From: Methanobrevibacter ruminantium M1
GTDB lineage: Archaea; Methanobacteriota; Methanobacteria; Methanobacteriales; Methanobacteriaceae
Direction: 5' to 3'
Length of the DNA: 64,000 nt
Assembly (NCBI RefSeq): GCF_000024185.1
Contig: NC_013790.1
Span: forward strand, 558,001 to 622,000
This document shows positions 1 through 64,000 of this stretch, in pieces (within the stretch, counting starts at the first letter, position 1; each line of letters opens with the position of its first letter). The notes under the pieces are model-generated. The model saw only the letters and a list, made by a program, of their open reading frames with translations, was not told the origin of the DNA and did no database searches. Position numbers and translations under genes: made by a program.

Positions 1-2
1 CA

Positions 3-2177
3 AAGGCACTTTCTCCAAATGCCCAAAAGAAGAAATATAATAGAAAGATCAACTATTGGGAATTTGAAGAAAACGGCAAAAAGACCACTGTCCTATCTGC
101 AGTGGGACATTTGTACTCATTGACTTCTGCTAGTTCCAGAGACAGATTAGGTTTTGATTTGACTTGGGTTCCAGCTTATGAGGTGGAAAAGCAAAAATAT
201 ACAAGGGATTACATCAATGCAATTAAAAAACTCTCAAAAGGTGCAGATAAGTTTGTTCATGCTTGCGATTACGATGTTGAAGGAACCTTAATCGGATACA
301 ATGCATTGAAATATGCATGTGGAAACAATGCCGAAGCAAAGGCATCCCGTATGAAATTTTCAACATTGACTAAGAAGGATATCGTAGAGGCATACAATAC
401 AATGAGGGACATTGACATTCGTCAAGTGGATCATGGTATTGCAAGGCATATGCTTGACTATTATTATGGTATGAATATCTCTTCAGCCTTGATGAAGGCT
501 GTAAGGGCCTCTAGCTCAAGATTTATTAGCTTATCCGCCGGACGTGTACAGACTCCAACCCTTTCTATTTTAGTTGATAGGGAAAAGGAGATTCAATCCT
601 TTGTTCCGGAACCTTATTGGATGATCAAGGCTAAATCTGACTATGATATCATAGCAGACCATGTCGAAGGAAAGATATTTGATGAAGAGCGAGCTAAAAA
701 GATTTATGCTGACTGTCAAGGTGCTGATGCTGATGTGACAAGTGTTAAGGTTACAGAATCCATTAGAAAACCTCCTATTCCATTCAATTTAGGAGGACTT
801 CAGTCTGAAGCACATACTGTCTTTGGATTCTCTCCTAAAAGGACTCAAGTTGCAGCTCAAAACCTTTATGTTGGAGGATATACATCCTATCCTCGTACAT
901 CATCTCAAAAGCTGCCTGAATCCTTGGATTTCAAAAACATTTTTGCAGGGCTTGCTAAAGACCCTGAATTCAAGAAGCATATCTTTGACTTACCTGCTAA
1001 GCTTAAGCCTAATGAAGGTAAAAAGACTGATGCAGCGCACCCTGCTATACACCCTACAGGAGTATTGCCTTCCAATCTATCTGCAGATGAGGCTAAGATT
1101 TACAGCTTGATTGTTTATAGGTTCATCAGCGTATTTTCCGAAAACTCCAAGCTTGAAACCATGAAGGTCAACTTAAAGGTTGCAGATGAGAAGTTCACCT
1201 TTTCCAGAAAAAGAGTCTCTTATGAAGGTTGGCTAAAGCATTATCCGTTTAAAAAGCAGGAAAATGATGCATTCCCTCCTATAAATAAGGGAGATCAACT
1301 AAAAATCCATAAGATTTTAGTTGAAGAGAAGGAAACCAAACCTCCTGCCAGATATAATGAGGCTTCACTTATCAAGGAACTGGAAAAGAGGGAATTGGGA
1401 ACTAAGGCCACCCGTGCAGACATTGTTGCCAAGCTTTATGATAGAAAATACATTGAAGGCAAGAAGATTGAGGTCAAGCCTTTAGGAATCAATATCATAG
1501 ACACCTTAAACGAGTATTGTAAGGACCTGACAAGCGAGGAGCTAACCCGTGAGTTTGAAAGGGAACTTGAAGGAATCGATACTGATAAGTATACAAAGGA
1601 GCAGATTCTTGAAAACGGTGAAAAGGAAGTCAAGACCATTTTAGCTGAAATCAACCAAAACAAGAAGCAAATCGGTGAAAAGCTTTATGGAGCATATCAG
1701 GAAACCAATGTGGTTGGAGAGTGCAGCTGCGGAGGAAAACTGATAAAAAGATATTCTCCAAGAACAAAGAACACCTTTGTAGGATGCTCCAATTTCCCAA
1801 AATGTAAGGTTACCTATTCCCTGCCAAAGGGAGCGAATATGCTAAAGAAGACATGCCCTACCTGCGGTTTGCCTATGATTTCCATTAAAAAGGCAAGCGG
1901 AAAGGGAAGAGATCATGTCTGCCTTGATTCAAATTGTGGAAAGGATGTAAGCAGACGCCAAGCTCCTGAAGTTGTTGGAAAATGTCCGGAATGTGGCAAG
2001 GACCTTTTAAAACGTTCTGGCAGATATGGAGAATTTGTAGGATGCTCTGGATTCCCAAGGTGCCGCTTCACTTGTTCTGTTGATGAGTTGAACAATCTTG
2101 GCAAAGATAAAAATAAGGAAGATGTAAAAGAGAATAAGGGTGTTTCTAAGAAGATAGTAAGGTCTGAGGCTAAATAA
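3..2177 (+). CDS. topA: DNA topoisomerase I, type IA (5' end outside window)
   Basis: The reading frame is already open at position 3, so the start codon lies upstream of the window. Type IA topoisomerases relax negatively supercoiled DNA by cutting one strand and forming a 5'-phosphotyrosyl bond. The visible part begins near the end of the TOPRIM domain ([13 protein letters not shown], then a D-x-D-containing acidic segment [12 protein letters not shown]). [19 protein letters not shown] and the active-site segment [12 protein letters not shown], whose second Tyr should be the nucleophile, are both present. The C-terminus carries three four-Cys zinc ribbons, starting near CSCGG, CPTCG and CPECG, as is usual for archaeal and bacterial TopA. 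A Lys-rich tail ends the protein. It stands alone, followed by an 827-base AT-rich spacer. The family assignment is firm; only the N-terminus is missing. Confidence 0.96.
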
Positions 2178-2875
2178 TTGTTTTTAGTCTTAGATTAAGG
2201 TCTTAGAGTAAATAATTCTTTTTCTTTTACTTTTAATTATTATTTTTCTTTTTTTTATAAAATAAACTAATTTTCATAATCTTTCAATTTTTATTTTTTT
2301 TTTAAATTTTACTCTTTTTATCATATTTTTAATTCAATTTTTCAGTTTTCATATTTTTTTATCATTTTTTCAATAATTTTCTAAAATTTAATAAAATATT
2401 TTATTCTATAACTATCAAACTATTATTTCAAATTCTTTCTTATTTTTACTTATTTTACCCATATTAATTTCAATTACTCTTATTTTTTACCGCAATAAAA
2501 ATAATATTCTTATATTTTATCTAACTAATATTTTTATTGTATTTAATAAAGTTACACATCGATATAATTTTTTATTAACTATAATTAAATTATTATTACT
2601 CTTTTTTCAAATGACTTTATTTGAACTTTTATTTGCACATATTGGCGATTTTTTAAAAAATTAGTTTAGTAGAAACTTTTATATGTATATAAAATGTATA
2701 TTTAATTATTATTAAATTTAGATTGATTTTTTTAAATCTTAATTTTAGTTTAATAATTAATTATATGTTATTAAAGATGTATTTTAAAATATATTAATAA
2801 CAATTTTACAAATAAATGAATTTTTTTACTTTATATAAAATTCTAAGCAATTTTAATAGGTAAAATTCATTTTTA
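2178..2875. other. Long AT-rich spacer between topA and aglB
   Basis: About 700 bases of very AT-rich DNA with no convincing coding frame. T-rich runs directly after topA (2220-2350) probably end its transcript. A TATA-like string (CTTTTATATGTATATAA) lies near 2677-2695 and could drive a short untranslated transcript or be chance in such AT-rich DNA. Nothing else was recognised. Confidence 0.5.
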
Positions 2876-2986
2876 CTATAAATAACGGTTTATTATGGTC
2901 ATATGTTTTCACAAAAAATGAAAGTTAAGAATTGTCTAAATATTTGGCTATAAAAAACGGTTTTATTTAAAAATATTCGAATATTT
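2876..2986 (+). promoter_or_regulatory. aglB promoter region with duplicated box and palindrome
   Basis: Two near-identical boxes, CTATAAATAACGGTTTATT at 2876-2894 and CTATAAAAAACGGTTTTATT at 2948-2967, lie 72 bp apart. Each contains a TATA-like core. The second is at a suitable distance for a start of transcription near 2975. A perfect 16-bp palindrome, AAATATTCGAATATTT, sits at 2971-2986, just before the ribosome binding site (GAGG near 2994) and could be an operator. The repeats and palindrome are seen directly; promoter and operator roles are inferred. Confidence 0.45.
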
Positions 2987-3004
2987 AATGTACGAGGATT
3001 TTAT

Positions 3005-5707
3005 ATGGAAAAACAACAAGTAAAAACAATTTTAAAATCTGTGGTTATCATAGCTATATTGCTTATTATTGTTTTTGGTCTTAGGGCTCAATCTGTAGAT
3101 ATTGGAGGAGTTCCTAATGAACTTAAATCACACTATGTAGACGAAAACGGTCTTCCTTATTTCAGTGAAATGGACTCATACTTCAACTACAGGATGACCG
3201 AGAATTATATGGATCATGGATACTTTGGTGACACTAAGGTAAACGGTACCGGTTGGGATATGCATTCATACTTCCCTTCAGGTAGGGCAGTAGGTGATTA
3301 TCAACCGATGATTGCTTATGTGACTTCGTTCCTATATGGAATAATAAATATGTTCCAGGAAATGTCTCTTCTTGAAGTGGCGTTTTGGACTGGGGCTATT
3401 GTTTCCTCACTTGCTGTAATTCCTACTTACATATTCACAAGAAGGATTACAAACGACTATGGAGCAATTGCGGCCTCATTGATTGTAGTATTAGGTCCAA
3501 ACTATATTTCACACACATTCGCAGGATTTTTCGATACAGATATGTTCAACATAACCTTGCCTTTATTCTTCATACTGTTCTTTGTTGAAGCTTTAAAAAC
3601 TGATAAGCTATCATACAGAATCATATTCTCCTTATTAGCAGTAGCTTCAATAGCGCTCTATTCCCTTTCATGGACAGGTTATATGTTTTATGTTGCTGTA
3701 ATGGTATTGGTTATGATTGTGTTCTTTGTATTATGCTTCTATTTCAATATTGAGATTTTAGAACCATTTAAGAACTATGGAAATAAACTGGAATGGCTGA
3801 TTAATCAGAAGGAATTGTTTGCTACATTAATTGTATTGGTTGTAGGTCTAATTGGATTATTATTAGCCGTCGGAGTAGGTGGAATTATTGAAGGTATTAC
3901 CGGCCTTACAGGAGGTTTCACCCTTCAAGCAGGTGCTGCTGACGTATGGCCTAACGTACTTATTTCCGTTGCGGAAATGCAAATTCCTAATTTAGTGACT
4001 GGAGGACTTGTAGGTTCATTCCTCGCTAACACCGGTGGAGTAGTAAACGGGGTTGGAGGAATTGTATGTTTATTCGGTGTGCTTATTGTATTGTACACTT
4101 TTGTTCAAAGATTATTCAGACTCAACTCTGTTAAAGTTAAAGGAGACACTGCAAAACCTCACAAATCCAAACGAAAAGCTACCTCTGTAAGAACCGAACA
4201 AAAGAGATTCAGCGTTTCTTTAAAAGACATTGGATCATTTGGATCAACCGATGAAATCAACAAAAGCAAACGTCACACAGTGCTTTACTTAAGTCTCTTC
4301 TTTGTATGGATTGTATCATCTGCAATTGCAGTAACTCAAGGTACAAGGTTTATTCAGGTATTAGTAGTACCTATGGGTATTTGTGCAGGTATATTCGTCG
4401 GATATGCTGTAGACTATGTCAAGAATAATGTGGACAACGATAAGGTATTATTATTGATTGCTGTTATCGCATCTATCTTGATTGCACTTCCAATCACTCA
4501 AATCGCTTATGGTTTGGATAATGCAATGACTATAGGTTTAGTAGTCTTAGTTATTCTTTTGGCAATTTCAGCAATTGTGATTTATGCTAAAAAATCCATT
4601 AAGGACTCTGATGTTTCAATCAAGAAGGCTTTGGTTGTAGTGCTAATCACTCTCGCTTTGGTATCTCCAACCGTTTGTGGTGCTTTCCAAACCACTGCAG
4701 CTACCGTTCCAGGTTCAAGCGACCCTATGTGGTTTGCTATGGATTATGTTAAAGAAAACTCTACCAATGACACTGTAATCATATCCTGGTGGGACTTCGG
4801 TTACCTATTCCAAGTTGCATCTGACCATCCTACTTCTTTCGATGGGGGTTCCCAGACAGGGGATCGTGCATACTGGGTAGGTAAGTCATTGACTACGTCT
4901 GACTATGCCCAATCTAAAGGAATCCTGCAGATGTTGGCAACTACAGGTAGCAATGCATCTATGCTATTGTCTGAGTACACAGGCAGCAATGTGACTGCAG
5001 TTCACGCATTGGATGAGACCTTAGGTAAAAGCAGATCTGAGGCTCAAAAGATTTTAACAAGCAAGTATAACCTTACTAATGACCAAGCTAAAGCTGTTGT
5101 AAAACAGTCACATCCAAGCAATCCTAACAACGTTTCATTCGTTTTAAGTTCAGATATGATTGGAAAAGCTGGATGGTGGTCTTACTTTGGTTCTTGGAAC
5201 TTTGATACCCTAAACAGTACCAACTATCAATATTACATGGCTAACGACTATGTTCCTATCAAGCAGAACACACAAGGAAACATTACAATCCTTAATGAAA
5301 GCGGTATTATATACCAAGCTGTTGTAAACAGAGGCAAGAACGGTACCAACGAAACTACAGCTCAAATGGAAACCATTTGGGACAATAACCGTAGTAAAAT
5401 TGACCTAAACGGTACCGAATATAACCCACTTAAGGCAAGCAATCTTATTTGTATTGAAAACAGTTATTTAACTGTTAACAAGACCTTGAATAAGGACGGT
5501 AATTACACCTTATACCTTTTAGGTTCCGGTGATGATTATACTGCCATATTGATGGATAATAATCTTAAAGACTCTGTATTTACCAGACTCTTCCTTTTAG
5601 GTGGTATAGGTCAAGACACTTTCGAGCTAAGTAATATGCAAGATGGTGTATCTGTTTGGACTCTGAGAGACGGATCATCAAATTCTGATGACGCAGGTTC
5701 ACAGTAA
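3005..5707 (+). CDS. aglB: Oligosaccharyltransferase AglB (STT3 family)
   Basis: AglB transfers a lipid-linked glycan onto Asn in N-X-S/T sequons of proteins on the outside of the cell membrane. The 900-residue protein starts with a membrane anchor (about residues 10-27), followed by the first acidic metal-binding motif (EMDSYFNYR, about 55-63) and a second one in FAGFFDTDMFN. There are about a dozen hydrophobic segments up to about residue 560. The hallmark WWDFGY motif, the WWDYG equivalent that reads the sequon, is at about residues 595-600, and a soluble C-terminal domain follows. The length is normal for the archaeal family. The start ATG follows GAGG at a good distance. No other glycosylation genes are adjacent. 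Both large adhesins in this window carry many N-X-S/T sites and are plausible substrates, which is inference. Confidence 0.95.
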   Translation: MEKQQVKTILKSVVIIAILLIIVFGLRAQSVDIGGVPNELKSHYVDENGLPYFSEMDSYFNYRMTENYMDHGYFGDTKVNGTGWDMHSYFPSGRAVGDYQPMIAYVTSFLYGIINMFQEMSLLEVAFWTGAIVSSLAVIPTYIFTRRITNDYGAIAASLIVVLGPNYISHTFAGFFDTDMFNITLPLFFILFFVEALKTDKLSYRIIFSLLAVASIALYSLSWTGYMFYVAVMVLVMIVFFVLCFYFNIEILEPFKNYGNKLEWLINQKELFATLIVLVVGLIGLLLAVGVGGIIEGITGLTGGFTLQAGAADVWPNVLISVAEMQIPNLVTGGLVGSFLANTGGVVNGVGGIVCLFGVLIVLYTFVQRLFRLNSVKVKGDTAKPHKSKRKATSVRTEQKRFSVSLKDIGSFGSTDEINKSKRHTVLYLSLFFVWIVSSAIAVTQGTRFIQVLVVPMGICAGIFVGYAVDYVKNNVDNDKVLLLIAVIASILIALPITQIAYGLDNAMTIGLVVLVILLAISAIVIYAKKSIKDSDVSIKKALVVVLITLALVSPTVCGAFQTTAATVPGSSDPMWFAMDYVKENSTNDTVIISWWDFGYLFQVASDHPTSFDGGSQTGDRAYWVGKSLTTSDYAQSKGILQMLATTGSNASMLLSEYTGSNVTAVHALDETLGKSRSEAQKILTSKYNLTNDQAKAVVKQSHPSNPNNVSFVLSSDMIGKAGWWSYFGSWNFDTLNSTNYQYYMANDYVPIKQNTQGNITILNESGIIYQAVVNRGKNGTNETTAQMETIWDNNRSKIDLNGTEYNPLKASNLICIENSYLTVNKTLNKDGNYTLYLLGSGDDYTAILMDNNLKDSVFTRLFLLGGIGQDTFELSNMQDGVSVWTLRDGSSNSDDAGSQ

Positions 5708-6188
5708 CGTTTGTTAATTAAAATTAAATACAAATAAGTAATTTTTATAAGCTTTTAGAATTTTTATATTTTAATGAGTCTTATAATTATTTACTTATAC
5801 TTTTTTTATTTTTTCCTTTTTTTTTAATCAGATTAACTTCTATTTCTTTAAATAACTATTCTTTTTAGTCTATTTTTTCTAATATTCTATTTTTTAAGTT
5901 ATTTAAATAGATTCATTTTTCTAATCTTTTATTAAAAAGAGATAATAACTATTTATCCAGTATTTTTAAACTTGTTTTACCGTAGATTTTATATGTTAAA
6001 AATGCTATAGTTATATTATAATAAATTTATTAATGTTCTTTGATTATTCCCAAAGAATCGCTAATTAAACTTAAAATTTAAATCCAAGTAAATTATAATC
6101 GGGGTTTAAAATATCAATTAATTAAATTATTCATATTAATTCAATTAAAACAAATTATTTATCAATCAATTTTATAACTGGGGAGTTT
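5708..6188. other. AT-rich spacer between aglB and DRG GTPase
   Basis: No coding frame is convincing here. A TATA-like string (GATTTTATATG) occurs near 5985-5996. A small hairpin with 7-bp arms (TTCTTTG at 6036-6042, CAAAGAA at 6051-6057) would lie in the leader of the GTPase mRNA if transcription starts near 6010-6020. The hairpin is seen; any regulatory role is a guess. Confidence 0.35.
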
Positions 6189-7283
6189 ATGACTATAGAA
6201 GAAAAAATTAAAGCTATTGAAGAGGAAATTCAAAAGACACCTTATAACAAAGCTACTTCTCATCACATAGGAAAATTAAAGGCTAAGATTTCTAAACTTA
6301 AGGAAGAGCAAATCAAAAGAAGTAGCGGTGGAACTAAAGGTGAAGGTTTCCACATTAAAAAAAGCGGAGATGCTACTGCTGTTTTAGTAGGTTTCCCATC
6401 TGTAGGTAAATCTACATTGCTTAATGAAATCACAAATGCTGAAAGTAAGGTTGGAGCTTATCAATTCACTACATTAGAAATCATTCCAGGGGTCATGGAA
6501 TATAATAATGCTCAGATTCAAATATTTGACATTCCAGGAATCATTACAGGTGCTGCAGGTGGTAAAGGTAGAGGAAAAGAGATCTTATCTGTAGCAAGAA
6601 CTGCTGACTTGATTATTGTGGTCTTGGATGTTCTCAACCCTCAACACATTAATGTTATCTTAAAGGAGCTTAGAAATGTAGGTGTAAGGCCAAATGAGAC
6701 CAAGCCAGATGTTAGAATCAAAAAGACACGTAAAGGTGGAGTCAATGTTTCATCAACCGTTCCTTTAACCTATTTGGATGAAAAGACCATTAGGTCAATC
6801 ATCAATGAATATGGAATACACAATGCAGATGTCCTATTTAGGGATGATGTCACAATCGATCAGTTCATTGATGTGATTGAGGCCAATAAGTCCTATGTTC
6901 CAATGATGGTTCTCTTAAATAAGGTGGATTTGGTAGATGAACATTATCTAAATGAAATCAAGAAGGAACTTCCTCCATTCATTCCGATCTCTGCAGATAA
7001 ACAGTTAAATATTGAAGCACTTAAAGAAGAGATATTTAATAATTTAAACCTTATCAGGGTTTATCTAAAGCCACAAGGAAGAAAAGCGGATATGGAAGAT
7101 CCATTGGTTGTTAAAAAAGGTTCTACCGTAATTGATGTCTGTGGAAAACTTCACAGAGAGTTTGTTAAAAACTTCAGACATGCAAAGATTTGGGGAACTT
7201 CAGTAAAATTCCCAGGTCAAAAGGTAGGTCCAGACCATGTCGTAGAGGATGAAGACATTCTAAGGATTATTTTAAAGAAATAA
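6189..7283 (+). CDS. DRG-family (Obg-like) GTPase with TGS domain
   Basis: This is an archaeal member of the developmentally regulated GTP-binding (DRG/Rbg) family, ribosome-associated GTPases linked to translation. The N-terminus is the usual charged helix ([20 protein letters not shown]), followed by the G1 loop GFPSVGKST, switch region with [10 protein letters not shown]3 DIPGI, an inserted helical/positively charged segment, and G4 NKVD. The C-terminal ~70 residues (from about [21 protein letters not shown]) form a TGS domain thought to contact RNA. Its 364 residues match the family. GGGGAG directly precedes the ATG start. It is a single gene flanked by AT-rich spacers. Confidence 0.94.
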
Positions 7284-7512
7284 GCTTAAATGAACTAATT
7301 GCATAAAAAATTAATCTTAAAAATTATTTTTTCATTATTTAATCTTAATAAATTATTTTTTTAATTAATTTATATTCATAAATTATTTTTTAAATACAAT
7401 AATAAAATAAATTATTTTTAAAATAATTAATTTTAAAAAATTATTTTTTAAATAAATAAGTTTTATAATAGAATTCAGTTTAGCACAGAATTCATTTTTA
7501 AGAAGGGATTTA

Positions 7513-8115
7513 ATGTCTATTTCAGATAAAATCGAAGAAAATAAAGTAATATTCATATCAGGAACTCCATGTACTGGTAAAACTACAATTGCAACTAAAC
7601 TAAATGATTTCTTAACCAACAATGGATTCAATTCTTATTTTATAAAAATAAATGATTTTGCCATTGAAAATGATTTGGTTTTAGGCAAGGACCCAGACAA
7701 ATTGTATACAGTTATAGACATTGGCAGACTTGATGAAGTCTTAAATAAGGAGATTAATAATTTTCTTGATGAAAACTCTTCAGATGATTCTAAAATAGTT
7801 GTTGTTGAAGGACATCTGTCCCATTTGTGCAATGGTGCAGATAAGATGATAATTCTTCGATTAAATCCAGAAAAACTCCTCAAAAGACTTGAAGAGCGAA
7901 AGTATAGTGAAAACAAAATTCATGAAAATCTTGAAGCAGAGGCTTTGGCTGTCTGTTCTGCAGAAGCTTATGACTTATATGATGATAAGGCCAGTGAAAT
8001 AGACACTACAAATAAATCTGTTGATGAGACTCTTGAGCTTGTTCTTAAAATCATTACTGGTGAACTAGAATCTCCTGTAGGCTCTGTTGATTTTATGGAT
8101 TGGTTTTTATTATAA
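7513..8115 (+). CDS. AK6/Fap7-like adenylate kinase (archaeal)
   Basis: This P-loop NTPase resembles the archaeal adenylate kinase family related to eukaryotic AK6/Fap7, which helps mature the small ribosomal subunit. The P-loop is SGTPCTGKTTIA near residue 16. The middle has the family feature VVEGHLSHL (about residue 97), and the lid-like region EERKYSENKIHENLEAEAL follows. The C-terminus ends in a short hydrophobic patch (GSVDFMDWFLL). At 200 residues it has typical length. The start ATG has an AAGAAGGGATT binding site. Its position upstream of RNase P and ribosomal genes fits a role in RNA or ribosome maturation. The family is quite certain; the precise role is inferred. Confidence 0.87.
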   Translation: MSISDKIEENKVIFISGTPCTGKTTIATKLNDFLTNNGFNSYFIKINDFAIENDLVLGKDPDKLYTVIDIGRLDEVLNKEINNFLDENSSDDSKIVVVEGHLSHLCNGADKMIILRLNPEKLLKRLEERKYSENKIHENLEAEALAVCSAEAYDLYDDKASEIDTTNKSVDETLELVLKIITGELESPVGSVDFMDWFLL

Positions 8116-8380
8116 TAATTGTTTTTATTTTTACATTTAAACCATTTTAAGAAACTATTTTTTTTAGTTTTTTCTATTCAAACTCAAACTATAGAAAAGT
8201 TTTTTAAATAGAAAAAACATATCTTATCATAATATTCCTCTTGTACTATATATTATAGGAATATTTATTTTATTACTTTCTTTTTAAATTGCTTAAAAAC
8301 TTGATTTCTCATCAAAATCTACTTTTATTTTAGCAATATATTATTTTAAAGAGATTATACTACGTATAAGAGGGGTATGT

Positions 8381-8752
8381 TTGGCTAGAGGAAAAAGACC
8401 AAAATGGATGATTGATATAGCTCAAGAACGTATGGATATTCTTTTTAATCGTGCAGAAAAAGAATATAAGAAGAATCCGGAGAGATCCCATCGTTACATA
8501 GAGCTAGCTCGAAACATTTCCAAGAAATACAATACAAAAATTCCCCAGCCATGGAACCGAAGATATTGTAAGAAATGCTACAAGTTCTTGGTTCCCGGTC
8601 ACAACTGCGCTGTCCGGCTAATTAATAATGAAATTAATATATATTGTGGCGAGTGTGGCCATGTTATGAAAATTCCTTACATCAGGGAAAAAAAGTTAAA
8701 AAGGAGAGCTAAAATTGACTCTTACACTTTCAAAAAAAGAGATTATGAATGA
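8381..8752 (+). CDS. rnp4: Ribonuclease P protein component 4 (Rpr2/Rpp21 homologue)
   Basis: This is a protein subunit of archaeal RNase P, which trims the 5' leader of tRNA precursors. The N-terminal half is basic and helical (MARGKRPKWMIDIAQERMDILFNRAEKEYK, cut here into parts: ARGKRPKW, then AQERM). The C-terminal half has a zinc ribbon with paired cysteines, CKKC then an extra Cys in PGHNC, and CGEC. The start is TTG at 8381, chosen because GAGGGG lies just upstream and the first residues match the family. The downstream gene begins inside its 3' end (38-bp overlap), showing co-transcription. Length (123 residues) fits the family. Confidence 0.92.
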   Translation: MARGKRPKWMIDIAQERMDILFNRAEKEYKKNPERSHRYIELARNISKKYNTKIPQPWNRRYCKKCYKFLVPGHNCAVRLINNEINIYCGECGHVMKIPYIREKKLKRRAKIDSYTFKKRDYE

Positions 8753-8981
8753 AGCTCGTTCCGCTATGACAATCAATATTGGAAAAGCTGGTGTTAACGA
8801 TAATGTTATTGAAGAGATTAAACGTCAGTTAAAATCCAATCCTATTATTAAATTACGATTTGCTAAAAATGTAGCAAGAAATAAAGATGATTTAATTAAC
8901 AGCATTGTTGAAGGCACTAAATCCCAACTCATTGATGTTAGAGGGAATGTTGCTGTTATTTATAAGAAACAATCTCATTAA
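8715..8981 (+). CDS. YhbY/CRM-domain RNA-binding protein
   Basis: The 88-residue protein consists of a single CRM (CRS1-YhbY) domain, a small RNA-binding fold linked to ribosome assembly. Recognisable features are the N-terminal helix LSKKEIMNEARSAM, the conserved INIGKAGVNDNVIEEIKRQLKSNP-type segment (around residues 20-43), and KLRFAKN. The C-terminus has the ending GNVAVIYKKQ common to the family. The start is TTG at 8715, with GGAG eight bases upstream, and it overlaps the end of rnp4 by 38 bases in another frame. Translational coupling to rnp4 is likely. Confidence 0.9.
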   Translation: MTLTLSKKEIMNEARSAMTINIGKAGVNDNVIEEIKRQLKSNPIIKLRFAKNVARNKDDLINSIVEGTKSQLIDVRGNVAVIYKKQSH

Positions 8982-9063
8982 GCCATTCGCTTAGAGTTAC
9001 AGACACCAGTCTTAGGTGAATTGGATTAAGTGAGATTATAACATATTAATTGGAGAAATTTAT
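8982..9063 (+). other. Spacer before rps19e with short pairing segments
   Basis: The 82 bases between the YhbY-like gene and rps19e are less AT-rich than other spacers here and can form small stems (for example AGAC with GTCT around 9001-9015, and CACC with GGTG). It may be a structured mRNA segment or only a less AT-biased spacer. No known RNA family was recognised. Confidence 0.25.
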
Positions 9064-9504
9064 GTGACAACTGTATTTGATGTTCCTGCAGAGTTATTGA
9101 TTAATACTGTTGCAGATGAATTTAAAGATAATAATGATAAAATCGTTGCCCCTGAATGGACAAAACTTGTTAAAACTGGTGTTCACAAAGAAAGAAAACC
9201 AGAAAACATCGACTGGTGGTATGTAAGATGCGCTTCTATTTTAAGAAGAGTCTATATTGACGGACCAGTTGGAGTAAGAAGTTTAAGAACCTTCTATGGC
9301 GGTAAAAAAGATAGAGGCGTAAACCCTGAAAAATTCAGAAAAGGTAGTGGATCTATTGTTAGAGTAGCTCTACACCAATTAGAAGATGCAGGATACGTAG
9401 AAAAAGTCGATGCTGGAAGAATTATTACTCCGCAAGGTAGATCTTTCTTAGATAATACTTCTGCTGAATTAATTAAAGACATTCCAGAACTTTCAAAATA
9501 TTAA
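9064..9504 (+). CDS. rps19e: Small ribosomal subunit protein S19e
   Basis: S19e is an archaeal/eukaryotic protein of the small ribosomal subunit, needed for late 16S rRNA maturation. The family signature is clear: [33 protein letters not shown], followed by [11 protein letters not shown], then [11 protein letters not shown] and the ending TPQGRSFLD. At 146 residues the length is typical. The start is GTG at 9064 with GGAG about 10 bases upstream. It lies in the conserved archaeal block with the PDCD5-like protein, L39e, L31e, aIF-6, L18Ae, prefoldin alpha and FtsY. Confidence 0.97.
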
Positions 9505-9591
9505 ATGAAGATTTTTAAGATTGAATTGATCTAGCGCTTTATGCTTTGATTGATTCATTGAATAATAATTTAAATTTATGGGGATTTTAAA

Positions 9592-9963
9592 ATGAGTGAA
9601 CTTGATGAATTACGTAAAAAACGTATGGCTGAACTGCAAAGACAGGCCGCTATGAATGCTGATCCGCAGATGGCTCAACAGCAAATGGCTCAACAGCAGA
9701 TGGCTCAGCAACAATTAGCTCAACAGCAAGAAATGGAAGCTCAGTTGAAACAAGCTATGAGACAGATCTTAACTCCAGAAGCTCGTGGAAGATTGGATAA
9801 CTTAAGATTGACCAAGCCTGAGTTAGTACAAAACATTGAGATTCAATTGCTTCAATCAGCTCAAGCAGGTTCTCTTAGAGGCAAAGTAACTGATGAACAA
9901 CTTAAAGTTTTGCTTAAAAATCTCATGGGTCAAAAAAGGGAAATTCATATTACAAGAAGATAA
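9592..9963 (+). CDS. PDCD5-family DNA-binding protein
   Basis: This is a small helical protein of the PDCD5/TFAR19 family, common in archaea beside S19e; the family binds nucleic acids, but its cellular role in archaea is not settled. The conserved core is ILTPEARGRLDNLRLTKPEL, then a helix ending in KVTDEQLKVLLKNLM, and the basic end of the protein is GQKREIHITRR. Unusual here is a Gln-rich insertion before the core (about residues 17-48) with three copies of a five-residue unit close to MAQQQ, probably a coding microsatellite. The ATG follows GGGGATT. Confidence 0.93.
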   Translation: MSELDELRKKRMAELQRQAAMNADPQMAQQQMAQQQMAQQQLAQQQEMEAQLKQAMRQILTPEARGRLDNLRLTKPELVQNIEIQLLQSAQAGSLRGKVTDEQLKVLLKNLMGQKREIHITRR

Positions 9964-10023
9964 TCTTTAATTTAAAGTTAATCTTAATTTTCTTTTATAA
10001 TAAATTGATTTTTTTAAGATAAA

Positions 10024-10605
10024 ATGAAAGCTTGTGTTCTTTATAGCGGTGGCAAAGACAGTTCATTGATGGGATACATCCTCAATCAATTAGGCTTTGA
10101 CGTTGAACTGGTCACTGCAAATTTTGGTGTTTACGATTCATACATTCCAGCTTCAAAGTCTGCAGAGTCCATTGGATTGAAGCATAGGGTTTTAAACCTG
10201 GACATTTCCATCTTGGAAAAGGCTGTAGACATGATTTTAGAAGACGGATTTCCTAATGAGGGAATCAAGTATCTTCATGAGGCTGTTGTTGAGGAAGTGG
10301 CAAATCATTATGATTTGGTTGCTGACGGTACAAGAAGGGATGACAAGACCCCTAAACTCAATAGAAATCAAATAAGGAGCTTGGAAGACAGAAAAGATGT
10401 CCAATACATGAATTTGGATAGTTTTGGCTATAAGACCATCAAATATCTTGTAGGAAATCTTTTTGAATTGAAGCATGAAAAGAGCAATAAGGATACAAGT
10501 TCAGACTATGAGGTTGAAATTCGATTGCTGATTGACCAAAAAGGTGGAAATTCATCTGAAATATTCCCAGAACATTATCAGACTAATGTGGTCGGATTAA
10601 AATAA
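10024..10605 (+). CDS. PP-loop ATP-pyrophosphatase-like protein
   Basis: The N-terminus has the PP-loop of the adenine-nucleotide alpha-hydrolase superfamily, [13 protein letters not shown] (about residues 7-19), which in relatives activates a substrate by adenylation. [14 protein letters not shown] (about residues 99-112) is a second conserved nucleotide-site segment. It resembles the archaeal family found next to L39e/L31e, sometimes annotated as asparagine-synthase-like; the substrate is unknown. The C-terminus, with [10 protein letters not shown], has no motif I recognise. Its stop codon sits inside the first copy of a 50-bp tandem duplication. Family level is confident; function is not. 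Confidence 0.75.
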
Positions 10606-10692
10606 TTATGCAAATTGCAATCAATCAATTTCTAATTATTCTTTAAACAAAATAATTATGCAAATTGCAATCAATCAATTTCTAATTATTCT
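10599..10692. repeat. 50-bp tandem duplication overlapping a stop codon
   Basis: A 44-base stretch that starts AAAATAATTATGCAAATTGC is present at 10599-10642 and again, without any difference, at 10649-10692 (period 50). The first copy contains the stop codon of the PP-loop gene. Perfect identity points to a recent slippage or duplication event. Confidence 0.9.
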
Positions 10693-10750
10693 AAAAGATT
10701 TAAGTTATTTATTCAAAATTAAGATTTATTATATAATTCGCGGTGAAAAA

Positions 10751-10906
10751 ATGAGTAGAAACAAACCATTAGCTAAGAAATTAAGAATGGCTAAAGCTAA
10801 TAAACAAAACAGAAGAATCCCAATTTGGGCTTATGGTAAGACTCAACGTAAATTAAGATACAGACCTAAGCCTAGACATTGGAGAAGAAATGATCTTAAA
10901 GTATAG
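10751..10906 (+). CDS. rpl39e: Large ribosomal subunit protein L39e
   Basis: A 51-residue, strongly basic protein of the large subunit that lies near the peptide exit tunnel. The whole sequence fits the family: [20 protein letters not shown], then [23 protein letters not shown]. The ATG at 10751 follows CGGTGAAAAA, a good binding site, and gives the expected length; a longer in-frame extension upstream is not needed. L31e follows 11 bases later with its own GGAG, so the two are an operon. Confidence 0.96.
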
Positions 10907-10917
10907 GAGTGTTTAGT

Positions 10918-11178
10918 ATGGCAGAAGAATTAGAAAGAACTTATGTTATTCCACTTAGAAAAGTTAAAAATGTCAAAAGAACTATAAGAGCTCCTAGAGC
11001 TATTAGAGAAGTTCAAAACTTTTTAATGAAACATATGAAAGCTGAAGAAGTAAAAATTGACGCTTCTATAAATGAATTTATTTGGGAAAGAGGAATTCAA
11101 AAAATCCCTTCCAAAGTAAAGGTAATTGCAGTAAAAGATGAAGAAGGTATTGTCAGAGCAACTTTAGCAGAAAACTAA
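10918..11178 (+). CDS. rpl31e: Large ribosomal subunit protein L31e
   Basis: L31e is a large-subunit protein located at the rim of the exit tunnel. The sequence shows the family core [20 protein letters not shown] followed by [16 protein letters not shown], and the segment [19 protein letters not shown]. The ATG at 10918 is preferred over a GTG nine bases earlier because TAGGAG (ends at 10908) is well spaced for it. It forms an operon with L39e. Length of 86 residues is normal. Confidence 0.96.
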
Positions 11179-11240
11179 ATTTGCTTATGCTATATTTAAT
11201 CATCTTTCAAACTAACTTTAAGAAGCAATAATTTAAAACT

Positions 11241-11342
11241 TTTTTAAGTGATTTAAACAACTTATAATAATTTTTAAGTTTTAATAAGTAATTTTTAAGT
11301 GATTTAAACAACTTATAATAATTTTTAAGTTTTAATAAGTAA
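11241..11342. repeat. 51-bp perfect tandem duplication upstream of aIF-6
   Basis: Two copies of a 51-base unit (begins TTTTTAAGTGATTTAAAC) fill 11241-11291 and 11292-11342 with no visible difference. They occupy the leader/promoter region of the IF-6 gene and may duplicate a promoter element, since each holds AACTTATAATAA, a TATA-like string. Confidence 0.88.
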
Positions 11343-11393
11343 TTTTAAATAAACTTTTAAAAGCAATTTAAATAACTTTAAGAAGGAATTAAT

Positions 11394-12071
11394 ATGCTGA
11401 AAAGAATTAATTTAACCGGAAACCCTAATTTAGGTGTTTACATATCTGTTAATGATGAAATAGCTATTGTTCCTTTTAATGTTCCTGTTGAAATGGAATC
11501 TGTTATTAAAGAGACCTTAGAAGTCGACATCATTAAGACTTCCATTGCAGGCTCTAACCTAAACGGTGTTTTAGCAACAGGAAATTCTAATGGATTTTTA
11601 GTTTCTCCCTTTACATATGACAGAGAAATTGAACTATTGGAATCTGCAGGCATAAATGTTGCAAAGCTTCCAGGCAAATACACTGCCATTGGAAACATAA
11701 TTGCTGTAAATGATTATGGTGCCCTTGCAGGTCCTAATATTGGGGAAGAAACAATCAAGGTTATTGAAGATACTTTAAAGGTTCCAGTAAAGATTTATCC
11801 ATTTGCAGACACTAAGATTGTAGGTTCTGCAAGCATAGTTACCAATAAAGGAGCTTTATTGCATAGGGATACAATCTCTGAAGAGATTGATTTCATTGAA
11901 GACTTCTTTAAGGTTGAAGCAAACATTGGAACTGTATGCAAAGGAATGCCTCTTGTAGGTGCTTGTGGTATAGCCAATTCCCAAGGTGTAATGGTTGGGG
12001 AAAGTACTACAGGTCCTGAGATGGCTAGAATTGAAGAATCTTTAGGCTTTTTAGACTTTGGTAATTTCTAA
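11394..12071 (+). CDS. eif6: Translation initiation factor 6 (aIF-6)
   Basis: aIF-6 binds the large ribosomal subunit and keeps it from joining the small one too early. The 225-residue protein shows the fivefold internal repeat typical of the family, with recurring motifs such as GNPNLGVYISVNDE, ATGNSNGFLVSP, GALAGPNIGEETI, VTNKGALLHRD and GIANSQGVMVGESTTGPE. The ATG follows AGAAGGAATT. It lies in the conserved S19e-L39e-L31e-IF6-LX-prefoldin-FtsY order of archaea. Confidence 0.97.
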   Translation: MLKRINLTGNPNLGVYISVNDEIAIVPFNVPVEMESVIKETLEVDIIKTSIAGSNLNGVLATGNSNGFLVSPFTYDREIELLESAGINVAKLPGKYTAIGNIIAVNDYGALAGPNIGEETIKVIEDTLKVPVKIYPFADTKIVGSASIVTNKGALLHRDTISEEIDFIEDFFKVEANIGTVCKGMPLVGACGIANSQGVMVGESTTGPEMARIEESLGFLDFGNF

Positions 12072-12229
12072 ATAGTTAAGATTCTTTTTTAAAGTATTTA
12101 TTTACAGATATGATGTATTAATTGATTTAAAAGATTTTAATCAATTGATTATTATCTAAATTCAATGATTCAATTAAGTCAATTAATTTAGTATGATGAT
12201 TAATTATAGTATTATAAGAAGGTTTTATT

Positions 12230-12454
12230 ATGATAACTAAAAATTATAGAGTTAAAGGTAGCTTCGTAATGGGTAGTGAAACACAAGTTTTCACTAAAGA
12301 GTTAAGAGCTATTAAAGAAGAAGACATTTATGAAAAGCTTTATTCTATCTTCGGAAGTAAACATAGAATAAAAAGAAATCAAATCAAAATTGATTCAATT
12401 GAAGAAATCAGCGATGACGAAGTGGAAGATCCTATCGTACAAGCGATTCTTTAA
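12230..12454 (+). CDS. rpl18a: Large ribosomal subunit protein L18Ae (LX)
   Basis: A 74-residue protein matching archaeal L18Ae, formerly LX. Family features are YRVKGSFVMG at the start, FTKELRAIKEEDIYEKLYS, and GSKHRIKRNQIKID, which is typical for this RNA-binding protein. The ATG follows AGAAGG. It lies between aIF-6 and prefoldin alpha, its usual neighbours in archaea. Confidence 0.95.
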   Translation: MITKNYRVKGSFVMGSETQVFTKELRAIKEEDIYEKLYSIFGSKHRIKRNQIKIDSIEEISDDEVEDPIVQAIL

Positions 12455-12527
12455 ATTTTTCATTTATTTGATTTTTTATTAAATTTTTTAACTATCATTA
12501 CGGATGAAATAATCTTAAGGTGTTAAA

Positions 12528-12965
12528 ATGGAAGACCAGCAAAAATTACAACAAATTTTAAGTCAACTTGAAGTTTACAAGCAACAATCTGAGTTATATA
12601 AGACTCAAATCGATGCTGTTCAAGCTTCACTTGCTGAAATTAAAATCTTAGAATCTACATTAGATGACATTAGTGGTAAAGACACCATAGAAACTTTAGT
12701 TCCTCTTGGTGCTGGCTCCTTCATTAATGCAGAGATTAAAAATGAAGATAAAGTTATTATGAGCCTCGGTTCAGGTGTTGCTGTTTCCAAGACTTTTGCA
12801 GAAGCTAAGGAAACCACTGCTGCACAGAAAAAAGAGCTTGAAGAGACTTTAGATAAGTTATTTGCAGATCTTCAACAAATAACTGACATTGTAGCTCAGC
12901 TATCTCCGCAAGCTGAACAGTTGATGGCTAAAGCTCAAGCGCAAATGGGACAGCCTCTTTATTAG
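12528..12965 (+). CDS. pfdA: Prefoldin subunit alpha
   Basis: Prefoldin holds unfolded proteins and passes them to the thermosome. The alpha subunit has two long coiled-coil helices at the ends (residues about 1-45 and 95-145) joined by a beta-hairpin core; here the core includes ETLVPLGAGSFINAEI, a family signature, and IMSLGSGVAVSKTFAEA. Its 145 residues match the family. The ATG follows AAGGTG. The beta subunit is not in this window. Confidence 0.95.
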   Translation: MEDQQKLQQILSQLEVYKQQSELYKTQIDAVQASLAEIKILESTLDDISGKDTIETLVPLGAGSFINAEIKNEDKVIMSLGSGVAVSKTFAEAKETTAAQKKELEETLDKLFADLQQITDIVAQLSPQAEQLMAKAQAQMGQPLY

Positions 12966-13375
12966 TTCCATTTCTTTTATTTAATTAACTTTATCTATTT
13001 TTTTATATTTTTCTTAATTTTTCTATTTTTAATATTTTTTTATATTTTAACATTTTTTTAATTTTTATTTTAACTAATTTTTATTTATTTTTCTTATTTT
13101 TGTATTTTAATAATTATGCACGTTTTTTACACAAAACTCTTATTTTCCTATTCTAAAAGTTTTTTAATTTTAATCGCTTTTATCAATTTCATTATTTTTA
13201 TTTAAGCAAAACAATGAAAAGTTTATAAATTTTTAAATATAAAACTATTAATAGTTAAAACTTTAAATTATATCTAACAATTTGTTAATATAATATTCAA
13301 AATAAAACAATTATAAAACATTTTAAATAAACAAAATAATCGATTTTGTTTTAAATTTTTTTAAATTAATACTTA
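12966..13375. other. AT-rich spacer before ftsY
   Basis: About 410 bases, mainly T-rich on the left (probable transcription end of pfdA) and A-rich on the right. I see no coding frame, hairpin or repeat of note. The promoter of ftsY is presumably in the right-hand 100 bases. Confidence 0.4.
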
Positions 13376-15106
13376 TTGGCAGGGATAAACTTGTTTAGTT
13401 CATTAAAGAAAAAATTTGCTGATGCAAGTAGCAAATTAAGAAATAAGGTAGAAGAAGAAGCTAAAGATGAAGATAACATTGAATTAATCGAAGAGTCTAA
13501 AGATGAATTTGATGACATCGACGAAGATCTCATCGAATATATTGATGAAGAAGATGAAGATGACGATTGGGACTTCGATGATATTGATAAAGAAGATAAA
13601 TCTAAGGAAGAGCCTAAAGAGGAATCTAAAGAGGAATCTAAAGAGGAATCTAAAGAGGAATCTGTAGAAGAAACAGTTGATGAGGCTATAGAAGAAGTCG
13701 AAGATGTTTCTGCAGATGAAGATTCTGATGAAGAAGTAAAAGATTCTGATGAAGAAAAAAAGGATTCTGAAGAAAAGGATTCAAAAGATAAAAAAGAAAA
13801 ATCCGGTTTCTTCTCATTCTTAAAACGTGGTAAGAAAGAAGATAAAAAAGAGGATGAAGAAGAAATTGAAGATTCTAAAGAAGAGGAAGTTCCAGAAGAA
13901 GAAGTCAAAGAAGCATCAGATGAGGAAGTTCCAGAAGAAGAAACATCAGAAGAGGAGTCTGAAGAGGAAGTTCCAGAGGAAGAGATAGAAGAATCTGAAG
14001 CTGAACCAGTTGAAGAAACTGTTGAAGAGGAAGCAGAAGAATCTGAAGCTGAACCAGTTGAAGAAGCTGTTGAAGAGGAAGCAGAAGAAACTGAAGAAGC
14101 AAAAGAAGAAACTTCCGAAGAGGATGAAGAAGAAAAGCCTAAAAAGAAACGTTCCCTATTTAGACGTGGTAAAAAAGACAAAGAGAAGGATTCAGAAGAG
14201 GAATTCGATGCAGAAGAGGCTAAAGGCAAAGGTGGATTCCTATCATTCATCCGTGAAAAGACTATCTCTGAAGATGATGTTGAAGACATTCTATTCGAAC
14301 TTGAATTGGGCCTATTGGAATCAGACGTTGCAATGGACGTATCCAGTGTCGTTGTAGATTCAGTCAAAAACGACCTTGTCGGTCAAAAAATTAAAAGAAG
14401 CAGTGACATAGAGGAATATACCTATGAAGCCCTTAAAAAGGCAGTTTACAACATTATAAACATTGAAGGAAAGTCCATGACCGAGCTTCTTGAAGAGAAG
14501 GTCGCTCAAGGAGAGCCTCTTGTCGTCATGCTTGTCGGTATTAATGGTACAGGAAAAACAACTACAATAGGCAAATTAGCTAACTTTTACATTAAAAAAG
14601 GTTACACTCCAGTTATTGCAGCATCAGACACATTCAGAGCAGGGGCTATTGAGCAGGTTGCCTATCATGCAGATAAGTTGGGTGTCAAATTAATCAAGCA
14701 TGAGAAAGGTTCAGACCCAGCAGCTGTCGCTTTCGATGCAGTTCAGCATGCAAAGGCCAAAGGCAAAGAGCTTGTATTGATTGACACTGCCGGAAGAATG
14801 CAAACAAATACCAATCTTATGGATGAAATGAAGAAGATTAGAAGGGTCTCCAAGCCGGACCTTGTTGTATTTGTAGGAGATGCTTTAACCGGAAATGACG
14901 CAACCGAACAGGCAAGAAAATTCAATGAAGCCATTGACATCGATGGAGTAATCCTTACCAAGGCAGATGCGGACTCTAAAGGAGGAGCAGCACTGTCAGT
15001 TGGTTATATCATTCAAAAGCCAATTCTCTTCTTGGGAATGGGTCAATCCTATGATGATATTAAGGAATATGATCCTGATTGGATGCTAGAGCAAATATTC
15101 TCTTAA
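13376..15106 (+). CDS. ftsY: Signal recognition particle receptor FtsY, long acidic N-terminus
   Basis: FtsY docks SRP-bound ribosomes at the membrane. The NG GTPase domain fills about residues 290-576: GINGTGKTT (388-396), DTFRAGAIEQVAYHA, DTAGRMQTN, TKADADSKGGAALS and the final LGMGQSYDDI. Before it is a basic membrane-binding start (LFSSLKKKFADASSKLRNK) and then about 230 residues very rich in Glu, Ser, Lys and Asp with short repeats (KEESKEES, EESEAEPVEE). Archaeal FtsY proteins often have an acidic N-terminus, but this one is long. The start is TTG at 13376 with no clear ribosome binding site; a leaderless mRNA or a slightly later TTG (13391) is possible. Confidence 0.95.
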   Translation: MAGINLFSSLKKKFADASSKLRNKVEEEAKDEDNIELIEESKDEFDDIDEDLIEYIDEEDEDDDWDFDDIDKEDKSKEEPKEESKEESKEESKEESVEETVDEAIEEVEDVSADEDSDEEVKDSDEEKKDSEEKDSKDKKEKSGFFSFLKRGKKEDKKEDEEEIEDSKEEEVPEEEVKEASDEEVPEEETSEEESEEEVPEEEIEESEAEPVEETVEEEAEESEAEPVEEAVEEEAEETEEAKEETSEEDEEEKPKKKRSLFRRGKKDKEKDSEEEFDAEEAKGKGGFLSFIREKTISEDDVEDILFELELGLLESDVAMDVSSVVVDSVKNDLVGQKIKRSSDIEEYTYEALKKAVYNIINIEGKSMTELLEEKVAQGEPLVVMLVGINGTGKTTTIGKLANFYIKKGYTPVIAASDTFRAGAIEQVAYHADKLGVKLIKHEKGSDPAAVAFDAVQHAKAKGKELVLIDTAGRMQTNTNLMDEMKKIRRVSKPDLVVFVGDALTGNDATEQARKFNEAIDIDGVILTKADADSKGGAALSVGYIIQKPILFLGMGQSYDDIKEYDPDWMLEQIFS

Positions 15107-15117
15107 ATTTATTATTT

Positions 15118-15155
15118 GTTAGCCTTAAAGGCTAACTTTTCTCTATTTTTTAAAA
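15118..15155 (+). terminator. Hairpin terminator after ftsY
   Basis: A perfect 9-bp stem (GTTAGCCTT at 15118-15126, its complement at 15128-15136) is followed by TTTTCTCTATTTTTT. It lies 12 bases after the ftsY stop. Confidence 0.75.
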
Positions 15156-15578
15156 ACTTATTTTTTTTAATTTTAGTACCTATTTTTTTAAAACTTATTA
15201 CTTTTTCTAATTTCAAAATATTTTTTAAACTATAAAAAATGCTATTTTATCCATTTTCAAATCAATCTTTAGTTCAATCCATAGCCCTTCACATAAATGT
15301 CCTTAAATTCTAGTTTCATTTTATTAATCCTAAAATAATTTATTTTAACTAATTCAATAATGCCCTTATTCCATTTTAGATTTATAAATCTAAATTTATT
15401 GCTTTATAAAGTTAAATTTATATAGTAATTTTTAATAATATAATAGTGTAATAATAATTAATTAATTCAAAAATTAATTAACAAATTATTAATCCATATT
15501 CTTGAACGATATTTATTCTTAATTACTTTTAAATAATAAAATTCGTTCTTTTATTTTTCAATTTTTTATGGTGTGATT
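15156..15578. other. AT-rich spacer before nhaC-like gene
   Basis: No gene is seen. A TATA-like string (GTTAAATTTATATAG) around 15410-15425 could be the promoter for the antiporter, giving a leader of about 130 bases. No other structure was noticed. Confidence 0.4.
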
Positions 15579-17273
15579 ATGAATTTAGACAGTAACGTTA
15601 AAACCGGATTGATTGTAGCTATTTCTATAATTTTCCTTTTTGTTTTATCATTGTTTATTACTAGTGCACCAACAGGAGTGGATAATTCTGCTCGTTTCGG
15701 AATTTTGACACTGCTTCCTCCTCTTATAGCGATTGCTTTAGCATTTATTACTAAAGAAACTATTCTATCACTATTCGTTGGAGTTTTCGTTGGTGAATTC
15801 ATGGTTTCAGTAAGTGATTTAAACATCATCAGCTCTGCAGTTAATGCATTTTTAGCTATGGGTGGTCAAATCATCTCATGTATGGCTGATCCATGGAACG
15901 CTGGTATTGTCCTCCAATGTCTGCTCATTGGTGGTGTAATCCAATTAATTACAAAAATGGGAGGAGCAAAAGCGTTAGCTGATGCTTTGGCTAAACGTGC
16001 TGACACTCCTAGAAAAGCTCAACTTATTACTGAATTTTTAGGATTATGTGTATTCTTTGATGACTATGCTAACTCCTTGATTGTAGGTCCTATCATGAGA
16101 CCTGTTATGGACAAGCTTAAGGTTTCAAGGGAAAAATTAGCATTTGTAGTAGACGCAACTGCAGCTCCAGTTGCAGGTATTGCTATTATTTCCACTTGGA
16201 TCGGTCTTGAAATCAGTTTGATTACTCAAGGTTTCGAATCAATCGGCATGAATGTAAGCGGATTCGGAATATTCCTTCAGACCATTCCATTCAGGTTCTA
16301 TAACATTTTAATCTTGATTTTCATTGTTATCTCTGCAGTTACCCTGTATGAGTTCGGTCCAATGAAAGAGGCAGAGAAAAGGGCTCGTGCAAGAAAAGCT
16401 GATGAACCTGTTAAATCTCTTGAAGCAACCAGCTTTGATGATGTAAAACCTGTCGAAGGCATTAAATTATCCGTATGGAATGCTATCATTCCTATTGCAG
16501 TCTTAATTATCGGCGCTCTTATAGCATTCTACTGGAGTGGTTACACTACCATCTTAGGCGGTGAAGACCAAGCGCTCATTCATTTAATGAAAACTTCTCC
16601 ATTATCCTTCAACGGTATCTTTGAGGCATTATCTGCTTCAGATGCATCTGTAGCCCTCTTCCAAGCTGCATTGCTTGCTTCCATTGTAGCTATCGTTATG
16701 GCAGTTCTCCAAAAGATCCTGACTATCGAAGAGGCAATTAGCGAATGGATTGGCGGTATGAAGACAATTGTTATCACTGGTGTAATCTTGCTTCTCGCTT
16801 GGTCCTTAGGTGGAGTAATCGGAGACATAGGAACTGCTGATTACTTGGTTGGAATATTGAAGGACACAATCCCTGTATTCATCTTGCCAACCTTGATCTT
16901 TATCCTAGGCGCATTGATTTCCTTTGCAACAGGTACTTCCTATGGTACAATGAGTATCCTTATGCCACTTACAATCCCTCTCGCTTGGGCTGTAAACCCT
17001 GATATGGGATTTGTTATCGTCTGTACAAGTGGTGTATTGACTGGTGCTATCTTCGGTGACCACTGTTCACCTATTTCAGATACAACCATTCTATCCTCTA
17101 TGGGAACAAGCTGTGACCATATTGACCACGTCCGGACACAGATATACTATGCAATATTCGTTGCATCAATATCAATCATATTCGGATATATCCCAGCAGG
17201 ATTCGGTATCCCATGGTATATTTCAATCCCTGTAGCTATTGTAGTGGATGTTTCATTGGGATTAAGAAGGTGA
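15579..17273 (+). CDS. NhaC-family Na+/H+ antiporter-type transporter
   Basis: A polytopic membrane protein of 564 residues in the NhaC/ion-transporter superfamily (PF03553-like). About 12 hydrophobic segments are visible, and conserved signatures include FFDDYANSLIVGPIMRP (around residue 165), FVVDATAAPVAGIAIISTWIG, and FATGTSYGTMSILMPL with IFGDHCSPISDTTILSS near the C-terminus. The family exchanges Na+ for H+ or organic solutes; the substrate here is unproven. The ATG at 15579 is preferred over GTG at 15573 because GGTG at 15570 is the binding site. The last residues, VDVSLGLRR, end at a TGA; an acidic 19-codon frame begins just after it (see separate entry). Confidence 0.9.
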   Translation: MNLDSNVKTGLIVAISIIFLFVLSLFITSAPTGVDNSARFGILTLLPPLIAIALAFITKETILSLFVGVFVGEFMVSVSDLNIISSAVNAFLAMGGQIISCMADPWNAGIVLQCLLIGGVIQLITKMGGAKALADALAKRADTPRKAQLITEFLGLCVFFDDYANSLIVGPIMRPVMDKLKVSREKLAFVVDATAAPVAGIAIISTWIGLEISLITQGFESIGMNVSGFGIFLQTIPFRFYNILILIFIVISAVTLYEFGPMKEAEKRARARKADEPVKSLEATSFDDVKPVEGIKLSVWNAIIPIAVLIIGALIAFYWSGYTTILGGEDQALIHLMKTSPLSFNGIFEALSASDASVALFQAALLASIVAIVMAVLQKILTIEEAISEWIGGMKTIVITGVILLLAWSLGGVIGDIGTADYLVGILKDTIPVFILPTLIFILGALISFATGTSYGTMSILMPLTIPLAWAVNPDMGFVIVCTSGVLTGAIFGDHCSPISDTTILSSMGTSCDHIDHVRTQIYYAIFVASISIIFGYIPAGFGIPWYISIPVAIVVDVSLGLRR

Positions 17274-17277
17274 TTGG

Positions 17278-17337
17278 GTGAAAAAGGTAGACCTTTCGAT
17301 GGACCTCGATGAAGAAGAAGCCGAAGAGGCTGCTTAA
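17278..17337 (+). CDS. 19-codon acidic micro-ORF directly after nhaC-like stop
   Basis: GTG at 17278 opens a short frame, VKKVDLSMDLDEEEAEEAA, ending at TAA 17335-17337. It is preceded by AGAAGGTGATT (17265-17275), a near-complete match to the archaeal Shine-Dalgarno sequence, which overlaps the antiporter stop. So it could be a small separate peptide. It could instead be the true acidic C-terminal tail of the antiporter moved out of frame by an indel or joined by programmed frameshifting. A cluster of Asp and Glu at a C-terminus is plausible for such transporters. Which reading is right cannot be settled from one sequence. Confidence 0.4.
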   Translation: MKKVDLSMDLDEEEAEEAA

Positions 17338-17383
17338 TTCATGATTTAATCGAAAAGTCTTTAAATAAGGTGAAAGGATTTAG

Positions 17384-17417
17384 GAAACTTAAATTATTAT
17401 TTAAGTTTCTCTTTTTA
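17384..17417 (+). terminator. Hairpin terminator after nhaC-like gene
   Basis: A perfect 11-bp stem (GAAACTTAAAT at 17384-17394, complement at 17399-17409) with a four-base loop is followed by TCTTTTTATTTTTTT. It would end the antiporter transcript, including the micro-ORF. Confidence 0.8.
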
Positions 17418-17743
17418 TTTTTTTATAAAATCATTATTTTTATTATTTATTTAAGTTTTTTAATTATTTATTTCATTTAAAAGCTATTTTTCAGATATTT
17501 CTATTAAAAAGAGTTATTGGCTATTATTTAACTATTTTGATTAATTAATTAAATTATTTTAATTCTAATTTGAATTTCATTAATTAATTAAAATAAAATT
17601 TTTAAATCATAAAATTTAAAGTATATTTATCAAATGTTTTAAGTTTAGAAAATTATTTAAGTATATTTATTAAGCGTTTTAAGTTTGGATAATTATTTTA
17701 ATATATTTTTTCAGTGTTTTAAGATTATTTAGTAGTGATTTTT
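17418..17743. other. AT-rich spacer with imperfect ~45-bp repeats
   Basis: The right part (about 17620-17725) holds two to three imperfect copies of a unit with GTATATTTAT followed by GTTTTAAGTTT and AATTATTTAA. They sit in the promoter region of the first NSS transporter and include TATA-like strings. No coding frame is seen. Confidence 0.5.
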
Positions 17744-19075
17744 ATGGCAAACAGTAATCAGTCTGAATGGGATAGTAACATTGCATTTATTTTGGCAATG
17801 ATTGGTTCTGCAGTTGGTTTAGGAAATATTTGGCGTTTTCCAAATGTTCTATACTCCCACGGTGGAGGATCATTCATGATTCCTTATATCGTATCCCTAT
17901 TCCTTTTAGGAATATCATTTGTACTTGTGGAATATGCTGTAGGATACAGATTCAAGTCCTCCCTAATCAAGGTTCTATATTCTGTCAAAAGCAAATTGGA
18001 GCCTGTAGCCTGGTTTATCGCCCTAATCGTCTTTCTCATAACAACATATTACATATGTGTAGTGGGATGGGACTTGATATATGTGGTCTTAAGCTTTACA
18101 AAGGCATGGGGCTCAAATCCAGACCTTTTCTTCTCAAGCATTGTCCTTCAATCAACAGATTCCATTGAAGGGCTTCTCCATATTGTTCCTATGGTATTTA
18201 TATCCGTACTTGCATTATGGGCTGTTGCATGGTACATTATTCAAAAGGACTTAAATGACGGCATAGGTAAGGTAAGTAAGTTACTGCTTCCTTTGCTTTT
18301 GATTATTGTTGTTACAATCGTTTTGTTCTCACTGACCTTGCCTGGAGCTTCAATAGGCTATACCCAAATTTTTACTCCTGATTGGAGTGCCCTAACTGAC
18401 TTGAATGTTTGGCTTGCTGCCTTTGGACAGATCGTATTCTCCCTTAGCTTAGGAATGTCCATTGCACTTACATATGCAAGCTACCTTCCTGAAGGCTCTA
18501 AATTAACAGACAATGCTTTAATCGTTGCATTTTCAAATTCTGGATTTGAAATCTTCAATTCAATCGGAATATTCTCAATACTTGGTTTTATGACCTTAAA
18601 CACAGGCATTCCATTTGACCAACTGGTTACTGAAGGAACAGGCTTGGCATTTGTTGTTTTCCCTAAGGTATTCAATATAATGGGTCCTTGGGCTACAATC
18701 ATCGGTCCGCTCTTCTTCCTATGCATTCTCTTTGCTGGTGTAACCTCTGTAATGGCATTGCTTGAGGTGGTCTGCTATTCAATCTCTGAAAAGTTCAACT
18801 TCTCTAGAAGAAAATCAGCAACAATAGTCTGCATTATAGGATTTATAGTATCTGTAATATTTACAACAAGTGCTGGAAGCATGATTTTAGGAATATTCGA
18901 TGCATTCCTAAACAATATCGCACTCTTATTTGCAGTTCTTCTTGAATGCATCATATTCGGTTGGATCTATAATTTTGACAATCTCATAGAGACATTAAAC
19001 AATAATTCAAATATAAAGGTAGGAAAAGTCTGGAAAAATGTAATTAAATTCATACTCCCAATCTGCATATGCTGA
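17744..19075 (+). CDS. Neurotransmitter:sodium symporter family transporter, truncated by TGA
   Basis: A LeuT-fold, NSS-family sodium-dependent transporter of 443 residues. The N-terminal sodium-site signature is intact: MIGSAVGLGNIWRFPNVLYSHGG (around residues 20-42, here given as GSAVGLGNIWRFP). Eleven hydrophobic segments are visible. Translation stops at TGA 19073-19075 after KFILPICIC, but the same frame continues for 51 more codons and encodes the expected last helix. The ATG at 17744 was chosen because GTGATT at 17735-17740 is its binding site. In the family, 12 helices are usual, although some bacterial members have 11, so the truncated form might still work. Substrate is unknown; amino acids are most common in prokaryotic members. 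Confidence 0.86.
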   Translation: MANSNQSEWDSNIAFILAMIGSAVGLGNIWRFPNVLYSHGGGSFMIPYIVSLFLLGISFVLVEYAVGYRFKSSLIKVLYSVKSKLEPVAWFIALIVFLITTYYICVVGWDLIYVVLSFTKAWGSNPDLFFSSIVLQSTDSIEGLLHIVPMVFISVLALWAVAWYIIQKDLNDGIGKVSKLLLPLLLIIVVTIVLFSLTLPGASIGYTQIFTPDWSALTDLNVWLAAFGQIVFSLSLGMSIALTYASYLPEGSKLTDNALIVAFSNSGFEIFNSIGIFSILGFMTLNTGIPFDQLVTEGTGLAFVVFPKVFNIMGPWATIIGPLFFLCILFAGVTSVMALLEVVCYSISEKFNFSRRKSATIVCIIGFIVSVIFTTSAGSMILGIFDAFLNNIALLFAVLLECIIFGWIYNFDNLIETLNNNSNIKVGKVWKNVIKFILPICIC

Positions 19076-19231
19076 TTATGGATTCAAGGAGTTTCTGACA
19101 TTATTGCAGCAGATAATCCTATTAGCAGTGCAGTAATATTGACTTTAACTGTAATTGTAATAGTGGTTCCCTTTATATTCACATACCTCCCTGCAAAAAA
19201 CCCAGAATTTTATAATAAGGTAGAAGACTAA
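19076..19231 (+). pseudogene. Continuation of the NSS transporter frame after an in-frame TGA
   Basis: Frame-consistent codons after the TGA read LWIQGVSDIIAADNPISS, then a hydrophobic stretch VILTLTVIVIVVPFIF, then PAKNPEFYNKVED and a TAA at 19229-19231. The neighbouring paralogue aligns through this region without a gap (its PILLIVIWILGV matches PICIC-stop-LWIQGV), so a single base substitution explains the stop. Read-through would give 495 residues. Selenocysteine is unlikely, because selenoprotein machinery is known in Methanococcales and Methanopyrus rather than in this group. Confidence 0.8.
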
Positions 19232-19280
19232 TGGTCTTTTACTTTTTTAATTCTTTTTTTTAAAACGTTTTCTTTTATCC

Positions 19281-19460
19281 TTTTTTTAACTCTTTTATCC
19301 TTTTTTTAATTCTTTTATCCTTTTTTTAATTCTTTTATCCTTTTTTTAATTCTTTTATCCTTTTTTTAATTCTTTTATCCTTTTTTTAATTCTTTTATCC
19401 TTTTTTTAATTCTTTTATCCTTTTTTTAACTCTTTTATCCTTTTTTTAATTCTTTTTTCA
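19281..19460. repeat. 20-bp minisatellite, nine units
   Basis: Nine head-to-tail copies of a 20-base unit (seven T, then AATTCTTTTATCC). Units at 19281 and 19421 have C for T at one place (AACTC), and the last unit diverges after ATTCTTTT. The array is preceded by a degenerate copy near 19261. It lies just after the transporter and is T-rich on the + strand, so it could add transcription stops. Confidence 0.95.
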
Positions 19461-19715
19461 TTGCCCTTATCAATTAGTTGGACTTTTTTCTTTTTGGCCT
19501 ATTTTTTCACTTTTTCTATTTTGCTTAATCATTTCTCTTGAGATTCAATTTCAATTTTTAATAAAATTTTCACAAGTTTTTTAAATAAGTAAGTTGTAAT
19601 ATATAGTAATAGTAAATATTAATTAAATTAATTAATAAAAAAATGATTATTTAATTTTAAATTTAATTTTAAATTGTCAAAACCAATTTACCTAATTCTT
19701 TTAGAAGGCAATCAA
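19461..19715. other. AT-rich spacer before second NSS gene
   Basis: No gene is seen. The string AAATAAGTAAGTTGTAATATATAG around 19583-19606 contains a TATA-like core (given here as GTAATATATAG) and probably drives the next gene, with a leader near 85 bases. Confidence 0.35.
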
Positions 19716-22364
19716 ATGGATGATGAAACTAATAACAATCAATGGAACAGTTCAACAAGCTTCATACTTGTCATGGTAGGATCCATCATAGCATTGGCAG
19801 GGATTTGGAGATTTTCCTATCTTATTTATGAAAACGGAGGGGGCAGCTTCCTAATCCCATACATATTAGCCATCGTTATCATGGTCATCCCCCTTCTTGT
19901 CCTTGAGTTTGGAGTGGGATTCAAATACAAGGCAAGCCTGCCAAGGATATTTTACAATATCAAGTCTGAATTTGAAATAGTGGCATGGTTTATCCTTTTC
20001 CTAATATTCATAGTCCTAATCTGCTATACTTGCATAATGTCCTGGGACCTTATCTACATAGTCCTAAGTTTATTTAAAGGATGGGGCAATAATCCTAGTG
20101 TTTTCTTTACAACCACCCTACTTCATAGCACCTCTAATCCATATGGCTTAACTTACCTTGTAGTTCCTATTGGAATCGGCCTCATATTAATCTGGGCCTT
20201 GATATATTTCATATCTCGAAGGGAAATAAATAGGGGAATATCATTAGTGACAAAATTTTCCCTGGCATTGACATTTGTTCTCGTCATCATCCTTTCAGTC
20301 TTTGCCCTTCAATTGCCAGGATCCAGAACTGGCCTTATGGCCTTGTTCAATCCAAATTGGGAATATCTCTTGGACTATAACATTTGGCTCACTGCATTCG
20401 GACAGCTTATATTTTCCTATGGCCTTGCATATGGAATCGCAAGCACATATTCCTCCTATCTTCCAGAGGACAGCAAGCTTATAGACAGCGCATGGGTTAT
20501 TGTTCTAATCAGCCTAATATTCGAAATTCTGATGTCTGTTCTCATATTTGCATTGCTTGGACATATGGCATTGGGAAAGAACATGCCTATTACAAGCCTT
20601 GTAAGCGACAGCTTCTCATTGATATTTGTGGTTTTCCCTAATGTATTCAATGTGATGGGCTCATGGGCAACAATAATAGGTCCATTGTTCTTTATGGTTA
20701 TATTTATAGGGGGATTAGGTGCATTATTTGCTCTTATAGAGCCTTTGGCAAATGCAATATGCGAAAAGTTCATTTGGACTAAGGATAGGGCAATAAAGAC
20801 ATTGGTCTTGGCAGGACTCTTTGCATCTTTCATATTTGCAACAGGAATGGGAGAGTATTTCCTTAGGATAGTTGACGGCTTCATAACCCAATTTGCAATA
20901 ATTCTAGTTGTTTTGGTAGAGATATTAGTATTCGGATGGCTTTTTGACCTTGATGATATAAGAAATGTTTTAAACAATAATTCTAGAATAAAGCTCGGAA
21001 AATATTGGGTCTATCTAATCAAGTTTGCAATTCCGATTCTTCTTATTGTAATCTGGATATTGGGAGTTTATAATTTGATTATAACTGGAGACAGGCAAAG
21101 CCTTCTTGTTCAGTCCATTTTAGCTTCAATCATTGTTATTGTGCCTCTAGCTCTAACTGTAGCTCCATTTAATGGAGAATATTCTCTTGGCTCAATTACA
21201 GGAGGATATAATTACTTTAGGGACAGTGGGGATGATGAAGAGGCCAAATCAAATTCAAAGCCAGACTTAAAGTCCAGATTCACATCAAGATTCACATCTA
21301 AGGATAATGATGTTGATAATGGCACTGAAGGCTATGAAGAGAAGACCTATGTTGAAAAGACAATAGATGACTATGAGGGCTATGATGGTGTAGTGGCAAT
21401 CACAGATGATGAAGAGGAAAATTCCAGCCTTAAATCCAGATTCAGTTGGGACAAGTTTAAAAAGTCTAAAAATGGTAAGAATGTTTTAAATAATGTTGAT
21501 TTGTCTGCGAAAGAGTTTGATCCTCCAAGCGATGATGATTATGATGATTATGAAACTTATAATAGTTTAGATGATGGTTATAGCCAAGGCTCTGATGATT
21601 TTGATAATAGTATGGATGATTATAGGTCTAAATCTAAGTCCAAATCTAAATCCAAATCTAAATCCAAATCTAAATCCAAATCTAAATCAGAATCTAAGTC
21701 ATTATTTGAAAAGATTAATTTATTTAATAAAGACCAAGGAGAGAATGATTATTTGGATGATAATTATGGCTATAATTCTAATGATAATTATGAAGATGAT
21801 GATTCCTCCTTTGAAGATGTCTTCGATGATTTTGATTATATAACTCCTATAAGGGAAGAAGAACCTAAATCTAAACCTAAAACAAAGTCTAAACCAAAAT
21901 CTAAAACAAATTCCAAATCAAAATCTAAGGCTAAAGGTGGAAATAAAAAACCTAAATTCATTAGTGCTGAGGATCTTGATGGAATTGAAAGTTTAGATGA
22001 TTTAAGTAGCCAGCCTAATAAGAAACCTGCTTCTAAAAAGACTTCTGCTTCTAAAAAGAAATCAAGTTCAAAATCTAAAAAGGAATCTGGCTCTAAATCC
22101 AAAAAAGCATCAGAACCTAAAGAAGAACCTAAACCTAAAGAAGAAGAAATAGAATATGAAGAGTTCTCAGATGATTTCTTTGATGATGGTGTATTTGGAG
22201 AGGAAGGCTATGAAGCTCTTCTAGACGATTATGTGGAACCGAAACCAAAATCCAAAAAGAAAAAGGCATCTTCCAAATCTGACCAATCTACACCTAGGGA
22301 TTCTAAACCCTATTATGATTATGAAAAGAAAGGATCAGATTCTGTTTTTAATTTAGATGATTAA
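19716..22364 (+). CDS. NSS-family transporter paralogue with ~380-residue charged C-terminal tail
   Basis: Residues 1-500 form a 12-helix LeuT-fold domain similar to the gene before it. The normally strict first-helix motif GLGNxWRFP is changed to ALAGIWRFS, removing the Asn that binds sodium at site Na1 in LeuT. Residues about 505-882 are hydrophilic and of low complexity: acidic patches (DDDYDDYE), a run of about ten Lys-Ser pairs, and blocks of Lys/Ser/Pro. No domain was recognised in the tail, which should lie in the cytoplasm. ATG 19716 (after AGAAGG) is preferred to an upstream TTG. The last codons and stop overlap a terminator hairpin. It could be a transporter turned sensor or anchor, which is inference. 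Confidence 0.85.
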   Translation: MDDETNNNQWNSSTSFILVMVGSIIALAGIWRFSYLIYENGGGSFLIPYILAIVIMVIPLLVLEFGVGFKYKASLPRIFYNIKSEFEIVAWFILFLIFIVLICYTCIMSWDLIYIVLSLFKGWGNNPSVFFTTTLLHSTSNPYGLTYLVVPIGIGLILIWALIYFISRREINRGISLVTKFSLALTFVLVIILSVFALQLPGSRTGLMALFNPNWEYLLDYNIWLTAFGQLIFSYGLAYGIASTYSSYLPEDSKLIDSAWVIVLISLIFEILMSVLIFALLGHMALGKNMPITSLVSDSFSLIFVVFPNVFNVMGSWATIIGPLFFMVIFIGGLGALFALIEPLANAICEKFIWTKDRAIKTLVLAGLFASFIFATGMGEYFLRIVDGFITQFAIILVVLVEILVFGWLFDLDDIRNVLNNNSRIKLGKYWVYLIKFAIPILLIVIWILGVYNLIITGDRQSLLVQSILASIIVIVPLALTVAPFNGEYSLGSITGGYNYFRDSGDDEEAKSNSKPDLKSRFTSRFTSKDNDVDNGTEGYEEKTYVEKTIDDYEGYDGVVAITDDEEENSSLKSRFSWDKFKKSKNGKNVLNNVDLSAKEFDPPSDDDYDDYETYNSLDDGYSQGSDDFDNSMDDYRSKSKSKSKSKSKSKSKSKSKSESKSLFEKINLFNKDQGENDYLDDNYGYNSNDNYEDDDSSFEDVFDDFDYITPIREEEPKSKPKTKSKPKSKTNSKSKSKAKGGNKKPKFISAEDLDGIESLDDLSSQPNKKPASKKTSASKKKSSSKSKKESGSKSKKASEPKEEPKPKEEEIEYEEFSDDFFDDGVFGEEGYEALLDDYVEPKPKSKKKKASSKSDQSTPRDSKPYYDYEKKGSDSVFNLDD

Positions 22365-22392
22365 AAATCATCTAATACTTTATTTTTTTATC
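22353..22392 (+). terminator. Hairpin terminator overlapping a stop codon
   Basis: A perfect 10-bp stem (TTAGATGATT at 22353-22362 and complement at 22366-22375) is followed by ACTTTATTTTTTTAT. The left arm encodes the last residues (LDD) of the transporter tail and part of the TAA stop. An almost identical copy occurs at 23144-23190. Confidence 0.75.
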
Positions 22393-22581
22393 TCTTATCT
22401 TTTTTTAGTCCATTTCTTTACCTATTTAACTATTTCTATTCCTATTATTTTCTATCATTTTCATTTTTTATCATTATTTGTTCATGATTTTTCAATTAAT
22501 TTACATATTTATCCATATTTTCAAAATATAAAATTTATAAAAGATAAAAACATACCTATAATTATCAAAATAGGTGATTAT

Positions 22582-23088
22582 ATGGATAAAAAAATGACAG
22601 TTTTATTGGTTGCCCTATTTTGCCTTCTCTGTGTAGGCTCATATCTAATCTTTGAACCTGCCAGGCATATAAGCTATCATGAGGTCAATCTCACTGACAC
22701 CTGCGTTGCAAAGGTCCCGGTAACCGATAAGGTATCTTCATATACAGACAACTTAAACATTCACTACTATTCCGATTATGAAAACGATCTTAACATTACA
22801 AGTTTTTATGATGTGGCTCCGGAATCTTCGTCTCAAGGGCATCTGAGAATGGACAATCTTAAAAAGGAAGTTTTAGGTACGGAAAAGGGAAGTGCAGGCA
22901 ATCTCACTTATTATAAAAACAATAATGCCGGAACTTACACAATGTATGTTGAAGATAGAATGTCACATAATTATATTTTGCTTTCCGCTAAGGACTTAAC
23001 AATTTTCACTAATGTATATTCTAGCTTAGAGGCTAGAATTGTGGTAAATGAAACTGATATTGATAGTTTGGACTCAAGCTATGCTTAA
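22582..23088 (+). CDS. Small exported or membrane-anchored protein of unknown function
   Basis: I do not recognise this 168-residue protein. It begins MDKKMTVLLVALFCLLCVGS, an N-terminal hydrophobic segment that would act as signal peptide or anchor, with the remainder outside the cell. The soluble part has no cysteines apart from one in LTDTCVAKV, is rich in Tyr, Asn and Ser, and has several N-X-S/T sequons that AglB might glycosylate. The ATG at 22582 was chosen because AGGTGATT lies six bases upstream; a longer AT-rich frame upstream has no binding site and an odd composition. It lies between a transporter and a TPP enzyme with its own terminator. Confidence 0.7.
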   Translation: MDKKMTVLLVALFCLLCVGSYLIFEPARHISYHEVNLTDTCVAKVPVTDKVSSYTDNLNIHYYSDYENDLNITSFYDVAPESSSQGHLRMDNLKKEVLGTEKGSAGNLTYYKNNNAGTYTMYVEDRMSHNYILLSAKDLTIFTNVYSSLEARIVVNETDIDSLDSSYA

Positions 23089-23143
23089 TTTTGGCTTTAT
23101 TTTAGTTAAAAGATAACTTCTATATTTAGTCAACTTAAGATTA

Positions 23144-23190
23144 GTTTTTAATTTAGATGATTAGCAATCATCTATTATTTTATTTTTAAT
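23144..23190 (+). terminator. Second copy of the transporter-end terminator
   Basis: The stretch GTTTTTAATTTAGATGATT at 23144-23162 repeats exactly the end of the second NSS gene at 22344-22362, and the hairpin (arms at 23154-23162 and 23166-23174) is kept with loop AGC in place of AAA. T-rich tracts with a 12-base repeat (TTTTTAATTGTA) follow to about 23235. Confidence 0.7.
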
Positions 23191-23292
23191 TGTATTTTTA
23201 ATTGTATTTTTAATTGTGTTTTTATTTGTATTTTAACTCTCATGAATTATTTTTAAAAAAACAACTTATTTTATTACTGGATTGATGAACTT

Positions 23293-25029
23293 ATGAACAC
23301 TGCAGAGATTTTAGTCAATTTGCTTGAAAGGGATGGAAATGAATTTATCTTTGGCCATCCAGGTGAACAGATACTTCCATTTTATAAGGCATTGAAGGAC
23401 TCTTCAATCAGCCATATCCTAACAAGGCATGAACAAGCTGCAGCCCATGCTGCAGATGCATATGCGAGGGTTTCTGGTGAATACGGCATTTGCATATCAA
23501 CTGCAGGTCCCGGTGCCATGAATCTGGTCATGGGAGCCTCCACAGCATTCAAGGATTCTGTTCCAATGCTTGTGATAACCGGAGACAATGACTATGATAA
23601 AAAGGACTCTGACATTTTTCAGTCATTTCCTATAAACTCTGTCTTTGAGAATATATCAATTAAAAGCTTCCATCCTTATGATGGGAAATCCGCTGTTTAC
23701 AATATGATTGAAGCATTGATTCTTCTTCATAAGTTTCCAAAAGGTCCTGTTCATATCAATCTCTCTAGAGATGTACTTTTAGAAGAGATTGATTTTGATT
23801 CTATTGATTTAAGAGATATTGGTCTATCTAATATTCCTTCTTTGAATCTTAATGATTCTGATATAATTGAAAACTTTGATCTTTTTGATGATTCTTTAGA
23901 TAATTTATATGACTTTTCACAAAAGTTATCCGCTGATGTAGATATAACTATTCAATCAGCTATTAAAAAATTAAAGGATTCGTCAAAACCATTAGTCATA
24001 CTAGGAAATGGTATAGTTTGGTCAAAAGCTACTTTTAAATTAAGCGACTTTTTAAGTAAAACTATGCTTCCAGTTGTTACCACATATCACTCAAAGGGAA
24101 TAGTCAGTGACCATGACAGATTGAACCTTGGGATAGTAGGTCTTAGGGGAAACTCATTGTCAAATTATGCTTATGAGAATTCAGATTGCATTTTGGTTCT
24201 AGGTGCCAAACTCTCTGAACGTACAATCGGTGCTTCCGACTTTGACATTGCCAAGGAAAAGATGATACATGTTAATATTGATGAGAATTGCTTAAAGGGA
24301 AAAATTAATATTTGCATGGATGTTAATGAGTTCTTGGACTGTCTTTTGGATGAATTAGATCAAGATAATGGAACATTTGATTATGATGATGGATGGATAG
24401 ATGAGATCTACTCCAATTATGAGGAATTGATTGTTGGTGGAATTGAAGAAGTGGAAGAAAACTTTAATCCATTAAGGCCTCCTTATGCGATTAATAGGAT
24501 TATAGATGCTTTTAAAGGAGCATATTTCCTATCAGATGCAGGAACCCATACGACATGGACTACTTTGCTTGCAAAAAGCGATTCATTCGGCAAGCTTTTG
24601 TTTTCAGGTGGCTTTGGTCCTATGGGATATAGCCTTCCAGGGTCCATTGGTGTTGCATTTGCCTTAAAGAAGAGAGGAATTGATGAAAGGGTGCTTGTCA
24701 TCTGTGGTGATGGAGATATTCAAATGGTAATTCAGGAATTGGCTACAATTAGGGAATATGATTTGAATATTGATATTTTTATAATCAATAACTCTCAGTT
24801 AGGAATAATAAGACAATGGGAAGAGACTGTTTATGACTTTGATAAGTATCAGGTTGACCTTATTAATCCAGACTTTGCTAAATTGGCTGATGCATATGGT
24901 GTTGATTCTATGAAGGTGGAATCTAAGGAAGACCTTCAATTGGCTATTGAGATGTCTTTGGATTCAAATAAGGCATTTTTAGCTGATGTATGTGTTTGTG
25001 AAGAGAATATTCCTATGCCTAAAAAATAG
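23293..25029 (+). CDS. Acetolactate-synthase-like TPP-dependent enzyme
   Basis: A 578-residue enzyme with the three-domain layout of the acetohydroxyacid synthase large subunit family (PYR, central, PP domains). The Glu that activates TPP is in LTRHEQAAAHAADAYAR (around residue 45). STAGPGAMNLVMG follows. The TPP/metal motif GDGDIQMVIQELATI with INNSQLG lies near residue 475. No small regulatory subunit (IlvN/IlvH) is adjacent. Members of this branch in methanogens are often called IlvB-like without proof, so it may be a true acetolactate synthase or another 2-oxoacid decarboxylase/ligase. The first 150 residues and last 200 are well conserved, while the middle (around 175-215) is Asp-rich and unusual. 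Confidence 0.82.
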   Translation: MNTAEILVNLLERDGNEFIFGHPGEQILPFYKALKDSSISHILTRHEQAAAHAADAYARVSGEYGICISTAGPGAMNLVMGASTAFKDSVPMLVITGDNDYDKKDSDIFQSFPINSVFENISIKSFHPYDGKSAVYNMIEALILLHKFPKGPVHINLSRDVLLEEIDFDSIDLRDIGLSNIPSLNLNDSDIIENFDLFDDSLDNLYDFSQKLSADVDITIQSAIKKLKDSSKPLVILGNGIVWSKATFKLSDFLSKTMLPVVTTYHSKGIVSDHDRLNLGIVGLRGNSLSNYAYENSDCILVLGAKLSERTIGASDFDIAKEKMIHVNIDENCLKGKINICMDVNEFLDCLLDELDQDNGTFDYDDGWIDEIYSNYEELIVGGIEEVEENFNPLRPPYAINRIIDAFKGAYFLSDAGTHTTWTTLLAKSDSFGKLLFSGGFGPMGYSLPGSIGVAFALKKRGIDERVLVICGDGDIQMVIQELATIREYDLNIDIFIINNSQLGIIRQWEETVYDFDKYQVDLINPDFAKLADAYGVDSMKVESKEDLQLAIEMSLDSNKAFLADVCVCEENIPMPKK

Positions 25030-25039
25030 TGTATTGCTT

Positions 25040-25066
25040 TAAAAGTTAGTTTAACTAATTTTTTTT
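25040..25066. terminator. Convergent terminator
   Basis: A hairpin-forming stretch (AAAAGTTAG, spacer TTTAA, CTAATTTTT) lies between two genes that point at each other. T-runs on the + strand and A-runs at the left make it usable on both strands. Confidence 0.5.
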
Positions 25067-25412
25067 ATTGGTTTAAAAACTCTTTTAAGAGTTTATCTTT
25101 ATTTTTTCCAATAAATTCAGTGTATTTTTCATCAATCGCTTCTATTTGATAATCTTCATTTTCAGCTTTTTTTAATAGATAAGCTATTGGCTCTATTTCT
25201 AAATGGGATATTATTCTTTGAGCTTTTTTATTATCTTTGTTCTCTTTATTTTTATTTTTATTTTTATCTTTAGTTTTGGATGGGTTTGCATTGATTGAAA
25301 TGATATCTACTTTGAATATGAAATATATTTCATCTTCAAATATGGTAAAAGCTTCGCTAAATTCGTAAATTGTTTCTTTATTGAAGCTATTTATTATTTC
25401 TAGTCCATCCAT
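25065..25412 (-). CDS. Hypothetical protein downstream of DUF2953 gene
   Basis: I do not recognise this 115-residue protein. It has a hydrophobic/aromatic N-terminal half (IFEDEIYFIFKVDIIS), a Lys/Asn/Asp linker with NKNKNKENKDNKK, and a C-terminal helix pair ending in FIGKNKDKLLKEFLNQ. No signal peptide is present. The start ATG has GTGATACC upstream on the minus strand. It is the third gene of an apparent GerW-DUF2953 unit, 61 bases after the DUF2953 stop, so a role with these two is possible. Confidence 0.6.
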   Translation of the reverse strand: MDGLEIINSFNKETIYEFSEAFTIFEDEIYFIFKVDIISINANPSKTKDKNKNKNKENKDNKKAQRIISHLEIEPIAYLLKKAENEDYQIEAIDEKYTEFIGKNKDKLLKEFLNQ

Positions 25413-25473
25413 GGTATCACTTTATTTGTTTGCTTATTCTTTATCTGGTTCTTCTTTAAATTTAGATTTTGGT

Positions 25474-26322
25474 TTAAGTTTCTTTTTCTTCTTTTTTATC
25501 TAATTCTTCTTTGGAGTTTTCTTTAATTTCAGTGTCTTTTTCTTTTTTATCTAATTCTTCTTTGGAGTTTTCTTTAATTTCAGTGTCTTTTTCTTTTTTA
25601 TATAATTCTTCTTTGGAGTTTTCTTTAATTTCAGTGTCTTTTTCTTTTTTATATAATTCTTCATTGGAGTTTTCTTTTTCTTCATTTTCTTTATCTTTGG
25701 CTTTTTTATAAGCATAAATTACTTTAATCAATTCTCTAATGTCCTTTTTGCTTACTAAAATTAAGCTATAAAATATTATTTTCAGTAGATTTATCTTTAA
25801 TTCCAATTGTCCTTCAAAATCAGTGATTATCTCTGTAAATCTAGGATCTACAGTTAATGAAACTGGCTTTTTACTATTTACTATAGCTCCTATTGACCAT
25901 ATCCAACTTGCTATCTTGACTGTGGTGAAAGAGTCGCTTAGGCCTAGTATCAAGTGTCCTTCGAGTTTCTTTATATCAATTGATTTTAGAATGTCCTTTA
26001 GATATTTCTTTAATTCTTTCTTTGATTTAATTAGCTCTTTTAGGATAGGTTTAATTTCATTGTATTTTTCCATCAGGCCTTTTTTGTCTTTGGACTCTTC
26101 TTCCTCTCCATCTTCTTCTTTTTCCTCTTCGGATTCTGTAGCCTTGTCTTCAGAGCTATCTTTTGTAAAAATAGGGATTTTAAGCAGAGTTATCTTTAAT
26201 TTGTATCTGGCTTCTGCTTTTTCCTTTTCAACAGTTAGAATTATTCTTAAACCATTGTATAGGATTATTGAAAATATGATAATTAAGGCGATTAGTATAA
26301 TTAAAATAAGATTTAAGATCAT
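25474..26322 (-). CDS. DUF2953 family membrane-anchored protein with C-terminal repeats
   Basis: The protein (282 residues) begins with a transmembrane helix (LNLILIILIALIIIFSIILY). A basic/acidic linker with EDKATESEEEKEEDGEEEE follows, and then the DUF2953-like domain: LKSIDIKKLEGHLILGLSD, then a hydrophobic segment, VDPRFTEIITDFEGQLELKI. DUF2953 proteins are the YtfI type, found beside GerW/YtfJ in spore-forming bacteria. The C-terminal 65 residues are nearly four copies of a 17-residue unit (KEELYKKEKDTEIKENS), matching a 51-bp DNA repeat. Start ATG at 26322. Function is unknown. Confidence 0.8.
   Translation of the reverse strand: MILNLILIILIALIIIFSIILYNGLRIILTVEKEKAEARYKLKITLLKIPIFTKDSSEDKATESEEEKEEDGEEEESKDKKGLMEKYNEIKPILKELIKSKKELKKYLKDILKSIDIKKLEGHLILGLSDSFTTVKIASWIWSIGAIVNSKKPVSLTVDPRFTEIITDFEGQLELKINLLKIIFYSLILVSKKDIRELIKVIYAYKKAKDKENEEKENSNEELYKKEKDTEIKENSKEELYKKEKDTEIKENSKEELDKKEKDTEIKENSKEELDKKEEKET
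25490..25690 (-). repeat. 51-bp coding repeat in the DUF2953 gene
   Basis: Almost four tandem copies of a 51-base unit (contains CTTTAATTTCAGTGTC on the + strand) encode the 17-residue repeats. Copies differ at single bases only (Asp/Tyr swap in the unit), which suggests recent expansion; copy number probably varies between strains. Confidence 0.88.
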
Positions 26323-26468
26323 TTCTATCGCCTTTTCATATTTTGATTCTTTTTAACTTTTAATTTTTATTTATAAATCAAAGCTTTAAATTGGTTTTTT
26401 AAGTTATTTTAGGATTTAAATTTCTTAATTTTTCAAGTTGATTCAGTTTAAACAGCAAAATAGACTTA

Positions 26469-26984
26469 TTAGTCATCTATTTCAATGCCTAATGATTCTT
26501 CTGCTTCTTCTACTTCTTCTTCAACCTTTTCTTTTAGGTCTGATTCTTCAACAGCATCTTCGACCTTTTCTTTTATGTCTGCGTCTTGGATATCAACTTC
26601 ACTTACGTCATCAACATCTATGTAGTCGTCATTGCCTTTTGATGGGAGGAACTCTTTTAAGACATCAGTTAGGATTAATCCGATTTCGTTTAATGTCTTG
26701 TTGGTTTGGTTTCCTTTTGATAGGTTGATTGTCCTTATTTCATCAACTCCACTGTTTCCTTTTGATACGACAACCATGGTTATAGGTTCAACGCTTACAC
26801 CTGCACCGGTTCCGGCAAGTGAATTATCAGCCTTTTGCTCTCCTATTCCGAATCCTACTGCAGCTTTGGATACAGGGATTAATAATTTGTCTTCAGTTTC
26901 TATTGCGTCTCCAATATAGTTGCTAATGTGAATAAGCTTTCTTAATTCTTCTACAGTTGTTTTAATTGGTTCTTCATCAATCAT
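26469..26984 (-). CDS. GerW/YtfJ family protein
   Basis: The 171-residue protein matches the GerW (spore protein YtfJ) family: GDAIETEDKLLIPVSKAAVGFGIG, then GTGAGVSVEPITMVVVSKGN (here shown in parts) and FLPSKG near the end of the conserved core. In Bacillus, YtfJ is needed for germination of some spores; the archaeal role is unknown, since methanogens do not sporulate. The last 45 residues form an acidic helix (EDAVEESDLKEKVEEEVEEA). The gene directly precedes the DUF2953 gene on the minus strand, the same pairing as ytfJ-ytfI in Bacillus. Start ATG has AGGAGATAAAAG upstream. Confidence 0.86.
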   Translation of the reverse strand: MIDEEPIKTTVEELRKLIHISNYIGDAIETEDKLLIPVSKAAVGFGIGEQKADNSLAGTGAGVSVEPITMVVVSKGNSGVDEIRTINLSKGNQTNKTLNEIGLILTDVLKEFLPSKGNDDYIDVDDVSEVDIQDADIKEKVEDAVEESDLKEKVEEEVEEAEESLGIEIDD

Positions 26985-27285
26985 TCTTTTATCTCCTTAT
27001 TTTTTATTTATATATTTTAATCTTTTAAAATTATAAAATACTTGATTTATTATTAGTTTTAATAAATTATATTTATTTCGATATGGCTTTTTAATAGTTA
27101 TATATGCTAAATCTTTATTGCTTGGATAGTTAAATAAAAGATTAAATTTATTCGGCGATTAAAATTAAGTTAAAATTATTGATTTTGTAAAATAAGTAAA
27201 ATTAAGAGTTTGTTTGTAAAAAGAGAAAAAAAGAGAATAAATGGAAGTTAAGAGTAATTACTCCCAACTTGAATAAAAATTTTGA
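26985..27285. other. Spacer between aminotransferase and gerW-like genes
   Basis: Both flanking genes are on the minus strand, so the right part (27200-27285) holds the aminotransferase 3' end and A-rich/T-rich termination signals, and the left part holds the promoter of the gerW-like gene; TATAAATTTAG-like strings occur on the minus strand near 27090-27110. No small gene is seen. Confidence 0.35.
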
Positions 27286-28452
27286 TCAAACTTTTTCTAA
27301 AAGTTTGAATTTGATGTAATGGTTCGCAAGAGCAGCCACACCGGCACCTGCATCTTCAACTAATCCTAATCCTTTTAAGGTTAATCCTAATGCAGTGAAA
27401 GTGATAGCTAATTCTTGATAGTTGATTACACCCATATGTCCAATTCTGAATATGTTTCCTTTAAGGTGGTCTTGTCCCCCTGCTAATTGGACTTTATATT
27501 TGTTGAGCATGGTTCCTCTGATTTGGTCGTCATTTGCTCCTTCTGGCATTTTTACTGCAGTTACAGTTGCAGAGGATACAGCTTCATCAGGGAATAATTC
27601 AAGACCTAAAGCTTTAACAGCATCTCTTGATGCAGCTGCTGCTGTGTGGTGTCTTTCTATTCTGTTTTCAAGACCTTCCTCATGGAGAACTTCAAGAGCA
27701 GCCTTTAATGCATAGATCAATGATACAGATGGAGTATAAGGGGTTTGAGCAGGGTCCTTATTACCGTTTGCTCTGTATTTAGGCATGTTCAAGTAGTAAT
27801 TGTTGTCTTCTACCTTTTCACATGCTGCCCATGCGTCGTCATTGAATGTGATTGCTGCAAGGCCTGGAGGTGCGGCGAGACATTTTTGAGAACCGGTTAC
27901 ACATGCGTCAATGTGGTATTTGTCCACATCCACATAGTCTCCTCCTAAAGAGGATACTGTGTCTACAATGAATAATGCATCGTGGTTTTTCATTACTTCT
28001 CCCACTTCTTTGATAGGTGCGGCAACACCGGTTGAGGTTTCATTGTGTACCATGGTGATTGCTTTAATGTCTTCGTCTTTTTCTAAGGCTTCTTCAACAA
28101 GGTCTGGAGTTACAGCGGTTCCCCATTCAACATCTAACTGTACGGATTCGATTCCATGCATCTTGGAGATGTCTGCAAATCTTTCACCGAATTTTCCGCC
28201 TACTACATTTAATATTTTATCTCCTCTGTTGACAAGGTTTGAGACTGCTGCTTCCATTGCAGAAGTTCCAGAACCTGTTAGGATATAAGAATCATTTTTA
28301 GTTTGGAAAGTTTTAGACATTAATTTGGTTGTTTCTGTATAGATTTCTCCAAATTCGTCTCCTCTGTGGTTTACAACAGCTTTGCTCATTGCTTGTAATA
28401 CTCTTGGGTCTGCAGTTGTTGGACCTGGGAGCATTAATAATATTTCGTTCAT
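27286..28452 (-). CDS. Class V aminotransferase (alanine-glyoxylate / serine-pyruvate type)
   Basis: A PLP-dependent enzyme of 388 residues. MLPGPTTADPRVLQAMSKAVVNHR near the start is typical, GSGTSAMEAAVSNL holds the phosphate-binding part, VDTVSSLGG carries the cofactor-ring Asp, and TGSQKCLAAPPG holds the Schiff-base Lys (about residue 193). Archaeal homologues (MJ0959 type) accept several amino donors, so alanine-glyoxylate, serine-pyruvate and related reactions are all possible. It stands alone on the minus strand. Start ATG is preceded by GGAGG on that strand. Family certain, substrate not. Confidence 0.92.
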   Translation of the reverse strand: MNEILLMLPGPTTADPRVLQAMSKAVVNHRGDEFGEIYTETTKLMSKTFQTKNDSYILTGSGTSAMEAAVSNLVNRGDKILNVVGGKFGERFADISKMHGIESVQLDVEWGTAVTPDLVEEALEKDEDIKAITMVHNETSTGVAAPIKEVGEVMKNHDALFIVDTVSSLGGDYVDVDKYHIDACVTGSQKCLAAPPGLAAITFNDDAWAACEKVEDNNYYLNMPKYRANGNKDPAQTPYTPSVSLIYALKAALEVLHEEGLENRIERHHTAAAASRDAVKALGLELFPDEAVSSATVTAVKMPEGANDDQIRGTMLNKYKVQLAGGQDHLKGNIFRIGHMGVINYQELAITFTALGLTLKGLGLVEDAGAGVAALANHYIKFKLLEKV

Positions 28453-28853
28453 TTATTTTCCTCCAATCATAAATAAGAATTATAATGCTTGATTTGAATA
28501 ATTTAATTTTAATATTAATTGATTATATTTTAATTTATTAAATAATGTCAAGCTATATATAAATTATTTTTTTAATAGTTTTTAAATATTTTGTCGGCAA
28601 TTTGTTTTCTTTATGGATTTTGTAATTTTCATTGATATCTTTTTATTTTTTTTCTTTATGGATTTTGTAATTTCTGTAGTTTTGTTTTCTTTATGGATTT
28701 TGCTGTTTCAATGATATTTTTTCTTATGCTTTTTCTAATTTCTGATATTATTTTAGTTTATTCTTAATTCGCTTAACTTCGATTTTATTTAGGGCAATTT
28801 TTATAAAGGACTTTCTAAAGAATAATAATTATAATATTTTAATGAGGTTTTTT
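28453..28853. other. Spacer with three copies of an 18-base repeat
   Basis: Divergent promoter region between the aminotransferase and the metallophosphoesterase. TTTTCTTTATGGATTTTG occurs at about 28605, 28650 and 28685, embedded in longer imperfect repeats of 35-45 bases. TATA-like strings for both directions are present. No coding frame is convincing. Confidence 0.5.
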
Positions 28854-29954
28854 ATGAGTTTTAGAACAAAAAGAGTAATTATATCCACCTTATTAGTAAT
28901 GATATATGAATTCTTTCTGATGAAATATCTTTTTTTACTCTTTGGAGGATTGGATGACATTTATTTGCTTTTACTCACTATTTTATTCGGTATATTGAAT
29001 ATGGTTCCCATGTTCTTTGAGGAAAAGAAGTCAAGGCCTATTACAAGGCTTCTTGATACGATATCAGGATTTTGGATATGGATGTCTCTCTTTTACTTAT
29101 TTGTCATATTGATTATCTATATCGGAGGAGTCTATATTGATTGGCCGTTTTATATTATAGTCATTCTAGTTCTTCTTGTTCCATTATTGACAGTCTATTC
29201 CTATTTCCATGCACATAAGATCATTATTCATGAAAGGACAATCCAAATGGATAATATTAATGAGGATATCAACATTGCCCACCTTTCTGACGTTCATTTC
29301 GGCTCAACAAGGCATGATAAGATCATTAGGGATCTTTCTGATAAATTGAAGGAGCTTTCAGATTATTGTGACTTGGCAATTATCAGTGGAGACATTGTTG
29401 ATGGGTCCTCTGCTATTGAAGAGGATGATTTTCTACCTCTTAAGGATGTGAATATGCCTATAGTCTTTACACCAGGCAATCATGACTCATATCTGGATAT
29501 TGAGGACGTCTTTGGGGCATGCAGAAATGCAGGCATTATTGTTCTAGACGATGAGGGAATGGAATTCGGCAATCTTAATATATTTGGAATGACATTCATC
29601 TTTGGAATGACCCGCAAGTTTGAAGAGTTTGAAGTAGTCAGCACAGGTGTATTAGGGGATTTCGTTAAGGAAGATAAGGTGAATATTATCATTTTCCATG
29701 TTCCTAAAAACTGGGAGGACTTTTCTAAATTAGGATTTGACATTCAATTGTCTGGCCATACTCATGGAGGCCAGTTCCATCCACTTACTTGGATATGCGA
29801 TCTTATTTGGTATAACAGAGGTCTTTTTAAAGCTAATATTGGTGGCAAGGACAGGTATTTGCATGTTACTACTGGTGTAGGCTCTATGGATTATCCTTTT
29901 AGATGGGGTACTGATTCAGAGATAGTTGTTCTAAAATTAAGAAAGAATGATTAG
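28854..29954 (+). CDS. Membrane-anchored metallophosphoesterase
   Basis: A calcineurin-like phosphoesterase of 366 residues. The N-terminal ~125 residues contain about four transmembrane helices. The catalytic domain follows with all metal-binding motifs: IAHLSDVHFG (around residue 145), IISGDIVDG, FTPGNHDSY, and LSGHTHGGQFHP. This architecture matches the YaeI/YkuE-type family that acts on membrane lipids or cell-envelope phosphodiesters in bacteria; the archaeal substrate is unknown. ATG 28854 is preferred over 28842 because GAGG at 28844-28847 is correctly spaced. Confidence 0.88.
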   Translation: MSFRTKRVIISTLLVMIYEFFLMKYLFLLFGGLDDIYLLLLTILFGILNMVPMFFEEKKSRPITRLLDTISGFWIWMSLFYLFVILIIYIGGVYIDWPFYIIVILVLLVPLLTVYSYFHAHKIIIHERTIQMDNINEDINIAHLSDVHFGSTRHDKIIRDLSDKLKELSDYCDLAIISGDIVDGSSAIEEDDFLPLKDVNMPIVFTPGNHDSYLDIEDVFGACRNAGIIVLDDEGMEFGNLNIFGMTFIFGMTRKFEEFEVVSTGVLGDFVKEDKVNIIIFHVPKNWEDFSKLGFDIQLSGHTHGGQFHPLTWICDLIWYNRGLFKANIGGKDRYLHVTTGVGSMDYPFRWGTDSEIVVLKLRKND

Positions 29955-30088
29955 TTTAGATTGATAGTGAATTTAATGGATTGATTTAGGTAAATCATTA
30001 TTTAAATTGTCCTAATTATTATTAATTTTATTTATAATGCTTTTGAGTTATCGGAATTCTATTAGAAAAACATTAGGTATGTGTTGTT

Positions 30089-31354
30089 ATGCTTAAAAGA
30101 ACAGTTAAAAAGAATGGAGATGAATTATTTCCTCTTGGATTGGGAGCTATGCGACTTCCAACTAAAAACAATTCAATTGATAAGGATTTGGCTCGTGAAT
30201 TTATCCTTTATGCAATTGACAATGGAATAAATTATATAGACACTGCATATGCCTATCATGGTGGAGAAAGCGAGTCCTTTTTAGGAGATATATTGTCTTT
30301 AACTGATTCCGATGGAGTAAAATACAGGGATAAAGTCAAATTGTCCACCAAATCACCTTCTTGGATGGTAAGGTCAAGGGAGGACTTTGATGCCTTTTTA
30401 AATGAACAGTTAAGGCGACTTAAAACAGACTGCATTGATTATTATTATCTTCATACAATCGATTTAAGCATATTAGAGCGTCTTAAGGGATTGGGAGTTT
30501 ATGAGTTTCTAGAAAAAGCACGTTCAGAGGGAAAGATCAAGAATATTGGATTCTCCTATCATGGCGCACCTAATGAGTTCAATGACTTGATTGACGACTA
30601 TGATTGGGACATGGTTCTTGTTCAATACAATTATCTGGATGTGAATGCACAGGCAGGAATTCGCGGAATCAGATATGCATATGAGAATGATGTGGCTGTA
30701 TTCATTATGGAACCTTTAAAAGGAGGAATACTCGCTGGAGAATTGCCTAAGGAAGTTGATGGGCTGTTTAAAGGTGTCGATTCCAATAAGTCTTCAGTGG
30801 ATTGGGCTTTAAGTTGGGTCTTAAACCAAAAGGAAGTCACTTGCGTACTCTCTGGAATGGGTTCTATAGAGCAGATAAAGGAAAATATGAATATTGCAGA
30901 GAGAGTTGAAGTGGATTCATTGTCTGATGATGAATTGGCTGTATTGGAGAAGGCTCAAGGAATCTTCAATTCAATGATGAAAATAAATTGCACAGGCTGC
31001 GGCTATTGTCTTCCTTGCCCTAAGGGAGTAAACATTCCAGATTGCTTTAATATTTATAATGAGAAATATTTGTTTAATAAAAAAGCATTTGGACCTATTC
31101 CCGGTGCTATGGTGAATTATTATATGGTTGTTGGTGGAATAACCAATAAGCAGTCAAATGCAGGTCTTTGCAATCATTGCGGTAGGTGTAAAAGATTGTG
31201 TCCTCAGTCATTAGACATTCCAAGCCATTTAGATAGTGTAAAGTCTGAATTCGAGAAGTTTGGATTTAATTATCAGATTAAGTTTATTAGAAATATTGCA
31301 ATGCCTTCTATAAATAAGATATCTAAGGTATTTGATGTCTTTAAGCATTCTTAA
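30089..31354 (+). CDS. Aldo/keto reductase with C-terminal 4Fe-4S ferredoxin domain
   Basis: The protein (421 residues) has an AKR barrel in the first ~300 residues: LGLGAMRLPT, NYIDTAYAYHGGESE with the catalytic Tyr, the Lys in KLSTKSPS, and YYYLHTI with the His. The C-terminus holds two cysteine clusters, CTGCGYCLPCPKGVNIPDC and CNHCGRCKRLCPQSLDIPSH, for iron-sulfur clusters. It is common in anaerobes and methanogens; the substrate is unknown, and electrons may flow from ferredoxin rather than NAD(P)H (inference). ATG is preceded by AGGTATGTGTTGTT. Terminator-like T-runs follow at 31385. Confidence 0.9.
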   Translation: MLKRTVKKNGDELFPLGLGAMRLPTKNNSIDKDLAREFILYAIDNGINYIDTAYAYHGGESESFLGDILSLTDSDGVKYRDKVKLSTKSPSWMVRSREDFDAFLNEQLRRLKTDCIDYYYLHTIDLSILERLKGLGVYEFLEKARSEGKIKNIGFSYHGAPNEFNDLIDDYDWDMVLVQYNYLDVNAQAGIRGIRYAYENDVAVFIMEPLKGGILAGELPKEVDGLFKGVDSNKSSVDWALSWVLNQKEVTCVLSGMGSIEQIKENMNIAERVEVDSLSDDELAVLEKAQGIFNSMMKINCTGCGYCLPCPKGVNIPDCFNIYNEKYLFNKKAFGPIPGAMVNYYMVVGGITNKQSNAGLCNHCGRCKRLCPQSLDIPSHLDSVKSEFEKFGFNYQIKFIRNIAMPSINKISKVFDVFKHS

Positions 31355-31510
31355 TTGTTATAATGTATTTTGAAGTTTAGCTTCTTTTTTTAACTATTCT
31401 TAATAGTTTATGCTTTAATCTAACCTTTTTTTTTATTTATAGGGATAAGAACCCCTATAAATTTATTTAATTTTAATTTTTACTTATTTTATTTTTAGTT
31501 TCAGTTCTAC

Positions 31511-31542
31511 TTATTTTATTGTAAGTTTTGAACTTTCACTTA
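31511..31542 (-). pseudogene. Remnant of an adhesin 3' end
   Basis: The 26 bases at 31511-31536 repeat exactly the end of the adjacent adhesin gene (31570-31595), which encodes SSKLTIK and the TAA stop on the minus strand. The flanking bases (CACTTATTTTT) also resemble the codons before it in the second adhesin (KISKSEKLTIK). So it looks like the last codons of another, mostly deleted adhesin gene. Confidence 0.7.
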
Positions 31543-31569
31543 TTTTTATAGAGGGTTTTAGAGTTCTGT

Positions 31570-34500
31570 TTATTTTATTGTAAGTTTTGAACTTTTAGTT
31601 ACCTTCTTATAAGTACTGTCTCCTCCAAACTGAACTGTAAAACTATAAGTTCCTTTTTTGCTTAAAGAGACCTTTACACTTGCTAAACCTTTACTGTTTG
31701 TATTTGCAGTGTATACCTTTCCATTAAGTGTAAAACTAATCTTCTTGCCTGCAAGGACATGTCCTCTAGATGATTTAAGAGTAGCAGTCAAAGTCTTGGT
31801 CTTTGCACTTGATTTATATGTTTTAGCACTTGTGCTTAAGACTGGAATCTGTTCAGTCACATTGATTAAAGCAACATTAAAGCTTCCCTTATAATAATCA
31901 TCTCCTAAGAATGCTATTGCAAAGGTATAATGGTTGACATATTTTAAGTTGATTTGAAGCCTTGCCTCTCCTGTTTCATTTGTTGTTCTATTGTATTTGA
32001 CTCCATTAAATCCAATAAAGACTTGTTTGCCAGATAATGGTTTTCCATCTTCATCCAACAATTGGAAGCGGAAATATTCTCCAATACGTCCTTCTATATT
32101 TGAATCAAAAGCAATTGTATTCATGTTTGTGTATTTGAATGTTGTATTTATTCTATTTATTCTCACACTTGCACTTGCATTTGATCCTGTATAGTTCTCA
32201 TTTCCCGCAAAGACTATGATTGCCTTATAAGTGTCTGGAACTAGATCTTTAGTTGAAACTTTGATTTGTCCTGAAGAATCTGTAGTGTAGTTCTTTTTGC
32301 CGTTTAAGTCAACAGACACTTTAAAACCACTTAATGGATTTTTCTTGCTGTCTTTTAAACTAATAACTAGGTTCTGATTGTCTCCATATCTTGCAGTGAC
32401 ATTGCTTGCAGTCAATTTGCCGGAAATTTTATTTACAGTTATTTTCGCTGTAGCATTTGATTTTTCGTAAATTTCGTTTCCTTCAAATCTAATCATTGCT
32501 GTATGGTTTTTTGCAGGTAAACTGCTTGTTGGAACTTTTATTTGCCCATCAGAATTAGTAGTGTAATTTTTAATACCCTCTAATTCAACTGAGATACTTG
32601 CATTATGGATAGGCTTATTATCTTTGTCTTTTAGGCTAACTGTCAAATATTTATCTTCCTTATAGTTTACTGTCATGTCTGTTCCATTTAAAATGCTTGG
32701 AATTTTTAATATTTCTATATCTGATTCTGTGCTGGCCTTGTTATAGTTTCCATTGCCTTCAAATGTGATCTTTGCTGTGTAATTGTTAGGAATCAATCCT
32801 TTTATTTCCACTATTGCTTGTCCATTATCATCTGTTGTATAATTATTCATTCCGTTCAGGTCAACAGTTAGTTCAACCCCGCTTACTGGGTCTCCATTGA
32901 CGTCTTTTAGTCTAATCACCAATTCTTTAGTTATATTATAGATTGTTGTGATATTATTTGCAGTTATTTCTGTATTTAGCTTATTCACTATTAGTCTTAC
33001 ACTTGCATTTGAAAATCTGTAGCTTTCATCTCCTTCATAGATGATCTTTGCTATGTATTCATTTGAATCCAATCCTTTTGTTGGGACTTTTATCTCTCCC
33101 TTTGAATTAGTTGTATAGTTATTTGTGCCATTAAGTTCAACAATCAGCTTTGCATTGGCTATCGGTTTTCCTGTGAGGTCGGTTAATCTTGCTATGATGT
33201 AGTCATCCTTTTTATAATCTGTTGTTAGGTTTTCTGCTGTTATTTTGGTCCTTATTTTATTACTTGAAATTACATATACACTTGCATTGGAATCAAGATG
33301 GTTTTCATCTCCTTGGAATCTTATTAGGATGTTTGCAGTTCCTTCCTTAATTGTATTTATTTCCCCTGTCTTTGAATCTACTTCGACTGCGCTTCCATCT
33401 GACTTGAAGCTTATGTTTCCAATGTCCTCTGGGTTAGTTATGTATTGGCCTTCATCATCTATAACATAGAAAGTGTAGTTGACTTTTGAGTTCTCTCCTA
33501 TGCCTAGGTCTATTGTGTCATTTGTTGGAACTATTTTTGTTCCTGCCTTATTCACTATAAGGCTTTCGCTTATGTTCTCCTCTAGGAATGACCTATCTCC
33601 TGAATATTCTATTCTTACGTTGTAACTGTCCCTATTTATGACTCCAAGGAATATTGTCTTGTTCAGGGTCATGTTTTCAAAGAGGTATTCATTATTTTCT
33701 CCCATTAGTCTTATTGTGACATTTCCTCCTGCAAAGTCATTGTAATTAAGCTTGATTGATGCATTTCTGCTATAGTTTATCTCTTTAGTATCCATTGCAA
33801 TTTTTGAGGATACTCTCCTGTTTGTTAGATTTATGCTGTATCCACTCTTATCTATTGCTCCTCTTATTGTATCTCTTCCCCCTTCTATTGCAGTATAGTT
33901 TATCGGCTCATTGAAACTGGCGCTTGTCTTGTCAAATCTTCCCCTTTCTGCACTTAAGTTTAGCTTGGTGTCTGTTATTAGGGAATTGTCATATTCACTT
34001 ATCAATATTCCGTCATAGGAATATAATTTAAATAAGATTTGGGAGCTTTCAAAGGCATTCACTATTTTTGGATTTGCTGTTCCATTTAAAAATAGCCAAT
34101 CACTAAGGGTTACATTTGGGCTATTGTCATATTCGAAGCTAGTGTTTGGATTCAAATTATAATTGCTTGCATTGTTTCCAAACCAATTATTGCTTCCGTT
34201 GAAAGTTCTGACATTGTCGAAATAGATTTCACTATTCTTATTGTTTAAGATGATGTTATAGTTAAGATTTGAAGAATATCCCTCATAGTAGATTGCTCCC
34301 CCATGATTTGCATTATTGTTGGCGATTGTGTTTAGGCTTATTATTCCCTTATATCTATCCCAGTAGATTGCTCCTCCATTGTCGGATGCATTGTTGTTTT
34401 TTATTGTATTGTTTATTATCATTGCATAATCCATGCTGACGTAAAGTGCTCCTCCATCGTAGGATGCAATGTTGCTTTCCATTGTATTGTTGATTATGCT

Positions 34501-36117
34501 TACATTATTTCCATAGCAAAGTATTCCTCCTCCGCTATATCCGCTGTTGTTTGTGAATGTGTTGTTTATTATCTCTCCACTAGTTATTATTATGCTGATG
34601 GCTCCTCCTCTGTAGGATGCGTTGTTGTTTGTGAATGTGTTGTTTATTATCTCTCCTATCTCTCCTCTTATGCTGATAGCCCCTCCTTCTTCAGAGGCGT
34701 AGTTGTTTTTGAATGTGTTGTTTATTATTCTTCCTATTTCTCCTTCCCAGAGAATGGCGCCTCCATTGTCGTCGGATGCAATGTTGCTTTCCATTGTATT
34801 GTTGATCATGCTTAGATTATCTGCATAGCAGATCATTCCGCCTCCTTTATATCCGCTGTTGTTTGTGAATGTGTTGTTTATTATCTCTCCACTGCTTGCT
34901 ATTAGGTAGATGGCGCCTCCATCGTAGGATGCGCTGTTGTTTGTGAATGTGTTGTTTATTATTATTCCTCTCTCTACTGTTATGGTGATGGCACCTCCTC
35001 CATCGAATGCGCTGTTGTTTTTGAATGTGTTGTTTATTATTCTTCCATTGTCTCCTTCCCAGAGAATGGCGCCTCCATTATATCCGCTGTTGTTTGTGAA
35101 ATTGCTTTGAATCAGGGTTCCGTCAGCTCCTTTCCAGTATATGGCTCCTCCGTCACTGTCGTAGGTGTCCTCATATCCATTTCCGTTTATAAGGGAAATA
35201 TTATTTATTGTGACATTGTCTCCATTTATATTGAAGATGCGTGAGGAGTTTAATCCGTTTATTGTAAATCCGTTTCCATTAATGATTAGGCTGCGGTTGA
35301 CATTGATTCCCTCTTTAAATTCAAAGTCTATATCATCATGATATGTGTAATTTCCGCTTATATTGATTTCATTATTGCTGTTGTTGTTGATGAGTTGGTT
35401 CAAGTCATAGAATGTGGTTCCGTCAGTGACTAAAAACTCCATTATTTCAAATTCTGAATCTATATTTGCAATATTTCCGATTATTCTCTCAACATTGATG
35501 ATTTCTGTTTCATATATTGTTGTTTTTCCTAAAAGATTACTGTTCGGATTTAAGATTCCATGCTCTGCATGTGCTGTTAGATTGAATGGAAGCTTTCTAT
35601 CATCATAGTTGCTTATTTTCTTTGTATTCTTATTGAAAGAGGATAGGGTAAATGTGATTTCAAAGCTGATCGGATTCTCCAGTGAGACCTGGTTGCTTTC
35701 TCCATTTAGGAATATCCAATTTGTGCAGCCTTCATATGGCACCTCATCATAGTTCAGCAGAGTGTTTCCAAACCAGTTATCGTGTATATTGCTTTTAGGG
35801 GAATTGTTTAGATATATTTTATTGCCTTCAGTGTTTAGGATAATGTTTTGATTAATCTCTATCTCTGAGATGTACAATCCTATTGCTGTTCCATAATTGG
35901 CATGACTTTCAGTGATTATGGACTTTTCTAAGCTTCCATTTGCAAGGGAGAATTGAACTGCCCCTCCTAAATCTGCAGTGTTGTTTGTAAATATGCAATT
36001 GGAGATGTTTCCGGATTCATAGACGTTTATTGCACCTCCGCTTTTTTCGGCAAGGTTATCTATGAAGGTGCAGTTGGAAACGGAGGCATTCCTTTCAATG
36101 TAAATGGCTCCCCTCCT
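31570..36117 (-). CDS. Adhesin-like protein, 3' part (after frameshift)
   Basis: This frame is open from 36117 (just after a TAA at 36118-36120) down to a stop at 31570. It starts in the middle of a beta-helix region, with GGAIYIERNASVSNCTF directly continuing the pattern of the upstream part. Residues up to about 650 consist of short GGAI/NNTF/NNT repeats, typical of a parallel beta-helix (Chlamydia PMP-like). The rest has about eight Ig-like repeats of 90 residues, each with NYTTxxxGQIKV and TAxIxFEGNxxY motifs. It has no start codon with a ribosome binding site, except a TTG at 35877. It is almost surely part of the gene that begins at 37451. Confidence 0.85.
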   Translation of the reverse strand, partial: RRGAIYIERNASVSNCTFIDNLAEKSGGAINVYESGNISNCIFTNNTADLGGAVQFSLANGSLEKSIITESHANYGTAIGLYISEIEINQNIILNTEGNKIYLNNSPKSNIHDNWFGNTLLNYDEVPYEGCTNWIFLNGESNQVSLENPISFEITFTLSSFNKNTKKISNYDDRKLPFNLTAHAEHGILNPNSNLLGKTTIYETEIINVERIIGNIANIDSEFEIMEFLVTDGTTFYDLNQLINNNSNNEINISGNYTYHDDIDFEFKEGINVNRSLIINGNGFTINGLNSSRIFNINGDNVTINNISLINGNGYEDTYDSDGGAIYWKGADGTLIQSNFTNNSGYNGGAILWEGDNGRIINNTFKNNSAFDGGGAITITVERGIIINNTFTNNSASYDGGAIYLIASSGEIINNTFTNNSGYKGGGMICYADNLSMINNTMESNIASDDNGGAILWEGEIGRIINNTFKNNYASEEGGAISIRGEIGEIINNTFTNNNASYRGGAISIIITSGEIINNTFTNNSGYSGGGILCYGNNVSIINNTMESNIASYDGGALYVSMDYAMIINNTIKNNNASDNGGAIYWDRYKGIISLNTIANNNANHGGAIYYEGYSSNLNYNIILNNKNSEIYFDNVRTFNGSNNWFGNNASNYNLNPNTSFEYDNSPNVTLSDWLFLNGTANPKIVNAFESSQILFKLYSYDGILISEYDNSLITDTKLNLSAERGRFDKTSASFNEPINYTAIEGGRDTIRGAIDKSGYSINLTNRRVSSKIAMDTKEINYSRNASIKLNYNDFAGGNVTIRLMGENNEYLFENMTLNKTIFLGVINRDSYNVRIEYSGDRSFLEENISESLIVNKAGTKIVPTNDTIDLGIGENSKVNYTFYVIDDEGQYITNPEDIGNISFKSDGSAVEVDSKTGEINTIKEGTANILIRFQGDENHLDSNASVYVISSNKIRTKITAENLTTDYKKDDYIIARLTDLTGKPIANAKLIVELNGTNNYTTNSKGEIKVPTKGLDSNEYIAKIIYEGDESYRFSNASVRLIVNKLNTEITANNITTIYNITKELVIRLKDVNGDPVSGVELTVDLNGMNNYTTDDNGQAIVEIKGLIPNNYTAKITFEGNGNYNKASTESDIEILKIPSILNGTDMTVNYKEDKYLTVSLKDKDNKPIHNASISVELEGIKNYTTNSDGQIKVPTSSLPAKNHTAMIRFEGNEIYEKSNATAKITVNKISGKLTASNVTARYGDNQNLVISLKDSKKNPLSGFKVSVDLNGKKNYTTDSSGQIKVSTKDLVPDTYKAIIVFAGNENYTGSNASASVRINRINTTFKYTNMNTIAFDSNIEGRIGEYFRFQLLDEDGKPLSGKQVFIGFNGVKYNRTTNETGEARLQINLKYVNHYTFAIAFLGDDYYKGSFNVALINVTEQIPVLSTSAKTYKSSAKTKTLTATLKSSRGHVLAGKKISFTLNGKVYTANTNSKGLASVKVSLSKKGTYSFTVQFGGDSTYKKVTKSSKLTIK

Positions 36118-37451
36118 TTATAAAATCTCAATCCATCTGATTCGTCGTTTAAAGCAATATTGCCTATGAATGTACAGTCTCTTACTGTTCCTCCTTTCTG
36201 TAAATAGATTGCGCCCCCTCCTTTCATTATTCTCTCTTCAATTTTGGATTGGGCTGTGTTGTTTTGGAAAATGCAGTTATTGAGTATCTCTACTTGAGGA
36301 CAATAGATTGCGCCGCCAGAACCTTTTGCAGTGTTAAATGTGAAATTGCAGTTATTTTCTATCCTTCCGCCATAGTTAAGCCAAAATAGGGCTCCTCCCT
36401 CTTGGCCTCCAGTATTGTTATGGAAGGTGCAACCATCTTTTATGGTGGCTCCGCCGGTATGGAAAAACATTGCCCCTCCCTTTTGGGCTTCGTTTCCAAT
36501 GAAATTGCAGTTTATTATGGTGCCGTCATCCCCTTGTCCATTGCTATAATAATCTGTTAGATTTGTATTTCCCCAAAAGATGGCTCCTCCAGATGTTGCC
36601 ATATTGTCTGTAAAGTTACAGTTGCTGATATTTCCATTTTTTCCAAGCCATAGGATGGCTCCTCCCTTGTCAGATTTTCCATTTGCAAAATTGACGTTTG
36701 TAATGGTCACATTGTCTGCAGTGATTATGAAGATTCGTCCTTCATCCAATCCGTTTATTGTAATGCCGTTTCCATTCAGCTTTAAGCTGCGGTTGATGTA
36801 TATCCCATTTATAAATCCGGAATCTGCGCTGGAATTAAATGTGTAATTGCTATCTAATGTGATTTCACTATTGCTGTTATTGTTTATGGTCTGATTTAAG
36901 AGCCAGAATGAGGATCCTTCTATATTTGTGGTTTTTATCACTTCAATGGATTGGTCATTGGAATTTTCAACCATTAATCGGGCTTTATATGTTTTTGGAT
37001 TCAAGTCAATCGGCAGGCTTCCCTCATCCCTTAAGATGTGGGATGTTGTAAGATTTGAGGAACTTAATATTTCAGTGTCAATGTAGGTGCAGTCCTCTTC
37101 CAAGAGGACATAATCGCAATTTAGGCTAATTGTATGGTTGTTGGGGTTGTCTATGTTTATTAGATTATTTAGATTGGTGAATGAGTCTGTTTCTTCATCT
37201 TTAAGACTTGTTTTCTTATTTTCCTTAGAAATAACTTTGTTGTCTTCTAGGCTAATTTCTTTATTGGTGCTTGATTCCACTATTTCTTTAGTCTTAGTTA
37301 TCGAAAGATCCTGATTTGTTTCTTCTAAAACTAGTCCTTGATTATTGTCTTGGCTAATAGGGTCATTTGCATCAGATGCAGCAACTGCAGAGACACTGAT
37401 TATGCAAATAAGAGCTATTAGCAGAATAAATAAATATTTTTTGAATTTCAT
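36060..37451 (-). CDS. Adhesin-like protein, 5' part (before frameshift)
   Basis: The ATG at 37451, after a GGGGAAG site on the minus strand, opens with a signal peptide, MKFKKYLFILLIALICIISVS, ending at AVAAS. A Ser/Thr/Asn-rich region is next, then beta-helix repeats (GGAILWLGKNGNISNCNF, GGAMFF, GGGAIYLQ). After FYKGG the frame runs into out-of-frame residues and stops at 36060. Adding one G to the GGGG run at 36110-36113 joins it to the other frame and gives one protein of about 1960 residues. The gene is inactive, phase-variable or mis-sequenced here. Adhesin-like proteins probably contact host or partner cells. Confidence 0.88.
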   Translation of the reverse strand: MKFKKYLFILLIALICIISVSAVAASDANDPISQDNNQGLVLEETNQDLSITKTKEIVESSTNKEISLEDNKVISKENKKTSLKDEETDSFTNLNNLINIDNPNNHTISLNCDYVLLEEDCTYIDTEILSSSNLTTSHILRDEGSLPIDLNPKTYKARLMVENSNDQSIEVIKTTNIEGSSFWLLNQTINNNSNSEITLDSNYTFNSSADSGFINGIYINRSLKLNGNGITINGLDEGRIFIITADNVTITNVNFANGKSDKGGAILWLGKNGNISNCNFTDNMATSGGAIFWGNTNLTDYYSNGQGDDGTIINCNFIGNEAQKGGAMFFHTGGATIKDGCTFHNNTGGQEGGALFWLNYGGRIENNCNFTFNTAKGSGGAIYCPQVEILNNCIFQNNTAQSKIEERIMKGGGAIYLQKGGTVRDCTFIGNIALNDESDGLRFYKGGEPFTLKGMPPFPTAPS

Positions 37452-37889
37452 TTAGACGCTTCCCCATATATTAGTCCTTAAATATTAATAGTTCTATTTA
37501 AAAAATTATTTAATTATTTCTAATTTTTTATTGTTTTATTAATAGTTAACTAGGATTAGTGTTTTTTAGTTGTTTTGGTTCTAGAAGGAGTAGTTTTTAG
37601 TTTTATTTATGAGGGCTTGTTTGTTAAAGTAAAAAAAGAATGTAGGTTATGTAATAAGAAGAATAATAATTTTAAAAAGGGTTTTATTAAAATAGTAAAA
37701 GATTATTTTTTTTATTAAATTAGTTAGTGGTTTAAAAAGGGTTTTATTAAAATAGTAAAAGATTATTTTTTTTATTAAATTAGTTAGTGGTTTAAAAAGG
37801 GTTTTATTAAAATAAAAAAAGATTCTAGCTTCTATTATAAATAAAAGCTAGATTTAAATATAATTTTATAGAATTTAAAGACTTTAGGC
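37452..37889. repeat. Spacer between adhesins with 60-bp tandem repeat and hairpin
   Basis: Two identical 60-base units (start GTTTTATTAAAATAGTAAAA) fill 37681-37740 and 37741-37800, followed by a partial third. An imperfect hairpin (TCTAGCTT at 37824, AAGCTAGA up to 37852) then lies next to the 3' end of the second adhesin, where it is its likely terminator on the minus strand. The rest holds the promoter of the first adhesin. Confidence 0.85.
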
Positions 37890-40800
37890 TTATTTTATAG
37901 TAAGCTTTTCACTTTTACTTATCTTCTTATAAGTACTATCTCCTGCATATTGGACTGTAAAGTTATAAGTTCCTTTCTTGTTTAGACTTACATTCACAGT
38001 TGCTATGCCCTTTGAATTGGTATTTGCACTATATGTTTTTCCATTGACAGTAAAAGTAATCTTTTTGTCCGGAATTGCTGTTCCCTTATAGGATTTCAAT
38101 GTTGCAGTCAATGCCTTTGTCTTTGCACTTGCCTTATATGTCTTAGGGCTTGTGGATAAGCTTGGAGTCTGTTCGCTTACACTGATAATTGCAAAATTGA
38201 ATGATCCGCTATAGTTTTCATCTCCAAGGAATGCTATGGCAAATGTGTAATTGTTTGCATATTTCAGGTTTATCTGAAGCCTTGCCTCTCCTGTTTCATT
38301 TGTTGTACGGTTGTATTTAACTCCATTAAATCCAATGAAGACCTGTTTTCCGGATAATGGCTTTCCATATTCGTCAAGCAATTGGAAACTGAAATACTCT
38401 CCTACTCTTCCTTCAATATTTGAATCAAATGCAGTTGTATTCATGTCTGTGTAGTTAAGTGCAGTTTTGACTCTTTTTATGACCACGCTTGCGCTTGTGT
38501 TTGAAGAGGTGTAGTTCTCATTTCCAGCAAAAGTAATGGTCGCGTTGTAAGTGTCTGGAACTATGTTTTTGCTTGGAACATTCACCTGTCCATTAGAGTC
38601 GGTAGTGTAGTCCTTTTTGCCATCTATCTCAACAGAGACTTTAGCTCCGCTTATTGGATTGCCTTGGCTGTCCTTTAGAGTGACTATCATGCTTTGGTTT
38701 GAGCCATATTTTGCGCTGACATTTGTAGCGCTTATTTCGGTGCTCTCTTTTTCTATTGTGACCTTTGCTGTTGCATTTGATCCAATATAGATATTGTCGC
38801 CTTCAAATGCTATGTTTGCAGTATAGTTTCCAGCAGCCAATGACTTTGTTGGCACTTTTACCTCTCCGTTGGAGTCTGTTGTGTAATTTTTAACTCCGTC
38901 CAGATCTACAAGTATATTCAAACCGCTTATGGCATTTCCATCAATGTCCTTTAAGGTGACTATCATATCTTTATTTACATTGTATTTTGTGATTGTGTCT
39001 GTTGCATTCAGCCTTGTATCTAGTTTAGTTATGTTTATGCTTGCGCTTGCGTTTGCTTCTGTGTAGTTTTCATTGCCTGCAAAGCTTATATTTGCCACAT
39101 ATATGTTTGGAAGCAAGTCTTTAGTAGGGATTTTTATTTGTCCGTTTCCATCTGTCTTATAAGTTTCGCTTCCATTTAGGTATACAGTAAGCTCGGCACC
39201 GCTTATAGGTCCTGATGCACTGTCCTTTAAGCTCACTATCAGGTAATCTTCAGTATGATATTTGTTTGTGATATTGTTTGAAGTCAATCTAGGATTATCC
39301 TTCTCGATTGTAACTCCTGCTGTTGTGTTTGCTGGCAAGTACTTATCATTTCCTTCAAATTCTATGCTTGCAGTATAGTTTCCAGCAGCCAATGACTTTG
39401 TTGGGACTTTTATCTCTCCGTTGGAGTCTGTAGTGTAATTTGTTTTATTGATTAAGTCTACAATCAATATGGCTCCGCTTATTGACTTGTTTTTACTATC
39501 CTTTAAGGCAACCTTAAGGTATCCTTCAGCATTATATGTTACAGTAATGTTTTCGGCAGTTAACTTAGCCATTTCCCTGCCGATTGTTATGTTTACAGTT
39601 GCATTTGAAGGGGCATAGTCTTTGCTTCCAGAGAATTTTATTGTGATTGTGGCCTGTCCTTTATCGATTGCCTCAATATCTCCGCTTCCATTGACTTTGA
39701 CCACATTTGTGTCATTGCTTGTGAAAGTGACATCTCCAACTGCATTGCTTGGATTTATGGTATAGTTTATCTTTGACTTATCGCCAATTATTAAGACTAT
39801 TTCTTCCTTTTGTGGAATTATTTTGGTTTCTATGACTTTAATCTCTGAGAGGGCAGTTGTTTCATATTCCCAATATATCTCATCTCCAGGATATGAAAAT
39901 GTGACATTGTATTTGCCAAGATCAAAACCATTGTTTTTAATTTCAATAATTCTTTTCCCATCCTTTATGCTGCCTTCAGTCAGATTGATTTCCCTTCCAA
40001 TGTCTCCTGTAAGAATTATCTTTCCTGTGGCATCCTTATCTAGCTTTATGCTAAACATGACTCCGTTAGTGTCATTTACATAGATCTCATAGGATGTCAC
40101 TGTCATATTCGGATTCTTTTGATTTATTTTCAATTTTTCATCTGCGGTCTTACTTGCTCTTGAGAATTGATTATCTCCTGAATAGAATACAGTAACGGTA
40201 TATTCGTCTGGCAAAATGGACTCTGTAATTGTGATAGTCTTGTTTAAAGGAATGTTTTCTATTGTTTTTTCGTGTGTACTTCCTTTAAAGCTGATGTTTA
40301 CTGTTCCTGTAGCCTCATCCTCATATCCGAGATGGAGGGTAATATTGTCTCCGTAGTCGATTTCGCTAGGATTAACAGATACCTCTAATTTAGGGTCATT
40401 TACGATTTCAAAGAAGATGCTATCTGTTATCCATTCCATTTTTCCAGTTATGCTTCCTGTTCCTACCTCATTTGCAGTATAGTTGATTGGGTCATCCAAT
40501 CCTGCAGTCTCCTTATTAATGCTTCCCTTTGTTTGGCTTAAGCTTAATTGGATAGTTGGCAGTAAGGAATTGTCATATTCTGTTATTTTTTTAGTCTTTT
40601 TATTGTAGAGCCATAGCTTGAATTTCACTTCAGTTGGAATATTGAATGGTGCAGGGTTTGGATTTGCTGTTGCATTTAAAAACAACCAGGTTTGTGAGTA
40701 TTCATAAGGTTCTGAATATTGTGTAGCATTGTTTCCAAACCAATTAGCTTCGATTGTATAGTCGGATTCATTCCAGTAGATTGCATTTGTCTTATTTAGG

Positions 40801-42065
40801 ATAATGTTGTTTGTTATGGTTGAATGGCCTATTCCTTTTAATGTTATAGTGTTGCCGTTTAAGGCAGTGTTGTTTATAAAGATATTTCTATAGACATCAC
40901 CTGTTCTGAATATGAGAATTGCACCTCCATAATAATCTGCAGAGTTTCTTATAAAAATGCAATCTGTGATGAAAGTATTATATTCAGCATAAATTGCTCC
41001 TCCTCCTTTACCGCTTTCACTTTCAGGTTTTGCACTGTTTTCCATAAAAGAGCAGTTGCTTATCTTACCATTTTCGCCATGACAAAAAATAGCTCCTCCT
41101 CCTCTGGATATGCCATCACTGGTACGACCATAGGCTATATTATTATTAAACTCACAGTTATTGCTTATGGTTCCGTTATCTCCACGCCAGAAAACGGCAC
41201 CGCCAGAATCTCCTGCACTATTGGCAGTGAAGTTGGTGTTATTGCATATGATCCCATCATTTCCTTTCCAAGTGATGGCGCCTCCTTGTCCACCGGCACG
41301 ATTATTATGGAAATAGGAGTTGCATATGGTTCCATTATTGGCATACCAGTAAACTGCACCACCTTCTCCGCCTCCGCCATTTTCCCAGGCCTCTCCATTT
41401 CCTACATTCGCTTTATTGGAGATGAAATTAGAGTTTATTATAATTCCATCTTTAGCTATTGTTTGGTCAGCTGTACCTTCAAATTCGTCATCTCCCCAGA
41501 AAACGGCACCGCCATATTTAGTGGCTGTGTTGTAAGTAAAGTTACAATTGATTATCTTCCCATTGTCTCCTTGCCAGTAAATTGCGCCACCATAATCTGA
41601 TCTACCTCCTGTGAAAATGATGTTTTTAAGGGTAACATTTTCTGAAGTAATATGGAAGACTCTGTTATTTTGGGATGCATTTAATGTATGCCCTTGCCCG
41701 TCAATGATTAGGGGACGATCGATTCTTATGCCTTTCTCACCGCCGATGTAGTCACGGTCTAAAGTGATTGTAGTGTTATGGCGGGTGGTTTCATCCTCAT
41801 TTATTAGATAATTTAAATCGGTAAAATTGCCTGGGCTATTTTCCTTAAGCTGTGGCTTTTCAATTTTATAATTCTTGTCTTCTAAAGCTATATTTGTTGA
41901 GGGTCCATTTTCTTCTAATACAATGTCCTGATTGTTATTATCATTGATTATCTTGTTTGAATCGTCAGTAGCTATTGATGAGTCATCTGCAGCACTTATT
42001 GCAGAGATGCTTATCATGCAAACAAGAAATATCATTATTATGTATGAATATCTTTTTAATTTCAT
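37890..42065 (-). CDS. Adhesin-like protein, intact
   Basis: A 1391-residue secreted protein. The signal peptide is KLKRYSYIIMIFLVCMISIS plus AISAADD. Residues about 75-460 are beta-helix repeats (GGAIYWQGDNGKIINCNF type). From about residue 640 there are seven or eight Ig-like repeats with NYTTDSNGEIKVPTKSLAAG and AGNENYT motifs. The last ~300 residues are very similar to those of the other adhesin (FDSNIEGRVGEYFSFQLLDE). No membrane anchor, sortase signal or pseudomurein-binding repeat was seen. Surface retention must be through something else, or the protein is released. Many N-X-S/T sites are present. Start ATG has AGGGGAA upstream on the minus strand. Confidence 0.93.
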   Translation of the reverse strand: MKLKRYSYIIMIFLVCMISISAISAADDSSIATDDSNKIINDNNNQDIVLEENGPSTNIALEDKNYKIEKPQLKENSPGNFTDLNYLINEDETTRHNTTITLDRDYIGGEKGIRIDRPLIIDGQGHTLNASQNNRVFHITSENVTLKNIIFTGGRSDYGGAIYWQGDNGKIINCNFTYNTATKYGGAVFWGDDEFEGTADQTIAKDGIIINSNFISNKANVGNGEAWENGGGGEGGAVYWYANNGTICNSYFHNNRAGGQGGAITWKGNDGIICNNTNFTANSAGDSGGAVFWRGDNGTISNNCEFNNNIAYGRTSDGISRGGGAIFCHGENGKISNCSFMENSAKPESESGKGGGAIYAEYNTFITDCIFIRNSADYYGGAILIFRTGDVYRNIFINNTALNGNTITLKGIGHSTITNNIILNKTNAIYWNESDYTIEANWFGNNATQYSEPYEYSQTWLFLNATANPNPAPFNIPTEVKFKLWLYNKKTKKITEYDNSLLPTIQLSLSQTKGSINKETAGLDDPINYTANEVGTGSITGKMEWITDSIFFEIVNDPKLEVSVNPSEIDYGDNITLHLGYEDEATGTVNISFKGSTHEKTIENIPLNKTITITESILPDEYTVTVFYSGDNQFSRASKTADEKLKINQKNPNMTVTSYEIYVNDTNGVMFSIKLDKDATGKIILTGDIGREINLTEGSIKDGKRIIEIKNNGFDLGKYNVTFSYPGDEIYWEYETTALSEIKVIETKIIPQKEEIVLIIGDKSKINYTINPSNAVGDVTFTSNDTNVVKVNGSGDIEAIDKGQATITIKFSGSKDYAPSNATVNITIGREMAKLTAENITVTYNAEGYLKVALKDSKNKSISGAILIVDLINKTNYTTDSNGEIKVPTKSLAAGNYTASIEFEGNDKYLPANTTAGVTIEKDNPRLTSNNITNKYHTEDYLIVSLKDSASGPISGAELTVYLNGSETYKTDGNGQIKIPTKDLLPNIYVANISFAGNENYTEANASASINITKLDTRLNATDTITKYNVNKDMIVTLKDIDGNAISGLNILVDLDGVKNYTTDSNGEVKVPTKSLAAGNYTANIAFEGDNIYIGSNATAKVTIEKESTEISATNVSAKYGSNQSMIVTLKDSQGNPISGAKVSVEIDGKKDYTTDSNGQVNVPSKNIVPDTYNATITFAGNENYTSSNTSASVVIKRVKTALNYTDMNTTAFDSNIEGRVGEYFSFQLLDEYGKPLSGKQVFIGFNGVKYNRTTNETGEARLQINLKYANNYTFAIAFLGDENYSGSFNFAIISVSEQTPSLSTSPKTYKASAKTKALTATLKSYKGTAIPDKKITFTVNGKTYSANTNSKGIATVNVSLNKKGTYNFTVQYAGDSTYKKISKSEKLTIK

Positions 42066-42305
42066 TTACTTTTCCCCTATTATAATTTTTTTAAATTATT
42101 TATATCTTTATTTGAATAATTATTTAATTATTTCTAATATGTTCTCTAATACTTAACTAGTTCAATATTGTTCTATATCAGTATATAAGTCGATCTAGTA
42201 ATTTAGGGGGATTAGAAAGAGTTATTTGATAAATTAATTCGTGTAAAATGATTTATGTTTTATTAAAACTAGTTTTTGTTGAATTTTAAAAAAATAAAAA
42301 AAGGT
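42066..42305. other. Divergent promoter region, adhesin and surE
   Basis: AT-rich DNA containing the promoter of the adhesin (minus) and part of that of surE (plus). A TATA-like string on the + strand (CAGTATATAAG) lies at 42179-42189. No gene is seen. Confidence 0.4.
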
Positions 42306-42336
42306 TCTAGCTTCTATAAGACTTATAAAAGCTAGA
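42306..42336. repeat. Orphan terminator-type hairpin, copy of the adhesin 3' element
   Basis: A 15-bp stem with one mismatch (TCTAGCTTCTATAAG at 42306-42320, partner at 42322-42336). It matches the element at 37824-37852 and flanking bases (GATTTAAATA after it, AAAAAAAGRTTCTAG before it), in the same orientation. Here it is upstream of two divergent genes, where a terminator has no obvious job, so it may mark the 3' end of a lost adhesin. Confidence 0.75.
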
Positions 42337-42502
42337 TTTAAATAAAAATTTTATATTTCTTATTAGATTTATTAGGGGTTTGTATGATTTGATGAATATT
42401 ATTCAAAATCTTTAATTTCTCTTTATTATTGGAAACTTTTAAGAATTTATAAGTATTATTAAAGACAGAATATAAATCAATAAAAAAACTGAAGTGTTTC
42501 AT

Positions 42503-43291
42503 ATGAAGAATATATTAATATCCAATGATGATGGGGTTATGGGTCCTGGGATATTGGCTAGCAAGCAGGCTCTTGAAGGGCTTGCCAATGTGGTTGTCGT
42601 AGCTCCTCAGGAAAACAACAGCGCTGTAGGCCGCAAGGTCAATATCATGAAGCATATGTATTTGGAAAACTATGAATTGGCTGATGGAAGCATGGCTTAT
42701 GGCTTGTCTGGAACTCCTGCAGATTCTGTTAATGTGGGGATTAATTATGTGTGTGATGAGGTTCCAGATCTTGTTGTAACTGGAATAAATCCTGGAATAA
42801 ACATCAGCAGATTGCAGATAACAACATCTGGAACTGTCTGTGCAGCGATTGAAGCTGTTGGTTTAGGCATTCCAGCCATTGCATGCTCATTGTTTTTGGA
42901 TGACGATTGCTTTAAGCAGGATGATGAGGGCAATTGGTATGTGGATACAGATTACAGTTTTGCTCAAAAGATCCTTGCAAAACTTGTAAAGAAGGTATTG
43001 GATGAGGGCATGCCAGATGGCGTTGACTTATTTAATCTTAATATTCCATCTAAGCCATTATCGGATAAGATTAAGATTACAAGACTTGCAGATAGCATGC
43101 TGAAGTTTAATATTCTTGAAAGGGTTGATGATGATGGCAATGATACTGTCATGAATGTTCCGGAACTGATTGAGGATTATGAGGAAGGAACCGATGGATA
43201 TTGCTTGCTTGTTGAGAGGAGGCCAAGTCTTACTCCTTTGAATGTTCATTTTGGTGCTGAAATTAGTAATTTGGAAGATTGGGAGTTTTAG
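42503..43291 (+). CDS. surE: 5'/3'-nucleotidase SurE
   Basis: SurE is a metal-dependent phosphatase of nucleoside monophosphates. The catalytic start MKNILISNDDGVMGPGI has the metal-binding Asp pair. APQENNSAVG, GLSGTPADSVNVG and VTGINPGINIS follow as expected. The length of 262 residues is normal. ATG 42503 is chosen to begin right at the conserved strand, with GAAGTG upstream. It lies at the edge of the adhesin cluster. Confidence 0.95.
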   Translation: MKNILISNDDGVMGPGILASKQALEGLANVVVVAPQENNSAVGRKVNIMKHMYLENYELADGSMAYGLSGTPADSVNVGINYVCDEVPDLVVTGINPGINISRLQITTSGTVCAAIEAVGLGIPAIACSLFLDDDCFKQDDEGNWYVDTDYSFAQKILAKLVKKVLDEGMPDGVDLFNLNIPSKPLSDKIKITRLADSMLKFNILERVDDDGNDTVMNVPELIEDYEEGTDGYCLLVERRPSLTPLNVHFGAEISNLEDWEF

Positions 43292-43299
43292 TTTTTAAT

Positions 43300-43445
43300 T
43301 AAAATTATTTAAATTTAATATTATTTGAAATAGATTACTTAAATTAGAATCATTTAAAATTAGGATATTTTAAATTAGAACTATTTAAATTAGAATCATT
43401 TAAAATTAGAACTATTTAAATTAGAATTATTTAAATCATTAAGGA
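43300..43445. repeat. Imperfect 14-16-bp repeats between surE and mptE
   Basis: About eight imperfect copies of ATTTAAATTAGAAT-like units fill the spacer. They are simple AT-rich repeats from slippage; a regulatory role is not evident. Confidence 0.7.
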
Positions 43446-43454
43446 TGTTTTAAT

Positions 43455-44189
43455 ATGGATATAAATGAATGGGAAGAATGGTATGAAGAGATTCTTAATA
43501 CCTTTGGATTTCGTAGGGAAGATGATGAGAAGACTGCAGACCTATTGGATGAAATCCTTGCAGATCATGGTTTTTTGACCATTGATGAGTTCTATGATGA
43601 GATCATGCTTAAGAAGGGATACACTGATAAGTTTATTGTCTTTGGAGCAGGACCTTCATTGAAGGAGCATATAAGATTCTTGAAGGAAAACTATGACTTA
43701 AGCAAATACATGCTTGTATCTGCCGATGGGGCTACAACAGCCCTTTTGGAAGAGGATGTCGTTCCAGATATTGTTGCAACTGACTTAGACGGCAAGATGT
43801 CTGACCTTTTGACTGCAAATTCACTTGGCTCATACTTTGTGATTCATGCCCATGGAAACAATGAGGAGCTTATTGACCTATGGACAACAAGCTTTAATAA
43901 GATCCTTGGAACAACCCAGTCTGTTCCAGTAGGCAATCTCTATAACTTTGGAGGATTCACTGATGGAGATAGGGCAATGTTCTTTGTTGTAGAGCTTGGT
44001 GCAAAAGAGATGGTTCTTGCTGGAATGGACTTTGGAACAGTTGTAACCAAGTATTCAAGGCCAAACATTGAGGGTGAGACAGGCCCTGCCGATGAGATAA
44101 AGACTAAAAAGCTTATTTTTGCTGAAAGGTTATTAAATTGGATTAGGGAAAATGAGGATGTGGAAGTGATTAATTTAATCGATAGTTAA
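43455..44189 (+). CDS. mptE: 6-hydroxymethyl-7,8-dihydropterin pyrophosphokinase MptE
   Basis: MptE activates 6-hydroxymethyl-dihydropterin with ATP during synthesis of tetrahydromethanopterin, the C1 carrier of methanogenesis. The sequence fits the archaeal DUF115-type enzyme (MJ1634 type): FIVFGAGPSLKEHI (around residue 60), VSADGATTALLE, PDIVATDLDG, and VIHAHGNN, then GFTDGDRAMFFV and LAGMDFG. Length 244 matches. ATG follows AAGGATG. Close relatives in other phyla modify flagellin, but this short form is the pterin enzyme. Confidence 0.9.
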   Translation: MDINEWEEWYEEILNTFGFRREDDEKTADLLDEILADHGFLTIDEFYDEIMLKKGYTDKFIVFGAGPSLKEHIRFLKENYDLSKYMLVSADGATTALLEEDVVPDIVATDLDGKMSDLLTANSLGSYFVIHAHGNNEELIDLWTTSFNKILGTTQSVPVGNLYNFGGFTDGDRAMFFVVELGAKEMVLAGMDFGTVVTKYSRPNIEGETGPADEIKTKKLIFAERLLNWIRENEDVEVINLIDS

Positions 44190-44291
44190 TTTTCTACATA
44201 TTCTTTTATTTTTTGTTTATTTTTTAATTTATTTCTTATTTTTTGATTATATTATATTTTTTAACTTTGTTTGATGTTTAGGGTTTTTATC

Positions 44292-44918
44292 ATGAAAGAA
44301 ATTGAATTTGACTTAAAGAACAATCCGTTTTATAATTTCCTATCTTCAAGATATAGCATGTCTGCACGTTTGAATGTGGAGAAGATGTGGAATTATTCAA
44401 AGGAAAATGATCTTTCCTTTTTTACATTATCTCTTGCTGCTTTAATCAACAGCTTGAATGAAATCCCTGAAATGAGACGAAGGATAGTGAATGGAAAGGT
44501 CATTGAATATGATTATCTGGATGCAGTTTGCCCGATAATGGATGAGGATAGCGGAATCTATAAGGAGATGAGGGTAAAGGCTCCCCAGAGATTTGATGAG
44601 ATATTGGATTGGCATGATTATGTTCAAGAGCATGAAAGGAAGATTTTAAATGGAACAGAAGACGCTTTTGAGGTGAAGACTACCGAAAGAGATGAGCTGA
44701 ATATTGCCAATTTCTCTTGCATTCCTTGGGTGGATTTTGATTCAATCACAAATTGCACAGCAAGCTCCAATCAGATTCAGCCTTTGATAACTTGGGGAAA
44801 GGTCAATGAGGATTATGAAATGACTGTGGCTATAACAGTTAGCCATATCTTTGTAAATGGGCGAGAGTTAGCTTATTTTTATCAATTCGCTCAGGACAAT
44901 TTTAATAATCTTTTTTAG
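44292..44918 (+). CDS. Chloramphenicol-acetyltransferase-like protein with altered active site
   Basis: The 208-residue protein has the CAT fold pattern: NPFYNFLSSRYSMSARLNVE at the start, FFTLSLAALINSLNEIPEMRRRI in the middle, and a C-terminal strand with VSHIFVNGRELAYFYQFAQ. In CAT enzymes this motif is HHxxxDG, with the second His catalytic. Here the catalytic His aligns, but the first His is Ser and the Asp is Asn. Other acetyl- or acyl-transfer activity, or none, is therefore possible; drug resistance should not be assumed. ATG 44292 is preferred to an upstream in-frame ATG because GGG lies closer. Confidence 0.8.
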   Translation: MKEIEFDLKNNPFYNFLSSRYSMSARLNVEKMWNYSKENDLSFFTLSLAALINSLNEIPEMRRRIVNGKVIEYDYLDAVCPIMDEDSGIYKEMRVKAPQRFDEILDWHDYVQEHERKILNGTEDAFEVKTTERDELNIANFSCIPWVDFDSITNCTASSNQIQPLITWGKVNEDYEMTVAITVSHIFVNGRELAYFYQFAQDNFNNLF

Positions 44919-44954
44919 ATTTTTTTAATGCTTTTTTTATTATTTAATATAGTA

Positions 44955-45106
44955 TTACATTGGAGTGTAATAAAAAAGGTGATTTTTATTACATTGGAGT
45001 GTAATTAAAACTAGGGATTTTATTGCATTGGAGTGTAATAAAAAAGGTGATTTTTATTACATTGGAGTGTAATAAAAAAGGTGATTTTTATTACATTGGA
45101 GTGTAA
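44955..45106. repeat. Five 34-bp-spaced repeats upstream of orc1/cdc6, possible origin boxes
   Basis: The 16-base motif TTACATTGGAGTGTAA occurs at 44955, 44989, 45057 and 45091, with a one-base variant (TTGCA at its start) at 45023. The starts are exactly 34 bases apart. The arms TTACA/TGTAA are inverted repeats. Read on the minus strand it is TTACACTCCAATGTAA, sharing TTACACT with the mini-ORB sequence recalled for Methanothermobacter. The array lies 110 bases before orc1/cdc6, the place where archaeal origins and autoregulatory sites often are. Repeats are seen directly; the origin role is inferred. Confidence 0.7.
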
Positions 45107-45215
45107 AAGCATATATTTACTAATTGCAATGAATTGAAAATTATTTATTCAATTGCAAAAAAAACTTTTCAAATTTAAAGAAGTTTTTTATATTACTTAC
45201 AATATAATTAATCAT

Positions 45216-46334
45216 ATGGCAATAGAAGATATTTTGATGTTTGACGAGACAATATTTAATGATATAAATGCATTCAATCCAGACTATATGCCACCTAACT
45301 ATAATTTTAGAGACAGTCAGATGGAAGGAATGGCTATGGCTATACGCCCTGCCATAAGAGGTGGACGTCCAACCAATTCAGTAATATTAGGATCATGCGC
45401 TACAGGTAAGACAACTGCAATTAAAAAGGTATTTGAATTGGTTGAAAAGACTACAGATAAAGTGGTTTGTGTTTATATCAATTGTCAGCTTCACACTACA
45501 CGTTTTGGAATCTTTTCTCAAATTCATAAAAAGATATTTGGACATCAGCCTCCAGAGACTGGAGTTCCATTCTCAAGGGTATATGAAAAGGTTATGGATA
45601 AACTTTCCTCAGATGGAAAGTCTCTTATTGTTGCCTTTGATGATGTAAACTATCTATTCCAGACTCCTCATGCAAACAAGGTATTCTATGATATCCTTAG
45701 GGCCTATGAGGAATATGAAGGGGTAAGAACAGGAATCTTTGCAATCCTTTCAGACTTGGAGTTTCGATTCGCCCTTGACAAGAATGTAAATACCGTATTC
45801 ATTCCTCAAGACATTGTATTTCCGCCTTATAACTATAGCGAGATATTCAGCATTCTAAAGGATAGGGCTAAGGCAGGATTCTTCCCAGGTGTTGTCTCTG
45901 ATGAAATCATTGAAGAGATAGCCAATCAGACCTATGAAGTAGGTGACTTGAGAGTGGGAATTGACCTTTTAAGGGTTAGCGGAAACATTGCCGAATCCAA
46001 TGCAAGCAGAACCATAGAATTGGAGCATGTTGAAGAGGCAGTTGCAAAGCAAGGCTCTGTTAATCTTATGGAAACAATCAATTCATTGAATGACTTAGAA
46101 AAAACCATGATCAAGGTCTTAATTGATAGGGATGAGGTTGTTACAGCAGGAGCATTGTCTAAGGAATTTAAGGAGCAGGCTGGAGTAAGCTATGCGACAT
46201 TCAACAGAACCCTTGAAAAGTTGGAATTCTTAAGATTGGTTGATACAAGGTATACAGGAAAAGGAGTAAGAGGCAATTCCAGGGAGATAATTTTAAGATT
46301 CTCTCCAGAGGATATTAAACGTTGCAATCTTTAG
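45216..46334 (+). CDS. cdc6: Orc1/Cdc6 replication initiator
   Basis: An origin-recognition AAA+ ATPase of 372 residues. Walker A is GSCATGKTT (about 59-67), Walker B is LIVAFDDVNYL, sensor regions follow, with YNYSEIFSILKDRA, and EVGDLRVGIDLLRVSG belongs to the sensor 2 area. A winged-helix domain follows from about residue 285 (LNDLEKTMIKVLIDRDEVVTAG, shown in part) and should bind DNA. The ATG at 45216 begins the conserved N-terminus; there is no binding site, and TTTTTTATATT about 25 bases upstream suggests a leaderless transcript. Upstream is the repeat array that it may bind. Which paralogue number it is cannot be told. Confidence 0.93.
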   Translation: MAIEDILMFDETIFNDINAFNPDYMPPNYNFRDSQMEGMAMAIRPAIRGGRPTNSVILGSCATGKTTAIKKVFELVEKTTDKVVCVYINCQLHTTRFGIFSQIHKKIFGHQPPETGVPFSRVYEKVMDKLSSDGKSLIVAFDDVNYLFQTPHANKVFYDILRAYEEYEGVRTGIFAILSDLEFRFALDKNVNTVFIPQDIVFPPYNYSEIFSILKDRAKAGFFPGVVSDEIIEEIANQTYEVGDLRVGIDLLRVSGNIAESNASRTIELEHVEEAVAKQGSVNLMETINSLNDLEKTMIKVLIDRDEVVTAGALSKEFKEQAGVSYATFNRTLEKLEFLRLVDTRYTGKGVRGNSREIILRFSPEDIKRCNL

Positions 46335-46640
46335 ATAATTCATACTCTTTGTCTATTTATTTTAAGTTGTTCTTATTTAAGGGTTTTTTTTTTATTAAAA
46401 CTCTTATTAAGCCCGCCCAATGCTTATTCAACTTTTTTTTAACTCTTTTTATTTTTTTTCATATTTTTATCAACTTTTTTTTAACTCTTTTTAGCTTTTT
46501 TCATTTTTACATTTTTATAACTTCTATTTTAGTATTTATTTAGTAAAATAAGTATCTATTCGTATTTAATTAATAAAAAGAGCAATATAATTGGTAAATA
46601 AATAAACGAATTATTTTAAATCTTATAAAAAAAAGAAAAT
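46335..46640. other. AT-rich region after orc1/cdc6
   Basis: Very AT-rich, with a doubled T-rich segment (CAACTTTTTTTTAACTC at about 46430 and 46469) and no credible gene. CTTATAAAA at 46622-46630 is a TATA-like box pointing to the RNA-like element that follows. The region could serve as an unwinding element if an origin is here. Confidence 0.4.
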
Positions 46641-46859
46641 TATTAAAGGATGTGTTGTGTTTTATATTAAATCTAGCTATGTGAGAAGTTTTAGATTAAA
46701 TATAAATTCTTGTTTCGATTTATTCAATTATTAAAATATTAAATTTGGGTCATTTTTTTAAATGATTAATTTAATAGTTTTTTAAAATAAAGCGGCTGTG
46801 AATACTATGCAGGATAATATTCATAGTTTTATAGTATTGATTGCACACATCCTTTAATA
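46641..46859 (+). ncRNA. Possible structured RNA (or small TIR element)
   Basis: A 219-base element closed by a perfect 15-bp inverted repeat, TATTAAAGGATGTGT (46641-46655) with its complement at 46845-46859. Inside are three further helices: 46665-46675 with 46692-46702 (one mismatch), 46738-46745 with 46768-46775 extended by 46750-46755 with 46760-46765, and 46801-46808 with 46831-46838. Together they would make a four-way junction. A TATA-like box lies just upstream, and GAACATTTGTTC followed by T-runs lies downstream. The helices are seen in the sequence; that it is transcribed is inferred. A miniature transposable element with terminal inverted repeats is the main alternative. No known family was recognised. 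Confidence 0.45.
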
Positions 46860-46886
46860 GATAATGGGTTTGGTTATTTATACCGC

Positions 46887-46975
46887 GAACATTTGTTCTA
46901 GGCTTTTTTTTATGCCATGAACATTTGTTTTAGGCTTTTTTTATACTCAGAACATTTTTCTAAGATACTTTTACT
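46887..46975 (+). terminator. Repeated GAACATTTGTTC hairpins with T-runs
   Basis: GAACATTTGTTC (46887-46898) is a 5-bp inverted repeat followed by TAGGC and eight T. A close copy is at 46919-46945, and a weaker third (GAACATTTTTCT) at 46950. Serial weak terminators for the upstream RNA-like element are a reasonable reading. Confidence 0.45.
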
Positions 46976-46998
46976 CAGATATTCTGAGGAGTGTTTAT

Positions 46999-47190
46999 TT
47001 ATACCCAGAGCATAAAATCTGGGCTTGGAGCTGCACTTACAGCTAAAATAGATAAAAGCAATACTGTAAACACTACAAATATTACCATGCAATCTTTAAT
47101 GTTTATTCTAAGGTTGTTGAAAGTCAAAGGATCTCTTAAATTTTGTTTTTTTCTTAAATCACAAGTTCTGTTATTATGGCTTACCATCAT
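46999..47190 (-). CDS. Small protein with hydrophobic segment (63 residues)
   Basis: An ATG at 47190 (or the next ATG, 47187) follows GGCGAGGTGA on the minus strand, a strong ribosome binding site. The peptide is polar and basic at first (RTCDLRKKQNLRDPLTFNN), then has a strongly hydrophobic segment (VIFVVFTVLLLSILAVSAA) and ends in PSPDFMLWV. It looks like a signal-anchored small protein. Its last codons form a 6-bp hairpin (CCCAGA/TCTGGG, 47003-47022). I do not recognise a family. The ribosome binding site and the layout make it more credible than other short frames here. Confidence 0.55.
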   Translation of the reverse strand: MMVSHNNRTCDLRKKQNLRDPLTFNNLRINIKDCMVIFVVFTVLLLSILAVSAAPSPDFMLWV

Positions 47191-47294
47191 TTTCACCTCG
47201 CCTTTAGTTAAATTTTTTCATGTGTACTAATAGTAAGTTTTAAAGAGTATATAAAAAAAGAGCAAGAGAGCATTTGAAAACTAATCAAGGTGTA

Positions 47295-47307
47295 TTTCAA
47301 GTGTAAA
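47295..47307 (-). promoter_or_regulatory. Mini-ORB-like 13-mer
   Basis: TTTCAAGTGTAAA, which is TTTACACTTGAAA on the minus strand. As I recall it, this is the repeated mini-ORB sequence at the Methanothermobacter origin. It is a single copy in an AT-rich gap about 960 bases after the orc1/cdc6 stop. One 13-mer could be chance, but its place is suggestive. Confidence 0.35.
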
Positions 47308-47479
47308 ATTGCACTGATATTTAGAGTGTTTTAATTGTTAATATGAAATTTTTAAGAGATTTTTTCATCTCTTTTTAAGCCTTAGATTTTTAAGTGATTT
47401 TTCAATTTATTTTATATATCATTAAATTAGAAATAATATTAGAAACTAATAAATGATTTTAATTCATTGTGGTGCAATT

Positions 47480-47926
47480 ATGAGTGAAAATAATCAAAGG
47501 GAGAAAAAATTCGAATATTTTGAAGTTACTGCAGATATTGGATTTTATGCTTATGGTAATACTCTGGAAGAGGCTTACGAAAATGCTGCTTTAGCTATGT
47601 TTAATGTGGTGACTGATATAGATAAGGTTAAAACTAGCGAAACCCGTGAGTTTGAGGTCGAATCAGAGGATTTGGTTTCTCTTTTATATGATTATTTGGA
47701 TGAGTTCTTATTCCTTCAAGATACTGAATTCTTGTTTTTCAGTGAGTTTAAGGTTGATATAGATAAAACAGAGGATGGTTATAAGTTAAATTGCATTGCA
47801 TCTGGTGAGGAAATCAATTGGGACGTTCATGTTCCACGCTCTGAAGTTAAGGCCATCACTTTTCATAAGATGTGTGTAAAAAAGGAAGATGGTGTTTTTA
47901 AGCTTAGGGCTATTTTGGATTTGTAA
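47480..47926 (+). CDS. Archease
   Basis: Archease activates the tRNA/RNA ligase RtcB, helping its guanylylation and allowing many turnovers. The 148-residue sequence has the family pattern: FEYFEVTADIGFYAYG (the Asp is a metal ligand), LEEAYENAALAMFNVVTD, LLYDYLDEFLFLQD, and at the end KAITFHKMCVKKEDG plus RAILDL with the C-terminal Asp. ATG 47480 follows GGTG. The rtcB gene is next downstream, in the same direction, after a 375-base repeat-rich spacer. The pairing is established in archaea and bacteria. Confidence 0.95.
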   Translation: MSENNQREKKFEYFEVTADIGFYAYGNTLEEAYENAALAMFNVVTDIDKVKTSETREFEVESEDLVSLLYDYLDEFLFLQDTEFLFFSEFKVDIDKTEDGYKLNCIASGEEINWDVHVPRSEVKAITFHKMCVKKEDGVFKLRAILDL

Positions 47927-48301
47927 GACTTCTTTTTAATCTATTTTTATCCTATTTTTCTTAAAACTCTATTTAATTCCTTTAACAATCTTTTAAGCTA
48001 TTTTTATTCAATTTTTCTTAAAACTCTATTTAATTCCTTTAACAATCTTTTAAGCTATTTTTTAAATATTTTATTAATAATCTATTTCCAGTTATTTTTA
48101 TTCGAAGGAATTTAAACAATTAATTTTAAATGTATTATAAAACAAAATATAATAACAATTAAAACTATAATTTAATTTATAATTTCTATGCAGAAGTTTT
48201 ATTTAAATTTAATTTATAATTTCTATGCAGAAGTTTATTTAAATTTAATTTATAATTTTTATGCAAAAGTTTTATTTTAATTTTAATCATTAAGTGATAC
48301 T
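47927..48301. repeat. Two tandem repeat blocks between archease and rtcB
   Basis: Block one: a 57-base unit (starts CTATTTTTAT) at 47941-47997 and again at 47998-48054, nearly identical, plus a partial third. Block two: a 36-37-base unit with TATAATTTCTATGCAGAAG at 48171, 48208 and 48244, the third copy slightly changed. Block two is in the rtcB promoter region, and each unit carries TTTATAATTT, a TATA-like string, so promoters may be repeated. Confidence 0.85.
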
Positions 48302-49750
48302 ATGTCAATTAGAGAAAGTCTTGTAAAAGTTAGAGAAAATGTTTGGGAACTTCCAAGTGACTATAAGAAGGAAATGAGAGTTCCTGGAAGGATGTATCTT
48401 GATGATGAAGCTGTAAAGACCATTGAAGAAGGTGCTCTTGAACAGGTTTCAAATGTGGCCTGCATGCCTGGTATTCAAGGGGCATCAATCGCCATGCCTG
48501 ATATTCACTTCGGATACGGTTTCAGCATAGGAGGAGTAGGTGCATTCAATTATAATAACGGTGTTGTAAGTCCTGGAGGAGTGGGCTTTGACATTAACTG
48601 TGGAGTAAGAATGCTTAGGACCAATCTTACTGAAGATGAAATCAAGCCGCATCTTAAGGAGCTTACAGAGGTTCTCTTTAAAAACATTCCATCAGGTGTT
48701 GGAAGCAAAGGTCAGATAAGGCTTAAGGACAATGAGATCAATGAGGTTCTTGATTATGGTGCCTGGTGGGCAGTTGAACGTGGATTCGGCTGGGAAGAAG
48801 ACCTAAAATTCCTTGAAGAGAATGGGAGAATGGAAGAGGCCGAATCTGAAGTCGTAAGCAAAAAGGCTAAAAAAAGAGGAGTTCCTCAATTAGGTTCATT
48901 AGGTTCTGGAAACCACTTCCTTGAGGTTCAAAAGATTGAGGAAGTCTATGACGATAATGTTGCAAAGGCATTTGGTCTAGAGCCTGGAAATGTTACAATA
49001 ATGATTCACAGCGGTTCAAGAGGCTGCGGACACCAAATCTGTTCTGATTATTTAAGAAAGATGGATAAGGCTTATAGAAACTATAAGATCAAGCTTCCAG
49101 ACAGACAATTGGCATGTGCTCCTATTGACTCTCCAGAGGCTACAGGATACCTTAAGGCTATGGCTGCAGGTGCAAACTATGCTTGGGCTAACCGTCAGAT
49201 GATGTCCCATTGGGTAAGGCAATCCTTTGAAGAGGTATTTAAGAGGGATGCAGAAGATATGGGAATGAGCACAATCTATGATGTTGCCCATAACATTGCT
49301 AAAAAGGAAGTCCATAAGGTTAAAAATTCCCATATGGAAGTTCTTGTTCACAGAAAAGGTGCAACCCGTGCATTCTGTCCTGGAAGACGTGAGATTCCTA
49401 AGGAATATCGTGATGTAGGTCAGCCTGTCCTTATTCCTGGAACCATGGGAACCGCTTCATATATCTTGCATGGTACTGATGTTGCTATGGAAGAGACCTT
49501 TGGATCCACTGCACATGGTGCTGGAAGGGTATTGTCCAGAACTGCTGCTAAAAAGCAATACACTGCTAAGGATATTGAAAAAGAATTGAATGATAAGGGA
49601 ATTCATGTAAAAGCTAATTCAGCTCCTGTGTTAGCTGAAGAGGCTCCTGGTGCATATAAGAATGTGGATTCTGTTGTTAAGACCTCTCACGATGCTGGCA
49701 TTGCTAAGCTGGTTGCTAAGGTTGTTCCACTAGCAGTTACAAAAGGATAG
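48302..49750 (+). CDS. rtcB: RNA-splicing ligase RtcB
   Basis: RtcB joins 2',3'-cyclic phosphate and 5'-OH RNA ends using GTP and manganese; in archaea it seals tRNA exons after intron removal. The 482 residues show all the hallmarks: [28 protein letters not shown] with the metal Asp and Cys, [33 protein letters not shown] and [12 protein letters not shown], where the His-Arg-Lys-Gly region holds the guanylylated His. [13 protein letters not shown] follows. No intein interrupts it. ATG follows AAGTGATA. Confidence 0.97.
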
Positions 49751-49804
49751 TTCTTAATAGGTTTAAAAGGCTTAATTAAGAATTTAGTTTGATTTATAGA
49801 ATTT

Positions 49805-49826
49805 AAAAAGGACATCTGTCCTTTTT
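49805..49826 (+). terminator. Hairpin terminator after rtcB
   Basis: A perfect 10-bp stem, AAAAAGGACA with TGTCCTTTTT and a two-base turn, followed by a further T-run at 49832-49840. It starts about 55 bases after the rtcB stop. Confidence 0.8.
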
Positions 49827-49897
49827 CATTTACTTTTTTTTTAAAACTAGTTTATTTATATTAATTTTTCATTATTTATTTTTGCGAGGTTATTTAT

Positions 49898-50671
49898 ATG
49901 ATTGCAATTATTGGAGGAAGCGGTGTCGATGAGATTACAGACATGGCAGAATCAATAGAGAAAAAGATAGTAGATACCGAATATGGCTCTGTACAGGTTT
50001 CTCTATTTGAAATTGAAGGAAAAGAAGTTGTTTTCCTTCCAAGACATTCAGAAGGACATACCTGTCCTCCACATAAGATTAACTTTAAGGCAAATATCAT
50101 GGCCTTAAAGGAGTTAGGGGTTAGTCAGATTTTAGCTACAAATGCAGTAGGTTCAGTTGATTTGGAAATTGGCCCGGGATCCATAGTAATTCCAGATGAC
50201 TTCTTGGACTTTACTGTAAATAGGGATAGGACATTCTATGACGATGATGTTGTTCATATTGACATGAGCGAGCCTTACTGCAATAGGCTTAGAAATGCAT
50301 TGCTAGAGAATTCTGATTGTGTAAATGGAGGTCTTGTAGATGGTGGAACCCATATTTGTACAGAAGGACCTAGATTTGAAACTCCATCTGAAATCAGGAT
50401 GTTTAAAATGATTGGCGGAACTGTTGTGGGAATGACTACATTACCTGAAGCTGTTCTTGCAAGGGAAAAGGAGATGTGCTATGCTTCCATAGCCATTGTA
50501 TCCAATTATTGCACTTCCATTGCCAAGCATAAATTAGGAGTGGAAGAGATAATTGAAATAATGGCTGTAAAAAAGGAAGAATTGATTAGTCTTCTGTTTA
50601 ATACAATTAAGAATCTGCCTGTAGACTATGATTGTGAATGCCATCATGCATTAGGTGATGCGGAGTTTTAA
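49898..50671 (+). CDS. S-methyl-5'-thioadenosine/thioinosine phosphorylase
   Basis: A purine nucleoside phosphorylase family 2 enzyme of 257 residues that splits methylthio-nucleosides into base and methylthioribose 1-phosphate (methionine salvage). IAIIGGSGVD, LPRHSEGHTCPPHKINF, LATNAVGSVD and CTEGPRFETPSEIRMFK are present, as is GMTTLPEAVLAREKEMCYA. In methanogens the related MJ0060 prefers methylthioinosine, formed after deamination, so that substrate is plausible here; the choice cannot be read from the sequence alone. Start ATG has GAGG about ten bases before. Confidence 0.92.
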   Translation: MIAIIGGSGVDEITDMAESIEKKIVDTEYGSVQVSLFEIEGKEVVFLPRHSEGHTCPPHKINFKANIMALKELGVSQILATNAVGSVDLEIGPGSIVIPDDFLDFTVNRDRTFYDDDVVHIDMSEPYCNRLRNALLENSDCVNGGLVDGGTHICTEGPRFETPSEIRMFKMIGGTVVGMTTLPEAVLAREKEMCYASIAIVSNYCTSIAKHKLGVEEIIEIMAVKKEELISLLFNTIKNLPVDYDCECHHALGDAEF

Positions 50672-50691
50672 TCAATTATTTTAAAATAAGA

Positions 50692-50717
50692 AATTAAGAG
50701 AGGAAACTCTCTTAATT
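50692..50717 (+). terminator. Hairpin terminator after MTA/MTI phosphorylase
   Basis: A perfect 10-bp stem (AATTAAGAGA with its complement, loop GGAAAC), 20 bases after the stop. Confidence 0.75.
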
Positions 50718-50751
50718 ATAAAAATATTTATTTTATTCTCTTTTTTTTTAT

Positions 50752-50873
50752 TTTAGAACTAAAATTTATTAATTCTGTCTTTTTTAGTGCTATTTTTTTT
50801 TAATTAGGTCTCTTTAGAACTAAAATTTTTTAATTCTGTCTTTTTTAGTGCTATTTTTTTTTAATTAGGTCTC
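50752..50873. repeat. 61-bp tandem duplication
   Basis: Two copies of a 61-base unit (starts TTTAGAACTAAAATTT) at 50752-50812 and 50813-50873, differing by one base. They lie at the convergent 3' ends of the phosphorylase and the SpoIIM-like gene. Confidence 0.88.
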
Positions 50874-50899
50874 TTTTTTTATTTTCACACTAATTTTCT

Positions 50900-51526
50900 T
50901 TATCTAAGTCCTAAAAACCCCATAATAAATTCTGAAAATGCAGTTGAGAAATATGCTTCGATTGGAGCGGCAATAAGTAAGAGGATTGTTGCAATAACCA
51001 TTAGCACTATGCTCTGAATCAGTGTCTTTTTAGTCATCTCAAATGCGTCAGAGGCCCCATTTGTATCCTTGCTTCTAAATGCCTTTATGAACCTCCAAAT
51101 GAATAGGAACAATAGTATTCCAGCTGCGGACTGAAGGACTGTTGCAGTAATTTCAAATATTCCATGGGGAATTAGGTAAATTAGGTATAAGATTCCTCCA
51201 TTTGGCATGAAATGATTGAATAATTGTCCAATGCTTCCTAAATTTAATGCATTGTATCCTAGCAATACAATTGCAGCAATTCCAAAGAATACTGATGCAA
51301 GGTATGTAATGATTCCTCCAAGTTCGTTATGGATGAAAAGTTCAATTGCGCTGCTTTGGGCTCCTCCAGGACCATTCATTGCAGTTACATTGCTTGCAAT
51401 GGCCTGCATTTTCGGACCGGTTATAATCCAAGCTGCAATGAAAACTATTATAAAAAATGCATATAGTCCTATTATTAGTTTCTTATTGTCTTTTAGGGAT
51501 TCTATAAATAACTCTTTTATATTCAT
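50900..51526 (-). CDS. SpoIIM/DUF95-family membrane protein
   Basis: A 208-residue protein with about five transmembrane helices. The family signature is GGILYLIYLIPHGIFEITATVLQ, with the PHGIFEI core conserved in archaeal and bacterial stage II sporulation protein M homologues. FIHNELGGIITYLASVFFGI at the second helix is typical as well. In bacteria, SpoIIM is part of the engulfment machinery; related archaeal proteins have no known function and are not about sporulation. It is alone on the minus strand with a strong TATA-like string (GGTTATATATAAAG) upstream at about 51614-51627. Confidence 0.86.
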   Translation of the reverse strand: MNIKELFIESLKDNKKLIIGLYAFFIIVFIAAWIITGPKMQAIASNVTAMNGPGGAQSSAIELFIHNELGGIITYLASVFFGIAAIVLLGYNALNLGSIGQLFNHFMPNGGILYLIYLIPHGIFEITATVLQSAAGILLFLFIWRFIKAFRSKDTNGASDAFEMTKKTLIQSIVLMVIATILLLIAAPIEAYFSTAFSEFIMGFLGLR

Positions 51527-51934
51527 ATCTTTTATTTTATATTTTTGAATTTATATAATTTTTTAATGCTGTTTTTCTCATTGTTAATTCCACTTAAATT
51601 TATAAAATGTAAAACTTTATATATAACCGTGCCCTTATATCTTGTAAGCATTAAAGTTTGAATATTGGTATTGAATTGATTGGTTTCATTAATCTAATTC
51701 ATTAATGAATTCATTTGATTTGGTATTGGTATTTGATTTTAATGTACGCCAATGATTTCACCACAAGTAAGAATTTTTACACCTTTTAAAACTACTATAT
51801 TGTTTCTTTCTTGTTCATATTTTAATATACTCTATGCACCATTTAATCATAGTTAATCACTCCTTGATTTGTTTTGCATTGTTTGTCATTTGTGTATCAT
51901 CTTATAGGGTTTTTCTTCTTTCTTTTGGTAAATC
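51527..51934. other. Divergent spacer, left part
   Basis: Contains the strong TATA-like string ACTTTATATATAACC at 51613-51627, which reads well on both strands: towards the SpoIIM-like gene (minus) or towards a long + strand leader. The region from 51650 to 51930 has no credible gene; TTGGTATTG-like words repeat at 51664 and 51720. Confidence 0.4.
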
Positions 51935-52018
51935 ATTGGGATTTAAATAGATCAGGGGTGGGTTTCTTCCCAATATTGTCAGGACAAGAAGGGGTAGTCC
52001 TGATTTAAAGATATTGGG
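51935..52018 (+). ncRNA. GC-rich nested hairpin, possible RNA or leader element
   Basis: In an AT-rich gap, this stretch is clearly richer in G+C. CCCAATAT (51969-51976) pairs with ATATTGGG (52011-52018), and inside it TCAGGAC (51979-51985) pairs with GTCCTGA (51997-52003) around an 11-base loop, AAGAAGGGGTA. An upstream ATTGGGA (51935-51941) can instead pair with TCCCAAT (51968-51974), so two exclusive folds exist. Such arrangements are typical of regulatory leaders. The next gene is 270 bases downstream. No known RNA family was recognised. Confidence 0.4.
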
Positions 52019-52288
52019 ATGATTGGTGGGTATATAATTATTCTATTAATTGAAGTTGATTTATTGGATGGTTTTTGTATGAATTGATTATTTTTCGGCT
52101 TTTAAACAATTCATATGATTATTGTTTTTTAAATTGGTTTTGAATCTAATAGATTAATTATTCTATCTATTTAAGCTCTTAATATTTGATTTAGACTATA
52201 ATCTATATTTGTGAGCATTTAAGCTCTAAATATTAATTTGGATATTTGGGCTATTTAGAAAAGAACTTTCTTTTTAGAGGTATTTTTC

Positions 52289-52681
52289 ATGAATGAATTT
52301 GGACAATTACAATTAATCTGGATTAGAAGACTTGCAAGAGAAACTGGTAGAATTACTGCATTGATAGAAGCTGGAAATCTTTCTGTAATTGATTTGGTCA
52401 GATATAAAAAGAGCATTTCATCAATGGATGGATTTTGTCGTTTTGTAATTGAATCTCAAGATTGGGATGATGTTAGAAGAATTCCTGAAATTGTTGAAGA
52501 TGTTGAAGAAAAGTTATTCTTGCACTTTTATGAAATGATCGACAGATTCGATGGAGAAGGAGCTCATTTAGACTTTTCCAAAGAAGATGAGGGTAAGATA
52601 TGCTTAAATTTCGACGATGCTTCTTTAGAGGACATTGTATTTACAATCATTGATGACGAAGACATTGATGTGTTTTTATAA
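52289..52681 (+). CDS. Hypothetical acidic protein
   Basis: I do not recognise this 130-residue protein. It begins MNEFGQLQLIWIRRLARETG, has a mostly helical N-terminal half with ITALIEAGNLSVIDLVRYKK, and a very acidic C-terminus ending in FTIIDDEDIDVFL. There is no signal peptide or membrane segment, so it should be cytoplasmic. ATG follows AGAGGTATTTTTC. Its codon use and composition look like a real gene. A long leader with a nested hairpin lies upstream, which could control it. Confidence 0.7.
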   Translation: MNEFGQLQLIWIRRLARETGRITALIEAGNLSVIDLVRYKKSISSMDGFCRFVIESQDWDDVRRIPEIVEDVEEKLFLHFYEMIDRFDGEGAHLDFSKEDEGKICLNFDDASLEDIVFTIIDDEDIDVFL

Positions 52682-52791
52682 TTTCATCTTCTTTTAAATT
52701 CTTTTTTTTTGTTTTTTAAGAATAAGGATTTTTTTATGAGGTCAAATATTTTTTTCAAATGAGTAATGCTTTTTTTTCATTCCAAAGATTT

Positions 52792-52995
52792 TTATTTTTT
52801 ATTAGAATCATTAATAAATATGTCTTCGATTTTCACATCAAATTTATGGGCTATTTTAAAGGCTAATTCCAATGACGGATCATTTTTATTATTTTCAATC
52901 AATACAATTGTCTGTCTGCTAACGCCTAATTCATCTGCTAATTCCTTTTGAGTAATATTTTCTATTGCCCTATATATTTTTAGATTATTTCTCAT
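52792..52995 (-). CDS. XRE-family (Cro/CI-type) transcription regulator
   Basis: A 67-residue single-domain regulator with a clear helix-turn-helix: TQKELADELGVSRQTIVLIE (residues 15-34). The rest, NDPSLELAFKIAHKFDVKIEDIF, completes the five-helix fold. It is in the size and sequence class of small archaeal/bacterial YgzD-like regulators. It diverges from the Cys-rich protein gene at 53233, and the region between holds palindromes, so control of itself and that gene is likely. ATG start has no strong binding site (TTTTGTGATAA). Confidence 0.92.
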   Translation of the reverse strand: MRNNLKIYRAIENITQKELADELGVSRQTIVLIENNKNDPSLELAFKIAHKFDVKIEDIFINDSNKK

Positions 52996-53035
52996 TTTAT
53001 CACAAAAATTTCTTCTTTTATATGTTTATTAATTT

Positions 53036-53156
53036 CTAATATTATTTATTTTAGGTATAGTTTATTTTACTTAATGTTTAATATTATTTACTTTATGTTA
53101 AATATATTTTACTATTATTATATATTTATATAGGATTATGAATATATATTCATAAT
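53036..53156. promoter_or_regulatory. Operator candidates between XRE regulator and Cys-rich gene
   Basis: A perfect 22-bp palindrome lies at 53135-53156 (half-site ATTATGAATAT). In addition, TAATATTATTTA followed by TTTTA or CTTTA appears twice, near 53037 and 53080. The palindrome is about 80 bases before the start of the Cys-rich gene and could bind a dimeric XRE protein. Palindrome seen; binding inferred. Confidence 0.5.
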
Positions 53157-53232
53157 GTAATTTATAGTAATTTTGATTTGTTTTTTATTTAACAATTAGA
53201 ATTCTTGTTGAATTTAATATAAGGTGATTAAT

Positions 53233-53532
53233 ATGGAAAATCTTTTAAATTTAAAATATACTTGTAAAGACTGTGATTTTACTTGGATAACATTAAATGG
53301 AGAACATAGCATTTGTCCTAAGTGCCATAGTGAAAATATTGATTTATTAGGAGAAGTAAAGGATTTGGATATTGAAGCAATTCTTGCTCATAATAAAATG
53401 AGGGGAGGATGTTGTGGTTCTGCACGTGGAAAAGGTCCTTTGACATGTGGAAAACCAATGCCTGACCATGCAAATCCAAATATTCCTCATCATAACCACA
53501 ATAAGAAAACTTGTTGTGGATACAATGAATAA
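53233..53532 (+). CDS. Cys/His-rich zinc-ribbon protein
   Basis: A 99-residue protein with a classical zinc ribbon (YTCKDCDFTW, then SICPKCHSENID) in the first 40 residues, and a second Cys/His-rich part: MRGGCCGSARGKGPLTCGK and NIPHHNHNKKTCCGYNE. In all, nine cysteines and five histidines suggest metal binding, perhaps iron-sulfur or zinc storage, redox or regulation. I do not recognise the complete architecture. ATG 53233 follows AAGGTGATTA. It diverges from an XRE regulator. Confidence 0.75.
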   Translation: MENLLNLKYTCKDCDFTWITLNGEHSICPKCHSENIDLLGEVKDLDIEAILAHNKMRGGCCGSARGKGPLTCGKPMPDHANPNIPHHNHNKKTCCGYNE

Positions 53533-54053
53533 TTTTATTTTTATATTTATTTCCTTGTTATGCGGGTGTTTGCCTAATTTATAGCATTTAGAATTAAAAT
53601 TAACTCCAACTTTATTATTTTGCTTTTATTTTAGGCAACACTCATTTTTATTTAATTTCCCTCTTTAATATTTTAATTTAATTATTAAAACCTATTTTTA
53701 TTTTTTTTTATTTTTTTCTTGTTTTTTGGGGGTTTTGGTCTTATTATTTTTTAGGTTTTTTATATCCTTTTCAATTATCACATTTTTTATTTTATTTTAT
53801 CAAGTCTATTTTTCTATAATTTTTAATCTAATTTCATTCAAATCTATTATGTTCATAATTTAAATTTATTTTATATTTTATATAATAGTTAATTTTTGAT
53901 TTAATAGTCAATTTCCTATTTTTTTCAAATTTAAATAACAAACTATTTATTATAAAGAAAATATAAATAAATAATAAGATATTATTTTAATTGACTTATT
54001 TAATATTCTTAACTTGATTATTAAATTAATTATATCATTTTGGAGGATTACTA
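53533..54053. other. AT-rich spacer
   Basis: About 520 bases, T-rich, without a convincing gene. An element TTTGCCTAATTTATAGC (53566) and TTTAGGCAACA (53631) form a weak inverted pair (TTGCCTAA/TTTAGGCAA). The promoter for the cyclase-like gene should lie near 53940-53990. Confidence 0.35.
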
Positions 54054-55121
54054 ATGAATGTAAGTGATTTAAAAAGAGACCATTATATGCTAAAGGGTCC
54101 CCTTGCAAAGCAAGGCTATGACTGGTGGTGGCATTCCCTCACTGCATACAATAAGGAAACTGGGGAACCAAGACCTTTCTTTATAGAATACTTTGTGTGC
54201 AATCCTGCTCTTGCTGAGGATGAGCCTACCTTAGGCCAAGACCCTAAAAACATTGAAGCAGGGAAAAAGCCATCCTACTGTATGCTGAAGGTAGGAGCAT
54301 GGGGTAAGGAGCCTAAGCAGATTCATAATTTCTATTCCATGAAGGATTTCGAATGTCCAGATGACAAGTTGGATGTTAAGATTGGAGAGTTCAGCTTAAC
54401 TGAAAAACATATGACCGGATACTGTAAGGTTACAGAGGAGGAAGCACGTGACCATCCGGAGTACATGTGTGATGCAGGAGAGATGAAATGGGACTTGGAC
54501 ATTGACAAGCAAATCACTTTTAATGTGGGATATGGAGCTAACACTCTCTTTAGAAAACTTAATTCATTTGAAATGTTTTGGCATGCTGAAGGAATAAAGA
54601 CTCAATACAGCGGAACCATTGAGCTTGATGGGGTCGAATATGAGGTTATTCCAGAAAAGTCATTCGGATATGCCGACAAGAACTGGGGAGCAGACTTTAC
54701 AAGCCCTTGGCTATGGATCTCCTCATGCAATCTAACAAGCCTCATTACTGGAGAGAAGCTTAACAACTCTGCCTTTGAAGCAGGTGGAGGAAAGCCTAAG
54801 GCATTTGGTATTTCACTTCCTAGAAAGCTTCTGATAGGATTCTATTATGAAGGAAAGATGTATGAATATAACTTTGCAAGATTCTGGAATATGGTAAAGG
54901 TTGATTTCGGATTTAAGGAAGGTGAAGAGTTGAATGAATGGTTTATCAATGCAAGTAATAAGGACAGCAAGATGGAAATGAAGCTTTATTGCAAGCGTGA
55001 TGAGATGTTGCTCTTTAATTATGAAGCTCCAACCGGTAAGAAGCTACACACCCGTCTTTGGAATGGTGGTAACGGCTTTGGTGAGATAAAGCTTATGAAA
55101 AAAGGACGGCACATTGATTGA
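54054..55121 (+). CDS. Tocopherol-cyclase-like protein, 3' end frameshifted
   Basis: The 355-residue frame resembles the tocopherol cyclase / CrtC-like superfamily: GPLAKQGYDWWWHSLTAYN at the start, FFIEYFVCNPAL, MFWHAEGIKTQYSGTI, and the family hallmark FGYADKNWGADFTSPWLWIS (around residue 205-224). Just before the stop, a run of six A (after ATG at about 55094) shifts the frame; with five A the protein continues as LMKKDGTLIDHVKIENAG and ends YDDDRTHNVIDDR at TAA 55201-55203, for 382 residues. So the C-terminal 30 residues are probably lost or the run is a sequencing error. The substrate is unknown; a cyclic or lipid isoprenoid is a guess from homology. Confidence 0.68.
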   Translation: MNVSDLKRDHYMLKGPLAKQGYDWWWHSLTAYNKETGEPRPFFIEYFVCNPALAEDEPTLGQDPKNIEAGKKPSYCMLKVGAWGKEPKQIHNFYSMKDFECPDDKLDVKIGEFSLTEKHMTGYCKVTEEEARDHPEYMCDAGEMKWDLDIDKQITFNVGYGANTLFRKLNSFEMFWHAEGIKTQYSGTIELDGVEYEVIPEKSFGYADKNWGADFTSPWLWISSCNLTSLITGEKLNNSAFEAGGGKPKAFGISLPRKLLIGFYYEGKMYEYNFARFWNMVKVDFGFKEGEELNEWFINASNKDSKMEMKLYCKRDEMLLFNYEAPTGKKLHTRLWNGGNGFGEIKLMKKGRHID

Positions 55122-55203
55122 CCATGTAAAGATAGAGAATGCAGGTTGTGAATACGGAGAATATGATGATGATAGGACTCATAATGTTATAGATGACAGA
55201 TAA
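55122..55203 (+). pseudogene. Displaced C-terminal end of the cyclase-like protein
   Basis: In the frame one base behind, the codons after the A run read on without stop to 55203 and encode a hydrophilic, acidic end (HVKIENAGCEYGEYDD, then RTHNVIDDR). This looks like real coding sequence, in contrast to the residues the uncorrected frame reads (GRHID-stop). Confidence 0.65.
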
Positions 55204-55329
55204 AGAATATTTTCCTTCTTCCATCCCATATGAATTGGAATGGGGAAATACTTCTTATTATCTTTTATTTTTTCATTATGAGTTATTTTTTTTTAAATTT
55301 CATACTTTAATTAGTTAAGAGTCGATATT

Positions 55330-56019
55330 ATGTTGTGGACAGATTTTATTGTTTTGGCGATTGTTTATATTTATGTGGTTGCAATTTTTATACTGTCTGA
55401 GAAGGTCTTAAAGAGCAGGCCAGAGGTCTCCCGTAAGTTTTTACATATTATGGTAGGTAATATGATATTTGCCATGCCATTCTTCTCAGATCCTTGGATT
55501 ATGCTTTTATTCATTACCTTGCCTGTAACTGTGGCACTATTCTTCCTTACAGAGTACTCCCCTATTCAGATTGAAAACAGCGTTACCGAATCCGGACATG
55601 CATTAGGACTCCTCTTTTATGCATTGATTTGGTCCATATTGCTCTTTGTCTACCCAATCATGCTTGATCCTAACTATCTTTGGATTGTAGCAATGGCAAT
55701 CGTTCCATTGGTATATGGTGACGGATTTGCTGCTCTTGTTGGAGGAAAATGGGGTACAATCAAATATCATGTATTTGGAGGAGAGAAAACTGTTGTAGGT
55801 TCCCTTGCAATGCTTTCTGTAACTGCAGTTCTTTCTGTATTTGTTTGGGTGTTCTACAGTTCAATAGGATACACTCTTCCAGAGCTTAATTTATGGTATA
55901 TATTGCTTATATCAGCAGTTGCAACATTGTGTGAAGCTCTCAGTTATGGTGGTGTGGACAACCTTACTGTTCCTGCTGTAACTTCCGTTTTGTATTATAT
56001 TGTTGCGACCGTCCTCTAA
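55330..56019 (+). CDS. Phytol/dolichol-kinase-like membrane protein
   Basis: A 229-residue protein with about seven transmembrane helices, of the CTP-dependent polyprenol/phytol kinase family (VTE5/SEC59-like). Conserved features are RPEVSRKFLHIMVGNMIF (around residue 33), PLVYGDGFAALVGGKWG, the GGEKTVVGSLAML segment, and ALSYGGVDNLTVPAV near the end. Such enzymes phosphorylate isoprenoid alcohols, and in archaea could recycle geranylgeraniol from lipid breakdown. It follows the tocopherol-cyclase-like gene by 126 bases in the same direction. Confidence 0.82.
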   Translation: MLWTDFIVLAIVYIYVVAIFILSEKVLKSRPEVSRKFLHIMVGNMIFAMPFFSDPWIMLLFITLPVTVALFFLTEYSPIQIENSVTESGHALGLLFYALIWSILLFVYPIMLDPNYLWIVAMAIVPLVYGDGFAALVGGKWGTIKYHVFGGEKTVVGSLAMLSVTAVLSVFVWVFYSSIGYTLPELNLWYILLISAVATLCEALSYGGVDNLTVPAVTSVLYYIVATVL

Positions 56020-56196
56020 AAAAGCAAGCTTTAATACCCAAGCTTTTTTGGCCTTCGGGTGAAAAAACCTTGACCAAAATTTTTATCAGGGCTGTTGTCG
56101 AATGGCCCTTTTTTATCTCTTTTTTATCATAAATCTTTTTTTTTTATAGTGTTTTAAGCTGGTTGAATGGCCCTTTTTTATCTCTTTTTTATCTCT
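56019..56196 (+). terminator. Terminator and duplicated T-rich segment
   Basis: AAAAAAGC (56021) can pair with GCTTTTTT (56042) directly after the kinase stop. A second hairpin, AGGGC with GCCCT (56088-56106), is followed by TTTTTTATC. The stretch GAATGGCCCTTTTTTATCTC occurs at 56099 and again at 56164, a direct repeat. Confidence 0.6.
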
Positions 56197-56579
56197 TTTT
56201 ATAGTATCTTTTTATGTTAAACTTCTTTTTCAATAGTTATTTTTTCCAAGTTTTTAATTATTCTTATAGTCAATATTAAAAAAATTATCATTTGATTAAA
56301 ATATTATCAATTGATAAAATTTTTATCTTTTTTTATAAATATTATCATTATGTTCAATAATTTTTAATAATATTAATATTTCATTCAATAAAAAAGAAAG
56401 TTTTATATAAATTTTTCAACAAACCATTATTTGTCAAGCTATCATTTTCAAAAATGCTTTTTTGTTTTTTTAATTTCTTTTGAAAATAGCTAAGATTATA
56501 AGACTATCAATATATCAATGGTTGAATCTATTGCATATGATTATAGTTTTAAGAAGGTGTTAATATGAAATGATATGCT
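56197..56579. other. AT-rich spacer before the insertion sequence
   Basis: Contains TTATCAATTGATAA, a perfect 14-bp palindrome, at 56304-56317 amid related TTATCA words. Just before the IS is AAGAAGGTGTTAATATGAAATGA, given here in part: a good ribosome binding site (AAGAAGGTG) and an ATG followed at once by TGA. The IS may thus lie at the start of a former gene, though no remainder is recognised on its far side. Confidence 0.4.
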
Positions 56580-57841
56580 ATTTAGGGGCCTGAATTTTTT
56601 TATGTATGAAATCGTTCAGATTTTCTATATTTTTATTCATTACCCTATAAAAATGTATTTATTTCTAAAAATACAATTGTATTATTAGTTATATAAAAAA
56701 ATAGGTCTTTAATATCGTTAAATTTAAATAATATGCTTTACAAATATATTATTGGCGATAATAATGAAGCATAGATTAAATTTAGATAATAAAGACCCAA
56801 ATTATATTTTGTTGAAAGAAATATTTAAAATTATGGATTCTAGAAAATCCAAAAGTATATTAGCATCCTATGGATTTAAAAACTTAAATAGAACAATATT
56901 TACTTTTAAAATTATATTTATAAGTATGTTCTTTGGAATTGACATTCCATTCATTTTAAACGAGCTTAAATCCAAAAAAGAACTTCGCAAATACTTTAAT
57001 ATTTCTGAAGTTTTGACTGCAGATCAAGTTTATAAAATTTTTTCAGAAATAAACTCTGAAAAACTTATAAAATGTTTAAACAGAATCTTAAACTCAAGGA
57101 ATATGGTTAAAAGAAGAGGAAAAAAGACTTTTATTGTTGATGCGACCCCAGTGGACGTAGATATTAATTTCCACAGAAATAAAAAGACTAAAGAACATCT
57201 GGAAAAAATTAATCTCAAATGGAGTTATTCATCCTCTAAAGGTTATTATATTGGATTTAAAGCAACTGTTGTATTAGATTATGATTCTATGAATCCTGTT
57301 TGTATTTTAGTCCACTCTGGAGCTCCAAACGATGCAAAACTTTTCGAAGAAATTTTAGAAAACCTTCAAAAAAGACGAATAATCAGAAAAGGAGACACAT
57401 TAATCTTTGATAAAGGATATTACAGCTATAAAAACTACCAAATCGGAATCAGCAAATACAAAATCATTCCTTTCATTTTTCCAAAAGAAAAATTCAGCAG
57501 AACCCGATTGGATGACATTTTAACTTATTTACTAGCCGTATTTAACAAAACAAAGAGAATAATGAAAGAAAAAAGATTATACAATAGTTTAAAAATGGAA
57601 TTAATGAAAAAAATAGATTCATGGGAAAAATTTAAACCAATAAGGGGCAAAATAGAAGATTTTTTCAAATTATTAAAACAAGGCTTGAATATGAGAGAAA
57701 TCCACAAATATACTCCAAAATCAGTAGAAAAAACCGTTTATCTAAATGTATTTTTGGGAGCACTGATTATATCACAAGGATTTTACTCAAAAACGGCCAT
57801 ACAACAATTATCTGAAAACTAAAATCGTCAGGCCCCTAAAT
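56580..57841. mobile_element. Insertion sequence, ~1.26 kb, IS4-like
   Basis: Bounded by 14-bp perfect terminal inverted repeats, ATTTAGGGGCCTGA at 56580-56593 and its complement at 57828-57841. One transposase gene fills it. The element looks intact. A target-site duplication was not clear from the flanks. IS4-type DDE transposase family judged from the protein. Confidence 0.88.
56764..57822 (+). CDS. DDE transposase (IS4-like family)
   Basis: A 352-residue transposase. The three acidic residues are suggested by IVDATPVDVD (about residue 120), LIFDKGYYSYKNYQ (about 215) and RGKIEDFFKLLKQG (about 300), the last with the Y/R-x-E-type signature of the IS4 family. The N-terminal ~100 residues are basic and helical and should bind the terminal repeats. 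It is complete, without stop or frameshift, so the element may still move. ATG 56764 is selected; a TTG at 56752 is possible. High A+T codon use like that of the host. Confidence 0.9.
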   Translation: MKHRLNLDNKDPNYILLKEIFKIMDSRKSKSILASYGFKNLNRTIFTFKIIFISMFFGIDIPFILNELKSKKELRKYFNISEVLTADQVYKIFSEINSEKLIKCLNRILNSRNMVKRRGKKTFIVDATPVDVDINFHRNKKTKEHLEKINLKWSYSSSKGYYIGFKATVVLDYDSMNPVCILVHSGAPNDAKLFEEILENLQKRRIIRKGDTLIFDKGYYSYKNYQIGISKYKIIPFIFPKEKFSRTRLDDILTYLLAVFNKTKRIMKEKRLYNSLKMELMKKIDSWEKFKPIRGKIEDFFKLLKQGLNMREIHKYTPKSVEKTVYLNVFLGALIISQGFYSKTAIQQLSEN

Positions 57842-58140
57842 TATTTTTTTTATCCAGATTTTTCTTATTTTTTTAATAATTTTCTTATTTTTTTTCAACT
57901 TTGTTCTTATTTTTTCAAATAATATTTTGACTTTTTCTTTTTTATAAATTTTTTTCACTAAAAATGCTAAAGTTTATTTTTTATTAAAATGATTTATTTT
58001 ACTTATAAAAATATTTTAATAATTATTTAATAAAAATCATAATTTTAAACTTTGTTTTTATGAATTTAATTATTTTAAAAATTTTATAATCTTTTTAAAA
58101 GCGTTTAAATTAAAATAACTTTTGGTTAATAAAATCGAAA
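57842..58140. other. AT-rich spacer right of the insertion sequence
   Basis: T-rich sequence with repeated TTTCTTATTTTTTT words and no gene seen. Confidence 0.35.
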
Positions 58141-58785
58141 GCTTTATATGCTATGAAGTTCAACTATTATTTAGTTACAAAAACTAACTAAAAGATTTGC
58201 ATTAATAATTATTGGTAAATTTTTTAAAAATTCTTTCAATTCTTTATTTGGTTAATTAAAATTATTTATTTAATTTTAAACGATTGATTAAATGAATTTA
58301 AGGAATTTTACTGGAATTTATTCTTCTAATTATTTATTGATGATTAAACTGTATCTCTATTGGTTATTCAAATAAAATGACGCTCTTAAAATCTTTAGTT
58401 TAATTTTAATGTATTTATGAATATTTAGTTTCATTTGTAGTCTGGAGAGATCTTTTATTTGATGATTGATTGGATACGACATTGGCTGAATAATTTTAAG
58501 AATAATTCTAAACAATTGATATTTCTGTGCCTCCAATAATTATTAATAATCTTTTAGGGGTGAACTGGAATCAATTAATTTAATTAAAATTGATAATGAT
58601 TTTGGTTTATGTAACTGAAATCTATTGATTGAACAATTAAAAAAATTAGTATATTACGAAATTAATTATCTAAAAACGATTTAATCGGATTTAACCGATT
58701 TAAAATAGCATATAACAAATTAGTCGAATTATTATATTTACATTTATTATTATTTATTCACAAAAAACGTAAAGGAGTTGAAAAC
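58141..58785 (+). promoter_or_regulatory. Long upstream region of cdc48
   Basis: CGAAAGCTTTATATGCTATG at 58137-58156 resembles a strong archaeal promoter (BRE-TATA), giving a possible leader of about 600 bases or a separate RNA. Nearer the gene, AATCGGATTTAACCGATT (58683-58700) is a perfect 6-bp inverted repeat with a 6-base spacer, with a third related CGATTTAA just before it, and could be an operator. TGATGATT (58459) and GGCTGAAT (58492) resemble C and D boxes but the set is incomplete. AAAGGAG precedes the ATG. Confidence 0.4.
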
Positions 58786-60993
58786 ATGACTGATGTAGAA
58801 CTTAAAATCAAAGTTGCAGAAACCTTGTCTCAAAATGATGTAGGCAAAAACATTGCTAAATTGGATATGGAATCCATGTTTAAGCTCGGCTTAAAAGACG
58901 GAGACATTATCGAAATAGTCGGATCTAAAAACACTGCAGCTATTGCTGTCGCTTCTCAATCTGATATGGAAACAATCATCAGGATTGACGGTACCACCCG
59001 TAAGAATTCCGGTGCTTCAATAGGAGAGGAAGTTACCATCAGAAGAGCAGATGTAAAGGAAGCTAAAAAAATAGTCCTCGCTCCTATCGATGCAAGAATC
59101 AGGATTGGTGGTGACTTTAACAGGGCATTCGCAAATCAAGTCATGGTTCAAGGCGACTTGATAAACACTGGAATCAAGACCCCTCAAAGAAGGGTTTCAG
59201 GAAGCGGATTCTTTGATGATATCTTTGATGACCTTATGAATGTGCCTGGAATAGGTGCAATGAGCCAGATCAAGTTGGCTGTTGTAAGCACAAGCCCTGG
59301 AGGTGTTGTAAAAGTTGGCCCTAACACTAAATTGGAAATAAATGAAGAGCCAGTTGACATCTCTAAATTGGAAGGTGTATCCAATCTTGTAGATATCAGT
59401 TACGATGACATTGGCGGTTTGAAGGAGGAAGTCAAGAAGGTAAGGGAAATGATTGAGATTCCTCTTAAGAAACCGGAATTATTTGAAAAATTAGGTATCT
59501 CACCTCCAAAAGGTGTATTGATGCATGGTCCTCCTGGAACCGGTAAGACCTTGCTTGCAAAGGCTGTAGCAAATGAAAGTGATGCACACTTCATTGTAAT
59601 AAACGGTCCTGAAATCATGAGCAAATATGTTGGAGGCTCTGAAGAGAACCTTAGGGAATTCTTTGAAGAAGCTGAAGAGAATGCTCCATCAATTATCTTC
59701 ATTGATGAATTGGATGCAATTGCTCCAAAACGTGAAGAGACCAATGGTGAAGTGGAAAGAAGAACTGTTGCACAGCTTTTAACCTTGATGGATGGTCTTA
59801 ATTCAAGAGGTCAAGTTGTTGTAATCGGAGCAACAAACAGACCTGATTCACTTGACGGCGCTCTTAGAAGACCTGGAAGATTTGACCGTGAAATTGAAAT
59901 CGGCGTTCCAGATAAGGATGAGCGTAAGGAAATCATGGAAATCCACACAAGAGGAATGCCTCTTGCAGAGGATGTTGACTTGGACCAAATCGCAAATACA
60001 ACCCATGGATTTGTAGGTGCAGATCTTGAGGCATTGGCTAAGGAAGCTGCTATGAGGGTTGTAAGAAGAATCATTCCGGATTTAGGTTCAGACGATGAGA
60101 TTCCACCTGAAGTCCTTGAAAAGCTTGTGGTAACCAAGGAAGACTTTAAGTCTGCCCAAAGGGAGATTCAGCCTTCAGCTTTAAGGGAAGTCCTTGTACA
60201 AGTTCCAAATGTAACTTGGGATGATGTAGGTGGATTGGATGACGCTAAACAGGAATTGAAGGAAGCTGTCGAATGGCCATTGAAATATCCTAACAAGTTC
60301 AAGGAATTTGGAGTCAGACCTCCTAAAGGAACCTTGCTCTATGGTATTCCAGGTACTGGTAAGACCATGCTTGCAAAAGCAGTTGCAAATGAAAGTGAAG
60401 CTAACTTCATTGCAATCAAGGGACCTGAACTCCTCTCTAAATGGGTTGGAGAATCTGAAAAAGGAGTAAGGGAAGTCTTTAGAAAGGCAAGACAGACTGC
60501 TCCTACTGTAATCTTCTTTGATGAGATTGATTCAATTGCAAGCTCAAGAGGAGGCGAATCTGGAGATTCTGGAGTAACCAAACGCGTTGTAAATCAATTG
60601 TTAACCGAAATCGACGGTCTTGAAGAGCTAGAGGATGTTGCAATCATTGCAGCAACCAACAGACCAGACATTATCGATCCAGGTCTCATGAGACCAGGAA
60701 GATTTGACAGACACATTAAGGTGGACGCTCCTAATGAGGACGCTAGACTTGCAATATTCAAGGTTCACACCAAAGACATGCCTCTTGCTAAGGATGTAAA
60801 GCTTAAGAAATTAGCTAAACGTGCTGAAGGATATGTTGGAGCTGACATTGAAGCAGTTTGCCGTGAAGCAGCTATGCTAGCTTTAAGGGATGATATTGAA
60901 GCAAAAGAAGTTTCAGCAAAATTCTTTGACGAGGCTATGGATAAGGTGAAGCCAAAAAGCAGTAATGAAGAAGAATTGATCCAATACTTCTAG
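58786..60993 (+). CDS. Cdc48/VAT-type AAA+ ATPase
   Basis: A hexameric unfoldase of 735 residues that feeds proteins to the proteasome or takes apart complexes. The N-terminal ~180 residues form the substrate-binding N domain (double-psi barrel). D1 has GPPGTGKT (about 248) and [13 protein letters not shown]2 has GIPGTGKT (about 520; the second Pro-Pro is Ile-Pro here) and [12 protein letters not shown]. Second-region-of-homology arginines ([25 protein letters not shown]) are intact. Length is typical of archaeal VAT. The ATG has AAAGGAG eight bases upstream. Confidence 0.96.
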
Positions 60994-61535
60994 ATTGGAT
61001 TAATCTAAGACTTATAGCAAAACTTTAAAAAACTTTAAGTAATGGATAGGTCTTTCTAAAAAAAGTTTCTATTCATTACTTTTCCTCCTATTAAATCCTT
61101 AAAGGGTTTTTTTATTCTTATGATTTATCTTAAACTGTTTCCCCTTAAATAGAGTTAATCAGTTTATAAACTCGTTTATGATTCTCAAATCTTAAACCAT
61201 AAACAAATATACACTAAAACACCTGTAAAGAATTAAATAATGGATTAAAGATTAATTTAATTTATTTTTCTTTAATTCATTATTTTTTTAATCTATTTTT
61301 ATTCTTATCATATTATTTTTTTATTTAAACTATTTAGAAAATTTTATTAGTCTTCTTTATTTAAATATTTGGAGAATTTTATTAATCTCCTTATTTAAAC
61401 TATTAGAAAATTTTATTAATCAAATATAATAAAATAATTATAACACACGTTAATAATTTTTTTAATTTAGTTTAATTGGCAAATATGATATATTTATTAT
61501 TTTTAGGATAAACAGTTGATTGTCAGGTGTTTTTT
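60994..61535. other. Spacer after cdc48 with terminator and repeats
   Basis: A hairpin at 61037-61049 with 61069-61081 (arm AAGTAATGGATAG, one mismatch) followed by TTTCCTCC probably ends the cdc48 transcript. At 61330-61425, about three imperfect copies of a ~36-base unit with AGAAAATTTTATTA occur. No gene is seen. Confidence 0.6.
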
Positions 61536-62375
61536 ATGGATAGGCATGTGATTGAAGCATTAGGTAGGGCTAGAATAACAGTGGAAAATGGGAAGGTTGT
61601 TGATGTAGGAGAGCCTATGATTGAATATTGTCCTTTATTTGACAAGCATAGGGGAATAAAGGAACTTACAAAAGAGGAAATAGAAAAAAACATTCAATTT
61701 AGAATAGATGACTTTGGAATGTGTACTAAAAATCGTCAATTAAGACTTAAAGACTTTTTATCCTTTGGAATATCTGAAATATTGTCTACATTGCTTGATG
61801 AGAATCTTATTGACTGTGCAGTCATGGTTTGTGAAGGATGTGGAACTGTCCTTGTAACCGAAAGTGAGATGGCTCAGGGAGTTGGAGGAAGAGTCTCTGG
61901 ACTTGTTGAAACAAGTCCTATTTCCCAGAGCTTTATTTGGAAGAGTTTTGGTCAAGATCGTGTTGTTGACAGCGAGACTGCAAGAATAGATCAGGTGGAT
62001 GGCCTTAGATTGGCTATTGACAATGGATATAAGAACATTGCAGTAACAATTTGCCTTGCTGAAGATGGAATCATTCTTAGGGAATTGGAAAAGGAATATG
62101 AAGACATTAATGTCTATATATTTGCAGTCCATTCAACAGGCCTTGGAAGAGAAGAAGCAGAAATAATATTTGATACTGCGGATGTGGTTACAGGATGTGC
62201 TTCAAAGCATCTTAGGGATATTGGAAAGGAGCTAAAGGTTTTCTCTGTAGGAACTTCAATTCCAATTTTTGCTGCAAGCGATAAGGGTGAGGAGTTTATT
62301 AAATTAAGATTGGATAAAATAGGTGGGCCAAAAAAGAAAACTGGTAATTCCAAACAGCCTAATCCTTTAGTTTAG
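61536..62375 (+). CDS. Methanogenesis marker protein 8 (DUF2099)
   Basis: A 279-residue protein of the DUF2099 family, found in methanogens and used as methanogenesis marker 8; the exact function is not settled. Recognisable parts are DRHVIEALGRARITVENGKVVDV, EYCPLFDKHRGI, DFGMCTKNRQLR, MVCEGCGTVLVTE and VTGCASKHLRDIGK. Cysteines in CEGCG, EYCP and TGCAS could bind a metal or cluster. ATG 61536 follows CAGGTG. It stands before the preQ0 genes but is not known to act with them. Confidence 0.88.
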   Translation: MDRHVIEALGRARITVENGKVVDVGEPMIEYCPLFDKHRGIKELTKEEIEKNIQFRIDDFGMCTKNRQLRLKDFLSFGISEILSTLLDENLIDCAVMVCEGCGTVLVTESEMAQGVGGRVSGLVETSPISQSFIWKSFGQDRVVDSETARIDQVDGLRLAIDNGYKNIAVTICLAEDGIILRELEKEYEDINVYIFAVHSTGLGREEAEIIFDTADVVTGCASKHLRDIGKELKVFSVGTSIPIFAASDKGEEFIKLRLDKIGGPKKKTGNSKQPNPLV

Positions 62376-62646
62376 GATGTTTTTTATTAATTTTCTTAAT
62401 TTATTGGCTTATTTTTATTTAAAATTTCCATTAAATTATTTTATTTAGATTTCATTAATTATTTTATTTAAATTTCTTAAATATTTTAATTTATTTTTTA
62501 ATCCCTTTTTCCTATTTTTTAAGTTTATTTTCCAATTTTTTCTGGTTTTTAGTCAATTTTAGATTAATTTTAAATACAAATTAAAACATAAATACTATAT
62601 TATATACATTCAAATAAAAAATTAAATTAATTAATGGAGATTTTAA

Positions 62647-63282
62647 ATGTCAAAAGATGTGGTTTTAATATTATCAGGAGGTTTAGACTCTACTACATTA
62701 TTATATAAATTATTAAATGAAGGAAATAATGTCACTGCACTCAGTTTCAACTATGGCCAAAAGGCTGCTATAGAGATTGAACGTGCAAGTGAGATATGTA
62801 AAATGAACGATGTAAATCATTTTGTTTTTGATATAAGAAATATTGTAGACTTGCTTAGCAGCAGCTTAACCGATAAGGATAATGACAATGTTCAAGAGCC
62901 AAAAAGCACTGTTGTTCCAAGCAGAAATACAATCTTGCTTGAGCTTGCAACTGCATTTGCAATAAGCAACAACTTAGAGGAAGTTTATTATGGTGCAATC
63001 AAGGCAGACACTGGCGACTATCCAGACACCACTCCTGAATTCTTAAAGCAGATAAATGAATTAAATAAGGTTAATAATTATGAATACATTCCAGTTTGTG
63101 CTCCTTTTATTGATACAGATAAAAAGGATGTTGTAAAGCTTGCTTTAGAGTTAGGAGTGCCTATTGAAAAGACTTGGAGTTGCTATGTAAACAATGACGG
63201 AACTCCTTGTGGGGAATGCTTTAGCTGCAAGTCAAGAATAGAAGCTATAAAAGAAGCTAAGGAAGAATTAGGTATTGAATAA
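62647..63282 (+). CDS. queC: 7-cyano-7-deazaguanine synthase QueC
   Basis: QueC turns 7-carboxy-7-deazaguanine into preQ0 using ATP and ammonia. In archaea, preQ0 is put into tRNA to make archaeosine. The PP-loop is ILSGGLDSTTLLYKL (residues 8-22); SFNYGQKAAIEIERA, VPSRNTILLELA and the conserved DTGDYPDTTPEF follow. The C-terminal zinc site is CYVNNDGTPCGECFSCKSR. ATG follows GGAG. queD and queE come next in the same direction. Confidence 0.97.
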   Translation: MSKDVVLILSGGLDSTTLLYKLLNEGNNVTALSFNYGQKAAIEIERASEICKMNDVNHFVFDIRNIVDLLSSSLTDKDNDNVQEPKSTVVPSRNTILLELATAFAISNNLEEVYYGAIKADTGDYPDTTPEFLKQINELNKVNNYEYIPVCAPFIDTDKKDVVKLALELGVPIEKTWSCYVNNDGTPCGECFSCKSRIEAIKEAKEELGIE

Positions 63283-63363
63283 TATTTTTGAAATAAATGG
63301 CAATTTGCTATTTTTAATGATTATTATAAAATGTATGTAATGGAAATTAATTGGAGGTTATTT

Positions 63364-63723
63364 ATGTTAACATTAGTATCAGAACACAGAATATATGGCT
63401 GTCACAAGCTAAAGGACCAAGGAGGAAAGTGTACACAATGGCATGGACACCAATATAGAGTTATATTAACTTTACAGGCTCCTTATAAGGATTTGGATTA
63501 TAGAAATATGATCATGGACACCTATGACATTGAAGCTATCTTTAATGAGTTCATTGGTGTGGATCATTTGAATTTAAATGAATTCATGGATTCTGAAAAT
63601 CCTACCATGGAAGAGATGAGCAAATTCTTCTATGATGGTCTTAAGGATAAGATTGAATGCTTGGTAAGCGTTGGAGTTTATGAAACTCCTGAAACTGGAG
63701 TTACCTATACTCCTATGGAATAG
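63364..63723 (+). CDS. queD: 6-carboxytetrahydropterin synthase QueD
   Basis: The 119-residue protein converts dihydroneopterin triphosphate to 6-carboxytetrahydropterin in the preQ0 pathway. The pattern fits the PTPS fold: SEHRIYGCHKLKDQGGKCTQWHGHQYRV contains the zinc His residues (H near residue 15, and the HGH motif) and a catalytic Cys region; LDYRNMIMDT, DHLNLNEF and NPTMEEMSKF follow, and YETPETGVTY ends it. ATG 63364 follows TTGGAGGTT. It is a short version of the family but complete. Confidence 0.93.
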   Translation: MLTLVSEHRIYGCHKLKDQGGKCTQWHGHQYRVILTLQAPYKDLDYRNMIMDTYDIEAIFNEFIGVDHLNLNEFMDSENPTMEEMSKFFYDGLKDKIECLVSVGVYETPETGVTYTPME

Positions 63724-63800
63724 TTTTTTTCTCTCTTTATTTGTGAGAAAGTTTTTTATTTCCTCTTTATTTTGTGAGAAGGTTTTTTCTCTTTTATTTG
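63724..63800 (+). repeat. Three T-rich repeats between queD and queE
   Basis: A unit close to CTCTTTATTTGTGAGAAAG followed by a T-run occurs three times (about 63730, 63758, 63789). TTTCTC and GAGAAA arms give weak hairpins, so these may be serial terminators or attenuating elements between queD and queE. Confidence 0.55.
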
Positions 63801-63816
63801 TGATAAATATATTTAG

Positions 63817-64000
63817 GTGATTAAAATTAAGGTAAGTGAAATATTCACATCATTTCAAGGCGAAGGGCCTTATATAGGGACTCCTGCAACTTTCTTAAGA
63901 TTGTATGGATGCAATCTTAACTGCCCATGGTGTGACACTGATATCTCCACATATGAAATTCTATCAGTGGATGAGGTCTTTGAGATACTTATGACTCAAA
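63817..64000 (+). CDS. queE: 7-carboxy-7-deazaguanine synthase QueE (3' end outside window)
   Basis: The start of a radical SAM enzyme that contracts 6-carboxytetrahydropterin to 7-carboxy-7-deazaguanine. [20 protein letters not shown] (around residues 4-23) and the cluster-binding CNLNCPWCD are diagnostic: three cysteines in a C-x3-C-x2-C pattern. The start is probably GTG at 63817; ATT-type starts after GGTGATT cannot be excluded, as no clear ribosome binding site precedes the GTG. The gene runs out of the window. Confidence 0.93.

Follow-up and report, generated by a model that had tools for sequence, protein, structure and literature searches.

A noncoding element of 219 nt beside the orc1/cdc6 gene of Methanobrevibacter ruminantium M1, at 46641-46859 of the window (the whole 64,000-nt stretch of DNA that was analysed), appears to belong to a conserved structured RNA. 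The simplest account of all observations would be a structured 3' UTR, or a 3'-UTR-derived sRNA, whose seed covers the start of the gene for an RPA-type single-strand-DNA-binding protein. Conservation, synteny, structure, the complementarity to the RPA start together with its co-occurrence, and a common promoter motif were observed directly in the genomes compared. We propose, with a probability of about 0.5, that the RNA derives from the mRNA of a small membrane protein, that its seed pairs with the RPA start and limits translation, and that it thereby acts as a brake within a DNA-repair regulon.

Extent, conservation and strand of the element

The segments 46641-46655 and 46845-46859 form a perfect inverted repeat of 15 bp, as had been stated in a preliminary description made from the letters alone. 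The folding beyond chance expectation in AT-rich DNA that it claimed was also confirmed, with predicted folds of the 219 nt at -54.1 kcal/mol (z -6.1) on the plus strand and -44.5 kcal/mol (z -8.05) on the minus strand, neither of which was equalled by any of 200 dinucleotide shuffles. The longest open frame is 30 codons on either strand; a coding element was rejected on this ground, in agreement with the noncoding character first assigned. Only one full-length copy is present in the M1 genome (a single contig of 2,937,203 bp). No match to Rfam covariance models was obtained at the gathering threshold in the window and 10 relatives, nor any credible match for the element below it, and the literature search found no transcript for the locus. 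A 13-mer, GUUGANCCAUGCA, resembles the 5' end of 16S rRNA, and the other exact copies that were read are apparent coding sequence.

The conserved part reaches beyond the inverted repeat, as far as the motif ACCAAACCC at 46866-46874 on the minus strand, which lies 5' of the closing stem P1 and is hereafter called the seed. On the strand of the small ORF, P1 is made by the 5' arm TATTAAAGGATGTGT (46845-46859) and the 3' arm ACACATCCTTTAATA (46641-46655), and is followed directly by a U-run, TTTTCTTTTTTTT (46627-46639), a candidate transcript end. Within P1, CTATGAATATTATCCTGCA (46808-46826, minus strand) comprises the 5' strand of a helix, P2, and a loop motif ending in an invariant UGCA; its columns are invariant in 13 genus homologues, and it is the counterpart of a ...CAUGCA motif in other genera. 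The 3' strand of P2, as placed by the alignment of 13 homologues, is CTTCTCACATAG (46677-46688, minus strand), with CATCTCATAA in relatives. In M1, tandem copies of about 32 nt that resemble the 3' end of the small ORF sit at 46874-46964, between the ORF stop and the element, and contain a GAACATTTGTTC palindrome and a T-run.

An orthologous element, one per genome, was found by DNA search and pattern search in 14 of the 19 genomes of the genus, M1 included, and a further, diverged element was read directly in G009; the genus-type pattern has no copy among 120 genomes of other genera. On the minus strand the constants in the genus are AACCAAACCC, the closing stem, CTATGAATATTATCNTGCA and CATCTCAYA. 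Element length varies from 128 to 254 nt among homologues, and many close relatives have an element of 128-132 nt that lacks the large hairpin at 46716-46793; the large internal hairpins of M1 are therefore no general feature of the element. The several internal helices of the preliminary description stand as strong folding in M1, but are largely lineage-specific, and P1 and P2 are the only helices conserved. Two departures from the common form were noted: in about 10 relatives (L052-L057, L060-L063) the conserved sequence runs on along the ORF strand past P1 as far as ...CACCATACATCAATTTTTACTTTTTTT, some 250 nt from the seed, as though their RNA were extended, a feature absent from M1; and in the element of L063 (G017) the TTGCACGATAATATTCATAAAC block is partly duplicated around an insert richer in GC, which could be an assembly artefact.

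The element follows the small ORF (46999-47196, minus strand), lying just 3' of it in all 14 genus homologues first aligned. The ORF encodes a protein of 65 aa with one hydrophobic stretch, without a match in Pfam or NCBIfam, and occurs in 122 of the 139 genomes of the family, spread over 15 of 17 genera. Relative to cdc6 and rtcB, the element, small ORF and archease are flipped together as one block in 9 of 13 relatives, and the cdc6 tree requires at least two orientation changes of the block; no long flanking inverted repeat was found in the M1 segment 46335-48301 (compared with L051-L063). As the block inverts together, the element is linked to the small ORF and not to cdc6. Outside the genus, shorter homologues with ACCAAACCC, a helix and a ...CAUGCA loop are found directly 3' of the small ORF in the Methanobacteriaceae genera g3, g6, g7, g8 and g9, the last of which includes M. 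smithii (G041). A covariance model built from g9 only matched the syntenic site across g9 with E-values down to 3e-15 and in four genomes of g6 and g8 (G024, G027, G030, G031) with E-values of 3e-4 to 5e-3, and gave weak matches in the right place in g3, in G009 and in the genus of M1. Methanothermobacter and the other sister family have the small ORF, which there ends near the cdc6 stop, and no such element was seen at this site. In g4 and g15 (L095, L128-L130), GTTGAACCATGCA, which is like the loop motif of other genera, runs antisense inside the 3' end of cdc6 (NKCMVQP stop); these two genera were left out of the membership, the g15 motif overlapping the cdc6 tail.

Both helices are kept through changes on both sides, which supports a conserved structured RNA. 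In P2, 7 of 9 pairs are changed on both sides (25 cells), a score reached by none of 500 shuffles and compared with at most 11 cells in slid controls, in an alignment that was fitted to the model, which favours structure, and in which 3 of 50 rows are antisense hits; within g9 alone, P2 is nearly invariant. P1 has been replaced wholesale with pairing kept in G009 (GTTGATATAACC), in two of four g6 genomes (CTATTACTTTA) and in both g3 genomes (AATACTACCAA), where the replaced stems pair over 11-13 bp and were matched by 0-3 of 200 shuffles; P1 is not evident in g9 and ambiguous in g8. Judged from these alignments, the conserved core consists of P1, the covarying P2 and the invariant 5' motif ACCAAACCC. 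An undescribed structured RNA had been among the first suggestions, and this one is borne out by the lack of an Rfam match, the homologues in other genera, the swapped yet pairing P1 and the covariation of P2.

In the 100 nt that follow the closing stem, 13 of 14 homologues have a run of at least five T on the minus strand, against 3 of 14 on the plus strand. The TATA box region of the small ORF, TTTTTTTATATA (47248-47259, minus strand), is kept in 14 genus homologues, and its Shine-Dalgarno sequence is conserved as well. The G-U statistics of P1 (on the ORF strand, 3 cells are G-U and 11 are A-C, the majority outside the perfect stem) leave the strand undecided. The minus strand is favoured because of the linkage to the ORF, the conserved TATA box and Shine-Dalgarno sequence, and the T-runs after P1. 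In most genomes the element immediately follows the ORF, and P1 is followed by a U-run; the functional RNA would be a 3' UTR, or a 3'-UTR-derived sRNA, of the ORF at 46999-47196.

Complementarity to the RPA start

The seed ACCAAACCC is the exact reverse complement of GGGTTTGGT, which extends across the Shine-Dalgarno and start region of the RPA gene (GAGGGTTTGGTATG). When the leaders of genes bearing the promoter motif described below were checked for this complement, RPA was the sole match. The predicted duplex of ACCAAACCC with GGGUUUGGU AUG of RPA comprises 9 bp in M1 and is wider in g9, with energies of -16.1 kcal/mol in M1 and up to -23.0 kcal/mol for the cognate pair in M. smithii. The predicted unpaired probability of the seed is 0.82 in M1 and average in several relatives. 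Across 30 aligned homologues of another genus, the seed is invariant save for A or G at position 1.

RPA starts were read across the order, and for the 14 genomes in which the automatic start finder missed or misplaced them, the printed contexts were used where readable. The exact GGGTTTGGT stands before the ATG in 16 of 17 genomes of the M1 genus, 19 of 20 in g9, the single g3 genome, both g7 genomes and one of five in g8. It was found at no RPA start in g4, g5, g6, g10, g11, g13 (6), g14-g17, g12/Methanosphaera (9), f2 (4) or f3/Methanothermobacter (8); in the outgroup families f2 and f3, the RPA start reads, for example, GAGGGACCCAAATG. In the genomes that have the seed intact and an RPA start that could be read (n=37, hand tally, the genomes not being independent), 30 pairs match at 9/9 and seven at 8/9. 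The one uncompensated mismatch in these seven affects all three readable g6 genomes, whose RPA start is GGGTCTGGT, two g8 genomes, G017 and G101. Genomes that lack the seed match at 8/9 (G023) or fewer positions; g5, which has no seed, has an 8/9 target, and in g11 and in G033 of g8 the seed and its target are both degenerate. As read from these starts, the RPA match is missing or degenerate in most genera without the seed. The seed variants GCCAAACCC (7 of 30) and ACCAAACCU (G028) would still allow pairing by G-U. No compensatory double change of seed and target was seen among these genomes, only G-U-compatible seed changes and single target mismatches, so that the pairing potential is conserved mostly through invariance.

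By duplex energy, RPA ranks about 4th of about 600 gene starts in a search that covered 29% of M1 and allowed lenient alternative starts. One second gene start with GGGTTTGGT was found in that part of the genome: a gene for a 643-aa DUF515-like membrane protein at G000:C1:2365486 (minus strand), which starts GAGGGTTTGGTGATATG with the same 9-mer as RPA and is a possible second target of the seed. The 5' UTR of the small-ORF mRNA itself was also considered as a partner and rejected, as it forms only long weak duplexes with the element that differ in each species.

A promoter motif common to DNA-repair genes

Upstream of the small ORF lies a motif, TTTTCAAATGCTCTC (47266-47280, minus strand), that motif search found to be common to DNA-repair genes; in the genus, the promoter region reads ATTASTTTTCAAATGCTCTC and then TTTTTTTATATA. 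Its core TTTTCANATGCTCTC is found 11 times in exact form in M1, in most cases ahead of a TATA-like box. Besides the window site, the combination of ATTASTTTTCANATGCTCTC with a TATA box was located at G000:C1:222728, 1044497, 1308411, 1443802, 1697491, 2007250, 2132916, 2584621 and 2713194 (L203-L212; L215-L225). According to Pfam, the M1 genes with the motif encode an RPA-type OB protein, NurA, Hjc, a Hef-like helicase, a LigT phosphoesterase and HemD, alongside the small ORF, and the motif is also found upstream of proteins without a Pfam match; in G073, the corresponding genes are those for UvrA, a Hel308-like helicase, TopoVI-B, Hjc and RPA, and again the small ORF. The distance from the motif to GGGTTTGGT at RPA is about 208 nt in M1 and 69 nt in G073, and no occurrence of GGGTTTGGT turned up in the leaders of the other genes with the motif that were checked. 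We regard the genes with ATTASTTTTCANATGCTCTC and a TATA box as a candidate DNA-repair regulon of Methanobacteriales, and no such regulon was found described in the literature searched.

A known system offers a partial parallel. In Sulfolobales, Orc1-2 is a DNA-damage regulator that binds ANTTTC (PMC9738581). The two cases are alike in that a non-initiator Orc1/Cdc6 paralogue lies beside repair-linked genes and repair genes share a promoter motif, but the M1 motif is TTTTCANATGCTCTC, with the core AGTTTTCAAATGCTCTC, and not ANTTTC (PMC9738581), and the RNA component of the M1 system has no known counterpart there. By analogy, cdc6-2 may govern the TTTTCANATGCTCTC regulon.

Alternative explanations and a proposed repair circuit

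The orc1/cdc6 gene that neighbours the element is identified as cdc6-2 (mru0423; 45219-46334, plus strand) because the genome is that of M1; it is convergent with the small ORF, and the oriC of M1 has been assigned upstream of cdc6-1, or mru0001 (PMC2812497). Given that assignment, and the ties of the element to the small ORF and not to cdc6, it is very improbable that the element is part of a replication origin, as had been considered at first, or a DNA cruciform near orc1/cdc6. It does adjoin cdc6-2, and directly upstream of that gene (44953-45106) a 34-bp unit with TTACATTGGAGTGTAA stands in 4.5 tandem copies, possible binding sites, but this repeat is confined to M1 among the loci compared and was not found in the relatives' loci examined. 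To a miniature inverted-repeat transposable element, another early suggestion, we give almost no credence: there is a terminal inverted repeat, but M1 has a single full-length copy, and each relative one copy at a single orthologous site. Nor is the plus strand a probable source of the functional RNA, whether as the four-way junction first envisaged or as the 3' UTR of cdc6-2. Its folding is significant, and folding z-scores, better on the minus strand in most relatives, are better on the plus strand in some, such as L053. Against this, 9 of 13 relatives do not have the element downstream of cdc6, 11 of 14 homologues lack a T-run after the stem on that strand, and the alignment contains no conserved plus-strand promoter. 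The TATA-like box once proposed there is not supported by conservation, the T-run hairpins placed downstream on that strand are the local tandem copies described above, and the four-way junction is not supported either, P1 and P2 alone being conserved.

The most serious competitor, unlikely as we consider it, accepts the minus-strand structured 3' UTR and confines its role to terminating and stabilising the small-ORF mRNA, or separating it from cdc6-2, with an RPA match that is coincidental or otherwise caused. Synteny with the ORF, the terminator-like P1 and U-run of M1, the T-runs in 13 of 14 homologues and a structure kept while its sequence changes all agree with such a role, as does an RPA match that is not unique in the sampled M1 genome; what it leaves unexplained are the invariant, unpaired ACCAAACCC and the exact complement of it on the RPA start in element-bearing genera, which is lost or degenerate in most others. 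It is rather improbable that GGGTTTGGT/ACCAAACCC is the DNA site of a protein, for example a regulator of repair genes, occurring both in the leader of RPA and beyond the 3' end of the small ORF. Double-stranded sites are indeed independent of orientation, and the upstream promoter motif is common to both loci. However, the RPA site falls exactly between the Shine-Dalgarno sequence and the start codon while its distance from the promoter motif shifts from about 208 to 69 nt, no such site was found in the other motif-gene leaders checked, and the seed variants are of the kind that keeps RNA pairing by G-U.

Under the reading that we prefer, a structured 3' UTR or derived sRNA acting on RPA, transcription on the minus strand would begin from the promoter at about 47248-47280 and end in the U-run at 46639-46627, and the element would serve as the structured 3' UTR of the mRNA for the small membrane protein, or be released from this UTR by processing as an sRNA. 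P1 and P2 would form a stable body, with the seed ACCAAACCC displayed unpaired just 5' of it and free to pair in trans with GGGUUUGGU on the RPA mRNA. Such pairing would span the Shine-Dalgarno sequence together with the bases leading to the start codon (GAGGGUUUGGUAUG), and RPA translation would be limited as a result. The small ORF and RPA both have ATTASTTTTCANATGCTCTC ahead of a TATA box, in common with Hjc, NurA, the Hef-like helicase and others, and as the RNA and RPA appear to share this promoter motif, RPA would be restrained by an incoherent feed-forward loop that gives the DNA-repair regulon its own brake or timer. Transcription and processing, the seed-target pairing, the repressive sign of that pairing and a connection with DNA damage are what we infer.

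Trans-acting sRNAs that mask a ribosome-binding site, including sRNAs derived from 3' UTRs, are established in bacteria, and archaeal examples come from Methanosarcina and Haloferax. The candidate RNA resembles them in having a short conserved single-stranded seed against the Shine-Dalgarno sequence and start codon of another mRNA, a structured body and a U-run. It differs in that no Rfam family matches it and that its place is 3' of an ORF for a small membrane protein, within what is presumed to be an archaeal repair regulon. SidA and YneA are small SOS-induced membrane proteins that delay cell division, and the small ORF likewise encodes a tiny single-TM protein under a repair-gene promoter motif; the likeness is one of size and promoter motif only, and a sequence relation is not claimed.

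In a broader and more tentative reading, the element would represent an unrecognised regulatory RNA family of Methanobacteriaceae, derived from the 3' end of a membrane-protein mRNA of the repair regulon, that sets the level of RPA by means of its invariant seed, within a new regulon marked by TTTTCANATGCTCTC and perhaps governed by Cdc6-2. M. ruminantium and M. smithii dominate methane production in rumen and human gut. To our knowledge, few archaeal sRNAs have a target backed by conservation across genera, and here the seed-target pair, the promoter motif and the small protein would together make up one testable circuit.
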